Source: Victivallaceae bacterium (GTDB lineage: Bacteria > Verrucomicrobiota > Lentisphaeria > Victivallales > Victivallaceae). From it: a stretch of DNA of 47,414 nt. A program made the translations under genes and the position numbers. The notes below the pieces were generated by a model that did no database searches, was not told where the DNA came from, and saw only the letters and a list, made by a program, of their open reading frames with translations. The stretch spans positions 1-47,414 of the forward strand of contig JAQULZ010000006.1 in the NCBI GenBank assembly GCA_028718375.1, written 5' to 3'. Positions 1 to 47,414 of this stretch are shown here, piece by piece (within the stretch, counting starts at the first letter, position 1; each line of letters opens with the position of its first letter).

Positions 1-103
1 CAAAAGAAAATCCTGGAACTTTTAAAGGTGAAATTAGTGTAGACAGTAAAATTTAAAAATATTTTACACTTTACTGTTTTACTATAAGGGAGATACTACG
101 AAT

Positions 104-376
104 TTAGCCAAGTAAAATCCGTTTAATATCCCAGCGGCTGTCAGCCTTTTGCAAAGCCATTGCATGTGCCCTGGCATCCATCTCTACTGCGGTTAATTGC
201 CCAAAACGGGCCAGCATTTCGAGATTGCCTCCGGTACCGCAGCCGATTTCGAGGATTTTCGCCTTCGGCGGTAATTTAAAGCCGGCTATTATTTTCGACA
301 GAATAGCCCGGCGGCCGGAAAACCACCAATGGGTGGATTCGGTTGCCGCCATTTCAAGATAAGCTGCCGGATCCAT
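104..376 (-). pseudogene. truncated class I SAM-dependent methyltransferase
   Basis: The 90 residues hold the start of a class I methyltransferase: a helical lead with HWWFSGRR, then the SAM-binding glycine motif ILEIGCGTGGN (about 42-52) and the acidic motif II (TAVEMD, about 62-67). Such enzymes usually run 200-260 residues, but the reading frame stops just after residue 85 (WDIKRILLG), before motifs III-IV and any substrate-binding part. It lies 92 bp downstream of the M50/HlyD fusion gene on the same strand, so it may once have been the fourth gene of that cluster. The sequence beyond the break is AT-rich with an imperfect inverted repeat (ACAGTAAA at 43-50, TTTACTGT at 70-77), consistent with, but not proof of, a mobile-element insertion. 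Function of the fragment is unlikely. Confidence 0.6.
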
Positions 377-468
377 TTTTTAAAATAATTTTAATTTCAT
401 GATTCATCTGTTTCCGGCGGGCATTTATAAGTTCAAAGGATTGCACCCCTTGTTCAGTCTGACCAACA

Positions 469-2652
469 CTAAAAACTCAGTTCCCGCTGCAATATTTGGA
501 TTACGGTACGGATCATGTTGCCGCCGATGGACGAGTATTTGCGGATATTTACCGTACCGGAACGGCCGATGGGCAGTTTTACCGCGTCATCTACTTTGAT
601 CGTAACCTGGTAATGCGGGCGCAAGGGTTTGAAATACCCCTGTTCCAGATTCCGGCTGCTTAAGATATTGCCGCCGAACACATCCAGTAATGGGGTCGGC
701 TCCAGTTCCGCCGCTACATCGTTCACCGCGGTGATGATGCCCGGATAGCAGGTCAGTTCGCCGTCCAGGTACAGTTTCACTTGGTCGCCGATTTTCAGTT
801 GGCGCATCTCCTCTTCTCCGACATAGGCCGTAACCTGTCTGAAATCGGGGTTGTAGACCTCGCCGAGGATTTCCCCTTGCTGCAGCCATTTATTTTCTTT
901 CAGGTGTTGATCGTAAAAGGCGAAAACCCCGTTCAGGTTGCTCCGAATATCCAGCAGCGCTATTTTACGCCGCAACTCTTCCGCCAGATTGCGGCTGCTT
1001 TGCAGAGCGCGCCGGTCGATCCGGACTTCGCCGAGGCGTTGGGCATTGCTTTGAGCCTGATCCAGAATGGTTTCGTCCCGTTCGATTTCAACCAGCGCCT
1101 CCTGCAGTTTCCACTCGAGATAAGGATTGAATTGTTTGAACAGCAATTGATTTCTCCCGACTTTCTGGCCGTCTTTGATCCGGATTTCATTGAGAAATCC
1201 GGCGCGGGCGTAAACGCGTTCGAAATTCACCGGGCGGACTTCGCCGGGCAGCGTCAGATCCCAGGGCAGCGGCAGCAGGAAGCCGAGTGCGATCACCGCG
1301 CCGCCCAGCGACGACAGTAAAAATTTTTTTCGGTTCATTTTGGGGCGCATCATAGTCAAAAACCTGATTTCTCCGGTTAACGGCCGAAGTAATAATAAAT
1401 ACACTTCCAAAGCCAACAATACAATCCCGATAACCTTGGGAAACTTGAAATAAACCAGCAGGATGATCGATGTATACAGGAACAGCCGGTAGACAAAGCA
1501 GGCGATGCCGAAGGCCACCAGGAAATAGCGTTTCCAGCCCGGAGTGTGGTCGCGGGTGGGCAGCTCCAGCCCGAATAACGCCTGACGCCATAATGCTTTG
1601 GTGCGTTCCACTGCGCGCTGCTGCAGGTTGTCGATGCCGACCAGATCCATCAGCATGAAATAGCCGTCGTAACGGATAAACGGATTGCCGTTAATCAATA
1701 CGGTGTTGATGATGCTGACGGCAAAGATGAAATAAGCGACCGAATGAGTGAGTCCAGGAACGGTGTTGACCCATACCAGGGCGGCGGCGCCGCCGATAAT
1801 GATTTCGCTGATGATCCCGGCGCCGTCGATCAGAAAGCGTTTTTTCCGGTCGCGGATGCGCCAGGAGTCGGTCAAATCCGAATACAGTCGCGGGACGAAA
1901 AAAACGATCGCGAGTCCCATGCGCCGTACCCGGATACCGTTAATTTTTGCGGTATAGGCGTGGGCGAATTCATGGATGCATTTGACTGCGATCACCGCCA
2001 GGGTATAGCGTGCCAGTCCCTGGAGGGAGATCGAACTGATGAATTTTTCGGTGAACTTGTGCCAGTTCATGACCAGCCCGATGTAACCGCTAAGCGCGAT
2101 CAGCCATAATAAGATCAGCGTCCACTTATTGAAAATAAGCCGGACCGTTTCCACCGTGCGGTCCAGGAAACGGTCCGGTTTCAGCAACGGTATTTTGAAG
2201 AATAAATAAGTTGACATCACCTGATGCCAGAACGCCCGCTTTTTCAAGTCGCGTACTTTGGCGGCCTGCGCTTCACTCTGAAGGTAGCGCGGCATGAACA
2301 AATTACTGTCCTGGAGAAATTTTATCAGCGTGAATACCTCGGCTTTTCCGGCGTGAATTCCCAAAGATTCAAGTTTCTGAAGATACTGTTCCAATTCCAG
2401 GTTGCCGGACAGGGCGCGGATCATTTGATAGTCGGCGTTACTGATCTTGAAGTAGGCGTCGGCGACCGGGTCGAAAATTACCCAGGTGAGTTCTCCGGAA
2501 GCGTTCAGTTCACCCTGGAATAATTTCAGATCATTGCGCAGCCGCCCAACGTAATATTTCCGCCGGGCTTGCTCCGAAGCACCCGGAACGGCGACTTCAG
2601 GAGGTTCCCGGCGGTCGGGGGGAACTGCTTTCCGCTGGCCTGCTGATTCCAT
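469..2652 (-). CDS. M50 site-2-protease-like / HlyD fusion membrane protein
   Basis: A 727-residue protein. Residues about 50-120 form a small cytosolic domain resembling PqqD-like peptide-binding domains. Several membrane segments follow from about 178. The M50 metalloprotease motif HEFAH is at 227-231, and a downstream NPFIRYDGYFMLMD segment carries the third zinc ligand (Asp of DGY). After more hydrophobic segments, residues about 480-700 form a periplasmic barrel-sandwich/HlyD adaptor (PGEVRPVNFERVYA, GQKVGRNQLLF). This architecture is annotated elsewhere as putative peptide zinc metalloprotease or HlyD-M50 fusion. Both protease motifs look intact, so intramembrane cleavage is plausible; the substrate is unknown. 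It is the third gene of a same-strand run after two adaptor genes (45 bp behind the GAF/HlyD gene), which suggests one envelope export or processing complex. Confidence 0.85.
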   Translation of the reverse strand: MESAGQRKAVPPDRREPPEVAVPGASEQARRKYYVGRLRNDLKLFQGELNASGELTWVIFDPVADAYFKISNADYQMIRALSGNLELEQYLQKLESLGIHAGKAEVFTLIKFLQDSNLFMPRYLQSEAQAAKVRDLKKRAFWHQVMSTYLFFKIPLLKPDRFLDRTVETVRLIFNKWTLILLWLIALSGYIGLVMNWHKFTEKFISSISLQGLARYTLAVIAVKCIHEFAHAYTAKINGIRVRRMGLAIVFFVPRLYSDLTDSWRIRDRKKRFLIDGAGIISEIIIGGAAALVWVNTVPGLTHSVAYFIFAVSIINTVLINGNPFIRYDGYFMLMDLVGIDNLQQRAVERTKALWRQALFGLELPTRDHTPGWKRYFLVAFGIACFVYRLFLYTSIILLVYFKFPKVIGIVLLALEVYLLLLRPLTGEIRFLTMMRPKMNRKKFLLSSLGGAVIALGFLLPLPWDLTLPGEVRPVNFERVYARAGFLNEIRIKDGQKVGRNQLLFKQFNPYLEWKLQEALVEIERDETILDQAQSNAQRLGEVRIDRRALQSSRNLAEELRRKIALLDIRSNLNGVFAFYDQHLKENKWLQQGEILGEVYNPDFRQVTAYVGEEEMRQLKIGDQVKLYLDGELTCYPGIITAVNDVAAELEPTPLLDVFGGNILSSRNLEQGYFKPLRPHYQVTIKVDDAVKLPIGRSGTVNIRKYSSIGGNMIRTVIQILQRELSF

Positions 2653-2697
2653 AATCCGGCGCTCCTTAACTTATAGACTTTTTCAGTATCGACCAAC

Positions 2698-4110
2698 TTA
2701 AACGCGGCGCCACCATAAGACAAGGTTGCGGAACAGGTAATAGCCCAGGCGAATCCGGGGACCGGAAATCCGGGCGATGCCCCGCTGGCCGCAGATCAGG
2801 TCGCGGGGAGGATCAAGCATTTTCAGCCGGATCAGATAGCAGAATACTTTTTTCTCGGTAAGCACCGGTTTCGGGCTGATCCGTTTCAGTCCGCATTTGA
2901 TCGGCGTTTCCGGGCGGTTGTGCAGGTACAGGGTGACGGTACTGTCCGGGGTCATGATGGCGGCGTTGCTTTCATTCAGGTACACCAGGGCGATCAGGTT
3001 TTCGGTGGAAACGATTTCAAATAGTTTTTCGCCGGCGTGAACAGCCCGCCCGGCAAGTTTGTCGGCGTCGCCGATATTCAGTACGCCGGATGTTTCGGCT
3101 TTCATTTCACTGCGCTGCAACTGCCAGTGGTTGCGGGCAATGGCGATTTCCGCGCCTTTTTTCTGCAGAGTCAACAACTTTACCTGCCCGCGTTTGGAAA
3201 CATCGCTGAATGATTCGTTCTGGATCAGATCCAGCTTGGCTTTAGTCTTGTTGTATTCATTCCGGACGGCGAGCAGTTTGAAGGTCAGTTCCCGGTCATC
3301 GTATTTGAGAATCGGCATGCCTTTCCGGACAAACATTCCGCTTTTGTTGCCCAGACAGCTCTCGATGACGCCGTCGAACGGAGCGTAGTAAATATGTTCC
3401 ACTTCCGGAATGATTTCAGCGTCGGTGGCGATATTCTCTCTTACCCGGACGACAAACAGGCAGATGAGGAAGATCAGCAGCAGCGCCGCGATAATCCGCG
3501 ACGGCTTGAACGCCCGCCTGCCGCTCAGGGAATGCAGCACGCTTTTCCGGCGGGAACTCAAGGCATATTGCAGGGATTCGGCGTAATGGCGGCAGAGCAG
3601 CGGCAGCAGCGCCGAGGCGGCGGCGGCCGAACGCTTGTTTTCAAACTCGATGACCCAGACCAGCAGTTCTTTATTGTTCTCCGGCGAATCCGGAGGAACG
3701 ATCGGGATGGCCATAATCGCTTTTGCGGTTTCCAGGAAATAATCGAGGGCGTCGCAAGCGAGTTGGTCGGCGTTCCGGCTTTGCAGAAATTCCCGGTCGA
3801 TAACCACGGCGCGGGAAAGTTGAGCCAGCACCCGGCTGAGATACATCAGATTGATGGCGTATTCGCTGTTGCTGTTGACTTCCGGCTGATTGCTGACGGC
3901 CAGCAGTTTGGGGGTCAGGCCGCGGAAGTCAAGCAGAGCGGAACGGCTGTAAGGGACGGCCAGCACGCTGTTGTTGACGACATGGGACGCCCATTGAATC
4001 AGATTTTTCTTTTCGAAGGACTCATGCCCCAGCCGCAGCACCGCGGACAGGGCATTGAGTTTGCCGCGCGCCTTCAGCAATTCTTTCTGAAGATCATTTC
4101 CTTCGGGCAT
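2698..4110 (-). CDS. GAF-like domain / HlyD-type adaptor
   Basis: A 470-residue protein with an unusual order of parts. Residues about 1-190 form a soluble domain resembling GAF sensors (central part VPYSRSALLDFRG). A single membrane segment lies at about 205-222 (IIAALLLIFLICLFVV), followed by a periplasmic HlyD-like region: a first lipoyl half (IYYAPFDGVIESCLG), a short helical hairpin (about 265-320), a second lipoyl half (GVLNIGDADKLAGRAVHAGEKLFEIV) and a beta-barrel. The N-terminal domain should be cytosolic, so the adaptor could sense a small molecule, but no ligand can be named. It starts 6 bp after the stop of the upstream RND-type adaptor and is followed 45 bp later by the M50/HlyD fusion, so all three are probably cotranscribed. 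Confidence 0.82.
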   Translation of the reverse strand: MPEGNDLQKELLKARGKLNALSAVLRLGHESFEKKNLIQWASHVVNNSVLAVPYSRSALLDFRGLTPKLLAVSNQPEVNSNSEYAINLMYLSRVLAQLSRAVVIDREFLQSRNADQLACDALDYFLETAKAIMAIPIVPPDSPENNKELLVWVIEFENKRSAAAASALLPLLCRHYAESLQYALSSRRKSVLHSLSGRRAFKPSRIIAALLLIFLICLFVVRVRENIATDAEIIPEVEHIYYAPFDGVIESCLGNKSGMFVRKGMPILKYDDRELTFKLLAVRNEYNKTKAKLDLIQNESFSDVSKRGQVKLLTLQKKGAEIAIARNHWQLQRSEMKAETSGVLNIGDADKLAGRAVHAGEKLFEIVSTENLIALVYLNESNAAIMTPDSTVTLYLHNRPETPIKCGLKRISPKPVLTEKKVFCYLIRLKMLDPPRDLICGQRGIARISGPRIRLGYYLFRNLVLWWRRV

Positions 4111-4116
4111 TATGGC

Positions 4117-4947
4117 TTATCTCCCGGCGACTTTTTTCACTTTCGTTTTCAGCAGCAGGCCGGACATTCCCGAGGTCAACAGTCCTTTCCGGTTATCGAG
4201 CAGCACCCGGATTTCAAACGTCCGGCTGCCGGGATCGATAATACCTGAAATCTTATAGATTTTTCCCTGGTGAACGGTTCCGGTTTCGTCAACTTTTATC
4301 CGCATCCGCTGTCCCAGGCTGATTCGGCTCATTTCCCCGGAAGGCAGATGCGTTACCGCCAGCAGTTGATTATCGTCGATGATTTTCATTATCGGCTGGC
4401 CGGTGCGGACATATTCGTATTCGTTGACCAGTCTTTCCACCAGGCGGCCGTCGAACGGCGCGGTAATGTCGCACGATGCCAGGTCGCGCCGGGCGACGCT
4501 GTAACTGGCTTTCGCCGCCAGATATTTAGCCTCGGCTACTTTCGCATCGAGTTCCGCCCGTTCCAGTTCCGCATGTCCCTGCACGCCTTTAGCGAACAAA
4601 TCCTTGGTGCGCACCAGATTCTTTTTGGTGAAATCCAGATGGGCTTCCGCTTCTTTGACACTGGCGGTGATTTGCAGCAGGCGCTGCCGGTAGAAGGCTT
4701 TATCCAGCTCCGCCAGGATTTTTCCGGCCGGAAAATTTTCCCCTTCATGAAAATAATATTTCATGACGCGGGAGTCAGTCAAGGCAGGAATGACGGCTTC
4801 CCGGAACGGGAACAGCACGACTTTCACCGACTGGTCGTATTTACCGTCCGGCGGGATATTGATTTTGTCGTCGGCACCGACAGCGAGCGCGACCCAAATC
4901 ACGGTAACCGCCGGCAGCAATTGTCTGAAATACGAAATGAACGACAT
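4117..4947 (-). CDS. RND/MFP-family periplasmic adaptor subunit
   Basis: Membrane-fusion protein of the RND-efflux adaptor type, about 276 residues, short for the family (usually 350-400). A signal peptide-like start (MSFISYFRQLLPAVTVIWV) is followed by a lipoyl half (DSRVMKYYFHEGENFPAGK), a coiled-coil hairpin (about 80-150), the second lipoyl half (ITAPFDGRLVERLVNEYEYV) and a beta-barrel ending near the C terminus without a membrane-proximal domain. I chose the ATG at 4947 because it begins directly with the signal peptide; an in-frame ATG at 4986 adds 13 residues that do not resemble one. No RND pump, ABC ATPase or TolC gene is adjacent in the window. It heads the cluster with the two other adaptor-type genes downstream. 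Confidence 0.85.
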   Translation of the reverse strand: MSFISYFRQLLPAVTVIWVALAVGADDKINIPPDGKYDQSVKVVLFPFREAVIPALTDSRVMKYYFHEGENFPAGKILAELDKAFYRQRLLQITASVKEAEAHLDFTKKNLVRTKDLFAKGVQGHAELERAELDAKVAEAKYLAAKASYSVARRDLASCDITAPFDGRLVERLVNEYEYVRTGQPIMKIIDDNQLLAVTHLPSGEMSRISLGQRMRIKVDETGTVHQGKIYKISGIIDPGSRTFEIRVLLDNRKGLLTSGMSGLLLKTKVKKVAGR

Positions 4948-5120
4948 ATTTTTCCCGTAACAAAAATAATTTAAGCCGTAAGGCAATATATCCCGCTATT
5001 TTCCATCTGCAATTGAGAAAACGAAAAAAATAAGCCTGACCGTTTCCGCCCAAATCAGAGTGTTTTCGGTTATTAGTTGATAAGCTCTTAAATATCGAAG
5101 CTGCAATCAATAATATTAAG

Positions 5121-5245
5121 GCGGGCTTTGCCCGCAACCCAAGAACTGTTTTGCGCTCTGCGCGACCAGGGCAAGCCCTGGACGACGAGAAAATCCTACG
5201 GATTTTCCGTATTTAGAAACGCTTTCGTAATAGAAGTGCAAAACA
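5121..5245. repeat. cluster of four perfect hairpins within an outer stem
   Basis: The gap 4948-5379 holds no credible gene. Within it are four consecutive perfect inverted repeats: GCGGGC-TTT-GCCCGC (5121-5135), GCGC-TCT-GCGC (5153-5163), CCAGGGC-AA-GCCCTGG (5166-5181) and GAAAATCC-TAC-GGATTTTC (5189-5207). The last three are enclosed by TGTTTTGC (5147-5154) pairing with GCAAAACA (5238-5245), although that arm shares two bases with the second hairpin. The arrangement could be a structured RNA, a repetitive palindromic element or a compound terminator region between divergent units. No known RNA family is recognised. Confidence 0.6.
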
Positions 5246-5281
5246 AAGACACTGTGTAAAAAGAATAATATTGCGGGAAAA

Positions 5282-5338
5282 AACTTTTCCGCTAAAAGTT
5301 AAGATACGGTTGAATATCGCCGAAAGCCCGGTTATAGT
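5282..5338 (+). promoter_or_regulatory. sigma-70-type promoter for the zinc-ribbon gene, with upstream dyad
   Basis: TTGAAT at 5310-5315, a 17-bp spacer and TATAGT at 5333-5338 give a good vegetative promoter about 41 bp before the ATG at 5380. Just upstream lies a perfect 7-bp inverted repeat, AACTTTT-CCGCT-AAAAGTT (5282-5300), which could be an operator or the end of the preceding hairpin-rich region. Confidence 0.5.
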
Positions 5339-5379
5339 ATTTCGATTTCAATGTGAAAATACTATACCAAGGATCAGTC

Positions 5380-6081
5380 ATGCGGCCATGGATTGAAAAC
5401 CTGCTGGCGTTGCAGCAAGTCGATATGCGGATTATCAATCTGCGGTTGCGCCTCAAAATAATTCCCCGTGAAATTGACAAACTGAACCGGAAAATAGCGG
5501 CTGCCGAGGCCCAACTCACCGAAGCTAAAAACTCCGCGCAGAAAACCGCCCATGAAATCAAACGCACGGAATCGGCGATTGCAGAGATCAACGTCCGGAT
5601 CAAACAGCTGCAGCAGCAGTCATCCCTGATCAAGAAAAACACCGAGTACCAGGCCATGCTCTCCCAGATCGATACCCAGAAAGATAAAATCAGCGATTTG
5701 GAAACGGCTCTGTTGCTGCTGTTCGATCAGGACGAGGAACAGCGGGAGAAGTTCAGGGAAACGGAAAAAGAGTTCAAGGCTGAGAAAAACAATGTTTCCG
5801 AGGAGATCGATGAGCTTACCGCCCAAGCCGAGGAAGTCAGGACTGAAATCAGCCGGCTAACCGCCCGCCGTCCGCCGCTCGAAGCGAAAATCGAGGCCGA
5901 CGTTTTAGTTCAATATCAGCGCCTGCTTAAGAGCGGGCGGTTGCCGCTGGCCAAAGTCAATGCCGCGGGGATTTGCGGCAATTGTCATTTGAAAGTAACT
6001 CCGCAGACCATGACTGAAACCAGGAAGGAAACGGTTATTCACTGTGACAACTGTTCCTGCCTGCTTTATCTGGAGACTTAA
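5380..6081 (+). CDS. C4-type zinc-ribbon coiled-coil protein (DUF164/CdsZ-like)
   Basis: A 233-residue protein: a long antiparallel coiled coil (about residues 15-165, rich in Glu/Lys/Gln) followed by a C-terminal zinc ribbon with CGNC and CDNC pairs (about 200-227). This is the layout of the DUF164/zf-RING_7 family, which includes chlamydial CdsZ. Members are thought to act as nucleic-acid or secretion-related scaffolds; the specific role here is unknown. I chose the ATG at 5380 because AAGGA at 5369-5373 sits 6 bp before it, whereas the in-frame GTG at 5353 has no ribosome site. A promoter precedes it at 5310-5338, and the glycosyltransferase gene follows after about 35 bp, so they may be cotranscribed. 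Confidence 0.85.
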   Translation: MRPWIENLLALQQVDMRIINLRLRLKIIPREIDKLNRKIAAAEAQLTEAKNSAQKTAHEIKRTESAIAEINVRIKQLQQQSSLIKKNTEYQAMLSQIDTQKDKISDLETALLLLFDQDEEQREKFRETEKEFKAEKNNVSEEIDELTAQAEEVRTEISRLTARRPPLEAKIEADVLVQYQRLLKSGRLPLAKVNAAGICGNCHLKVTPQTMTETRKETVIHCDNCSCLLYLET

Positions 6082-6116
6082 GGTCTTAAGCGGTGCAGCT
6101 CCGGCATATCCAGCCT

Positions 6117-7373
6117 ATGAAAACCCTCGCTCTGAAAAAAATCTGCGTCGTTATGAGCCGAATCCCCGATCCCGCCTCTCCCCGGTTTCCGGATCAACTG
6201 GATTTGCTCCGGCAAATGGGATATTTTCTCTGCATTGTATCTTTGAACGGCCTGCCCGGTCCCGAGCATATCGCTTATTCCCGCCTGAAAGAGCAATGTA
6301 TTCCCCTGGCTTTATCCCGAAGTCAGATTCCGCAGGCCATTCTCACGCTGCTGTTGCTGGCGATCATCGCCCCGATAAAATCGCTGCGCGCCTTTGGCGT
6401 AATGATGAAAATGCTGTTTCGCTTTAAAGACCGCAAGCAGGTGATAAAAAATTATCTGCAGGCCGGGATACTGGTTAATTTATATATTATCGACAAAGAA
6501 ATCAGTCATCTCCATGCGCATTGTGAACGCAATGCGGTCCGGACGGTGTATTTGTCTTCGCTCCTGACCGGTTTGAATTCCAGTTATTGGGCACAGGCCG
6601 GTGAAATTTTCGCTCCGGATTTTCCGTTGCTGCAACCGGCCCTGGTCCAGGGTGCGGCGGTTTTCACTTTGTCCGAATATGAGCAGGCGGCGCTGCTGGA
6701 AAAGGTTTTTATCAACGTTGACCCGCTGCCGAAAATATTCCGCACTTTCAACGGCATTGATCTGGAAAAATTCGAATTCAGCCGCTTCCCGTCGCTTCCG
6801 GAAGAGCCTTACCGGCTGTTCACCGCCGCATATCTCAGCCGGCAGAAAGGTCTGGACACGGTGCTGCGCGCGTTGCGTGAGCTCAAAGACGGCGGCTTGC
6901 ATTTTCATTACCGGATTGCCGGCGACGGCCCGGCCCGCGCGGCTCTGGAAGACCTGGTGAAAACCCTGCGGCTTGCTGACTGCGTAGTTTTCACCGGCTT
7001 CAGGCCGCATTATGAAATTCCCCGGCTGCTGGCTGAAACCGATTTGTTTGTGCTGGCGCCGCGCATCCTGGAAACCGGGGAACAGGATTCGCTGCCGTTG
7101 GGAATTGAGGAAGCGATGGCTGCCGGAGTACCGGTAGTGGCGACGGATTGCGGCGCAGTAAGGGAACTGGTGGAATCGGAAGAGACCGGCTTGCTGGCGC
7201 GGCCTGAAGATCCTTCGGCATTCGCCGCCGCCTGCCGCCGGTTGCTGACTGACCGGGAACTGCGCAGCCAGGTGATCTTGAAAGCGCGTCTGCAGATGGA
7301 GGGCGGATACAATATTCATAAACAGGCGGAAGCATTCAACGATTATCTCGCTATCCATGCGTCCCCGCTCTAA
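6117..7373 (+). CDS. GT4-family glycosyltransferase
   Basis: A GT-B fold glycosyltransferase of about 418 residues. The N-terminal half begins KICVVMSRIPDP and includes HLHAHCERNAVRTVY. The C-terminal half has the family-4 donor-binding features: AAYLSRQKGLDTVLRAL, YRIAGDGPARAAL, a FTGFRPHYEIPRLLAETDLFV-type segment and the E-x7-E motif around LGIEEAMAAGVPVVATDCG. It resembles enzymes of exopolysaccharide or LPS assembly (colanic-acid type), acting on the cytosolic membrane face. Acceptor and sugar cannot be told from sequence. The ATG at 6117 is taken as start; an in-frame GTG at 6093 would add eight residues. It follows the zinc-ribbon gene closely. Confidence 0.88.
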   Translation: MKTLALKKICVVMSRIPDPASPRFPDQLDLLRQMGYFLCIVSLNGLPGPEHIAYSRLKEQCIPLALSRSQIPQAILTLLLLAIIAPIKSLRAFGVMMKMLFRFKDRKQVIKNYLQAGILVNLYIIDKEISHLHAHCERNAVRTVYLSSLLTGLNSSYWAQAGEIFAPDFPLLQPALVQGAAVFTLSEYEQAALLEKVFINVDPLPKIFRTFNGIDLEKFEFSRFPSLPEEPYRLFTAAYLSRQKGLDTVLRALRELKDGGLHFHYRIAGDGPARAALEDLVKTLRLADCVVFTGFRPHYEIPRLLAETDLFVLAPRILETGEQDSLPLGIEEAMAAGVPVVATDCGAVRELVESEETGLLARPEDPSAFAAACRRLLTDRELRSQVILKARLQMEGGYNIHKQAEAFNDYLAIHASPL

Positions 7374-7376
7374 TTG

Positions 7377-7482
7377 AAACCCGGAATCAGGATTCGCGGC
7401 AGGGTTTTACGCCTCCCCGGTTCAGGGGCGACCAAGCAAATATTCCACGCTGAAAAGTACCGGTAAGACATATTTTTCAGCG
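7377..7482. repeat. stacked hairpins downstream of the glycosyltransferase gene
   Basis: Immediately after the stop codon: AAACCC (7377-7382) pairs with GGGTTT (7402-7407) around an inner GAATC-AG-GATTC hairpin (7384-7395). CCCC-GGTTCA-GGGG (7415-7428) follows, then CGCTGAAAA (7448-7456) pairing with TTTTCAGCG (7474-7482). No clean run of T follows any of them, so a simple intrinsic terminator is not obvious. The layout resembles the other hairpin clusters in this window. Confidence 0.45.
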
Positions 7483-7534
7483 AAGCCCGGAAAAACGGAA
7501 TTATTTCATCCGCCTAAAATTTCCCCGATTTCGT

Positions 7535-7563
7535 TTGAATTAAATACAATCCCAAGGTATTTT
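7535..7563 (+). promoter_or_regulatory. sigma-70-type promoter for the M48 protease gene
   Basis: TTGAAT at 7535-7540, a 17-bp spacer and TATTTT at 7558-7563, 40 bp before the ATG at 7604. AAGGA just upstream of the start serves as ribosome site with somewhat long spacing. Confidence 0.45.
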
Positions 7564-7603
7564 ATCGGAAGTTTTAATTATAAGACCAAGGAACTTAACT
7601 TAT

Positions 7604-8863
7604 ATGGATTGGATATTGCCGATAGTCATACTTTTTTATGTGCTCACCTGTCTGGGAACGCTTACTCTGGAATTGCTGAACCTGGGCCACTTAAAAAAAC
7701 GGGGCAGTGAGGTGCCGGTTGAATTCACCGGGGCTATCGATGCCGCGGCTTTGCAGAAAAGCAATGCCTATACTTTCGCCAATTCCCGTTTCGCCATGGT
7801 GCACGATATTTATAACCGGGTAATCGCTTTGGTTTTCATTTTCGGCGGCATCCTCGCCTGGTATAATAAAACCCTGTTCGATTATCACCATCAATATCAT
7901 TGGTCATTCCCGGTCTGGGGATTGATTTTCGTCATGTTATTGAGCTATGCCAAAACTTTTCTCAATATTCCGTTCAACCTTTACCAGACCTTCAACATCG
8001 AACGGCGTTTCGGCTTCAATACCATGAGTCTGCTGTTATGGCTCGGCGACCTGCTTAAAAGCCTGGCGGTTTCCACGGTATTGATTTCCATGTTGCTGCT
8101 CGGTGCATTCTGGCTGGTCGAGCGCCTTCCCGGCTGGTGGTGGTTTCCGGTCTGGGCGTTTTTTTTCATTTTCACCCTGTTCGTGATTTATATTTCTCCC
8201 TATATTCTTGAACCGCTGTTCAATAAGTTTACCCCGGTCGGGGATGAAAAACTGGCGGCGGACATCATCGCCCTGCTGAAAAAAGCGGGGATTGAAGTCA
8301 GCGGCGTTTTTACCATGGACGCGTCGAAACGGACGAAACACTCGAACGCTTATTTTACCGGGCTGGGGCGGGTCAAACGGATTATAATTTTCGATACCCT
8401 GCTGGAAAAATTGACCGAAGCGGAATTGCTGGCGGTACTGGCTCATGAAGCCGGACATTGCCGTAAAAAGCACGTCCTTCAGAATCTGGCGCTGTTTGAA
8501 TTTCTGTCGGCGATCGGAGCGTATATTGCGTTTTTATTGCTGGAAAGCGGTATCCTGGTGACGATCTTCAATCTGAAGACCGATACATTTTTCGCCAAAA
8601 TGATCGTCCTGAGTTTCATTGCCGGAATAATTTTATGGGCGATGCCGTTGTTTTTTAATGCAGTTTCGCGCCATTTCGAGCGGGAAGCGGATGATTTCGC
8701 GGTAAACCTGATCGGCAGCGGCAAACCGCTGGCAGACGCCCTGATTAAGCTGTCCGCCGACAACCTGGCGAATCTGTATCCGCAGCCTTTGTATGCTTAT
8801 TTCAATTATTCCCACCCGCCCGTTCTGGAACGCGTCCGGAAACTTCAGGCGGCCCGGAAATAA
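7604..8863 (+). CDS. M48 family (Ste24/CAAX-protease-like) membrane metalloprotease
   Basis: A 419-residue multi-spanning protein with the M48A layout: N-terminal membrane segments (residues 3-22, 65-85, 100-120), an M48 N-terminal domain (FNLYQTFNIERRFGFNTMS), further membrane spans, the zinc motif HEAGH (about 284-288) and the downstream glutamate ligand in FEREADDFAVNL. It ends with NYSHPPVLERVRKL, a typical Ste24-type C-terminal motif. In eukaryotes such enzymes trim prenylated proteins; bacterial members are general membrane-protein quality-control proteases, the more likely role here. Length matches the family. Its own promoter is seen upstream. The CgeB-like glycosyltransferase gene starts 6 bp after its stop, indicating cotranscription. 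Confidence 0.92.
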   Translation: MDWILPIVILFYVLTCLGTLTLELLNLGHLKKRGSEVPVEFTGAIDAAALQKSNAYTFANSRFAMVHDIYNRVIALVFIFGGILAWYNKTLFDYHHQYHWSFPVWGLIFVMLLSYAKTFLNIPFNLYQTFNIERRFGFNTMSLLLWLGDLLKSLAVSTVLISMLLLGAFWLVERLPGWWWFPVWAFFFIFTLFVIYISPYILEPLFNKFTPVGDEKLAADIIALLKKAGIEVSGVFTMDASKRTKHSNAYFTGLGRVKRIIIFDTLLEKLTEAELLAVLAHEAGHCRKKHVLQNLALFEFLSAIGAYIAFLLLESGILVTIFNLKTDTFFAKMIVLSFIAGIILWAMPLFFNAVSRHFEREADDFAVNLIGSGKPLADALIKLSADNLANLYPQPLYAYFNYSHPPVLERVRKLQAARK

Positions 8864-8869
8864 AACCGC

Positions 8870-9901
8870 ATGCCAAACCCATCGATAACTGAAGCGACGC
8901 CGGCCATGAAAATATTGTTCGTCGCTGCTCTGGACGGCTGGATGGGAATTCATATACGGCATTTTGCCGCGGGTTTCGCATACCTGGGGCATGACGTGAA
9001 ACTGCTGGATTACAAACGAATGGAACGGGGGCTCAATCCCTTCGCCAGGATAGACCGGGTTAAGCATGCACGTCGGCATCAGGCGCTGGAAAAAGAAATC
9101 AAAACCCGGCCGCCTGACCTGATAATTTTCGTCATTGCGCATTTGAAATTCGATTTTGCCCGCATCCGGAGTTTTTTCAGTGGAACTGTCGTGGTTTACG
9201 ACCTGGACGGCCCCGGCTGGAAGGGTTACGAAGCGCTGGACTGGATCAGGGATATTAACTTATTAGTTACCGTGTCCCAGGTCAGCCGGCGCTTTTTAAA
9301 TGAAAAAGGGATTCGCACCGAATATCTGCCGCACGGGGTCGATGCCGCTTATTACCGGCCATTGCCGCTTTCCGGGCGGGAAAAGGCGTTTTACGGTTCG
9401 CCCTTGGCTTTTGTGGGGCGTCCCACCGCCAGAAGAATCCGCCTGTTCGGTCAGATTGCGGATCAGGGGCTGGTCCTGTGGGGACGGCGCTGGTCCCGTC
9501 GCAATGAATGCCCCAACGCAGTTCTCCGCGCCTTAACCCGGTCGTCCCGCGATATTATCGGGAACGACGTAGTCAAAATCTATTCCGGTTCCGACCTGAT
9601 GCTGAATGTCCTCCGGGAGCCGCTGCATGAACCGCCGACCATCATGAGTTTACAGGCTTTCCTGGTGCCTGCCGTCGGTACCTGCCTGTTGACCGAGTGG
9701 GTGGAAGAACTCGAAGCGGCTTTTGAACCCGGATGCGAACTGCTGGCGTTCAAATCGGAGGCTGAGTTCAGAGAGCTGGCGGTAAGATATTCCACCGATA
9801 AAAAACGGCTGCGGGAAATCGGGGCAAACGGCCGCGCCAGATGCCTGGCCGATCATACCCACGAAAAACGCGCCGCTCAGCTTGTAAGCTGGCTCCAATA
9901 A
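8870..9901 (+). CDS. CgeB-like GT-B glycosyltransferase
   Basis: A 343-residue protein resembling the CgeB/DUF3880 glycosyltransferases. It has an N-terminal Rossmann half (MKILFVAALDGWMGIHIRHF, then LIIFVIAHLKFDFARIRSFF), the middle YLPHGVDAAYYRPLP linker motif and a C-terminal half with IYSGSDLMLNVLREPLHE followed by MSLQAFLVPAVGTCLLTEW and ELLAFKSEAEF, a usual donor-site region. In other bacteria such enzymes modify cell-surface or spore polysaccharides or glycosylate proteins. The start could also be the ATG at 8906, which begins right at the Rossmann strand; the 12 extra residues from 8870 look unstructured. It is tightly linked to the upstream M48 gene. Confidence 0.8.
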   Translation: MPNPSITEATPAMKILFVAALDGWMGIHIRHFAAGFAYLGHDVKLLDYKRMERGLNPFARIDRVKHARRHQALEKEIKTRPPDLIIFVIAHLKFDFARIRSFFSGTVVVYDLDGPGWKGYEALDWIRDINLLVTVSQVSRRFLNEKGIRTEYLPHGVDAAYYRPLPLSGREKAFYGSPLAFVGRPTARRIRLFGQIADQGLVLWGRRWSRRNECPNAVLRALTRSSRDIIGNDVVKIYSGSDLMLNVLREPLHEPPTIMSLQAFLVPAVGTCLLTEWVEELEAAFEPGCELLAFKSEAEFRELAVRYSTDKKRLREIGANGRARCLADHTHEKRAAQLVSWLQ

Positions 9902-9906
9902 ACGTT

Positions 9907-9933
9907 TACCAATTTGCGATCGCAAAGTTGGTA
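9907..9933. repeat. short palindrome with TACCAA...TTGGTA ends
   Basis: A near-perfect 27-bp palindrome five bases after the stop of the glycosyltransferase gene: TACCAA, a perfect 14-bp core TTTGCGATCGCAAA (9913-9926), and TTGGTA. The same ATACCAA.TT(C/G)GC-type end is seen at 11068, 16812, 17010, 17259 and 33294, so it belongs to one family of small palindromic elements. It may also act as a transcription end site. Confidence 0.55.
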
Positions 9934-9949
9934 TTAAATACCGGATAAA

Positions 9950-9990
9950 AAACATTTCCTATTGCAATAGGTGATGTTTTGTGCTAATAT
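9950..9990 (+). promoter_or_regulatory. promoter with overlapping palindrome upstream of the prepilin-like gene
   Basis: TTGCAA at 9962-9967, a 17-bp spacer and TAATAT at 9985-9990 form a plausible promoter about 100 bp before the ATG at 10091. Its -35 element sits inside a perfect 14-bp palindrome, CCTATTGCAATAGG (9958-9971), flanked by AAACAT/ATGTTT arms (9950-9955, 9974-9979). That placement suggests a repressor or activator site, but no regulator can be named. Confidence 0.45.
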
Positions 9991-10090
9991 AGTAAATATA
10001 AGTGGCAGAGAATTGCAGTCGAGTAAGTAACTAACTGCTTACTTAAGCATTGTCTGTATTTAGCATCAATACCATGTAGCCTTGTAAATA

Positions 10091-10861
10091 ATGAAAAAAC
10101 ACTTTTCAACGTTCACGATTATCGAACTTCTCGTGGTGATAACCGTCATCGCCATTCTGGCGGCCGTATTATTGCCGACGTTTACGAATGCCAGAAACAA
10201 AGCCAAAAGCATTAAGTGCGTGAGCAATCAGAAGCAGGCCGGTTCGGCTTTCATGATGTATGCGACGGATTACGACGGCTTCGCTTACGGCGGCCCGGAA
10301 TGGGGTGCGGTAATGCTGCCGGAAGCCATCGTGAAACCATATCGGGAGACGAACAAAATTAAATGGCCAAATGCTCCAGCCGGTCAGGGTTATCTCCAGG
10401 GTGAAGAGATATTGTTCTGTCCTGCCACTATCATTTCAAATTTGAGCGGTGCTGAAGCCTATGGCAGTGCCCTGAGCGGTTTGCTCCAAGGGGCTACCCC
10501 CTTCAGGTTCACCACCATTGGTACCGTAAAAAATCCGGATCAGGATTCTCCGCCTTTACCTATTCCGTTTAAATACTACATTACCCCCAGCAACAGCCTC
10601 TTGGGAGGGGACAGTGCGATAATCGCCGAGCCGAGCAATAATAAATACACTTATTTCAGCGGAATTACCAACAAAACCGATTATTATCACATCGATATGC
10701 GGCATAAGAAGGAAGCAAATATTTTCATGGCCGACGGTCATGTCAGAACGGTCGGCAACGATTTGAGCGAGTACTATTTTTATAATATCCGCGGCAGCAG
10801 CTATAAAGACGAGAAAATCAGGGTTGCCATCCAAGACGAAAACCCCTACAGTTTAAATTAA
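10091..10861 (+). CDS. prepilin-type pseudopilin with H-X9-DG signature
   Basis: A 256-residue secreted protein beginning with a type IV pilin-like segment (FTIIELLVVITVIAILAAV, residues 8-26) that should be cut by a prepilin peptidase. The residue before the Phe is Thr rather than the classical Gly, as is frequent in Lentisphaerota relatives. The body contains NARNKAKSIKCVSNQKQAGSAF and MYATDYDGF, and near the C terminus RHKKEANIFMADGHV, where His, nine residues, then Asp-Gly match the H-X9-DG motif of this very expanded PVC family. Such proteins are presumed type II secretion or pilus-related minor pilins; many occur per genome with unknown individual roles. No clear ribosome site precedes the ATG. 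Confidence 0.9.
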   Translation: MKKHFSTFTIIELLVVITVIAILAAVLLPTFTNARNKAKSIKCVSNQKQAGSAFMMYATDYDGFAYGGPEWGAVMLPEAIVKPYRETNKIKWPNAPAGQGYLQGEEILFCPATIISNLSGAEAYGSALSGLLQGATPFRFTTIGTVKNPDQDSPPLPIPFKYYITPSNSLLGGDSAIIAEPSNNKYTYFSGITNKTDYYHIDMRHKKEANIFMADGHVRTVGNDLSEYYFYNIRGSSYKDEKIRVAIQDENPYSLN

Positions 10862-10936
10862 TTCATTCCCTGTTCAGAAACAAATAAAAAGTTTTCTGCC
10901 GTTCGGTCGAAGCGGTACATTGCCGTTTGCGCAATA

Positions 10937-10982
10937 CCTGCCGCATTGCGGCAGGCTGCGATGAAAAACCTCGTTGAGGTTT
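10937..10982. repeat. two-hairpin repeat, copy 1
   Basis: Two perfect hairpins, CCTGCCGC-ATT-GCGGCAGG (10937-10955) and AAACCTC-GTT-GAGGTTT (10966-10982). The reverse complement of this stretch and its left flank aligns with 16838-16905 over about 55-60 bp with scattered differences, so it is a dispersed repeat. The surrounding gap 10862-11359 has no gene; it holds this repeat, the 156-bp foldback repeat and the padR promoter. Confidence 0.6.
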
Positions 10983-11067
10983 AAAACGGTCGAGCTTATT
11001 TTTCTGTAACGTTGCTGCGATTTAAGTCCAAATGCACAATATTCGTGTTATAGATATTTTTGCTCTT

Positions 11068-11223
11068 ATACCAATTCGCTCTCATTCATAGACATTTCGA
11101 TGGTTCTTTTGAGCCGATTTTTGCTATAAATCCTCGCGCGATACTCTGTATCGCTCTGCGGTTTATAACCAAAATCCATCTCAAAATCCGCCATCGCCAT
11201 TATCTATGACTGATCGCTCATTA
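11068..11223 (-). repeat. 156-bp foldback (MITE-like) repeat, copy A
   Basis: The reverse complement of this stretch matches 17104-17259 across 156 bp with only a few substitutions. The unit is itself a long imperfect palindrome: its two arms (for example TCATAGATAATGGCGATGG against TCATAGACATTTCGATGG) pair toward a central GCGATA/TATCGC hairpin. One end carries ATACCAATTCGCTC. No open reading frame is present. Such structure is typical of miniature inverted-repeat elements moved by a transposase encoded elsewhere. Confidence 0.8.
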
Positions 11224-11287
11224 GTATTAATTTATTGCCGCGACCTGAGATAACTAGAAAATTTTTTATTAAAAAATACTTTTCCGC

Positions 11288-11329
11288 TTGACATACCTCC
11301 GGTGTCGATGTATTCTCTATACATAGACA
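11288..11329 (+). promoter_or_regulatory. padR promoter with PadR-type operator
   Basis: TTGACA (11288-11293), a 17-bp spacer and TATTCT (11311-11316) form a strong vegetative promoter. Overlapping the -10 is a 27-bp dyad centred at 11316: TGTC, ATGTAT, five bases, ATACAT, GACA, with matching arms (11303-11329). The ATGT-N9-ACAT core fits known PadR-family operators, so autorepression of the following padR gene is likely. Confidence 0.75.
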
Positions 11330-11359
11330 GCCAATGCATAATAACGAAGGAGGTATGAG

Positions 11360-11692
11360 ATGACTATCAACGGTGATTTAATGCGCGGCGTGGCGGAGCC
11401 GGTGATTCTTAATCTGCTGACTACCAAAAAGATGTACGGTTATGAGATAATTAAGCTCGTCAATGAAAAAACCAACCACGCTTTTCAGTGGAAGGAAGGA
11501 ACGCTGTATCCGTGTCTGCACCGGCTGGAAACCGCCGGACTGATCAAAGGCGAATGGCAGTTTGCGGAAAACAACAAGCCCCGGAAATATTATGTTTTGA
11601 CCGGGAAGGGAACCGCCGCCGCCGTGGAAAGGAAAGCGGAATGGCGGCTGTTTGCGCAATCGGTTAATGCCTTGTTGAGTGTTGCGGTATAA
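11360..11692 (+). CDS. PadR family transcriptional regulator
   Basis: A 110-residue winged-helix repressor with the PadR signature: GVAEPVILNLLTTKKMYGYEI, then WKEGTLYPCLHRLETAGLIKGEW and the wing segment RKYYVLTGKGTAA. Length suits the short PadR subclass. An AGGAGG ribosome site lies just before the ATG. The gene starts 31 bp after a PadR-like dyad that overlaps its own promoter, so it probably represses itself and the next gene, which begins 11 bp after its stop. PadR genes are commonly paired with membrane proteins having an N-terminal HAAS domain, as here. The inducing signal cannot be deduced. Confidence 0.93.
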   Translation: MTINGDLMRGVAEPVILNLLTTKKMYGYEIIKLVNEKTNHAFQWKEGTLYPCLHRLETAGLIKGEWQFAENNKPRKYYVLTGKGTAAAVERKAEWRLFAQSVNALLSVAV

Positions 11693-11703
11693 GGAGTCTG
11701 GTC

Positions 11704-13830
11704 ATGGATAAGAGTAAAACCGAGCGGCTGCTGGATCAGGTGACATCGGGGTTGAAAGCTGATCCGGAAGTCCGTCTCGACGTAAAAAGTGAGCTGCGTT
11801 CTCATTTGGACGCGGAGATCGAAGCCGGTCTCCGGACTGGGCGGTCTGAACCGGAAAGCGTAGACCGGGCGTTGAAATCGTTCGGCGACCCGATCCGGAT
11901 CAGCGATGAAATCGCCGCTGCCAATGCCGCAAAAATGTCGCTGAAAGCCAGGTTGCGCCTTTTGGCCGGCGGCCTGCTGATTCCGGCGGTGATAGTCTGC
12001 GCCTTGGTTAGTTTTGCCTCGAATGGGTTATTGCCGGGCCAATTGATAACGCTGGTAACTGCCGATGGTTTTAATCTCCGGATCGAGAATCGGGATATGG
12101 TCTTCTGGTTTTTTGACCGCTATACGCCGGAAGAACAACTTATTCTGTATGGTGACCGGTCGAGGAACAGCAGAGCTGACCAGCAGAAAGCGATCTGGGA
12201 ACGTTTTCCCGACGACAAAATTTACCTGGCGAACTACGCCCTTACCCTGCTGGCGGAAAGGGGCAAAAGTAAAAGTGGACAGGAAGAAATATTTTCCGTT
12301 CTGAATACCGCAGAACGGAATGATCCGGACAATGCCTTGTATAATTACCTCGTTGCGGGACTGTTGCTGGAAAAAGCCGGCAAGTATGAGAAAATACGTC
12401 GTCAGAACACGCCGCAAGGGGAATGGGAATTCCGGATAACCGACCGTCAGCTGGCAAATCGGGCAGTTGAGGAATATATTAAAGGAACGCGGAAAAAATA
12501 TTTTAAGACCTATATTATGGCATTGGTCCGGCGGCGATTTGATATTATGGGAAAACCTCGGAGCATGAGTGAAAATATCCGGCAAATAGCCATTGCGGCC
12601 GATGTCCTGCTGCCTCAACTGAACTGTTTAAGAAATATTGCCAGGGAAATTTGGGGATATGCCGAAACCTTACAGCAGGAAGGGGAACAGCAGGCCGCGC
12701 TGAAAATAATCGCCCCCTGGAAACGTTATCTGGAACAAGTTACCGAAGATGCCGGTCTACTGATAGATGTTCTGGTTGATACCGCCATCGCGGCAATCGG
12801 AGAAAAAAAACTTCCGGAAATTTACCGCCGGGCCGGTAAACCTGAAACGGCTGAACAAGTTAAGCGGGAACTGGCCCGGATTGTCGCTCCGGTTAATGAC
12901 TGGAAAAAACGGCCTCAGAGTAAAGCACTTGAACCAGAAAAACTTATTAAAGCCTCGGTATTGGCGGGCCTGCTGCTCCCGGCAATCAAAACGGACTTTT
13001 CCGAACGGGAATTGGCGGCAGGCCGCAAGATAGAATACCTTGCCGCTGAAAAACTCGGTTTGATGGTGTTGAATATGTTGTTTATGATCGGGATGATCGG
13101 CGGCCTGCTGACGGCATTTTACTGGCGGCGGTGCTCCGGGCAGAAAGCCATGCTGCTGACGCCGTCTCCGGATCTGGTCGGAAAAATTTTCCTGATGAGC
13201 GTTATGCTGCCGCTGGCGGCGTATGTTTTGATCAGCGTCCTGGGATTCATCGGCGGCCACGAATATAATATCCGGATCAATTTTCCCGGCCTGAGTGCCC
13301 AGTTAAGTCTGTTGCTGGTAGTCATACTTACGACAATATTTGTTTTTATCAGGAAACATATCCGGCAGCGCTGCCTGGAACTCGGAGTGGAAGTGCCCGC
13401 AGCAAAAACTGACCGTTGCCGGCAAACAGCGGTCATCGGTTTATGCTCACTTTTAGGGTTGCTTGCCTTGATTCCGCTCCCGGCGTTTTGCGCTCCCGGT
13501 TCCGTAAAATATCTCCTGGGGGCGGGATTTGCGGTTGCCGCCGGTCTGCTGGCGCTCGGCGTAATTTTTGCCGCGCCATACTTGTCGGCGATGTTTTCAG
13601 GCAAAAGATATGCCTTGTATTACGGGGCGCTGGCGAAAACCGCAGTTCCGGTGCTGGCGCTGGCCATGATTTTCATGACTCTGATCGTCATGCCGTATCT
13701 TGACTGGCGGGAAGCCCGCCTGATCAGTGAAGACCGGATCATCTACGGACAGCCGCGGAGTTTTACTCCGGTGGAGTACCGGGTGACGCAGCGGCTTAAA
13801 AGGGCTATGCTGAAGGCGCTGGATGAGTGA
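11704..13830 (+). CDS. HAAS-domain membrane protein with TPR-like region
   Basis: A 708-residue protein cotranscribed with padR. Residues about 1-80 resemble a HAAS/permease-prefix domain (VTSGLKADPEVRLDVKSELRSHLDAEIE, then SVDRALKSFGDP), the usual partner of PadR-type regulators. A membrane segment follows at about 84-106. The stretch about 140-430 is helical and TPR-like (YLANYALTLLAERG; NALYNYLVAGLLLEKAGKYE) and probably faces the periplasm. Residues about 445-690 contain around six further membrane segments. I do not recognise an enzyme or transporter signature. The likely theme is envelope sensing or stress response, inferred only from the PadR/HAAS pairing. The fusion of HAAS, TPR-like and multi-TM parts seems unusual. 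Confidence 0.78.
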   Translation: MDKSKTERLLDQVTSGLKADPEVRLDVKSELRSHLDAEIEAGLRTGRSEPESVDRALKSFGDPIRISDEIAAANAAKMSLKARLRLLAGGLLIPAVIVCALVSFASNGLLPGQLITLVTADGFNLRIENRDMVFWFFDRYTPEEQLILYGDRSRNSRADQQKAIWERFPDDKIYLANYALTLLAERGKSKSGQEEIFSVLNTAERNDPDNALYNYLVAGLLLEKAGKYEKIRRQNTPQGEWEFRITDRQLANRAVEEYIKGTRKKYFKTYIMALVRRRFDIMGKPRSMSENIRQIAIAADVLLPQLNCLRNIAREIWGYAETLQQEGEQQAALKIIAPWKRYLEQVTEDAGLLIDVLVDTAIAAIGEKKLPEIYRRAGKPETAEQVKRELARIVAPVNDWKKRPQSKALEPEKLIKASVLAGLLLPAIKTDFSERELAAGRKIEYLAAEKLGLMVLNMLFMIGMIGGLLTAFYWRRCSGQKAMLLTPSPDLVGKIFLMSVMLPLAAYVLISVLGFIGGHEYNIRINFPGLSAQLSLLLVVILTTIFVFIRKHIRQRCLELGVEVPAAKTDRCRQTAVIGLCSLLGLLALIPLPAFCAPGSVKYLLGAGFAVAAGLLALGVIFAAPYLSAMFSGKRYALYYGALAKTAVPVLALAMIFMTLIVMPYLDWREARLISEDRIIYGQPRSFTPVEYRVTQRLKRAMLKALDE

Positions 13831-13834
13831 AGCG

Positions 13835-14674
13835 TTACAATTTAAAGGTCATAGTCCAGCCGGAATTGAAGGGAGTTAAATTTTGTCCTTCCAGTGCCCG
13901 ATAAAGTCGCGCGAAACCGTTCATGCCGGTGCAATGTCCCAAAAATAATTGGCAGTCCCGGCGTTTACGGAAGAACGCCGCGGTCAATTCAATTTCTTCA
14001 TCGGATACTTTATCCAGATGACTGCCGCCCAGGATATAACGGACCGGCTTATCGGTCAGGGTTTCAGCCTTTTCGACGATTTGCCGCAAGCCGCAATGCG
14101 AACAGCCGACTGCCAGCAGCGCGGCGTTTTCTCCATGCAGCAACAGGGAAATTTCGTCTTCGAAGCGATCGGGTATGAGTTTGCCGTCCGGTCCGTCCAC
14201 GAAAAAATTCCAGTCCCCGGGCAGTTCCCGCCGCCCGCCCGAGGTAAATACTGCGGCATCCGGAAAGCCCGGCGGCTTGGAGTCGAGCCAGCTTACCCGA
14301 GCGTCCAGTTCGGCCTGTTCAATCCGTTTCAGGGCCGGTTCGTTCAGCCCGATATAATGCATTCTGCCGGTCGAGGAGGAATATTTGGGTTCGGTTGCCC
14401 GGCGGTGAATCAGTAAATCAGCCTGCGGACACTCGTCGAGCGCCCGGGGCAGACCGTTGCCGTGGTCATGGTGACCGTGACTCAGGATGATCGCATCGAC
14501 GCCGAATAATTCAACTTCCAGCAGTTCGGCGTTCCGGCAGAAAAGTTCGCCGGCGCCGGTGTCGAATAAATAATTGCGCGCCGGTGATTCGATCAGGATG
14601 CTCAGACCGGACTCTCCCTGCAAAGCGCCGCGGCCGGCGGTATTATCCGCCAAAATGATAACTTTTACCTGCAT
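13835..14674 (-). CDS. MBL-fold metallo-hydrolase
   Basis: A 279-residue metallo-beta-lactamase-fold protein. The metal-binding motif HGHHDHGNG is clear (about residues 71-79), with the further ligands in VGCSHCGLRQIVE and GGSHL and the late FLGHCTGM motif. This pattern (DNTAGRGALQGESGLSILIE start, SHGHHDHGNGL, GCSHCG) matches the subfamily annotated as dihydropterin/beta-ribofuranosylaminobenzene 5'-phosphate synthase-like proteins, mostly of unproven function. I placed the start at the ATG at 14674 (MQVKVIILADN); the ATG at 14788 adds 38 residues without domain match. It is convergent with the upstream HAAS gene, with four bases between the stops. Confidence 0.85.
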   Translation of the reverse strand: MQVKVIILADNTAGRGALQGESGLSILIESPARNYLFDTGAGELFCRNAELLEVELFGVDAIILSHGHHDHGNGLPRALDECPQADLLIHRRATEPKYSSSTGRMHYIGLNEPALKRIEQAELDARVSWLDSKPPGFPDAAVFTSGGRRELPGDWNFFVDGPDGKLIPDRFEDEISLLLHGENAALLAVGCSHCGLRQIVEKAETLTDKPVRYILGGSHLDKVSDEEIELTAAFFRKRRDCQLFLGHCTGMNGFARLYRALEGQNLTPFNSGWTMTFKL

Positions 14675-14915
14675 AACCGTCAAAATATTCCTGCAGTGCA
14701 GTTTATTTCTGAAGGCCATGACTATACTTGCTTTTGCTTGAGCTGTCAAGTTGTGAAGCAGATCAATGGTTACTCCATTCTGGTTCAATAAAAACTTTCT
14801 GCCGTTCAGGCTATCCCGAAATAATTTTTGATTTATCGGTCAGGAATTTGCATCCCCAATCGGGCAGTTTTCGAAATTTAACTTTTAAAAATTTCCGTTT
14901 TTTTCTGAAAAAGAC

Positions 14916-14967
14916 TTGACTAGATTAGATTACGATTGTAATTTCAGGAAAGAATTACAAATGTAAT
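14916..14967 (+). promoter_or_regulatory. blaI promoter with two BlaI/MecI-type operators
   Basis: TTGACT (14916-14921) lies 17 bp before a weak -10 TAATTT (14939-14944). Two 14-bp dyads follow the BlaI/MecI pattern: ATTACGATTGTAAT (14929-14942), overlapping the promoter, and ATTACAAATGTAAT (14954-14967), centred 25 bp later. The core TACA-N2-TGTA fits known BlaI operators. Autoregulation by the next gene is therefore likely. The rest of the 313-bp gap (14675-14915) shows only an A/T-rich stretch and a short match to 10883-10905. Confidence 0.75.
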
Positions 14968-14971
14968 AATA

Positions 14972-14986
14972 TGTCAGGAGCTGACA
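14972..14986 (+). promoter_or_regulatory. hairpin enclosing the blaI ribosome-binding site
   Basis: TGTCAG-GAG-CTGACA is a perfect 6-bp stem whose loop is part of the AGGAG Shine-Dalgarno sequence of the gene starting at 14988. If formed in the mRNA it would hide the ribosome site, which could keep repressor levels low. Confidence 0.45.
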
Positions 14987-14987
14987 C

Positions 14988-15359
14988 ATGAATAAAGACG
15001 TCAGAATATCAGACGCTGAAATTGAGGTAATGAAGATCGCCTGGGAAAAAAATCCCATAACTTCCAATGAGATAGTTGAGAAGCTTTTGCAAACCACGAG
15101 CTGGGCGCCCAAGACAATAAGAACTCTGATTAACCGGCTTGCCAATAAAGGCGCCCTTAATTACAAGCACCAGGGAAAAGGCTATTTATATACTCCCGGT
15201 GTTTCAAAAGAAGAATGCGTTAAGGCGGAAACCGAATCATTCTTAAACCGAATGTTTGACGGGGCCCTCATGCCGATGCTGACTTATTTTGCCGAATCCC
15301 GGAAACTCAGTTCTGAAGACATAGAAAATTTAAAAAATATAATCGAGGGAAATCATTGA
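14988..15359 (+). CDS. BlaI/MecI/CopY family repressor
   Basis: A 123-residue repressor with a typical penicillinase-repressor winged helix (RISDAEIEVMKIAWEK at the start, SNEIVEKLL, WAPKTIRTLINRLANKGAL) and a C-terminal dimerisation part (SFLNRMFDGALMPMLTYFAES). In the family, proteolysis of the repressor by a BlaR1-like membrane protease releases the operon. Its stop overlaps the start region of the M56 protease gene, giving tight coupling. Two matching operators sit upstream. The trigger here is unlikely to be a beta-lactam, because the partner lacks a penicillin-binding sensor. Confidence 0.94.
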   Translation: MNKDVRISDAEIEVMKIAWEKNPITSNEIVEKLLQTTSWAPKTIRTLINRLANKGALNYKHQGKGYLYTPGVSKEECVKAETESFLNRMFDGALMPMLTYFAESRKLSSEDIENLKNIIEGNH

Positions 15360-16801
15360 TAATGGACATTTTCATTCAGTGGCTGATCGCCAATTCTCTT
15401 AAAGGCACAGTGTTGATTATCGCCGTATTCCTGGTACAGTTTGTCTTTTCAAAACAGATACCTCAAAAATGGAAATACCTGATGTGGCTGCTGGTCGCAA
15501 TTCGTTTAGTCATGCCATCTTTGCTGGAATCGAAATCAAGTATTTTCAACCTGAAGAATACTTGGCAGAAAAAAACGGTTAATCCTGTTCAGCTGACTAT
15601 TGCCCCTCCAACCCAAGCTGCGGCAATTGAAAACTCCTTCCCTCAAACAGTTACCGCTTATGCCGCTGTTCCTGAAACCGGAATAAAGTTAAGTACCGTT
15701 ATTTTCTCCGTATGGGCAACTGTTTCATTACTTTTATTTTTATACCTTCTCCGGAAAAATTCAAGAATTTCCGCTTTAGTCAGCAAGGAAAAAACGGTTA
15801 TCGCAAGCAAGTGGCTCAAATTGCTCGAAAATTGCAAACGGGAACTTAAACTTCATATTCCGATACAGGTCGTTGAAACGGCTTATGTAAGTACTCCCGC
15901 CCTTATGGGATTCGTCCGGCCAAGGATTCTCCTGCCGGAAGGGATGCAGAATGCAATGACTGAACCCGAGATGAAGCTGATCTTCATGCATGAGCTAACC
16001 CATTTGAAGCGTGGGGACACCATAATTAACTGGATTATCAGCCTGATTCAAATAATCCACTGGTTCAATCCTTTTGTCTGGCTTGCCTTTGCAAAAGCCA
16101 GGGAAGCAAGGGAACTGGCATGTGATAATGATGTCCTTTCTTTTCTCGAAAAAAACAAATCGAAAAAATATGGGTTGACTATCATAAAACTTCTTGAGCT
16201 GTATTGCCATGAAAACAGGATTACAGGTATGGTCGGCATACTTGAAAATAAAAAGCAAATGAAAAGGAGGATTGAAATGATCAGAAATCATCGTCAAGGA
16301 ACTAAAAGAGCCGCAGTATTCACTTTGATATTATTATTGCTTATGGGGGCGGTTTTTCTCTCAGAAGCTATAGATGATTATGCAGAGGAAAAATTTACTT
16401 CTGAAACCCTGGGGATATCTATAAACCCACCTGTTGCTGCCTCAACGGATATTAAATGTCCCGCATATCTGATTGCAACGTTTCTCCTGCCGGCGCAATC
16501 CGGTTTTGCCGCAAACGTTAATATTATTAAGCAGAGTTACAATCTGCCCATGGCGGCTTATGACAAATTAAGCTTATCCCAGTTTAAATCGTTAAATGCA
16601 AAGGTGTTGACGCATGAGTTAAAGGGAAATGAAGCCCGATATGAGTACATGTTAGGCGACAAGAAACTGCATTTTTATGTCAGGGCGGTAAAACAGGGCA
16701 AGAGTATCTACTGTATTACGGCAACCGCGCTCAACAGCAGTTGGGAAACTCAAAAAGCGGCACTTATAAAATCCGTAAACAGTTTTAAAGTAGTGAAATA
16801 A
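15356..16801 (+). CDS. BlaR1-like M56 membrane metalloprotease with a non-PBP sensor domain
   Basis: About 481 residues. Membrane segments lie at about 8-30, 40-55, 112-132 and 318-336. The M56 catalytic motif HELTH is at 212-216, followed by REARELACDNDVL, which supplies the Glu zinc ligand. This matches the protease half of BlaR1/MecR1. After the last membrane segment, residues about 340-481 form an extracytoplasmic domain (LGISINPPVAAS, EARYEYMLGDKKLHFYVRAV, then the closing helix WETQKAALIKSVNSFKV) that looks like the Mog1/PsbP or DcrB-like fold and not like a class D penicillin-binding domain (no SxxK). It probably senses another envelope signal. Start is either TTG at 15356 (overlapping the blaI stop, 6 bp after GAGGGA) or ATG at 15362. 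Confidence 0.88.
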   Translation: MIMDIFIQWLIANSLKGTVLIIAVFLVQFVFSKQIPQKWKYLMWLLVAIRLVMPSLLESKSSIFNLKNTWQKKTVNPVQLTIAPPTQAAAIENSFPQTVTAYAAVPETGIKLSTVIFSVWATVSLLLFLYLLRKNSRISALVSKEKTVIASKWLKLLENCKRELKLHIPIQVVETAYVSTPALMGFVRPRILLPEGMQNAMTEPEMKLIFMHELTHLKRGDTIINWIISLIQIIHWFNPFVWLAFAKAREARELACDNDVLSFLEKNKSKKYGLTIIKLLELYCHENRITGMVGILENKKQMKRRIEMIRNHRQGTKRAAVFTLILLLLMGAVFLSEAIDDYAEEKFTSETLGISINPPVAASTDIKCPAYLIATFLLPAQSGFAANVNIIKQSYNLPMAAYDKLSLSQFKSLNAKVLTHELKGNEARYEYMLGDKKLHFYVRAVKQGKSIYCITATALNSSWETQKAALIKSVNSFKVVK

Positions 16802-16811
16802 GCAGGAATTC

Positions 16812-16823
16812 ATACCAATTTGC
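16812..16823. repeat. ATACCAA-type element end
   Basis: ATACCAATTTGC follows shortly after the M56 gene. It is nearly the reverse complement of the GCGAATTGGTAT that ends the 156-bp repeat at 17248-17259. The pair may mark the outer ends of a 448-bp composite of palindromic repeats filling this gene-free gap (16802-17282). Confidence 0.4.
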
Positions 16824-16837
16824 CAAGAGAGAGTATC

Positions 16838-16905
16838 AAACCTCAACGAGGTTTTTCACTGTAGCCCGCCGCAACGCGACGGGTATTGGGTAATCAACAA
16901 TATCG
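16838..16905 (+). repeat. two-hairpin repeat, copy 2
   Basis: AAACCTC-AAC-GAGGTTT (16838-16854) followed by a GC-rich imperfect hairpin (CCCGCCGCAACGCGACGGG). It aligns with the reverse complement of the 10937-10982 region. A third related hairpin core, GCCGCATTGCGGC, lies at 16961-16973. Confidence 0.55.
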
Positions 16906-17009
16906 TTCCCGGTAAGGGAACTTCAAAGTGAATGAGAAAATCGGCATTTTATCAGAACCCGCCGCATTGCGGCGGTTCCTTTGCGCAGCGCCTGCATTAT
17001 TTTCTGCTC

Positions 17010-17054
17010 ATACCAAGTTGCAATCATTACTATATTTTGATCGCAACTTGGTAT
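17010..17054. repeat. 45-bp inverted-repeat element
   Basis: A perfect 12-bp terminal inverted repeat, ATACCAAGTTGC (17010-17021) and GCAACTTGGTAT (17043-17054), around 21 AT-rich bases. The ends resemble those of the 156-bp foldback repeat and of the palindrome at 9907-9933. Confidence 0.6.
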
Positions 17055-17103
17055 TATATCAGAAGAAAAAAACTGTTCAGAGTATCAACGGAACAACTTA
17101 TAT

Positions 17104-17259
17104 TAATGAGCGATCAGTCATAGATAATGGCGATGGCGGATTTTGAGATGGATTTTGGTTATAAACCGCAGAGCGATAGAGAGTATCGCGCAAGGATTTA
17201 TGGCAAAAATCGGCTCAAAAGAACCATCGAAATGTCTATGAATGAGAGCGAATTGGTAT
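17104..17259 (+). repeat. 156-bp foldback (MITE-like) repeat, copy B
   Basis: Nearly identical to the reverse complement of 11068-11223. The central hairpin GCGATA-GAGAG-TATCGC (17173-17189) lies exactly at the middle of the unit, and the two arms are imperfect inverted copies of one another. It sits 23 bp from the left end of the IS630 element but shares no obvious end sequence with it. Confidence 0.8.
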
Positions 17260-17282
17260 TACCGAACATTTAAAAAAACCAC

Positions 17283-18420
17283 GTGTTTAATTGCATAAGT
17301 TAGAGATAGTATCCTTAATCTGAGAACCTTTTACTTCACGCTTGCGCCATTTAAATGGATGGGGATTTTTCGAATATTCCTCGATAAACTTTTCAATGGC
17401 CTCTTTTAATTCAGCCTTGCTGTTATGGCTTGCGCCGCGCAAAACTTTACGGCTCATAATTCCAAACCATATTTCAATCTGATTAAGCCAACTTGCGGAA
17501 GTCGGGGTAAAATGAAAATAAACGTTTTTATGCTCGTCAAGCCATGCCGTATTCTTCTTGTGAATGCAATAATTATCAAGGATGACATGGAATTCCGTCG
17601 TATTCGTGTCGGAATATCCCGCAAGCAGCTCATCCATGAATTGCAAAAAATCACTTCGTTTTTTACGTTCGGTTATCTTTCCCCTTACCATCCCGGTCGC
17701 TATTTCTAAAGCCCCGAATAAGTTTAATGTCCCGTTTCTTTTATATGTACTCTTATATGCCCGGACAATCTTCCCGTTCTCGGCATATACATATCCGGTT
17801 TTGCGCGACAACGCCTGCATGCTCGGCTTTTCGTCAACGCTTATTACAATCGCATTACAAGGCGGTGCAAGATAGAGTCCCACAATATCCGCCGCTTTTG
17901 TCGCAAACTCCGGATCTGTGCTTATACACCAACTCCTTTGGCGACTCAGGCAAATGCTGTTTTTTTTCAGAAAACGCCAGATGTAATCGTCTGAAATCCC
18001 AAGCGCAGATGCCAGGCTTCCGCCATCCCAGCGACTCATTCCGGATGGCGGCTTTTCGTCAAGTTTAGCCAAAATTTTCTCCCCTATTTCGCGGCCATAG
18101 ATTGGAGGCCGCCCGGAGCGGGGCTTATCATCAAGAGATTTCAAGCCCTCGGCAATAAAACGCTTCCTGTACTCGGTAACCGTATTGGGCATGATATTAA
18201 ATTTCCCGGCCAATTCGCTTCCCTTGAGGCCATCCGCGCAGCCAAGTATCACTTTGGCCCTCAAAACCCGGCGCGCCTCTTCGGTTTTGCTTGATGCGGT
18301 TTGCATAAGTTTCAATCTGACATCTTCTTCTAATTTTATTATTGGTGCTGTTCTTGGCATAGTCGTTGCCCTCCTATGCCATATAATATAATTCTATTTG
18401 CCAATTTTGCAATTAAACAC
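17283..18420 (-). mobile_element. IS630-family insertion sequence
   Basis: A 1,138-bp element bounded by perfect 13-bp inverted repeats GTGTTTAATTGCA (17283-17295 and complement at 18408-18420), containing one full transposase gene on the minus strand. The right flank begins TA, the expected IS630 target, but the left flank reads AC, so no target duplication is visible. The element separates the foldback-repeat gap from the infA end of the housekeeping gene run. Confidence 0.88.
17287..18360 (-). CDS. IS630 family transposase
   Basis: A 357-residue transposase. The N-terminal part has paired helix-turn-helix motifs (LRAKVILGCADGLKGSELAG, NTVTEYRKRF, GMSRWDGGSLASALG). The C-terminal DDE catalytic core shows the three acidic residues in context: VISVDEKPSMQAL (first Asp), VILDNYCIHK (second Asp) and PTSASWLNQIEIWFG (Glu). 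Length and uninterrupted frame suggest a functional copy. A strong AGGAGGG ribosome site lies 8-14 bp ahead of the ATG. It occupies nearly the whole element. Related transposases carry out cut-and-paste movement into TA sites. Confidence 0.95.
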   Translation of the reverse strand: MPRTAPIIKLEEDVRLKLMQTASSKTEEARRVLRAKVILGCADGLKGSELAGKFNIMPNTVTEYRKRFIAEGLKSLDDKPRSGRPPIYGREIGEKILAKLDEKPPSGMSRWDGGSLASALGISDDYIWRFLKKNSICLSRQRSWCISTDPEFATKAADIVGLYLAPPCNAIVISVDEKPSMQALSRKTGYVYAENGKIVRAYKSTYKRNGTLNLFGALEIATGMVRGKITERKKRSDFLQFMDELLAGYSDTNTTEFHVILDNYCIHKKNTAWLDEHKNVYFHFTPTSASWLNQIEIWFGIMSRKVLRGASHNSKAELKEAIEKFIEEYSKNPHPFKWRKREVKGSQIKDTISNLCN

Positions 18421-18437
18421 TAGCATTGTCCGGGCCT

Positions 18438-18498
18438 GCCGGGCTGCTACCGGCGTAGTCCGTTGAAACGCATCGCGTCGATCCGCCTGGTCGAGGCG
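18438..18498. repeat. three short hairpins in the gap after infA
   Basis: GCCGG-GCTGCTA-CCGGC (18438-18454), ACGC-ATC-GCGT (18468-18478) and CGCCT-GGTCG-AGGCG (18484-18498). They lie between the IS630 end and the 3' end of infA. No gene is supported in 18421-18667. Confidence 0.35.
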
Positions 18499-18667
18499 AA
18501 AGCGCTGCTTTTATATTCGATGTTGAATGTTACCCAAACCGCAGTTTATCGAATTATCCCCGGATGCATGAATTTTCACGTGAATTTTCAAAATATTTCG
18601 CCGCAGACTTTCATCAAGGAAAGAAGGCGCAAACCCGTTATTTAATGGGCAAAACTCTGGATAGCAG

Positions 18668-18886
18668 CTATTTTTTGCGGAAAATGATTCTGCCTTTGCT
18701 GAGGTCATAGGGAGACATTTCCATGAGCACGCTGTCGCCGGGGAGAATGCGGATGAAATTCAAACGCATTTTACCGCTGATATGCGCGGTTACGGCATGC
18801 CCGTTTTCAAGTTCCACTCTGAACCTCGTGTTCGGCAGCAATTCCTTAATCACGCCTTCCACTTTGATCACGTCGTCTTTGGCCAC
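18668..18886 (-). CDS. infA: translation initiation factor IF-1
   Basis: A 72-residue S1/OB-fold protein with the full IF-1 pattern: [24 protein letters not shown], then [19 protein letters not shown] and the closing [13 protein letters not shown]. It binds the 30S A site during initiation. The start overlaps the end of map by 19 bp, so the two are translationally coupled. The adk-map-infA order is the tail of the classical spc ribosomal operon, but rpmJ and rpsM do not follow; the IS630 copy begins about 250 bp downstream. Confidence 0.97.
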
Positions 18887-19644
18887 GTTAAAATCTCCGG
18901 TTCGTTTTCAGTTATCAATACCATGTGCTCGAAATGAGCCGACCACGACTTATCCGCCGTTCTGACCGTCCAGCGGTCCGTTTCCGTAAACACTTTATAA
19001 GACCCCAGGTTCAGCATCGGTTCGATCGCCAGCACCATCCCGGGACGCAGTTCCGGCCCGCGCTGACCGCAGAAAAAATTGGGCACTTCCGGCGGTTCGT
19101 GCAGTTTCGTGCCGCAGCCGTGCCCGACGTATTCGCGGACGATCCCCAGGCGGGCGGCCTTGGCCGCCTTTTCGACTGCGGCGCTGATGTCGCAAACGTG
19201 ATTTCCGGCTTTTGCCCGGCCGATACCCGCCATCAGTGCTTTTTCGGTGTTTTCCAGCAGCCGCTTGACGTCTTCCGGTACTTCCCTGCCCAAGGCAAAG
19301 GTTACGGCGGTATCACCGACCCCGCCGTCGTAAGTGATCCCGATGTCGAGGCCGACGATGTCCGTTTCGGCCAGGATCCGGTCCGGACGGCCGATACCGT
19401 GGACGACTTCGTCGTTTACGGAAATACAGATATTGCCGGGAAAGCCGTTGTAGCCCAGAAACGCACTGGTTCCGCCCGTAGCGGCGATCAGCGTCCCGGC
19501 GATCCGGTCCAGTTCGCAGGTTGACATCCCGGGGCGGACCAATTCCCGAACCTGATCCCGGACCCGGGCGGTTAATTGCGCCGCCTGACGAATCCGGGCG
19601 ATTTCTTCCGCAGTATGGATCACGTAATTGCGCTTCATGAACAT
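18868..19644 (-). CDS. map: type I methionine aminopeptidase
   Basis: A 258-residue enzyme removing N-terminal methionine from nascent proteins. The metal ligands are all in place: Asp in [17 protein letters not shown], His in [14 protein letters not shown], Glu in VLAIEPML and the last Glu in [10 protein letters not shown]. The family signature [21 protein letters not shown] supplies the active-site His. Length is normal. The start is ATG at 19644 or 19638 (MFMKRNY). It sits 3 bp after the adk stop and overlaps infA downstream. Confidence 0.97.
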
Positions 19645-19647
19645 GGT

Positions 19648-20298
19648 TTAGGTCAGTTCCCTGAATAACGCGGCCAGCATTTTATCCCGTTCGATTTCAG
19701 TAATGCTGGTCAACAGCTTCCGTTCCCGGTAATAGTCGATCAACGGTTGCGTATTTTTATAAAAAACCTTCAGACGTTCTTCCGCCGTTTCCCGGGAATC
19801 ATCCGGCCGCTGGAAAAGCGCCGTGTTACAATCGTCGCAGATATTCTCCTGTTTCGGGGGGAGAAACAGTTTGTTGTAAATCCGGCCGCATTTGCCGCAG
19901 GATATCCGCGCGGTCAGCCGTTGGAGCAGGATTTCGTCATCGACCTCGAAATAAATCACCGCGTCGATTTTCCGGCCGATTTCCTTCAACGCCTGGTCGA
20001 GTAAATTAGCCTGATTGACCGTGCGGGGAAAGCCGTCCAGAATGAATCCGTTATCACAGTCCGGCTGCCGCAGTCGGCTTTTTACCATCCCCGCGACCAG
20101 GTCATCGGGCACCAGTCCGCCTTTTTCCATCAGGACCGCGGCGCTTTTCCCCAGCTCCGTACCGTTTTTTATTTCCGCGCGTAAAATGTCTCCGGTCGAA
20201 ATATGCGCCAGCGGCTCGCGTTCGGTGAGGGCGCTCGAAGCCGTTCCCTTGCCGGCGCCGGGAGCACCCAGAAAAATCAGATTCTTTTTAGTCACCAT
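19648..20298 (-). CDS. adk: adenylate kinase
   Basis: A 216-residue nucleotide kinase interconverting ATP + AMP and two ADP. The P-loop is GAPGAGKGT (residues 11-19), the AMP-binding part includes ISTGDILRAEI, and GFILDGFPRT is the classical signature. The LID is the long, zinc-type form with four cysteines (CGKC and CDDC). Start at the ATG at 20298. It is followed 3 bp later by map and preceded 34 bp upstream by hisS, replacing the usual secY neighbour. Confidence 0.97.
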   Translation of the reverse strand: MVTKKNLIFLGAPGAGKGTASSALTEREPLAHISTGDILRAEIKNGTELGKSAAVLMEKGGLVPDDLVAGMVKSRLRQPDCDNGFILDGFPRTVNQANLLDQALKEIGRKIDAVIYFEVDDEILLQRLTARISCGKCGRIYNKLFLPPKQENICDDCNTALFQRPDDSRETAEERLKVFYKNTQPLIDYYRERKLLTSITEIERDKMLAALFRELT

Positions 20299-20332
20299 AA
20301 TATACCTCTTATATCAGTTTTAAGTTTTAAGC

Positions 20333-21601
20333 TTAACACTCAACACCATAAGCTTTTTTCAGGAAGTCCCGCAAATCAGTACCGGTGAGTTCCTTCTGGG
20401 AGCCTTCCTGCATTTCTTTGCATACCAGGCGGCCGCTTTCCAGTTCGGTATCGCCGCAGATTACCGCGAAAGCGGCGTTGACCCGGTTGGCGGCGCGCAT
20501 CTGACCTTTCATGCTCCGTTCCTCAATTTCAACGACCACGGGGATGCCGGCGGCGCGCAGTTCCTGGGCCAGTTTCAGGTTGAATGTCCGGGCCGGAGCG
20601 CCCCTGCTGACCAGGAAAACCGGGCCCGTTCCGGGAGCGGGGGCGGGAATGTTCAACGCTTCCTGTACCATCAGCAGCCGTTCCAGGCCGGCGGCAAACC
20701 CGACGCCGATTATCGGTTTCCGGTTTTCCGGCAGATACAATTCGTAACGGCCGCCGCCGGCGATTGCGTTCTGAGCCCCGAGCCCGGGATGAATTACCTC
20801 GAAGACCGTATGGGCGTAATAGTCCAGTCCGCGTACCAGTTGCCGGTCGATTTCAAAATCGATCCCGAAAGCGGTCAGCAGTTTGCAGACCGAATCGAAA
20901 TACATCCGGGACGCGGCGGTATAGGTGCGGAGGTAATCCGGCGCGTTGCCGACCACTTCCCGGCAGCGTTCCTGTTTGCAGTCGAGTATCCGCCAGACAT
21001 TCCGGCCGGCGCGCTCCCGGCAGTCGTCACACATGGCGTCGAGATGCTGCCGGAAATATTTGCTCAGCAGTTCGGCGGCGGGTTTGCGGTCGGCTTGAAC
21101 GCCGCGGGTATTGAGCAGCAGCCGGGTGCCGCTGATCCGCAAGGCGTCCAGATATTGGATCAGCATGGCGATATTTTCCGCGTCAAGTTCGGGGGCGATG
21201 CGCCCGGCGTTCTCGACCCCGACCTGGTGAAACTGCCGCCGCCGCCCGGCCGCCGGGCGTTCGCCGCGGAACATCGGGCCGAGATAGAAAACCCGCTGCT
21301 CACTGCCGTTCATCACTTCGGTATTGAGCAGCGCGCGCATGACCCCGGCGGTGCCTTCCGGGCGCAGCGTCAGACTGCGGCCGCCGCGGTCTTCAAAAGT
21401 GTACATTTCCTTCTGAACCACCTCGGTTTCGTCGCCGATGCCGCGCCGGAAAACTTCCGTATATTCAAATACCGGCGTCCGCAATTCCCCGTAACCGTAG
21501 AGCGGAAAGATCCGCCGGGCAGTTTCTTCAAGCCGGTACCACCAGGGCATTTCTTCGGGGAAAATATCCGCGGTTCCAGGCGGAGGAGAAAATTTTGCCA
21601 T
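20333..21601 (-). CDS. hisS: histidyl-tRNA synthetase
   Basis: A 422-residue class II synthetase. Motif 1 region: PVFEYTEVFRRGIGDETEVV. Motif 2: YLGPMFRGERPAAGRRRQFHQ. The histidine-binding motif LVRGLDYYAHTVFE and motif 3 GVGFAAGLERLL are intact. The C-terminal anticodon-binding domain starts near GPVFLVSRG. Length is typical. The gene leads the same-strand run hisS-adk-map-infA and lies 136 bp downstream of the HU gene. Confidence 0.97.
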   Translation of the reverse strand: MAKFSPPPGTADIFPEEMPWWYRLEETARRIFPLYGYGELRTPVFEYTEVFRRGIGDETEVVQKEMYTFEDRGGRSLTLRPEGTAGVMRALLNTEVMNGSEQRVFYLGPMFRGERPAAGRRRQFHQVGVENAGRIAPELDAENIAMLIQYLDALRISGTRLLLNTRGVQADRKPAAELLSKYFRQHLDAMCDDCRERAGRNVWRILDCKQERCREVVGNAPDYLRTYTAASRMYFDSVCKLLTAFGIDFEIDRQLVRGLDYYAHTVFEVIHPGLGAQNAIAGGGRYELYLPENRKPIIGVGFAAGLERLLMVQEALNIPAPAPGTGPVFLVSRGAPARTFNLKLAQELRAAGIPVVVEIEERSMKGQMRAANRVNAAFAVICGDTELESGRLVCKEMQEGSQKELTGTDLRDFLKKAYGVEC

Positions 21602-21737
21602 AATCCGGATTACCTTATGTCACAGTTCCATGAATCGGCCGGATACCCGGGCCGATTAAAATAAAAATGCGCCAGGCGTTTTGCGCGGCGCAATACAAAG
21701 AAGTTTTCTTTTTAACGAGTCCCGGCATGGACAGCGT

Positions 21738-22034
21738 TTATAATTTCTTGGGGTTGAGTTTTTCCACCTGCTCTTTCAGCTCCTTGCCGGCGCGGAACTT
21801 GACAACTGCCCGTTCAGGAATGACTACTTCGTTCTCCGGCTTGTTGGGATTGCGTCCCTTCCGGCTCTTACGGACTTTTACTTCGAAAACGCCGAAATTG
21901 CGCAGCTCAATGGTCTTTCCGACGATCAACTCGGCGGCGATATAATCAAAGGTTTTCTGGACCACAAAAGCTACGTCATTTTGAATCAGTCCGGTTTCCT
22001 TGGAAATTTTCACTACAAGATCACGCTTTGTCAT
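21738..22034 (-). CDS. HU/IHF-family DNA-binding protein
   Basis: A 98-residue nucleoid protein with the HU fold: two helices (MTKRDLVVKISKETGLIQND), the conserved ELRNFGVFEV strand and the DNA-binding arm GRNPNKPENEVVIPERAVVKF, with the Asn-Pro wedge present. The closing basic helix is KELKEQVEKLNPKKL. HU and IHF subunits cannot be separated with confidence from sequence alone. It is divergent from the ROK gene, sharing a 266-bp upstream region. Confidence 0.95.
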   Translation of the reverse strand: MTKRDLVVKISKETGLIQNDVAFVVQKTFDYIAAELIVGKTIELRNFGVFEVKVRKSRKGRNPNKPENEVVIPERAVVKFRAGKELKEQVEKLNPKKL

Positions 22035-22225
22035 TTTGTCATTCCTTTGTTATGTGGCGATGTAAATTTTGAATTTGTAGTTGTTTATCACCATAACATT
22101 AACCCTTGCGGCCATATAGTCAAAGCATAATTTGAAAAAATAATCGTTTTTATGGATAAATTTTCCACCGCCCGGCTTCGCGCTGCATTTCAGAACGATT
22201 TTTTTCAATAAGTTCGGCAAAATAA

Positions 22226-22282
22226 TTGACAAAGTTTAAAACAAAGTTATATTAGAACTTTGTAAAGGTAATTAACAAAGTT
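22226..22282 (+). promoter_or_regulatory. ROK-gene promoter with four ACAAAGTT operator octamers
   Basis: TTGACA (22226-22231), a 16-bp spacer and TATATT (22248-22253) form the promoter. The octamer ACAAAGTT occurs at 22229-22236, 22241-22248 and 22275-22282, and as its complement AACTTTGT at 22256-22263. The second and third copies form a perfect inverted repeat across the -10 region, as in NagC/XylR-type operators. Autoregulation by the ROK protein is the simple reading. Confidence 0.75.
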
Positions 22283-22300
22283 GGAAATCGGAGGCTTTTA

Positions 22301-23443
22301 ATGAATAATCTTCAAACCCGGCAGAAAAGCGGTCAGCAGCTATTATGGCTGATCAAGGAGCATAAGCAGATTTCCCGGGCGGAGCTGGCCAAGCTCACCG
22401 GCCTGACCCGGCCGACGGTGTCGTCGATCATTGCGGATTTCGTCGGAAAGCAACTGGTTGTGGAATCCGGCAAAGGCGAATCCTGCGGCGGCAAACGGCC
22501 GATCATGCTGAAACTGAATCCCGGGGCCTGTTTTGCGGTCGGCATTGACCTGGGGGACGATTATCTGATCCGGGGTGTGCTTTGCGATTTATGCGGCAAT
22601 ATAGTGGCGCGCGAGGAACTCGAATACGAAAACGAGTTTGAAATCATCCTGCAAGTGCTCGAAGACCTGATCGCGCTGCTGGCGGCCCGGGTTCCGCGGG
22701 AAAAGATCAAAGGGGTAGGTATCGCGGTTTCGGGAATCGTGGATACGGAAAGCAACGAAGTGGTCAACAGTTCCACTTTGGACATCGAGAAAAAACAATT
22801 GGCCCGGCGGTTGGCGCAGCGCTGCCGGTTCAGCGTGTTCCTGGAGAACCGCCCGAATGCGGCGGCTCTGGCGGAAACCCAGTTCGGAGCGGGCAAAGCG
22901 TTCAGTAACCTGGTTTATATTACCAGCGGCCGGGGGGTCGGAGCGGGAATCGTCATCAACGGCAAAATTTTCCGGGGCAGTTTCGGAACGGCCGGTGAGA
23001 TCGGTGAAATCCGAATTCCGGTTTTGAATGAAGACGGTATTTTCGAGCGGCATTGCCTGGAAGACCTGACCCGGGCCAGTGCGGTTTGCGCCCGCGCCGG
23101 CAAAATCAAAAAACGGCAGTTGCGGTATGGTGAAGTACTGGAATATTACCGCACCGGCGATCCGGCAATCGTCGCGCTGCTGGATGAAACTGCCGAATAC
23201 ATGGCTTATGCCGCGCAGATCGTCGCCGATCTGCTGAACCCGGAAGCGATTATCCTGGGCGGCCGGGCGGTGGAATTGGGAGAAGCCTATTTGCGGACTT
23301 TCCGCAGTTGTTTCGAACGCGGCCTGGCCAAGGCTCTGATCGGCGGCCTGACGGTCGTGAGTTATTCGCAATACGGCCAGCTCGGAGTGGCCGTCGGCGG
23401 CGCCGTGGTGGTGCTGGAGCTGGTAATGGATCAGAAAATATAA
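22301..23443 (+). CDS. ROK-family transcriptional regulator
   Basis: A 380-residue regulator with an N-terminal winged helix (QISRAELAKLTGLTRPTVSSI, residues 28-48) followed by the ROK sugar-kinase fold. The kinase hallmarks are eroded: the phosphate loop reads GIDLGDDYLIRG, the catalytic ENDANAA-type motif is ENRPNAAALAE, lacking the Asp, and the CxCGxxGC zinc site is missing (EIRIPVLNEDGIFERHCLED). It is therefore a sensor-repressor, not a kinase. GAGIVINGKIFRGSFGTAGEIGE is retained. Four octamers in its promoter suggest autoregulation, and the two downstream metabolic genes are the likely targets. The ribosome site CGGAGG is clear. Confidence 0.92.
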   Translation: MNNLQTRQKSGQQLLWLIKEHKQISRAELAKLTGLTRPTVSSIIADFVGKQLVVESGKGESCGGKRPIMLKLNPGACFAVGIDLGDDYLIRGVLCDLCGNIVAREELEYENEFEIILQVLEDLIALLAARVPREKIKGVGIAVSGIVDTESNEVVNSSTLDIEKKQLARRLAQRCRFSVFLENRPNAAALAETQFGAGKAFSNLVYITSGRGVGAGIVINGKIFRGSFGTAGEIGEIRIPVLNEDGIFERHCLEDLTRASAVCARAGKIKKRQLRYGEVLEYYRTGDPAIVALLDETAEYMAYAAQIVADLLNPEAIILGGRAVELGEAYLRTFRSCFERGLAKALIGGLTVVSYSQYGQLGVAVGGAVVVLELVMDQKI

Positions 23444-23495
23444 AATGTTTAATAAGCCACGAAATACACGAAAAAAAATTTTAAGGAGGCTTTTA

Positions 23496-24755
23496 ATGGT
23501 TCAAAAACAAAAGACGCTGGATTTGACGATTATCGGTGCGGGTATGATCGTGACCGACGTGCTTTTGCCTTCGGCCCTGCAGTTGCAGCGCACCGGCGTG
23601 GTTGGTGAAATCACGGTCTGCGACCTGCGGGAAAGCGCCCTGCGGGCGCTCCGGGAGAACCGGGAGCTCCGGGAAGCGTTTCCCGGTCAGAGCTTCACCA
23701 CCTGTCCGGAAACCGGCTCCGGGGATTCCGACGATCCCGAACTGTATAAAAAGGTACTAGCCCGGAAGTATCCTTATCATCTGGCAATCGTCGCGCTGCC
23801 GGATCATTTGCACTATCCGGTGCTGAAAGGGGTACTGCCGTTCAACCAGCATATTCTGTGCGTCAAGCCCCTCGTCCTCAAATATGCCCAGGCGCTGGAG
23901 ATTGAAAAAGAAGCCCGGGAACGCGGGGTGTTCATCGGCGTGGAATATCACAAGCGTTTCGACCGCCGGGCGCTGCTGGCGCGCAAGCATTACCGGAACG
24001 GCGATCTCGGCGATTTCGCGCTCGGCGAGGCCAAGCTCATCGAACCGTATTTTTACCGGCATTCGAATTTTCAGAACTGGTTCACCTGTCCGAACACCGA
24101 CCCGTTCGTCTATGTCGGCTGCCATTACGTCGACCTGGTCTGTTTCATCACCGGCTTGAAACCGGTGGAAGTGTCCGTTACCGGCCGCCAGGGGCGGTTT
24201 CCGAACGGCAAGGAAGGCTATTTGTGGTCGAACGGCCGGGTGGTGTTCGAGAACGGCGGGATTTTATCGGTGAACAACGGTCTCGGCTATCCGGACGACA
24301 GCGCCGGCGGCAACGATCAGGGGCTGATCATGTATTTCGACGGCGACGACTGCGGCGGATTGCTGGCGCATGACGACCATAACCGCGGTGTCGAATACGG
24401 CTTCGCGCGCAACGTCGCCAAACGTTTCCAGTATCTCAATCCCGATTTTTTCCGCACCGTTCCCTGGGAAGGTCCCGGTCTGAAACCGGTCGGGTACGGT
24501 TTTGATTCCGTTGCGGCTACTTTGCTGAACGCGTCGGCGATCGAGGCGCAGGCGGACGAATACCCCGGTCGGGCTCTGGAAATCCGCCGGGCGGCGATCG
24601 CCGCCGCCGACGCCCGGGGGCTGATCGCGACTCCTGCGAATTCCGCTTATAATGAACTGGTGCAGGAAGCGGCCCGCTTGTCCATTCTCAACGGCGGCGA
24701 TCTGGCGGTCATCGATTACCGCGGCGCTGTACCCGCCGTGAAACTTAAAAAATAA
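23496..24755 (+). CDS. Gfo/Idh/MocA family oxidoreductase
   Basis: A 419-residue NAD(P)-dependent dehydrogenase. The Rossmann start is LTIIGAGMIVTDVLLPSA, and the family's catalytic lysine is in ILCVKPLVLKYAQALEIEKEA (normally EKP, here VKP). The substrate domain includes YHKRFDRRALLARKHY and FVYVGCHYVDLVCFITGL, with the His-x2-Asp typical of the active site. Substrates in the family are sugars, inositols and sugar derivatives. I chose the ATG at 23496 because AAGGAGG lies 7 bp before it; the upstream in-frame ATG at 23445 has none. It lies between the ROK regulator and a class III aminotransferase, suggesting oxidation followed by transamination. Confidence 0.9.
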   Translation: MVQKQKTLDLTIIGAGMIVTDVLLPSALQLQRTGVVGEITVCDLRESALRALRENRELREAFPGQSFTTCPETGSGDSDDPELYKKVLARKYPYHLAIVALPDHLHYPVLKGVLPFNQHILCVKPLVLKYAQALEIEKEARERGVFIGVEYHKRFDRRALLARKHYRNGDLGDFALGEAKLIEPYFYRHSNFQNWFTCPNTDPFVYVGCHYVDLVCFITGLKPVEVSVTGRQGRFPNGKEGYLWSNGRVVFENGGILSVNNGLGYPDDSAGGNDQGLIMYFDGDDCGGLLAHDDHNRGVEYGFARNVAKRFQYLNPDFFRTVPWEGPGLKPVGYGFDSVAATLLNASAIEAQADEYPGRALEIRRAAIAAADARGLIATPANSAYNELVQEAARLSILNGGDLAVIDYRGAVPAVKLKK

Positions 24756-24778
24756 CCTGATCCAAGGAGGATAATAAT

Positions 24779-26146
24779 ATGGCTGAATATGATCTGACGC
24801 CGGTAAACGTACCGAAAATTGAAACCAAATACCGTTCCATCAGAACCGCGATTCCGGTTCCGGAGTCGCTGGAAATTTTTGAACGCCTCAAAAAATCCGA
24901 ACCCCGCTCGATGCAGGGGCAGCCGCCGATCGTCTGGCATCGGGCCGATGATTTTACCGTGGCGGATAAATGGGGCAACCGCTGGATTGACTGGTCGAGC
25001 TGCGTATTGATCTCCAATGCTGGTCATAACCATCCGAAAATAGCCCGGGCTTTGCATGATGTTATTGATCAGGGCTTGCTGGCGACTTACGTTTTTGTCC
25101 ATGCCGGGCGGGTCAGGCTTACCGAAATGCTCCGGACGCTCGCTCCGCAGGGCAGGGAATACAGCGTTTTCCTGCTTTCCTCCGGTTCCGAAGCTACCGA
25201 GAACTGCATTAAAATGGCTAAGACCTACGCGCTGAAAAAATATGGCCCCAAACGGAAATATTTCGTTTCTTTCCATAACGCTTTTCACGGCCGGACGCTG
25301 GGGGCTCAACTCGCCGGCGGCATGCCCCGGCTCAAGGAATGGATCATCGACGGCGACCGCACCTTTATTCAGGCGCCGTTTCCGGATGGATATAAAAATG
25401 AGGATACGGGATTCGAGCTTTTTCTCAAAACTCTTGACCGGCAGGGCGTCAAACCGGATGAGATCGCGGGGGTGATGAGCGAATCCTATCAGGGCGTCGG
25501 GCCGGACTTCATGCCGGTTGAATACGCGCAGCAACTGGAAGCATTTTGCCGGGATAACGACATTGTCCTGATCATGGACGAGGTCCAGGCCGGTTTCGGC
25601 CGTACCGGAAAAATGTTCGCGTTCGAACATTACGGCATTACCCCCGATCTGATTGCCTGCGGTAAAGGCATCAGTTCTTCCCTGCCCCTTTCCGCGGTTA
25701 TCGGACGCCGGGACATCATGGACCTTTATGCGCCGGGCTCGATGACCAGCACTCATTCCGGTTCACCGTTGTGCGTTGCGGCGGCGATCGCCAGTCTGGA
25801 AGTTATCGCGGAGGAACACCTGGTCGAAAAAGCGGCGCGACTGGGCGCAGTCCTGGGCCGGGAATTAGCCCGGATTCAGCGGAAATATTCCGCTCGGCTG
25901 GGCTGTTTTCAGGGCAAAGGCCTGGTGGCGGGCCTTCAGTGTGTCTTGCCGGGGACGAAAACCCCGGATCCGGCGACGGCTTTGGCGATCAACGTGAAAT
26001 GCCTGCAAAAGGGGCTGTTGATGTTTGCGCCGGTGGGGATCGCCGGCGAATGCCTGAAAATCGCCCCGCCGTTGAGTATTACGGAAGACGCGCTCCGGGA
26101 ATCGATCCGGGTATTTGAAGAAGCCTGCGACGAGGCGCTCGGCTGA
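24779..26146 (+). CDS. class III (PLP-dependent) aminotransferase
   Basis: A 455-residue fold-type I aminotransferase. Visible elements are the cofactor phosphate-binding SSGSEATENCIKMAK, the NAFHGRTLGAQ segment, the aspartate motif IVLIMDEVQAGFGRTG and the PLP lysine in LIACGKGISSSLPLSAV. The N-terminal part has WGNRWIDWSSCVLISNAGHNHP. Class III members act on omega-amino acids, ornithine, 4-aminobutyrate or amino sugars/cyclitols; the exact donor is not readable. AAGGAGG precedes the ATG. It follows the oxidoreductase by 23 bp and likely acts on its keto product. Its stop lies 10 bp from the convergent M16 gene. Confidence 0.92.
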   Translation: MAEYDLTPVNVPKIETKYRSIRTAIPVPESLEIFERLKKSEPRSMQGQPPIVWHRADDFTVADKWGNRWIDWSSCVLISNAGHNHPKIARALHDVIDQGLLATYVFVHAGRVRLTEMLRTLAPQGREYSVFLLSSGSEATENCIKMAKTYALKKYGPKRKYFVSFHNAFHGRTLGAQLAGGMPRLKEWIIDGDRTFIQAPFPDGYKNEDTGFELFLKTLDRQGVKPDEIAGVMSESYQGVGPDFMPVEYAQQLEAFCRDNDIVLIMDEVQAGFGRTGKMFAFEHYGITPDLIACGKGISSSLPLSAVIGRRDIMDLYAPGSMTSTHSGSPLCVAAAIASLEVIAEEHLVEKAARLGAVLGRELARIQRKYSARLGCFQGKGLVAGLQCVLPGTKTPDPATALAINVKCLQKGLLMFAPVGIAGECLKIAPPLSITEDALRESIRVFEEACDEALG

Positions 26147-26156
26147 CCGGGGTGTG

Positions 26157-28727
26157 CTAAGGGGCGGTCGCAGCCTTGCAGGCCCCGGCCGTAACATACA
26201 CCCCTTTGGCGTCGGTAAAATACTTTTTCAGCACGGCGTTGACTTGTTTCAAGTTCAACTGCCGGATGATTTCCGGAATCCGCCAGGGAGTTTCACAGCC
26301 GTTGCCGTAAAATTCTTCGAGCACGGAGTTGAACAGCAGCGCGCTGTTATTGCTCATCAGCGAAGCATAATTGAATTCCACCCGGGCCCGGGCGGAGTCG
26401 AATTCCTCCTGCGACAGGCCGGTACCGGCCAGGCGGCGGCGTTCTTCGGTCAAAAGTTCGATCACCTGCGGCACTGAACCGCGCTTCGTTCCCGCGTAGA
26501 ACGCGATGAAGCCGGGATATAACCCGTTGCCGAACATCGCTCCGGTACTGTAAGCCAGCCCCCGGTCTTCGCGGATCACTTTGAACAGATTGGAAGACAA
26601 ACCGTTGAGCGCCTGCTGCAGGATTTCAAAAGTGAAACGGTCGGGTGAATGGTAATCGCAGGTCGGTACCGCGTAAATGACTTTGATCTGATCGCGCGGC
26701 AGTTCGATTTCCGCGCGTAAGTCCTCGCGGGGAAATGCCGGGGCGGGAGGCAGCTTCAGCGTTGCCGGGTCATTCCAGCGGATAGCTGCGTCCAGATCGG
26801 CGGCGGCGCGGTGGGCGGTTTTGACTTCGAGATCGCCGGCGATACCGATGACGGTGCGGGGCGCGATGAATTGCCGGCGGTAGAATTTTCTGAGTTTTCC
26901 GGCGGTAAGGGCGGCGAGCGAGCTCAGGCTGCCGTCGCGCGGCAGGGCGTGGGGATGGCCGCGGTAAAGCAGTTCGTACATTTTATCGACGGCCGAGCTG
27001 CCCGGATCCTGGGCTTTGGTTTTGAGTATTTCCAGGGCATTGTGCCGTTCCCGGACGAATTGTTTGGGTCTGAACGCCGGTTCGGCAAGGACGGATTTGA
27101 GCAGTTGAAGCGCCAGGTCCAGCTTATCGCGCAGGCAGTTGAGTTTGATGAAAAAGGTGCTGGTACCGGCGTTGACACTGAAATCCAGCGCGTTATCGTC
27201 AATTAAGGCGTTGAATTTTTCCTCCCCGTAACTCCGGGTGCCGGTGGTCAGAAGTTGTGCGGTCAAACGGGAAATGCCCGCATTTTCCGGGGTTTCAATA
27301 AGGTTCCCGCCGAGCGTCAGCACGCAAAGGTCGATCAGCGGAAAACTGGAATCCGGTACCGTTATCAGCCGGGCGCCGGACGGCAGGACGGATCGGTGCG
27401 CGGGTTTGCGTCTGGCCTTGGGGCGGTTGGCGGCCGCGTTTTTTCCGGCTTCGGGGGGAAGCTGGCGGACGATACTCAACTGTTCCCGGGTCAGATATTT
27501 GTTGGCGATTTCCAGAATGTCGTCCCGGTTCACTCGGTTCAGCCGCCGGAGATAATGATCCGCCATGCCGGGATCACCGTAGGCCAGGACGGCATCGCCG
27601 ATCACGCCGGCAATGCCGTTATTGGAACGGAGTACCCGCACATAATCCGCCAGCTGCTGATTTTTTTCCCGTTCCAGCTCTCCGGCTGTAACGCCGTTTC
27701 TGCAGAATTTTTCCAGCTCCTCAAACAGCGCGGTTTCCAGCGCCGGGAGTTTGGCGGGAGCGGTTGCGGCGGAAATAGCTGAAATCCCGCTGAAATTAGG
27801 AGCGTAGGTGAACGAACCGGCGGCGATCGCCAGTTCCTTTTCCTGCTGCAGGACCCGGACCAGGCGGGCGCTCTTGCCCTGACCGAGAATTGCGGAAATA
27901 AGGTCGAGAGCGGGAATATCCGGGTGGGCCAGCGCCGGAATCCGGGCGGCGACTGCCAGCCGGGCCAGCGGATCGGCGAAAAAACAGTTGTTCGAGCGAA
28001 ACCCGATTTGCGGCGGTTCTTCGGGGAGCGGCGGTTCATAGATATTGCCGTGCCGCCAGGACGCCAGGCGCTTTTCGACCATTTCCAGTACCGCCGGGAC
28101 CCGGATGTCCCCGGAAATCACGAAAAACGTCCGTTCCGGAGAATAACGCTGCTCGTAATACTGGCACATAAGATCGCGGCTGACCTGTTCAATCTTTTCA
28201 TGATACCCGATGATCGGATGGCGTACCGGGTGCCGGAGAAAGACGGTTTTCCACAACCTTTCCCCCAGCATGGATTCGGGACGGTCGCGCCCCAGATCGC
28301 GTTCCCGCAGGATCACGTCCTTTTCGGACAGGAATTTAGCCTCGGGAAATTCCGGAGAACTGAGCATCCGGCTGAGGATGTCGATGCCGGTTTCAGTATG
28401 TTCGGAGGGCAGGTTGAGATAATAAACGGTATGGTCGTAAGAGGTATAGGCATTGACGCTGCCGCCCAGCCGGCTGACGGTGTCGGCGGCGGCCTGTCCC
28501 GGATAGCCGTCGCAGCCCTGGAACAGCATATGTTCGAGAAAATGCGCCAGGCCGCAGCCCAGGAAACCGGCTTCATGAACGCTGCCGGTGGCGACGAAGC
28601 AATGCAGCGAAACCGTCGGCGCATCGGGTTTGGTGTTGACGAAGAGGCGCAGACCGTTATCCAGGGAGAAGGTGTGAATCCGGGAAAAATAATCGCCGCG
28701 GAACGGATTGGAATGCGGTTCAGTCAA
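26157..28727 (-). CDS. M16 (pitrilysin-like) zinc peptidase, two-domain form
   Basis: About 856 residues. The first M16 domain contains the inverted zinc motif HFLEH (residues 62-66 from the chosen start) and the downstream Glu region ILRERDLGRDRPESMLGERLW; the second domain (from about 430) lacks the motif, the usual active/inactive pairing. Substrates are short peptides, and bacterial relatives process or degrade peptides in the periplasm or cytosol. No signal peptide is evident. I place the start at TTG 28727, which overlaps the stop of the Minf_1886 gene in an ATTGACTGA arrangement with AAGG upstream. An in-frame ATG at 28826 would overlap that gene by 107 bp and add basic, non-domain sequence. 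Confidence 0.88.
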   Translation of the reverse strand: MTEPHSNPFRGDYFSRIHTFSLDNGLRLFVNTKPDAPTVSLHCFVATGSVHEAGFLGCGLAHFLEHMLFQGCDGYPGQAAADTVSRLGGSVNAYTSYDHTVYYLNLPSEHTETGIDILSRMLSSPEFPEAKFLSEKDVILRERDLGRDRPESMLGERLWKTVFLRHPVRHPIIGYHEKIEQVSRDLMCQYYEQRYSPERTFFVISGDIRVPAVLEMVEKRLASWRHGNIYEPPLPEEPPQIGFRSNNCFFADPLARLAVAARIPALAHPDIPALDLISAILGQGKSARLVRVLQQEKELAIAAGSFTYAPNFSGISAISAATAPAKLPALETALFEELEKFCRNGVTAGELEREKNQQLADYVRVLRSNNGIAGVIGDAVLAYGDPGMADHYLRRLNRVNRDDILEIANKYLTREQLSIVRQLPPEAGKNAAANRPKARRKPAHRSVLPSGARLITVPDSSFPLIDLCVLTLGGNLIETPENAGISRLTAQLLTTGTRSYGEEKFNALIDDNALDFSVNAGTSTFFIKLNCLRDKLDLALQLLKSVLAEPAFRPKQFVRERHNALEILKTKAQDPGSSAVDKMYELLYRGHPHALPRDGSLSSLAALTAGKLRKFYRRQFIAPRTVIGIAGDLEVKTAHRAAADLDAAIRWNDPATLKLPPAPAFPREDLRAEIELPRDQIKVIYAVPTCDYHSPDRFTFEILQQALNGLSSNLFKVIREDRGLAYSTGAMFGNGLYPGFIAFYAGTKRGSVPQVIELLTEERRRLAGTGLSQEEFDSARARVEFNYASLMSNNSALLFNSVLEEFYGNGCETPWRIPEIIRQLNLKQVNAVLKKYFTDAKGVYVTAGACKAATAP

Positions 28728-29121
28728 TGGTAGGTACCTTAATTTGCGGCGTTTGTCGCCTGGACGCCGGGGAATGCGCCAGGGCAAATAAGTCATAATC
28801 GGTGTTGAAGTCCTCGATCGAATCATGCGTGTCAGCGCCTAAGACCCGGTGGTCTACCAGGGCGAAAACGATATTGCCGATGTCCGCAGCAGTGTTAATG
28901 CCCCAGGATTTTAAAATGTCCTCGTAAAAGATGCTGTATTCCTTCAGCGCGAACTCGGAAACCCCGGCGAGCAGTTCGCGGGCATGGATGTGTCCGGCCG
29001 GGTTTTTAGCAGCGGCGGCGTAGTTGACTGCGGCGTTGACGAATTTATAAGCCTCCCGGCTGTATCGCGGTTCGCGGCTTACGATTGATTCGATTATTTG
29101 CTGTAGTTCATTATTCAACAT
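28720..29121 (-). CDS. Minf_1886 family protein
   Basis: A 133-residue protein resembling the Minf_1886 family, named from a Methylacidiphilum gene and common in PVC bacteria. It starts MLNNELQQIIESIVSREPRY and includes AYKFVNAAVNYA, HIHARELLAGVSEFALKEYS and the long helical WGINTAADIGNIVFALVDH. No catalytic motif is known and its role is undetermined. It looks cytosolic and mostly helical. I chose the ATG at 29121, where the family similarity begins; an upstream ATG at 29199 adds 26 unrelated residues. Its end overlaps the M16 peptidase start, and rex lies 86 bp upstream, so the three may form an operon. Confidence 0.85.
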   Translation of the reverse strand: MLNNELQQIIESIVSREPRYSREAYKFVNAAVNYAAAAKNPAGHIHARELLAGVSEFALKEYSIFYEDILKSWGINTAADIGNIVFALVDHRVLGADTHDSIEDFNTDYDLFALAHSPASRRQTPQIKVPTID

Positions 29122-29207
29122 AATTGTACCGGAATAAATAAAGAATTGGGTTGAAAATATAAAGATTTTGAATAAGCGGCGAAACCTTGCTTCAGGCAAA
29201 AGCCATA

Positions 29208-29876
29208 TTAAAGCAATTGATTTCGTTTCTGCTGCAGCTTAACGGAAAAAACAGCCAGGCCACCGGCGAGGTTTTCGTTATGGCAGACGATCTCGGGCGG
29301 GGTCTTCAATTTGACCATGGAAAAATTCCAGATTCCCCAGATTCCCGCCTCAATCAGAATGTCGGCGACCTCCTGAGCGGCCTGCCAGGGCACGGTGATG
29401 ATTCCGACTTTAACTCCCATGCGTTGCACCATTTCCTTCAGTTTTGACAGGTGAAATATTTTTTTGCCGTGAATGACCTTGCCGACCCGTTCCGGGTCAA
29501 TATCGAAGCCGGCGATGATTTTCAGGCCGTTTTCTTCAAACGGCTTATGCCCCAGCAGGGCCGAACCCAACGCGCCGGCGCCGATCAGAAACGCTTCATC
29601 GACCTTGTTCCAGCCGAGAAAATCCTCAATTGCCTTGATCAGATCATCCAGACAGTAGCCGGTGCGCGGTTTGCCCGGAAGGCCCATCAGCACCAAATCT
29701 TTTCTGACCAGGATAGGTTTGAAATCGAGTTCGTTAATCAGCGCGGTCGTGGAAACATATTCCTGGCCTTCCGCCTTCAGGCGCTTCAAAATATGCAGAT
29801 AGGTAGGCAGGCGCTTGATGGTGGGCAAACGCAGTATTTTGTCATTATGCTCTTTGGTTTCAGAATTTCCCGTCAT
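29208..29876 (-). CDS. rex: redox-sensing transcriptional repressor Rex
   Basis: A 222-residue repressor that reads the NADH/NAD+ ratio. The N-terminal winged helix is RLPTYLHILKRLKAEGQEYVS followed by LVRKDLVLMGLPGKPRTGY. The Rossmann domain has the dinucleotide motif FLIGAGALGSALL, then IIAGFDIDPERVG and the C-terminal helix that swaps between subunits. Rex typically represses fermentative and respiratory genes when NADH is low, which fits an anaerobic or facultative lifestyle. The ATG at 29876 has AGGA just upstream; an earlier ATG at 29960 adds 28 residues with no domain match. Confidence 0.94.
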   Translation of the reverse strand: MTGNSETKEHNDKILRLPTIKRLPTYLHILKRLKAEGQEYVSTTALINELDFKPILVRKDLVLMGLPGKPRTGYCLDDLIKAIEDFLGWNKVDEAFLIGAGALGSALLGHKPFEENGLKIIAGFDIDPERVGKVIHGKKIFHLSKLKEMVQRMGVKVGIITVPWQAAQEVADILIEAGIWGIWNFSMVKLKTPPEIVCHNENLAGGLAVFSVKLQQKRNQLL

Positions 29877-30037
29877 TATCCTGTCCCTGCGGCGAAGGTG
29901 CTTTTTTACTAGGAGAAAACCTATCCCCCCTATAATAACACAATAGCCGCTGAAACTCAATAGTCAAGAAAGATGGAGAGCTAATATTAATAAAAAAATA
30001 TATTATATATCATAGATTCACTCCCGTTACAGTTCGC

Positions 30038-30075
30038 TTGAATTATCCGTTTCAGCAGATATATTTACTGAAACG
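30038..30075 (+). promoter_or_regulatory. promoter with overlapping 8-bp dyad upstream of the secreted-protein gene
   Basis: TTGAAT (30038-30043), a 16-bp spacer and TATATT (30060-30065). A perfect inverted repeat, CGTTTCAG (30048-30055) and CTGAAACG (30068-30075), brackets the -10, as an operator would. Confidence 0.5.
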
Positions 30076-30124
30076 TATCCGGATTTTGAGCTTTCTTCCA
30101 AACTACTAAGGAGTAAATTCTATT

Positions 30125-30787
30125 ATGATGAAAGCAGTTTTATTTGGTGTCATCGGGGCCGCGGTCCTGAATCTGGCGGCGCTGGACCTCACCACGGTTG
30201 ATGGAAAAGTTTATAAAAACGTCCAGATAACCAATGTTCTTCCTAATGCAGTCGGATTTTTCTATACCGATAAAAACGGCGTTACCGTTTTGCGCGATAT
30301 CGCCCTGACTTCCCTCACCGAAGATTTACGGAAAAAATTCAATTATTCGTCGGAAAAAGCGAAAATCTTTGAACGGCAGGTCGCCGTGTTCCAGTCGGAA
30401 CGCGCGAAACTCCTGGAAAAACAGCGGCAGGAAAACCTGGCATTGTTTCAGCAGCAGAAAAAATTCGCCAGGGAATTGGATGCCGTGAAAGCCCTGCTTT
30501 ACTGTCATCGTGTTTCCTGCTGGGTCCATATAGTTCGTCCGGTCGGGACTACGGACTGCATCGGCAAGGTCAGCCTGCCTGGGGCTACTGATAAATACGG
30601 CAATCTGGGTACTTTCTATGTCCGCAATCTGACCGGGCCGCAAAATGACCTGCTGCCCGCCGTTATTTATCCTACCGGGAAAAGCGTATCTCTTCAGGAC
30701 GGGATTTTTCCCATATACGATGCCGATTTCAATAAATATGCCCTGGAATTGGTACAGCAGCGGGAAAATTCATCGGGCGGGGACTGA
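30125..30787 (+). CDS. secreted protein of unknown function (PVC type)
   Basis: A 220-residue protein with an N-terminal signal peptide (MMKAVLFGVIGAAVLNLAA). The mature start, LDLTTVDGKVYKNVQIT, continues to GFFYTDKNGVTVLRDIALTSL. This compact beta segment recurs at the front of many Verrucomicrobiota and Lentisphaerota secreted proteins. A charged coiled coil follows (about 75-125), then a C-terminal part with two Cys (YCHRVSCWVHIVRP) and GTFYVRNLTGPQNDLLPA. No enzyme signature is seen, and the role is unknown. AAGGAG precedes the ATG. It leads the run of a PBP-like gene and a SEDS gene downstream, about 40 bp apart. Confidence 0.75.
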   Translation: MMKAVLFGVIGAAVLNLAALDLTTVDGKVYKNVQITNVLPNAVGFFYTDKNGVTVLRDIALTSLTEDLRKKFNYSSEKAKIFERQVAVFQSERAKLLEKQRQENLALFQQQKKFARELDAVKALLYCHRVSCWVHIVRPVGTTDCIGKVSLPGATDKYGNLGTFYVRNLTGPQNDLLPAVIYPTGKSVSLQDGIFPIYDADFNKYALELVQQRENSSGGD

Positions 30788-30827
30788 TTGCGGGGCATAA
30801 CGGCCGGAATAAGTTTTCGAGGTTGAT

Positions 30828-31520
30828 ATGCTGGATAACCGGGCATTCAGGAAACGGGCAGACCTTATTGTCTTAGGCTTCGCGGTATGGGGCGCGATAA
30901 GTATCGGGGTGTTTTTTTATTATGCCGTGATCGCCCGGGAGCAATATATTCAGCTCGGCAATAAACTTGCCCGGCGCGAAATTACCTACTACCCTGAACG
31001 GGCCCGGATACTCGATAAGAACGGAGTCGTCCTGGCGTGGAGCGAGAAATATTACGACTTGTATTACATCGATATCCTGGGTTCGCCGAAACGAACGAAA
31101 ATGATTTTGGGAGAAGTCATGGAACTGCTGCCCAACCTGGAGGAACCGGTTTCCGGGACGGTGTATTCGGTAATCTTCCGTAGTTTGCAGCCGGCCCAGA
31201 TTATGGCGCTGGAAAAAACGGTTTATCGCTTCCAGGAACTCCAGATAATGCCCCGTATTGAACGGAAAGCGGTTAATTATCCGGAAATCCGGGCCTATCT
31301 GGGGCAGGTGAAATCGGTCAGCGGCCGGCTGCTCGGCGTCAGCGGGCTCGAAAAGCAATATAACGTTACTTTGAGCGGAATTCCCGGTCGTTACCGGGTA
31401 ATGCTCGACCGGAATAAGAACTGGATTAAAGATTCAGGTGAATTGCTGCGGCCGGCAGTGCCGGGAAAAGAGCTGCAGTTGCCGTTAACCCTGGAAGAAA
31501 TTCGTACGAGGCATCCGTGA
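30828..31520 (+). CDS. PBP2/FtsI-like dimerisation-domain protein without transpeptidase domain
   Basis: A 230-residue bitopic protein. A membrane segment lies at about 13-33, then comes the N-terminal module of class B penicillin-binding proteins: ERARILDKNGVVLAWSEKYYDLYY, the YPEIRAYLGQVKSVSG segment and GVSGLEKQYNVTLSGIPG, matching the PBP dimerisation domain up to the point where the transpeptidase domain normally begins. The SxxK, SxN and KTG motifs are absent because the protein ends there (ELQLPLTLEEIRTRHP). The stop overlaps the GTG start of the SEDS gene by four bases. It may serve as a non-catalytic activator of the SEDS polymerase. A shortened ancestral PBP is the alternative, but the coupled overlap argues for a maintained gene. 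Confidence 0.8.
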   Translation: MLDNRAFRKRADLIVLGFAVWGAISIGVFFYYAVIAREQYIQLGNKLARREITYYPERARILDKNGVVLAWSEKYYDLYYIDILGSPKRTKMILGEVMELLPNLEEPVSGTVYSVIFRSLQPAQIMALEKTVYRFQELQIMPRIERKAVNYPEIRAYLGQVKSVSGRLLGVSGLEKQYNVTLSGIPGRYRVMLDRNKNWIKDSGELLRPAVPGKELQLPLTLEEIRTRHP

Positions 31521-32632
31521 ACAGGACAAAAAAATCCGACCATCAAATCTTCAACACCATCGTGCTGGTGCAGAGTCTGCTGTTCCTGTTGTGTATCTGG
31601 GGGTGTCTGGCTATTTACAATTCCAATACCCTGGGGGCGTCGCCGCTTTATTTCGTCAGCCGCCAGTTGCTCTGGATGATTATAGGCCTGGTATTGATGC
31701 TTGCGGCTCAGCGCGTTCCTTTTCGTTTCTATCGTGAACACGCCCCGGTTTTTGCCGCCGGCGCTTATATTTCACTGGTGGCGGTACTGCTCTGGGGCAC
31801 CCGGATCAACGGCATGTGCGGCTGGTTCACTTTCGGCTGGACTTCAGCCTCCATCCAGCCTTCGGAGTTTGCCAAACCGTTTTTCATCCTCCTGCTTTGC
31901 CATTTGGCCGGCAACGGGCGGAATGATTTCAAGACCTTCATGCTGCTGGCGTTGATGACCTTGTTATGGGTGATCCCGATTCTGCTTGAGCCTGATGCCG
32001 GGACCGCGGCGGTTTATCTGCTGGCTTTTGGAGTAACGGCTTTTCTGGCAGGTGCGCCGGTCAAATATCTGCTGGCGCTTCCCGCTCTGCTGACGCCGGC
32101 TGCGGTCTGGATGATTTACGCCCATCCGTACATCCTCAGACGGTTTTCCGGGTTCTGGAATCCGGCGAGCGATCCGCTGGGCAGCGGCTGGCATATCCGG
32201 CAGTTCCAGTTCACTCTGGCGCGCGGCGGCTGGTTCGGAGTAAAAATGGGCAAGGCAGCCTGGGCGAATTCTTATCTGCCGCTGGCGCACAGCGATTCGG
32301 TTTTTGCGACGGTCGCCGAATCGCTTGGATTTGCCGGTACTTTGCCGGTAATCCTGATTTTTGCGATCATCATTTTTGCCTTATACCGGATTACCCGGCA
32401 GTTGCAAAGTGAATACCAGAAATTGTTCATCGTGGGAATGCTGGCGATGATTGCCGTTCAGACTTTGATTCATGTCAGCGTGAATGTGGCATTGTTGCCG
32501 CCGACCGGATTGACTTTGCCGTTACTGAGTTACGGCGGCAGTTCGCTGTTATCGACTCTGCTGGCATTCGGGATAATTTTGAGCGCGATGGATTATCATC
32601 CGACCGAGGAACGACGCGATCATTACACTTGA
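31517..32632 (+). CDS. SEDS peptidoglycan glycosyltransferase (FtsW/RodA/SpoVE family)
   Basis: A 371-residue ten-helix membrane enzyme that polymerises lipid II into glycan strands. Recognisable parts are WFTFGWTSASIQPSEFAKP (family signature), ILLEPDAGTAAVYL, LGSGWHIRQFQFTLARGGWFG, the catalytic-loop Asp in LPLAHSDSVFATVAESLGF and the late TLPLLSYGGSSLL motif. Which of FtsW, RodA or SpoVE it is cannot be fixed by sequence alone; the pairing with a PBP2-like module favours RodA. It starts at GTG 31517, overlapping the PBP-like gene, so both are made together. SEDS enzymes usually need a full class B PBP partner, which is not in this operon. Confidence 0.9.
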   Translation: MNRTKKSDHQIFNTIVLVQSLLFLLCIWGCLAIYNSNTLGASPLYFVSRQLLWMIIGLVLMLAAQRVPFRFYREHAPVFAAGAYISLVAVLLWGTRINGMCGWFTFGWTSASIQPSEFAKPFFILLLCHLAGNGRNDFKTFMLLALMTLLWVIPILLEPDAGTAAVYLLAFGVTAFLAGAPVKYLLALPALLTPAAVWMIYAHPYILRRFSGFWNPASDPLGSGWHIRQFQFTLARGGWFGVKMGKAAWANSYLPLAHSDSVFATVAESLGFAGTLPVILIFAIIIFALYRITRQLQSEYQKLFIVGMLAMIAVQTLIHVSVNVALLPPTGLTLPLLSYGGSSLLSTLLAFGIILSAMDYHPTEERRDHYT

Positions 32633-32678
32633 CCGGTTTCAGCTCGAATGTAAACCTTTTAATGGACGGAGGTGGATT

Positions 32679-33221
32679 ATGAAAAGGATCATGACGTTGT
32701 TCGCATTATCGGGAATGGCCCTGGGAATGAACGGCGGGGGAGCGGGTAAATTCCTGCTGACTTCGCAAAGCTTCAAAGACGGCGGCGCGCTGCCGGTTGA
32801 ATACACCAAGGCCGTGGGGGGAGAAAACGACTCGCCGCAGCTTTCCTGGTCCAAGGTGCCGCCCGGGACCAAATCATTCGTCATCTGCTGTGTCGACATT
32901 CATCCGATAGCGCGGCGCTGGATACATTGGCTGGTGGTGGATATTCCGGCGACGGTAAGTTCGATTGACCGGGATGCTTCCGGGGGCAATATGCCGGCCG
33001 GAGCAAAGGAATTGAGCAACACTTTCGGTACGCCCGGGTGGGGCGGGCCGAAACCGCCTTTCCGTACCGGCGTCCATAAATATGTCTTTACGATTTACGC
33101 CCTGAATACGGCGGCGCTGCCGCCGCTGAAAGGCCGCTTGTCCGAAGCTATGCTGTTGCGCCTGCTCAAAGGGAAAGTACTGGCTCAGGCTTCCATCACC
33201 GGTACTTACGAGCAGAAATAA
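32679..33221 (+). CDS. YbhB/YbcL (PEBP/Raf kinase inhibitor-like) family protein
   Basis: A 180-residue phosphatidylethanolamine-binding-like protein. A hydrophobic N terminus (MTLFALSGMALGMNGGGAG) may act as a signal peptide. The body shows the family features: DGGALPVEYT, the conserved SPQLSWSKVPPGTKSF, CCVDIHPIARRWIHWLVVDIP, the GWGGPKPPF stretch and HKYVFTIYALNTAALP. The ligand pocket appears intact. Function of bacterial members is poorly known. GGAGG precedes the ATG, and the gene follows the SEDS gene by 46 bp. Confidence 0.92.
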   Translation: MKRIMTLFALSGMALGMNGGGAGKFLLTSQSFKDGGALPVEYTKAVGGENDSPQLSWSKVPPGTKSFVICCVDIHPIARRWIHWLVVDIPATVSSIDRDASGGNMPAGAKELSNTFGTPGWGGPKPPFRTGVHKYVFTIYALNTAALPPLKGRLSEAMLLRLLKGKVLAQASITGTYEQK

Positions 33222-33236
33222 GCGGTCAAGCTGATC

Positions 33237-33294
33237 GGTAAAATTCGGCTCAAAAGAACCATCGAAATGTCTATGAATGAGAACGAATTGGTAT
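33237..33294 (+). repeat. partial 156-bp foldback repeat, copy C (one arm)
   Basis: This 58-bp stretch matches the last part of copy B (17203-17259) with few differences, from a GGTAAAATTCGGCTC start to AACGAATTGGTAT. The other arm and the central hairpin are missing. It begins 16 bp after the PEBP-family stop codon. Confidence 0.75.
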
Positions 33295-33364
33295 TAAGTC
33301 AGGCTCAAAATTTTTCCGGCCGGAAATACGCCCTTATTTGAGATTATCGCAAATAAATTCCGTG

Positions 33365-34438
33365 CTATCTGCTCCAGCCGGATAATCCCAGGATAATCCG
33401 GGTTTTACCGGTAACTATATAGGCTTCTCCGGTAGAGCCCAAGCGCAAATTGTAAGGCTCTTTGGTCAGCAGAATCCGGACCGGATAATAATTTCGGCCG
33501 GCGCGGACTTCCGGCATGCCGCCGATCTGGATGACCTGGCCTTCGAAATAGCCGTATTCCAGATAATTATACTGACTGCTGGCGATGCGCGCGGTCTGGC
33601 CTTCCTGAATCCTGAAAATCTGTTTTTCGTCAATATAAACCGTGAATTTCTTCTTATCCGCCGTGGCTACCCGCACCAGCGTATCGCCGGGCGAGACATA
33701 AGCTCCCGGCTTCGGAGGAATATAGCGGATGATGCCGTCCTCGGGAGCGGTAAAGACATAATCGTTTACATGTTTCGTCAGCAGTTTCAGTTCGATTTCC
33801 TTCCCGCGCCGCCGGGTTTTGAGCAGGGTCAGTTCACGGGCGGCCTTCGCGATAATTTTCTTGGCCAGGCCGTTGGTAAGAATCGCATAATCCTTGCGCA
33901 GATTTTTCAGCTCGGTCATATTGGTCAGATGTTTCAGTTGTTTCTGCTGCAGCGTCATCAGCGAAACCGCTTTGCGGTCGTAAAGCTTCTGAAAAATTTC
34001 CTCTTCGATGGCGCTTTTCTGACAGCGCAATTCCGCGCTCTGCAAATCAATCCCGGTATGGCGGTATTCCTTGGGCAGCGGATCATGGCGTTTGATCGCC
34101 AACTCGGCTTCAGCCACTTCAATCTCGGATTTGAGTTCATCGATCTCGTTTTTCAGCAAGCCGATTTTCTCCTGCAGGTCCCGGTCGTCCAGATAAAGCA
34201 GGACGTCGCCTTGCTTAACCAGGTCGCCCTCGCTTTTCGTTACCGCCTTGATTTTGCTGAACACTGCGGCCTTGAGCTGATATTCGCGAAAACCTTCGAA
34301 CGTTCCCCGTCCCGTAACCGTGTTTTCCATGTAGCCGAACACCACGATCCCGATGATGATCAGCAGCAAAATAAATAATACCACGATCAAATGGCGGAAC
34401 AGCCGGAGGGTCTTCCGGAAATTATATTTGCTCGTCAT
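33365..34438 (-). CDS. HlyD family membrane-fusion protein
   Basis: A 357-residue periplasmic adaptor. It has one membrane anchor (about 17-42, HLIVVLFILLLIIIGIVV), a first lipoyl half (VFSKIKAVTKSEGDLVKQGD), a long coiled-coil hairpin (about 90-215), the second lipoyl half (YVFTAPEDGIIRYIPPKPGAYVS) and a beta-barrel ending GSTGEAYIVTG. The ATG at 34438 has GGAGG 7 bp upstream; an earlier ATG at 34459 does not. It is downstream of the MsbA-like exporter on the same strand but separated by 446 bp of hairpin-rich DNA, so cotranscription is uncertain. Together they would form a type I-style export pair lacking an adjacent outer-membrane channel. Confidence 0.9.
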   Translation of the reverse strand: MTSKYNFRKTLRLFRHLIVVLFILLLIIIGIVVFGYMENTVTGRGTFEGFREYQLKAAVFSKIKAVTKSEGDLVKQGDVLLYLDDRDLQEKIGLLKNEIDELKSEIEVAEAELAIKRHDPLPKEYRHTGIDLQSAELRCQKSAIEEEIFQKLYDRKAVSLMTLQQKQLKHLTNMTELKNLRKDYAILTNGLAKKIIAKAARELTLLKTRRRGKEIELKLLTKHVNDYVFTAPEDGIIRYIPPKPGAYVSPGDTLVRVATADKKKFTVYIDEKQIFRIQEGQTARIASSQYNYLEYGYFEGQVIQIGGMPEVRAGRNYYPVRILLTKEPYNLRLGSTGEAYIVTGKTRIILGLSGWSR

Positions 34439-34500
34439 GGCCGTCCTCCTTTGAATCAAACGGCTTTAATTTCCATTTGCATCGGTTTGGTCAAAACTTC

Positions 34501-34530
34501 ACACTTCCTTTTCGCTTCAAACGGAAGTGT
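34501..34530. repeat. 8-bp inverted repeat upstream of the HlyD gene
   Basis: ACACTTCC (34501-34508) and GGAAGTGT (34523-34530) are perfect inverted copies around a 14-base loop, 63 bp before the HlyD start, where an operator or terminator could sit. Confidence 0.35.
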
Positions 34531-34642
34531 CATATACTCCACTGAAACTCTACTCGATCGCTCAGCATTTTAAAAAAAAATTACTTCGTCCTTTTTTGAA
34601 AATATCGCTTTTCGAGAATGGATTTGCATTCTGTGGGGCCGC

Positions 34643-34764
34643 CGATACCGGGGTATCGAAGGCGCTCGAAGATTGCGGAGCCGGCTCAAAAGATCGCAAC
34701 TGCGACGCGGCGAGCGTCTTATGGCCGTATTTCCGCATTGCGGTTTCGGACGATATTCATATCG
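34643..34764. repeat. cluster of five perfect short hairpins
   Basis: The gap 34439-34884 has no convincing gene. Within 122 bp are CGATACC-GG-GGTATCG (34643-34658), GAGCC/GGCTC (34678-34687), TCGCA-AC-TGCGA (34694-34705), CCGCA-T-TGCGG (34733-34743) and CGATAT-TC-ATATCG (34751-34764). Stems are perfect and loops 0-2 bases. It could be a structured leader, a palindromic repeat element or decayed sequence. Confidence 0.6.
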
Positions 34765-34884
34765 CCCCTCAATCGCAAGACGAAAATCCAATCCGTAATC
34801 CTGCTCGTCAAAGTTAAAATTTCAATCGTATAGAGTATACATCCGCCTTCTTTTCATTTTTTTCATGAAATTTTTACCCCTCCT

Positions 34885-36603
34885 TCAAACGGTTACTTTC
34901 TGTTGGGCGGTGTACAATTCCTGGTAAACCCCCGGCTTGCCGATGAGTTCCCGGTGGGAACCCATCTGGACGATTTCGCCGCTGTCCAGGACGACGATCA
35001 GGTCGGCGTTTTTAATTGTCGACAGCCGGTGCGCAATGATGATCGTCGTCTTGTCATGCATCAGGTTGTCCAGCGCCGTCTGCACCAGAAATTCCGAAAC
35101 CGTATCCAGAGCGGAAGTGGCTTCATCCAGGATCAGAATACTGGGATTCTTCAGGATCGCCCGGGCGATGGCCAGCCGCTGTTTCTGGCCGCCGGACAGA
35201 CTGGTGCCGTTTTCGCCGATGATCGTGTCGTAGCCGTTTTCCAGACTGGAAACGAATTCGTCGACATTGGCCATGGCCGCCGCCCGTTCTACTTCGCCGC
35301 GGGTGGCGCCCTTTTTGGCGTAAGCGATGTTGTCCCGGATCGAGCCGCTGAACAGAAACGGTTCCTGAAGCACTACCCCGATATGGTCGCGGTACGCCGC
35401 GCTCGCGTATTTCGAAATAGGCACTCCGTCGACGGTCAGTTTGCCTTCCTGAATATCGTAGAACCGCAGCAGCAGATTGGCGATCGTGGATTTGCCCGAA
35501 CCGCTGGGCCCGACCAGCGCGACCTTCTGCCCGGGTTTGATGTCCAGCGAAAAATTCCGGATTACCGGGGTATCCTTGTAACTGAACGACACGTTCTCAA
35601 AAACGATATGCCCTTTTATCCCGCAGATTTTAAGGGGGTGAAGGGGTTCCTTGATTTCCGGGATGACGTTGAGCAGGTCGGAAATGCGTTTCGCCCCGGT
35701 TATTCCCTGGGAAATCCCCATGGCCTGGGCGGACAAATTGCTGATCGGCGCCATGAACATGCCGACGTAAGTGTAAAAGGCCACGAACTCCCCGAGGGTC
35801 ATCTTTGAAGCATGGACCATTCCCATGCCCAGGCCGATGGTGATCAGATAAACCAGCAGGTTCAGGTAATCGGTCAGCGACCAGCAGGTGACGGATTGAG
35901 CCCCCAGTTTGATGTGCAGGTCCAGGGTCGGCCGCAGATTGGAAAAAAATTCCCGGCATTCCGTCCGTTCTTTGGAAAAGGTCTTGACCACTTTTATCCC
36001 GTTGATGGTTTCACCGAGATTGGCGGATATTTCGGACATTTTTTCCTGGAGGCTCAACGAGCAGTCGCGCATGAGCTTCCTGAAATAGTGGAAATTGATG
36101 AAATACAGCGGCAGTACCGCCAGCACCACCAGGGCCATTTTCAGATTGAGGCATAACAGCACTACCGCAATGATCAGAATGATAAACGACTGGTTGACGA
36201 TGGTGATGAAGATGGTGATCAACTGCTGGGTCAGCGCGACGTCGCTGATCACATTCGAAATGAGTTTCCCGGTGCGGTACTCCTCGTAAAAACGCAGCGA
36301 TAAGCTTTGTAAATGTTTGAACAGCTTCTGCCGGATATCGAGCAGGGTGCGCATGGCGGCATAGGTCATCAGATAGTTCGAGATATACCAGAAAATCGCC
36401 CGGCCGGAAAAAACCAGGAACATCCCGCCGCACAATAGAACGAACAGATTGTAGTCGGCGTTGGGAATGATTTTATCGATGGCGATTTTCAGCATCCACG
36501 GCAGGGCCAGCCCAAGCACGGAAAATGCGGACAGCGCAATTACCGAGCCAGACAATAAATAACGGTACGGCCTGATCAGCCGGAAAAAACTGAACGGTAA
36601 CAC
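34885..36603 (-). CDS. MsbA-like ABC exporter (fused permease and ATPase)
   Basis: A 572-residue half-transporter: six membrane helices in residues 1-320, then an ATPase domain. Walker A is GPSGSGKST, the Q-loop region is VVLQEPFLFSGSIRDNIAY, the signature LSGGQKQR, Walker B ILILDEATSALD, and the H-loop IIIAHRLSTI. Everything needed for a working homodimer is present. Family members export lipid A, lipids, peptides or drugs; the closest general label is MsbA/lipid flippase type. The substrate cannot be settled. The HlyD adaptor gene follows on the same strand. Confidence 0.94.
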   Translation of the reverse strand: MLPFSFFRLIRPYRYLLSGSVIALSAFSVLGLALPWMLKIAIDKIIPNADYNLFVLLCGGMFLVFSGRAIFWYISNYLMTYAAMRTLLDIRQKLFKHLQSLSLRFYEEYRTGKLISNVISDVALTQQLITIFITIVNQSFIILIIAVVLLCLNLKMALVVLAVLPLYFINFHYFRKLMRDCSLSLQEKMSEISANLGETINGIKVVKTFSKERTECREFFSNLRPTLDLHIKLGAQSVTCWSLTDYLNLLVYLITIGLGMGMVHASKMTLGEFVAFYTYVGMFMAPISNLSAQAMGISQGITGAKRISDLLNVIPEIKEPLHPLKICGIKGHIVFENVSFSYKDTPVIRNFSLDIKPGQKVALVGPSGSGKSTIANLLLRFYDIQEGKLTVDGVPISKYASAAYRDHIGVVLQEPFLFSGSIRDNIAYAKKGATRGEVERAAAMANVDEFVSSLENGYDTIIGENGTSLSGGQKQRLAIARAILKNPSILILDEATSALDTVSEFLVQTALDNLMHDKTTIIIAHRLSTIKNADLIVVLDSGEIVQMGSHRELIGKPGVYQELYTAQQKVTV

Positions 36604-36910
36604 CTTGAAACTCCGTTTTTAATTGGATACACCAGCAATAAGCAAAATATATGCCAAACTGTCGCTCAACCGGATAACTGATTTATTATCAATGAATAAT
36701 GACTTTTGTAACGGCGCAGAAGTTTTTCCGGATACTGTATCACTAATGACACATTATAAAAATAACCGGAATAATGTTTTTAGTGTAATTGATTTGTTAT
36801 CAGCATATTGTTGCTGTTTTTTTAATGATACATACTGTTTTATTTGTGATACACTTTAGTTGATGAATTCCGGATTTTGGACGGCCCCGACAGAAGTTAC
36901 CATTATTGAA

Positions 36911-37101
36911 AAAACAGTGTTTTCCGTCCGGCTCGCCCACTCAAACGTCCGGAAAAAACGCGCTCCGCTGATTTTTCCCGGACATCGCTTTGCAAGAGCG
37001 GTACTTGTTCAAGCGCAACAAGTTGCGCAGTTACTTTCGAGCATTGGAGATGCTCGACCAGCGCTTTCGGCCGCTGGATCACCGACCAGAACAAGTTCTG
37101 G
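36911..37101. repeat. six-hairpin cluster in the 644-bp gap before mutS
   Basis: Successive inverted repeats are AAAACA-G-TGTTTT (36911-36923), GTCCGG-A-AAAAA with TTTTT-C-CCGGAC (36947-36983), GCGCAAC-AA-GTTGCGC (37013-37028), TCGAGCAT-TGGAG-ATGCTCGA (37037-37057), CCAGCG with CGCTGG (37058-37077) and CCAGAAC-AA-GTTCTGG (37086-37101). The rest of 36604-37247 is AT-rich with no supported gene. A weak open frame through it has a TTG start and no ribosome site, and the hairpins explain it better. Confidence 0.6.
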
Positions 37102-37247
37102 ACTATGTCATTTTTTTTACTTTTGTCGGGGCCGTCATTTTGGTGTCTGAATTTAATTTAATCCGGTTTTTGGCGTTCGATTCTGGACAATCCCGAAATC
37201 GGGTTAATATTATAGGAAGCATTTAATTCCAAGGTACCGGAGGCAAG

Positions 37248-39893
37248 GTGAGCGATATCCAACTGACCCCGATGATGAAGCAATATCGGCAGTCGAAAAA
37301 CGAAATTCCCCAGGATGCGATTTTATTGTTCAGGATGGGGGATTTTTACGAGATGTTTTTCGAGGATGCGGGCCGGGCCAGCCGGCTGCTGAACATTACC
37401 CTGACCAAACGCGCCGGGGTGCCGATGGCCGGCTTTCCTTACCATGCCCTGGAAAAACATTTGCCGGCGCTGCTGAAAGCCGGGGCGAAGGTCGCTGTTG
37501 CCGAGCAGGTCGAAGATCCCAAACTGGCCCAGGGGCTGGTCAAACGGCGGATCATTCGGATAATTACCCCCGGTACGGTTATCGACGGCGCGGCTTTGCT
37601 GCCGGACAAGAACAATTTCCTGGTCGCGGTGGTCCCGAACAAAAATAAATTCGGCCTGGCCTCGCTGGACATCAGTACCGGCGAATTCAAGGTAACCGAG
37701 CTGGATTCCGTGCATAAGATCGAGACCGAATTGACCCGTCTGGGTACGAAGGAATGTGTTATTCCCCAAAACGAATATGAAAAATGGGAAAAGAACGGAA
37801 GCTTTCCGGTCGCCGCCCGGAATTTCATCTGGACGCCGCTGGAAGACTGGATTTTCGCTTACGATTTTGCCGAGGAACTGTTAAAACGGCAGTTCAAAGC
37901 CGGGACGCTCGACGGGTTCGGCTGCCGCGGCTTGCGGGCGGCGGTGTGCGCGGCCGGCGCGGTATTGCATTATGCGATCGAAAATCTGTGCCAGGATGCC
38001 GATCACGTCAAAAAACTGTTTGTCTATAACGACCGCGCCTACCTGGAACTGGATTCCATTTCGCAGCGCAATTTGGAATTGGTTGAAACAATTTTCGGCG
38101 GCGATAAGGCAAACACGCTTTTAGGGATATTGGACAGGACTTCCACCGCGATGGGCGGCCGGCTGCTGCGGGATTGGATTCTGCGCCCGCTGTACGAACG
38201 AGACCGGATTACCGCCCGCCTGGATGCGGTAGAGGCTTTACGCGACGATCCCCTGACGTTGGCCGAATTGCGCGAGACCATTGCCTCGATCCGGGACCTC
38301 GAACGTATCATCGCGCGGCTGAATATCGGCACCGCCAATGCGCGGGATCTGCTCGCACTGGCGACCGGCCTGGAACTGGTGCCGCCGGTCCGGACGCTGC
38401 TGCACAATTTCGACGCGGTGCTGCTCGCTGAACTGCGCGGCCGGCTGCATGAGCTGCCCGAGTTGACCGGGCGGATCTTCAGCGCCGTTGCGGAAGAGCC
38501 GCCGCAAACCCTGACGGACGGCGATATTATCCGTTCCGGCTTCAGCGCCGAACTCGACGAATTGCGCCGGGCCTCGACGGAAGGTAAAAACTGGCTGAGC
38601 AATATCCAGAAAAAAGAGCAGGAGCGCAGCGGCATTAAAAACCTCAAAGTAAGATTTAACAAGGTTTTCGGGTATTACATCGAAATCAGCAAATCTAATC
38701 TGGAACTGGTGCCGGAAGACTATATCCGCAAACAGACCCTGGTCAACGCCGAACGCTTTATCACGCCCGAACTCAAAGAGCTGGAAAGTAAAATCCTCGG
38801 GGCGGAAGACAAGGCCAAAGCCCTGGAATATCAGTTATTCCAGGAGCTGCGCGCCTTTACGCTGGAATTTACTTCCCGAGTGCAGGAATGCGCCGCGGCG
38901 CTGGCGAATATCGACGTCATCGGCGCCCTGGCGGAGTGCGCCCGGATGTATTCCTATGTCCGTCCGCATATCAGCGAGGACGAAACTTTGATAATTAAGG
39001 GCGGCCGGCATCCCGTTCTGGATGCCGTTATGCAGGGCGAGCGCTTCGTTCCCAATGACACGCTGCTCGACGGGGATGAGAACCGGATGATGATCATTAC
39101 CGGCCCGAACATGGCCGGCAAATCCACCTATATCCGCCAGGCCGCCTTGCTGGTCTTAATGGCGCAGATGGGGTCGTTTATTCCGGCGGACAGCGCCGTC
39201 ATCGGTCTGGTTGACCGGATTTTCACCCGGGTCGGGGCGGCGGACGACATTTCCCGGGGACAGAGCACGTTCATGGTGGAAATGGTGGAAACCGCCAATA
39301 TTCTGAACCACGCCACCGCCAAAAGCCTGGTGATTCTGGATGAAATCGGGCGGGGCACCAGCACTTTCGACGGCCTGAGCATCGCCTGGGCAATTGCCGA
39401 ATTTCTGCACGATACCCCGGGCAGTCAGGCGCGCACCCTGTTTGCGACTCATTACCATGAGCTGACCGAAATGGCGCTGACCCGGCGCGGGGTTAAAAAT
39501 TATAATATTGCGGTCAGGGAATATGGTGACAAGATAATTTTTCTTCGTCAGATCGTGCCGGGAGGAACGGATAAGAGTTATGGCATCCATGTCGCCAAGC
39601 TCGCCGGTTTGCCCGATTCAATCATAACCCGGGCCAGTGAAATCCTGGAAAACCTGGAGAATTCCGCCATGTCCAAAGACGGCGACGTGATTTTGGCCAT
39701 GCATCATAACCCCGGCGATCCGGTCCGGTATTCCGCCGAATTTGACGGCGATGACGACTTCTTCGGAGTTACGGAAATGAAAAAAAAACAGGCAGCGGAA
39801 AAAAATCCGCCGCCGCAACCGGTTCGCCCCGGCCCGCCGGCCGGGGAAAATCCGCCGTCTTCCGCCGCGAATTTTCAGCCGATGCTGTTCTGA
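37248..39893 (+). CDS. mutS: DNA mismatch repair protein MutS
   Basis: An 881-residue MutS of normal length. The N-terminal mismatch-binding motif FRMGDFYEMFFEDA contains the Phe-x-Glu that stacks on the mispair. The core and lever (about 260-570) lead to the ATPase, with Walker A GPNMAGKST, the signature-containing segment DISRGQSTFMVEMVETANIL, Walker B LVILDEIGRGTSTFDG and the helix ATHYHELTEM. The C terminus has a Pro-rich tail ending ANFQPMLF. It starts at GTG 37248 with GGAGG 5 bp upstream. mutL is not nearby. Confidence 0.97.
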   Translation: MSDIQLTPMMKQYRQSKNEIPQDAILLFRMGDFYEMFFEDAGRASRLLNITLTKRAGVPMAGFPYHALEKHLPALLKAGAKVAVAEQVEDPKLAQGLVKRRIIRIITPGTVIDGAALLPDKNNFLVAVVPNKNKFGLASLDISTGEFKVTELDSVHKIETELTRLGTKECVIPQNEYEKWEKNGSFPVAARNFIWTPLEDWIFAYDFAEELLKRQFKAGTLDGFGCRGLRAAVCAAGAVLHYAIENLCQDADHVKKLFVYNDRAYLELDSISQRNLELVETIFGGDKANTLLGILDRTSTAMGGRLLRDWILRPLYERDRITARLDAVEALRDDPLTLAELRETIASIRDLERIIARLNIGTANARDLLALATGLELVPPVRTLLHNFDAVLLAELRGRLHELPELTGRIFSAVAEEPPQTLTDGDIIRSGFSAELDELRRASTEGKNWLSNIQKKEQERSGIKNLKVRFNKVFGYYIEISKSNLELVPEDYIRKQTLVNAERFITPELKELESKILGAEDKAKALEYQLFQELRAFTLEFTSRVQECAAALANIDVIGALAECARMYSYVRPHISEDETLIIKGGRHPVLDAVMQGERFVPNDTLLDGDENRMMIITGPNMAGKSTYIRQAALLVLMAQMGSFIPADSAVIGLVDRIFTRVGAADDISRGQSTFMVEMVETANILNHATAKSLVILDEIGRGTSTFDGLSIAWAIAEFLHDTPGSQARTLFATHYHELTEMALTRRGVKNYNIAVREYGDKIIFLRQIVPGGTDKSYGIHVAKLAGLPDSIITRASEILENLENSAMSKDGDVILAMHHNPGDPVRYSAEFDGDDDFFGVTEMKKKQAAEKNPPPQPVRPGPPAGENPPSSAANFQPMLF

Positions 39894-39942
39894 AAGTGCC
39901 GTTCCGCATCCGAAAATAACCGTCAGGTACCCGGACTTGTTT

Positions 39943-40365
39943 TCAGGGGTTACTCGCTGTTGAAGCGCTTGAACTTACGCTGCCTGAATTAACGGACAGA
40001 TCGGTTTTGGTCGCTTTGATAACTTGGGCTATATCCGTAATATTGGCCTGATCTTTGAGGATTGACATATATCCCCTGGCAACCTTGCCCACAAAGATTT
40101 TTGCCGTCGGCGTCGGATCTTCCGTGGTCGCAATAGTGGCCGAAATATACGCCGTCCAACCCTCGGACCAGATTACTACGGTTTTATCCTTTGTCGCCAC
40201 GGTGATCTTGTCAATAGCGTCTTGTTCGCGGGTAACGGTTTTTTTAATAATTTTACCGTCTTTGTCAAATTCACAGATCGTAGTCTGCGTCGTAGCGCAT
40301 CCCGTCAAACCTGCGGCCGCCGACAATAAAATTGCCGGCACAACAAATGGAATTCGTCTTTTCAC
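39943..40365 (-). CDS. small lipoprotein of unknown function
   Basis: A 140-residue protein with a lipoprotein signal peptide: basic start MKRRIPF, hydrophobic core, lipobox LTGC with Cys at 22. The mature part begins ATTQTTICEFDKDGKIIKKTV and includes WSEGWTAYISATIATTED; it ends in a Ser/Thr-rich tail. No known domain is recognised. It follows 25 bp behind a small one-helix membrane protein on the same strand, and the pair resembles accessory genes often left by prophages. That reading is only inference. Confidence 0.7.
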   Translation of the reverse strand: MKRRIPFVVPAILLSAAAGLTGCATTQTTICEFDKDGKIIKKTVTREQDAIDKITVATKDKTVVIWSEGWTAYISATIATTEDPTPTAKIFVGKVARGYMSILKDQANITDIAQVIKATKTDLSVNSGSVSSSASTASNP

Positions 40366-40390
40366 TTTTGGTTTCCTTTGATTAAAAGGG

Positions 40391-40630
40391 TTATGGTTGA
40401 AGCCAGGATTTAATCTTGGCTGCCAATCCCAGAACGATAAGGCCGCCGATCCCGGTGATGACTCCGGTGCAGACCGTAACTAACACAGCTTTTTTGCCGG
40501 TCCTCCAGGTTTCGGCGAATTCTTTCAAGCCGGCAGCGGTTTCCGTGCTGATCCCGTGCGGACAGGCGCGATGCCGTTCGAGCTGAATGCCGATGATTTC
40601 CGCAATATCCTGTTTGTCTTTTTCAGTCAT
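40391..40630 (-). CDS. small holin/XhlA-like membrane protein
   Basis: A 79-residue protein with a charged N-terminal half (DKQDIAEIIGIQLERHRACPHG, then STETAAGLKEFAETWRTGKK) and one C-terminal membrane segment (VLVTVCTGVITGIGGLIVLGL, about 49-69). Soluble helix, conserved Cys-Pro-His-Gly and a single C-terminal anchor resemble phage-linked XhlA/holin-accessory proteins. A ribosome site is weak. It lies just upstream of the small lipoprotein gene and is divergent from the methionine-metabolism gene. Phage origin is possible but no other phage gene is present. Confidence 0.6.
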   Translation of the reverse strand: MTEKDKQDIAEIIGIQLERHRACPHGISTETAAGLKEFAETWRTGKKAVLVTVCTGVITGIGGLIVLGLAAKIKSWLQP

Positions 40631-40780
40631 TTTGTCAGTTTTTCCTCATTCTCCGGATTTCATTGAATCCGCCTCCGGGTTGTCCGTGGTTCAATAACCG
40701 GATTTGAATTGTTCTCTGCTGTTATATTGATTGTCAACCGGGACCGCAGAATTTCGGTATTGGGGGATAATAATATCGGG

Positions 40781-40822
40781 CCGCCGGCAAAAATACGCCG
40801 AATGTCCGATTTTTACCGGCGG
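40781..40822. promoter_or_regulatory. strong imperfect dyad in the divergent region upstream of the MTHFR fusion gene
   Basis: CCGCCGG, one mismatch and AAAAAT (40781-40794) pair with ATTTTT, one mismatch and CCGGCGG (40809-40822) around a 14-base loop. The shape resembles the GTCCGG/AAAAA hairpin at 36947-36983. It could act as an operator or an RNA hairpin; I see no SAM or B12 riboswitch core here. Confidence 0.4.
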
Positions 40823-40895
40823 TTCGTCTTTAAAAGCGGTTTTTTGCGGTTATATTTATGATTTGTGGATTTAACCAGCGGAAAGAGACGAACTA

Positions 40896-42740
40896 ATGAA
40901 AAACTTGCTAAAAGAACGACTCAGCGACCACGTCGTCATTTTTGACGGCGCGCTCGGCACTGAATTTTATAAACGCGATTTTTTTATCAATACTTCCTAC
41001 GAGGAGCTGTGCCTGATCGCTCCGAAAGTCGTTTCGGAACTTCACCGTTCCTATGTGAAGGCGGGGGCGGAGGTCATTACTACCAATTCTTACAGCGCCA
41101 ACCGCCATAAACTCGCCCAGTACGGACTGGCCGGAAAAACCGTCGAAATTAATCAGGCTGCGGTTGCCCTGGCCAGGGGGGAATGCAGTGAAAACAACCT
41201 GGTTGCCGGTTCTATCGGGCCGACCGGCGAAAGCACCGGTCATCATTCCCCGACCTTTGCCGAAGCCGCGGAGATCATCGGCGAACAGCTTCAGGTGCTT
41301 CAGGAGGCCGGAGCAGATTTTCTCCTGTTTGAGACCATTCCCTCGCTGAAAGACACGCAGATCGCCGTTGCGGCGGCGGAAAAATACGCCGTTATTCCGT
41401 TCATGTTCAGTTTTTCCGCCAACCGTGAACTGAAAACCCCGTACGGCGAATCGCTGACGGAATTGCTCAAAGTCCTGAATCACGCTTCCAAAAAACCGAC
41501 GGCTCTCGGTCTGAACTGCAATATGGGCGCCGACGGCATGCTCGAAGCGCTCGAAAAACTGCTGAAATTGACCAGACGTCCAGTCATTGTCCAGCCTAAT
41601 GCGGGGATGCCCAAACAGGTGGACAACCGGATGATTTACATGTGCAGTCCGGAATACCTGACCACTTATGCGGTGCGTTATGTCAACCTCGGCGCCGCCG
41701 GGGTCGGCGGCTGTTGCGGGACCGGTCCCGAGCACATCGCCGACATCGCCCGGAGCATCAAACCGCTGAGCAAAACTCAGGTGGAACATCATCTCAGCCT
41801 GGTGACTGAGGAAATGCCGCTGCAGGAACCGGTGCCGCTGGAACGGCGGTCGAAATTTGCCGCCAAACTGGCGCGCGGCGAATTCGTCACGTCCGTCGAG
41901 ATCACGCCGCCGCGCGGCTTTGATCTGGCTTCCACTATCGAAAAAGCCGTAAAATGCCGGGAAGCCGGAGTTGATGCGATCAATATCCCGGACGGCCCGC
42001 GCGCCAGTTCCCGGATTTCACCGCTCATTACCGCCATCGAAATTCAGGAAAAAGCCGGTATCGAAGCAGTACTGCATTGCTGTTGCCGCGACAAAAATCT
42101 GATCGGCATGCAGGCCGACCTGCTCGGCTGCGCCGGCAAGCACGTCAACAATATTCTGTTCATCACCGGCGATCCGCCGAAACTCGGAGATTATCCGTTC
42201 GCTTCGGCGGTATTTGACGTCGATTCGATCGGCATCCTGAAAGTGTGCGACAAACTCAATCACGGCGTCGATATCGGCGGTAAATCCATCGCTGCTCCCA
42301 CCCCGATCTGTCCCGGTGCCGGAGCCGATCCGAACGCGATCGACATGCAGCGCGAACTCCGGCGTCTGCGCGAAAAAATTGCCGCCGGGGCTCAGTTCAT
42401 CATTACTCAGCCGGTATTCGACCCCGCCGCTCTGTTCCGGCTGCTGGACAAAATCGCCGATTTGGAAATTCCGGTCATCGCCGGCATCTGGCCTCTGGCC
42501 AGTTACCGCAATGCCGAATTCATGAAGTACGAAGTTCCCGGCGTAGTAGTCCCGGATGCGGTCATGAAACGCATGGCCGCTGCCGAAACCCGCGAAGAAC
42601 AGCGCGCCGCCGGGATCGCCATCGCCCGCGAAGCCGCCGCCGAACTGCGGGACCGGATCCAGGGCCTCCAAGTCAGTGCGCCGTTCGGCAATATTGACAG
42701 CGCCCTGGCAGTACTGGAAAGTTTTATTATGAAAAAATAA
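40896..42740 (+). CDS. bifunctional homocysteine S-methyltransferase / methylenetetrahydrofolate reductase
   Basis: A 614-residue fusion of the YitJ type. Residues about 1-300 form the homocysteine methyltransferase barrel: FDGALGTEFYKRDFF at the start, TTNSYSANR, and zinc ligands in LGLNCNMG and GVGGCCGTGPEH. Residues about 325-612 are a MTHFR barrel (FVTSVEITPPRGFDLASTIE, NILFITGDPPKLGDYPF, FIITQPVFDPAALFRLL) that binds FAD and reduces methylene-THF. The product likely supplies methyl groups for methionine. The methyl donor of the first domain is unproven. It is preceded by the dyad at 40781-40822 and followed by a likely terminator. Confidence 0.94.
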   Translation: MKNLLKERLSDHVVIFDGALGTEFYKRDFFINTSYEELCLIAPKVVSELHRSYVKAGAEVITTNSYSANRHKLAQYGLAGKTVEINQAAVALARGECSENNLVAGSIGPTGESTGHHSPTFAEAAEIIGEQLQVLQEAGADFLLFETIPSLKDTQIAVAAAEKYAVIPFMFSFSANRELKTPYGESLTELLKVLNHASKKPTALGLNCNMGADGMLEALEKLLKLTRRPVIVQPNAGMPKQVDNRMIYMCSPEYLTTYAVRYVNLGAAGVGGCCGTGPEHIADIARSIKPLSKTQVEHHLSLVTEEMPLQEPVPLERRSKFAAKLARGEFVTSVEITPPRGFDLASTIEKAVKCREAGVDAINIPDGPRASSRISPLITAIEIQEKAGIEAVLHCCCRDKNLIGMQADLLGCAGKHVNNILFITGDPPKLGDYPFASAVFDVDSIGILKVCDKLNHGVDIGGKSIAAPTPICPGAGADPNAIDMQRELRRLREKIAAGAQFIITQPVFDPAALFRLLDKIADLEIPVIAGIWPLASYRNAEFMKYEVPGVVVPDAVMKRMAAAETREEQRAAGIAIAREAAAELRDRIQGLQVSAPFGNIDSALAVLESFIMKK

Positions 42741-42752
42741 AAATATAACGTA

Positions 42753-42822
42753 CCGGAGTGTCTCCGGACGAGTATCGAGACCGGGAGCGTTCTGAAAAAC
42801 AAAAAAAACCATTTTGTTTTTC
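42753..42822 (+). terminator. terminator region after the MTHFR fusion gene
   Basis: CCGGAG-TGT-CTCCGG (42753-42767) lies 13 bp after the stop. A second, A/T-only-type stem, GAAAAACAAAA (42794-42804) with TTTTGTTTTTC (42812-42822), follows. The second has a T-rich 3' arm and could end transcription in either direction. Confidence 0.5.
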
Positions 42823-42887
42823 GGCGTATTGCCTCTGATAGAAAAAACTAAAATATTTTGTGGTAAAAAGGCTTTGAGAAACAGCTT

Positions 42888-43799
42888 ATGAGCGCGGCGG
42901 GGATATTACTGGAATTTACCTCTTCGCCGTTTAAAAAGGCGGACGGCATGGCTAATTTGGCGGACTGTAAGGAAACCGCTGAAAAATGCGGGTTCGAATT
43001 CGGAGTACAGCTCCACAACACTGCTTCGGCGCGGGAAATCGCCCGCCTGATCGCTTGCGGAGTAAAGTTGAGCGCGCACGCTCCGCTGCTCGCCCGCCAT
43101 GCCATCAATCTGGGCGCGGCGGAATTTGAACCGGCAAGACGGCTTATCGATGATAATTGCCGGAGATTCAGGGAAGTCGGCATTGCCCGGACGGTTTTCC
43201 ACGGTTTTACCATGACCGACCTGCCCGTGCCGATGTTCGGCGCCGGGCGGCCCTATGATGAGTGCATGCAGCAGATTTTCCGCCCTGAACTGTCACTTGA
43301 CGGGAAATCCCGGATCTGCAGTGATTTCACCCATACGGAAGAATTCAAACTCCGCCTGGAACGCGTCCGGGAACGCCTGGCCTATATCCGCTGCCGCTAT
43401 CCCGATATTCTGTGGTGTCTGGAAAATGACTTTCCCGCTTACGGTTCGGCTAATATGTTCCCCGAGGACGCGCTTTACCTGGATCATCCGATTTGTCTGG
43501 ACAGCAGTCACTTATGGACTACAGCCCATATTTTTGACCGGGATTTTCATATAGAAGCGAAAAAATATCTGGACAGCGGCAAGGTGGAAATGGCGCATAT
43601 TCACGCTTCGGTCTATACCGACTCCGTTCCCAAGGCCGAATGGAGCGACGGGCACTTACCGCTCCACACCCCGAATTCGATGGATCTGCCGCGGTTCATC
43701 CGCGCCTGCCGCACCGCGGGAGTCAGACATTACGTCCTCGAAATAATCCGGGGCAACCGCAGCGATATTCTGACTTTCGCTGAAATGTGGAATCAATAA
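42888..43799 (+). CDS. xylose-isomerase-like TIM-barrel protein
   Basis: A 303-residue protein of the sugar phosphate isomerase/epimerase or AP endonuclease 2-like TIM-barrel fold. Motifs include KLSAHAPLLARHAINL, ARTVFHGFTM, the metal-binding WCLENDFP with the usual Glu, PICLDSSHLWTTAH with Asp/His ligands and MAHIHASVY. The closing HYVLEIIRGN supplies a late Glu. The exact reaction cannot be assigned. It sits 11 bp upstream of a sigma-54-type response regulator and may be cotranscribed with it. Confidence 0.82.
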   Translation: MSAAGILLEFTSSPFKKADGMANLADCKETAEKCGFEFGVQLHNTASAREIARLIACGVKLSAHAPLLARHAINLGAAEFEPARRLIDDNCRRFREVGIARTVFHGFTMTDLPVPMFGAGRPYDECMQQIFRPELSLDGKSRICSDFTHTEEFKLRLERVRERLAYIRCRYPDILWCLENDFPAYGSANMFPEDALYLDHPICLDSSHLWTTAHIFDRDFHIEAKKYLDSGKVEMAHIHASVYTDSVPKAEWSDGHLPLHTPNSMDLPRFIRACRTAGVRHYVLEIIRGNRSDILTFAEMWNQ

Positions 43800-43810
43800 G
43801 GAGAGGGAAA

Positions 43811-45169
43811 ATGAGCACTGCCGGCAAAAAGCGAAAAACGACGCTGCTGATAGTCGATGACGAGCGCAACACCCGCGACGCGCTGCGCCGGTACTTCAGC
43901 CGGGATTTCGAAATCACCACCGCGGAAGACGGCGTCATCGCCATGAATCTGCTGAAAAACAACAATTACGATATCGTGCTGACCGACCTGAAAATGCCCG
44001 GTGCCGGCGGGATGAATGTTCTTGATGCGACGTTAGGAAAAAATCCGCCGCCGCCCTGCATCGTTTTCACGGCTTACGGTTCGATCGAAACCGCGGTCAG
44101 CGCGGTCAAGGCGGGAGCGTTCGACTTTGTCACCAAACCGGTCAAGCTGGATCAGCTCGAGGAAGTCATCACCCGCGCCCTTGAGGCCGGAAAACGAACC
44201 GCGGCGATGCCCCCCGCACCGCCGACCGTCGAAGCCGATTTAAGTAATATCGTTGCCGAATCCAAAGCGATGCAGGATATTCTCCGGACCGTCCGCCAGG
44301 TGGCGGCCAGCCGGTCGACCGTACTGCTTACCGGCCCCAGCGGCACCGGCAAGGAAATCATCGCTCAGACCCTGCATCTTCTGAGCGGCCGCCAGGGAAA
44401 ATTCGTTCCGGTGCACTGTGCGGCCCTGGCGGCCAATTTGCTGGAAAGCGAATTGTTCGGCCATGAAAAAGGCGCTTTCACCGGAGCGGTGGAAATGAAA
44501 CGCGGCCGCTTCGAACTGGCGGACGGCGGAACTTTGTTTCTGGATGAAATTGCTGAAATCGCGCCCCAGGTGCAGGTAAAACTACTGCGGGTACTGGAAA
44601 CCCGTTCCTTCGAGCGGGTCGGTGGAGTTGAACCGATAACCACTCGGGCCCGGCTTATTTCCGCGACCAACCGGGATTTGATCCAGATGGTCAGGGAAGG
44701 GACTTTCCGCGAAGATTTGTTCTATCGCCTCGATGTCGTGAATATAAAATTACCCGCGCTGAGCGAACGGCGGGAGGACATTCCGGCATTGACGGAGAAA
44801 TTCATTGCCGAATTCGCCCGGGACAATGATAAAAAACTCGACGGGATTTCGGATGCCGCCCTGGACGCCCTGAAGCATTATTCCTGGCCGGGCAATATCC
44901 GGGAACTGCGCAACTGTATCGAGCGCATGATAGTGCTTTGTCCCGGCCGCCGGTTGGAGCTCGGCGATCTTCCGGAAAATATCCGGGAGGAAAATTCGGC
45001 CGGTTTCCAGCCGGGCGCCGGCGAAAATCTCCTGGATCTGGAACGCAATGAAGCGCGGCTGATCAGCCAGGCGCTGGATGAATGTCACGGCAACCGCACC
45101 CGGGCCGCCCGGAAATTGGGCATCAGCCGCCGCACGCTGCATCGCCGGCTGCGCGAATACGGTTTATAA
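43811..45169 (+). CDS. sigma-54-dependent response regulator (NtrC family)
   Basis: About 452 residues in three parts. Residues 10-125 form the receiver domain with the acidic pair at 16-17 and phosphoacceptor Asp 59 (VLTDLKMPG). Residues about 145-385 form the AAA+ domain: Walker A LTGPSGTGKE, the sigma-54-contacting GAFTGA loop, Walker B TLFLDEIAE, and sensor-region FREDLFYRLDVVNIKLP. The C terminus is a Fis-type helix-turn-helix (NRTRAARKLGISRRTLHRRL). The ATG at 43811 has GGAGAGGG just upstream. No histidine kinase gene is adjacent, so its partner is elsewhere. No clear sigma-54 promoter is seen in the window. Confidence 0.95.
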   Translation: MSTAGKKRKTTLLIVDDERNTRDALRRYFSRDFEITTAEDGVIAMNLLKNNNYDIVLTDLKMPGAGGMNVLDATLGKNPPPPCIVFTAYGSIETAVSAVKAGAFDFVTKPVKLDQLEEVITRALEAGKRTAAMPPAPPTVEADLSNIVAESKAMQDILRTVRQVAASRSTVLLTGPSGTGKEIIAQTLHLLSGRQGKFVPVHCAALAANLLESELFGHEKGAFTGAVEMKRGRFELADGGTLFLDEIAEIAPQVQVKLLRVLETRSFERVGGVEPITTRARLISATNRDLIQMVREGTFREDLFYRLDVVNIKLPALSERREDIPALTEKFIAEFARDNDKKLDGISDAALDALKHYSWPGNIRELRNCIERMIVLCPGRRLELGDLPENIREENSAGFQPGAGENLLDLERNEARLISQALDECHGNRTRAARKLGISRRTLHRRLREYGL

Positions 45170-45195
45170 CGGTTCTCCTCAAAAATCTGTATCAA

Positions 45196-45328
45196 TGTCG
45201 AAAATATTTTTCCGAGCGGGTATTTTGCCTTTCGGGTTACAAGTCAAGTCAAAAAAGCCGCATAACGGAGCTGCGCTCCGGCCCTTCGGGCCCTTATAGG
45301 CTTTTTAACTTGACTCGACGCCCCGGCA
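45196..45328. repeat. gene-end repeat, copy 1, with internal palindrome
   Basis: TGTCGAAAA..., CGGGTATTTTGCCTTT and the closing CGACGCCCCGGCAAA match 47191-47245, but this copy has an extra palindromic block (45242-45315) between the two shared parts. Both copies begin within 30 bp after a stop codon. Confidence 0.6.
45242..45315. repeat. 74-bp three-way-junction-like palindrome
   Basis: The outer stem is AGTCAAGT with ACTTGACT, then AAAAAGCC with GGCTTTTT. Inside lie CGGAGC-TGC-GCTCCG and GGCCC-TTC-GGGCC hairpins flanked by ATAA/TTAT. The block looks like a small inserted palindromic element in one of two copies of the surrounding repeat. It also lies between converging genes and might end transcription. 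Confidence 0.6.
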
Positions 45329-45345
45329 AAAGAGCTGATAAACAG

Positions 45346-45380
45346 TTCAAAAACAAAAAAATTGTTTTTTTGTTTTTGAA
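45346..45380. terminator. 16-bp perfect A/T-rich hairpin between convergent genes
   Basis: TTCAAAAACAAAAAAA (45346-45361), a 3-base loop and the exact complement (45365-45380). It is symmetric, so it can serve as a bidirectional terminator for the response-regulator gene on plus and the EEP hydrolase gene on minus. Confidence 0.6.
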
Positions 45381-45467
45381 AAAGCGATACTCAACTCGGG
45401 ACTGTATTTGCGACCTTGACGGTTTGCGTTCCATTACAGATTTTTGAGAAGAACTTTTATAACGAGT

Positions 45468-46202
45468 TTATTCCACTTCAAAATCCAGGATCAGCGGCTG
45501 ATGGTCGGAATACTTCACCGGCGGAATTTCGAAACCGTTTATCCGGATGCCTTCAGAACATAAAATGTAATCCAGTTCTTTTTGCGGCCCCCAGGCCGGA
45601 TAAGTGGCCCGGTTATCCCGGTTGGCGCTTTTCAGGCCGCAGCGGCTCAGCAGCGGCCGGAGTTCGCCGCAGCCCTGCATGGTGTTGAAATCGCCGGCGA
45701 CGATTACCGGCCGGTTTTCAGGAATCAGGCCGACGAGATATTCCAGTTGGATTTGACGGACTTTCCGGGTCAGGGCGAGATGCACCAGAAAAAAGGTCAC
45801 CTGATTGATGGTGCTTTCAATGACCAGTTTTTTCATGCCGCGCGGCAGATAATGAAATTTCGAGTCTCCGTTGTCGGAGGCCGTCAGCAGAGCGTTGCTC
45901 TGGTTGCGCAGGTAAGGTATTTTGCGCAGCAGCGAGTTCCGGCCGTATTTAGTGTCGCAGACATGAAAATGATTGAGTCGGTCGGCAATTTTCTTGACCT
46001 GATTTATCTGGTCGGTACGATAGGAACCGGTATCAATTTCCAGCAGGCCGACAATATCGACATTCGCTTTTTTGATGAAATCGATGATTTTTTCAAAATG
46101 GCGGTCGTGGGTTTTCAGGTAGCGGTGTGAAGTCAGAACGCGATGGGAATTTCCCGCCGGGCCGCCGGTTCCGTAAGCGATATTATAGACCAAAAATCTC
46201 AT
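45468..46202 (-). CDS. endonuclease/exonuclease/phosphatase (EEP) family protein
   Basis: A 244-residue hydrolase of the EEP (DNase I/APE1) fold. Metal and catalytic motifs can be read: Asn in MRFLVYNIAYG, Glu in VGLLEIDTG, HLAL in the central strand, the GDFN motif (PVIVAGDFNTM) and the SDHQP motif near the C terminus, which supplies the catalytic His. No signal peptide or membrane segment is evident. Substrate (DNA, phosphoinositide, sphingolipid or other phosphodiester) cannot be told. The gene is divergent from folD. Confidence 0.9.
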   Translation of the reverse strand: MRFLVYNIAYGTGGPAGNSHRVLTSHRYLKTHDRHFEKIIDFIKKANVDIVGLLEIDTGSYRTDQINQVKKIADRLNHFHVCDTKYGRNSLLRKIPYLRNQSNALLTASDNGDSKFHYLPRGMKKLVIESTINQVTFFLVHLALTRKVRQIQLEYLVGLIPENRPVIVAGDFNTMQGCGELRPLLSRCGLKSANRDNRATYPAWGPQKELDYILCSEGIRINGFEIPPVKYSDHQPLILDFEVE

Positions 46203-46289
46203 CGGTTAGTTCATGATGCAGTTTGAAATTTCCTTAAGCCCGACCAATAGTATGATATAATAATTTACAGCATCAACAGGAGATTTTCC

Positions 46290-47186
46290 ATGGCAGCCCA
46301 GATAATTGACGGCAAAAAAATCGCGGCGCAGGTCAACGAAGAAAGCCGCAAGGAAATAAGCATGCTGGCCCGGGATCATAATTTCCAGCCCGGCCTGGCG
46401 GTCATCCTGATCGGCGAAGACCCCGCCTCTCAGGTTTACGTCAATATGAAAGACCGCAAATGCCGCGAACTCGGGATTTATTCGGCCAAACACGTGCTCG
46501 CTGCCGCGACGCCCCAGGAAGAGGTGCTCGAACTGATTGCCCAACTTAATCATGACCCGAAAATCAACGGTATTCTGGTGCAGTCTCCGCCGCCGCCGCA
46601 AATTGACGAGGAGCAGGTAGTCGCGGCCGTTGATCCGGCCAAGGACGTCGATTGTTTCCACCCCCAGAACGTCGGAAAAATGTTCATCGGCCGCCAGGAC
46701 GGTTTTTTCCCCTGTACGCCTTACGGCGTGATGGTGCTGCTGGAACGCAGCGGGATTGATCCCGCCGGCAGACATGCGGTGATCGTCGGGCGGTCGAATA
46801 TCGTCGGCAAACCCATGCTGGCGCTGCTGGTACAGAAAACCGCCGGAGCAAACGCCACCGTAACCTGTGTTCATTCCCGTACCCGCAGTCTGCCGGAACT
46901 CACCCGTCGGGCGGATATTCTGATTGCCGCTATCGGCAAACCCGAGTTCATCACGGCGGATATGATCAGGGAAAACGCAGTTGTTGTCGACGTCGGTATG
47001 AACCGGGTAGAAGACGCTGGCACTCAACGCGGTTACCGGTTGGTCGGTGACGTCAAATTCGACGAAGTAGCGGAAAAAGCCGCCTTCATCACTCCGGTTC
47101 CGGGCGGCGTCGGCCCGATGACCATCGCCATGCTCATGCACAATACGATCAAAGCCTGTAAGATGCAGCATGGGATAAAAATTTAA
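46290..47186 (+). CDS. folD: bifunctional methylene-THF dehydrogenase / methenyl-THF cyclohydrolase
   Basis: A 298-residue FolD of normal length, interconverting 5,10-methylene-THF and 10-formyl-THF. The catalytic Lys54 is in YVNMKDRKC, and Asp121 in KDVDCFHP is kept. The NADP domain shows [13 protein letters not shown] and [12 protein letters not shown], and the C terminus has the [18 protein letters not shown] signature. The normally QLPLP substrate loop reads QSPPPP (98-103), an unusual Leu-to-Pro change. AGGAG precedes the ATG. Its presence near the MTHFR fusion fits one-carbon metabolism, though they are 3.5 kb apart. Confidence 0.97.
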
Positions 47187-47190
47187 TTAA

Positions 47191-47245
47191 TGTCGCAAAA
47201 GTTGTTCCGGACGGGTATTTTGCCTTTTGACTTGACGCCCCGGCA
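47191..47245. repeat. gene-end repeat, copy 2
   Basis: TGTCGCAAAA..., CGGGTATTTTGCCTTTTGACTT and CGCCCCGGCAAAG correspond to 45196-45241 plus 45308-45328, but without the 74-bp palindrome. It begins 5 bp after the folD stop. Confidence 0.6.
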
Positions 47246-47260
47246 AAGTCGGGGATTTTT
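47238..47260 (+). terminator. intrinsic terminator of folD
   Basis: CCCCG (47238-47242) and CGGGG (47250-47254) form the stem, with a 7-base loop, followed by A and TTTTT (47256-47260). Confidence 0.65.
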
Positions 47261-47293
47261 CGCAGTAGAAGGCATAAGTCCGACAGGCTGCTA

Positions 47294-47414
47294 GTGTCCA
47301 GTCAAGCTTGTATTTGTAACAAAATGTGTTATATTGTTCCAACTACCAAGGAGGTACAATATGCCGACAGTTTCATACAAGGTAACGTTGACCCAGGAAG
47401 AACGTAATGAACTT
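47294..47414 (+). mobile_element. left end of a second IS630-type element (cut by the window end)
   Basis: The element appears to start at GTGTCCAGTCAAGC right after a TA (47292-47293), matching the TA-GTGT pattern seen at the right end of the first IS630 element. A transposase start follows 67 bp in. The inner end-sequence differs from the first copy, so it is a different IS630 member. Confidence 0.7.
47361..47414 (+). CDS. IS630-type transposase, N-terminal fragment (runs off window)
   Basis: The visible 18 codons read MPTVSYKVTLTQEERNEL, a start typical of IS630 transposases (the VTLT-x-EER-x-EL motif that opens the first helix-turn-helix). AAGGAGG lies just upstream of the ATG. The rest of the gene is beyond the window, so integrity cannot be judged. 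Confidence 0.75.
   Translation, partial: MPTVSYKVTLTQEERNEL

Follow-up and report, generated by a model that had tools for sequence, protein, structure and literature searches.

Closest described systems

SEDS polymerases are thought to pair with transpeptidases, and their activation by the pedestal of the partner has been inferred from mutants. The closest described systems are RodA-PBP2 (MrdB-MrdA), the elongation synthase, and FtsW-FtsI, acting with FtsQLB and encoded in the dcw cluster. Activation by the pedestal through extracellular loop 4 is supported for both RodA-PBP2 and FtsWI (PMC8078798, PMC6207328). In Bacillus subtilis, the non-PBP activator RagB is reported to stimulate a SEDS polymerase (PMC12457691).

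The window analyzed here, a whole stretch of 47,414 nucleotides from a Victivallaceae bacterium (GCA_028718375.1, contig JAQULZ010000006.1), encodes a SEDS glycosyltransferase belonging to a third lineage (SEDS3) next to a class B PBP-like pedestal protein without a transpeptidase domain (the short protein). Like RodA-PBP2, this is a SEDS protein with an adjacent, overlapping pedestal-protein gene; the best NCBIfam match of the short protein is pbp2_mrdA (TIGR03423, only model positions 6-233 of 593), and its fold matches the E. coli PBP2 pedestal. Unlike RodA-PBP2, it lacks the transpeptidase, both proteins branch apart from RodA and PBP2, and a separate RodA and an mreC-mreD-PBP2 cluster are present in the genome besides the pair. 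FtsW-FtsI is resembled in the gene order of many families, mraZ2-small single-pass transmembrane protein-pedestal-SEDS being comparable to mraZ-(mraW)-ftsL-ftsI...ftsW, and SEDS3 scores slightly higher with the NCBIfam model of ftsW (TIGR02614, 261 versus a cut-off of 337.5) than with that of rodA (TIGR02210, 234 versus 336.7), both scores being below the cut-off. The differences are the missing transpeptidase, a small protein without a Pfam match, and the existence of separate canonical ftsW-murG and mraZ-mraW-ftsI loci in the genome. With RagB the short protein may share the role of a partner stimulating a SEDS protein, but it is a pedestal homologue and has a SEDS lineage of its own.

Both halves of the pair are known folds. 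A search of the open-access literature yielded no earlier description of a class B PBP that lacks its transpeptidase and has a SEDS protein as partner, nor of such a dedicated partner with a SEDS lineage of its own throughout a class.

Organization of the gene pair

The short protein (30828..31520, forward strand, ATG start) comprises 230 aa and has one membrane helix. Its N-terminal helix with the membrane anchor (residues 4-35, 30837..30932, forward strand) is evidenced by the AlphaFold2 model and by a hydrophobic stretch following basic residues. The pedestal, or PBP dimerization module (residues 55-200, 30990..31427, forward strand), was identified by a match to PBP_dimer (PF03717, 2.9e-12), while the transpeptidase domain PF00905 was not found in this protein by Pfam. 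The protein stops at the stretch corresponding to residues 247-262 of E. coli PBP2, before the catalytic Ser330 is reached and at the point at which a transpeptidase domain would be expected to start. Of the features defining class B PBPs, it thus has the transmembrane segment and the pedestal module and lacks the transpeptidase with its catalytic Ser, as the first-pass annotation had described it. Residues R58, R146, E175, L182, and G184 are invariant across 55 sequences.

An AlphaFold2 model of the short protein, built with 55 homologues, has a pLDDT of 94.9. In Foldseek searches it matched the pedestals of class B PBPs (PBP2, PBP3, and FtsI), including those in the PBP2-MreC complex of Helicobacter pylori, in the FtsWIQBL complex of Pseudomonas aeruginosa, and in RodA-PBP2 of Thermus thermophilus and E. 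coli; the TMq with E. coli PBP2 (6g9f) was 0.63.

SEDS3 (31517..32632, forward strand, GTG start) comprises 371 aa and matches FTSW_RODA_SPOVE (PF01098) with an E-value of 2.3e-76 and 257.6 bits, against a curated cut-off of 26.4. The TGA stop of the short gene and the GTG start of SEDS3 overlap in the bases GTGA (31517..31520, forward strand), in agreement with the initial annotation. That annotation took the overlap as an argument against recent decay. The absence of decay is borne out by class-wide orthologues, but the overlap itself is weak evidence, since a start at this -4 position is available in only 37/73 short-SEDS3 pairs. The strong evidence is the conservation of the short form.

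At one relative's locus (L189), the short and SEDS3 genes share a reading frame, with a single TAA and eight codons between them. For modelling, this stop was read as Gly to give a single chain, and the alignment was bridged with in-frame read-through pairs. The resulting model has a pLDDT of 87 and a pTM of 0.72, and its halves match the SEDS and PBP pedestal folds. The pTM exceeds what the SEDS half alone would give, which weakly hints at a fixed arrangement of the two proteins in the model.

Canonical SEDS and PBP genes in the genome

The genome is a MAG-like assembly of 206 contigs, 87% complete. It contains three SEDS genes, three PBP_dimer proteins and only two PF00905 matches, both within full-length PBPs in which PBP_dimer is present as well. 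At this completeness neither a stray transpeptidase domain nor a class A PBP was detected; one candidate LD-transpeptidase (YkuD) is present. Gene context, read from translations, places ftsW-murG on contig C103, mraZ-mraW-ftsI followed by a Mur ligase on contig C75, mreC-mreD-PBP2 on contig C2, and RodA, also identified by the SEDS tree, on contig C31. This complete canonical FtsW/FtsI and RodA/PBP2 set, overlooked by the first-pass annotation, indicates that the pair in the window is a third system and not the sole RodA or FtsW pair.

Distribution and linkage

In a search with the single sequence, the short form was found in 95/149 relatives, mostly as open frames of approximately 200-300 aa. 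When 388 genomes from across the phylum were searched with a profile and the result table was counted by hand, short forms were detected in 83 genomes, the present one included, all of them in class Lentisphaeria (families f1-f7, f9-f11, and f14-f17). In approximately 256 genomes outside the class no short form was found, and only full-length PBPs were among the matches listed there. In 73 of the 83 distinct loci, SEDS3 is the same-strand neighbour of the short gene, which agrees with the earlier proposal of a dedicated non-catalytic SEDS partner. Queries with the transpeptidase domains of E. coli PBP2 and FtsI gave no match at the relatives' loci tested, and no full-length PBP occupies the position of the short gene among the relatives examined. 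A peptide-pattern scan of contigs of named organisms yielded only 5 loci, three in Victivallales or Victivallaceae MAGs and one in a Lentisphaerae MAG; the distribution was therefore taken from the whole-genome searches.

The two genes also co-occur. Among genomes at least 90% complete, at least three SEDS genes are present in 43/45 genomes with the short form versus 5/25 without it (Fisher test, 6e-11), a descriptive comparison of related genomes made with no correction for phylogeny. Where the short gene is unlinked, SEDS3 is usually found elsewhere in the genome (G018, G030, G082, G089, and G142), and both are jointly absent from G009, G034, G043, G104, G084, and G091. The exception is genus g50 of family f10 (G138 and G147, loci L052 and L053), in which the short protein is present without SEDS3. 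In G138, a genome of three contigs, a single SEDS gene was detected.

Class A PBPs are missing from most of the Victivallales sampled outside genus g41 (G104, G108-G112, and others). That genus does encode one and is without the short/SEDS3 pair; it is possible that in this one genus the class A PBP replaced the pair. A link between the short form and the absence of class A PBPs (5/13 versus 40/57 good genomes, read by hand) was set aside and not used, because it is largely driven by g41.

Phylogeny of SEDS3 and the short protein

In a maximum-likelihood tree built from 77 SEDS proteins, SEDS3 is separated by a branch with 100% support from the FtsW-like and RodA-like paralogues, which join FtsW and RodA of E. 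coli. Forming a clade of its own and scoring below both equivalog cut-offs, SEDS3 is not classified as an orthologue of either protein. The pedestal tree likewise places all full-length PBP2 and FtsI proteins, those of E. coli included, together at 100%, apart from all 55 short forms. SEDS3 is marked by Asp262-Ser263 and His321, numbered as in RodA of E. coli, where FtsW and RodA have Asp-Phe/Leu and Asn. With a wider sample of the class added, the sole exception to this signature is the SEDS3 of locus L196, which retains the Ser and His and has lost the Asp.

Active-site region of SEDS3

The putative catalytic Asp noted in the first-pass annotation is D260 (codon 32294..32296, forward strand), aligned to D262 of E. 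coli RodA. This residue of the fourth extracellular loop, equivalent to FtsW D297, is present in 63/63 sequences of the main SEDS3 clade. It is followed in the same 63/63 by the diagnostic Ser, a position occupied by Phe or Leu in FtsW and RodA. In E. coli RodA numbering, SEDS3 also keeps W102, Q111, E114, K117, D159, and R210 along with D262.

Other positions invariant in FtsW and RodA are changed throughout the main SEDS3 clade: A99 to Met, R101 to Gly, G236 to Ala or Ser, F263 to Ser, and N321 to His. Several of these fixed substitutions fall in the extracellular loops forming the active site, a feature overlooked in the first-pass annotation. R101 of RodA is proposed to contact the pyrophosphate of lipid II, and its replacement by Ala lowers activity in E. 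coli (PMC10449877). At the equivalent positions of E. coli FtsW, R137H (RodA R101) and A135T/V (RodA A99) are dominant-negative (PMC8765783). The fixed R101G and A99M substitutions make the activity of SEDS3 on lipid II uncertain.

Another position of interest is A234, where the substitution A234T in RodA bypasses the Rod regulators (PMC8078798, PMC6207328). In the SEDS3 of the window it is occupied by Thr233 (codon 32213..32215, forward strand, by alignment). Thr occurs naturally there in 35/63 SEDS3 proteins, the window's included (29/53 in one alignment), versus Ala in 24/24 canonical sequences. Judged by its sequence, SEDS3 seems to be a strongly constrained enzyme in which the extracellular part of the active site has been altered. 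The SEDS3 encoded beside the short gene at L196 (1450-2592) has Gly at the positions of both the catalytic Asp and R210 and is possibly a pseudo-enzyme.

Neighbourhood and the mraZ2 cassette

Many families share the gene order mraZ2, a gene for a single-helix membrane protein of approximately 90 aa, short gene, and SEDS3. The product of mraZ2 was recognized as MraZ by Pfam. It is present at 36 and the small protein at 29 of the 83 loci, many of which have short flanks. The order resembles mraZ-mraW-ftsL-ftsI...ftsW, and the cassette may therefore have originated as a duplicated, stripped-down dcw cluster. Pfam recognized no domain in the small protein, for which the name FtsL was therefore dropped.

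In the present genome, mraZ2 and a gene for an 84-aa single-helix membrane protein are found 29 bp apart on contig C24 (L205, 1148-2136), unlinked from the pair in the window. They complete the ancestral cassette, this mraZ2 being the second MraZ paralogue of the genome. In this part of the family the pair is preceded instead by a gene for a conserved 220-aa protein with a probable signal peptide (30125..30787, forward strand), for which no convincing Pfam match was found. Similar open reading frames lie upstream of the short gene at L010-L015, L019, and L021, in several genera.

Proposed function and alternatives

The most probable reading, to which we assign a probability of about 0.66, is that SEDS3 is a third SEDS polymerase, activated by a non-catalytic pedestal protein dedicated to it, and that other enzymes take care of cross-linking. 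With its N-terminal helix anchored in the inner membrane, the short protein would bind SEDS3 and hold it in the active state via extracellular loop 4, as PBP2 does for RodA and FtsI for FtsW, here with no transpeptidase attached. The substrate polymerized by SEDS3 would then be a lipid-linked glycan, with lipid II the likeliest. As its partner carries no transpeptidase, the polymerase is proposed to work without a built-in cross-linker, and any cross-linking would be performed in trans by FtsI, PBP2, or an LD-transpeptidase. What the analysis shows is the conservation, domain content, separate lineages, linkage and co-occurrence of the two proteins, the intact putative Asp, and the predicted fold; binding, activation, substrate, the lack of coupled cross-linking, and the cellular role are inferred. 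Counting against this reading are the fixed R101G and A99M, the short protein without SEDS3 in g50, and the replacement of Asp by Gly at L196.

Throughout the class Lentisphaeria, a pedestal without a transpeptidase has been retained together with a SEDS protein of its own, as an ancient third pair besides the two usual wall-building pairs. Nature thereby offers a test of whether the pedestal is enough for activation when cross-linking is absent, and the pair suggests that synthesis of the wall polymer is separable from cross-linking. SEDS3 is also a candidate beta-lactam-indifferent synthase in hosts most of which, among those sampled, lack class A PBPs. More tentatively, MraZ2, the small membrane protein, the short protein, and SEDS3 could together make an uncross-linked glycan, either naked peptidoglycan or another lipid-linked polymer; in the latter variant, the remodelled extracellular loops would select the polymer.

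The main rival, which we consider unlikely, is that the lipid-linked glycan polymerized or transferred by SEDS3 and its pedestal partner is not ordinary peptidoglycan. The transpeptidase, whose loss is fixed across the class, would then have been lost because the product has no stem peptides to cross-link. The clade-fixed A99M, R101G, F263S, N321H, and G236A, several of them in extracellular loops and one at the proposed pyrophosphate contact (PMC10449877), are consistent with such a change of substrate. The retention of the core catalytic and substrate residues from W102 to D262 argues against it, and so does the mraZ paralogue that comes first in the cassettes of many families, as it suggests membership in the division and cell-wall regulon.

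It is still less probable that the short protein is mainly a regulator competing with or tuning PBP2 or FtsI at RodA or FtsW, with SEDS3 having a regulatory or flippase-like role. Its persistence without SEDS3 in g50 and the loss of the catalytic Asp at L196 would fit this role, but adjacency to SEDS3 in 73/83 loci, joint presence or absence elsewhere, and the otherwise conserved Asp argue against it.

That the short protein is one half of a split PBP, with the transpeptidase encoded as a separate polypeptide, is very improbable and was rejected: no supporting point was found, and both PF00905 matches belong to full-length PBPs with none standing alone, which is strong although not absolute evidence in an 87% complete genome. 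Decay or mis-assembly of a full-length PBP, for which nothing speaks except the missing domain itself, is refuted by the orthologues: 83 genomes of the phylum sample, all from Lentisphaeria, carry this short frame, no transpeptidase match was obtained at the loci tested, and the short forms are a separate lineage in the pedestal tree.

Other genes in the window

On the strand opposite to the short and SEDS3 genes, the window encodes a Rex-like redox repressor (29208-29960) with PF06971 and CoA_binding (PF02629) domains. The same strand carries a gene for an 889-aa protein (26157-28826) with an HFLEH (HxxEH) motif, which is probably a two-part M16 peptidase.
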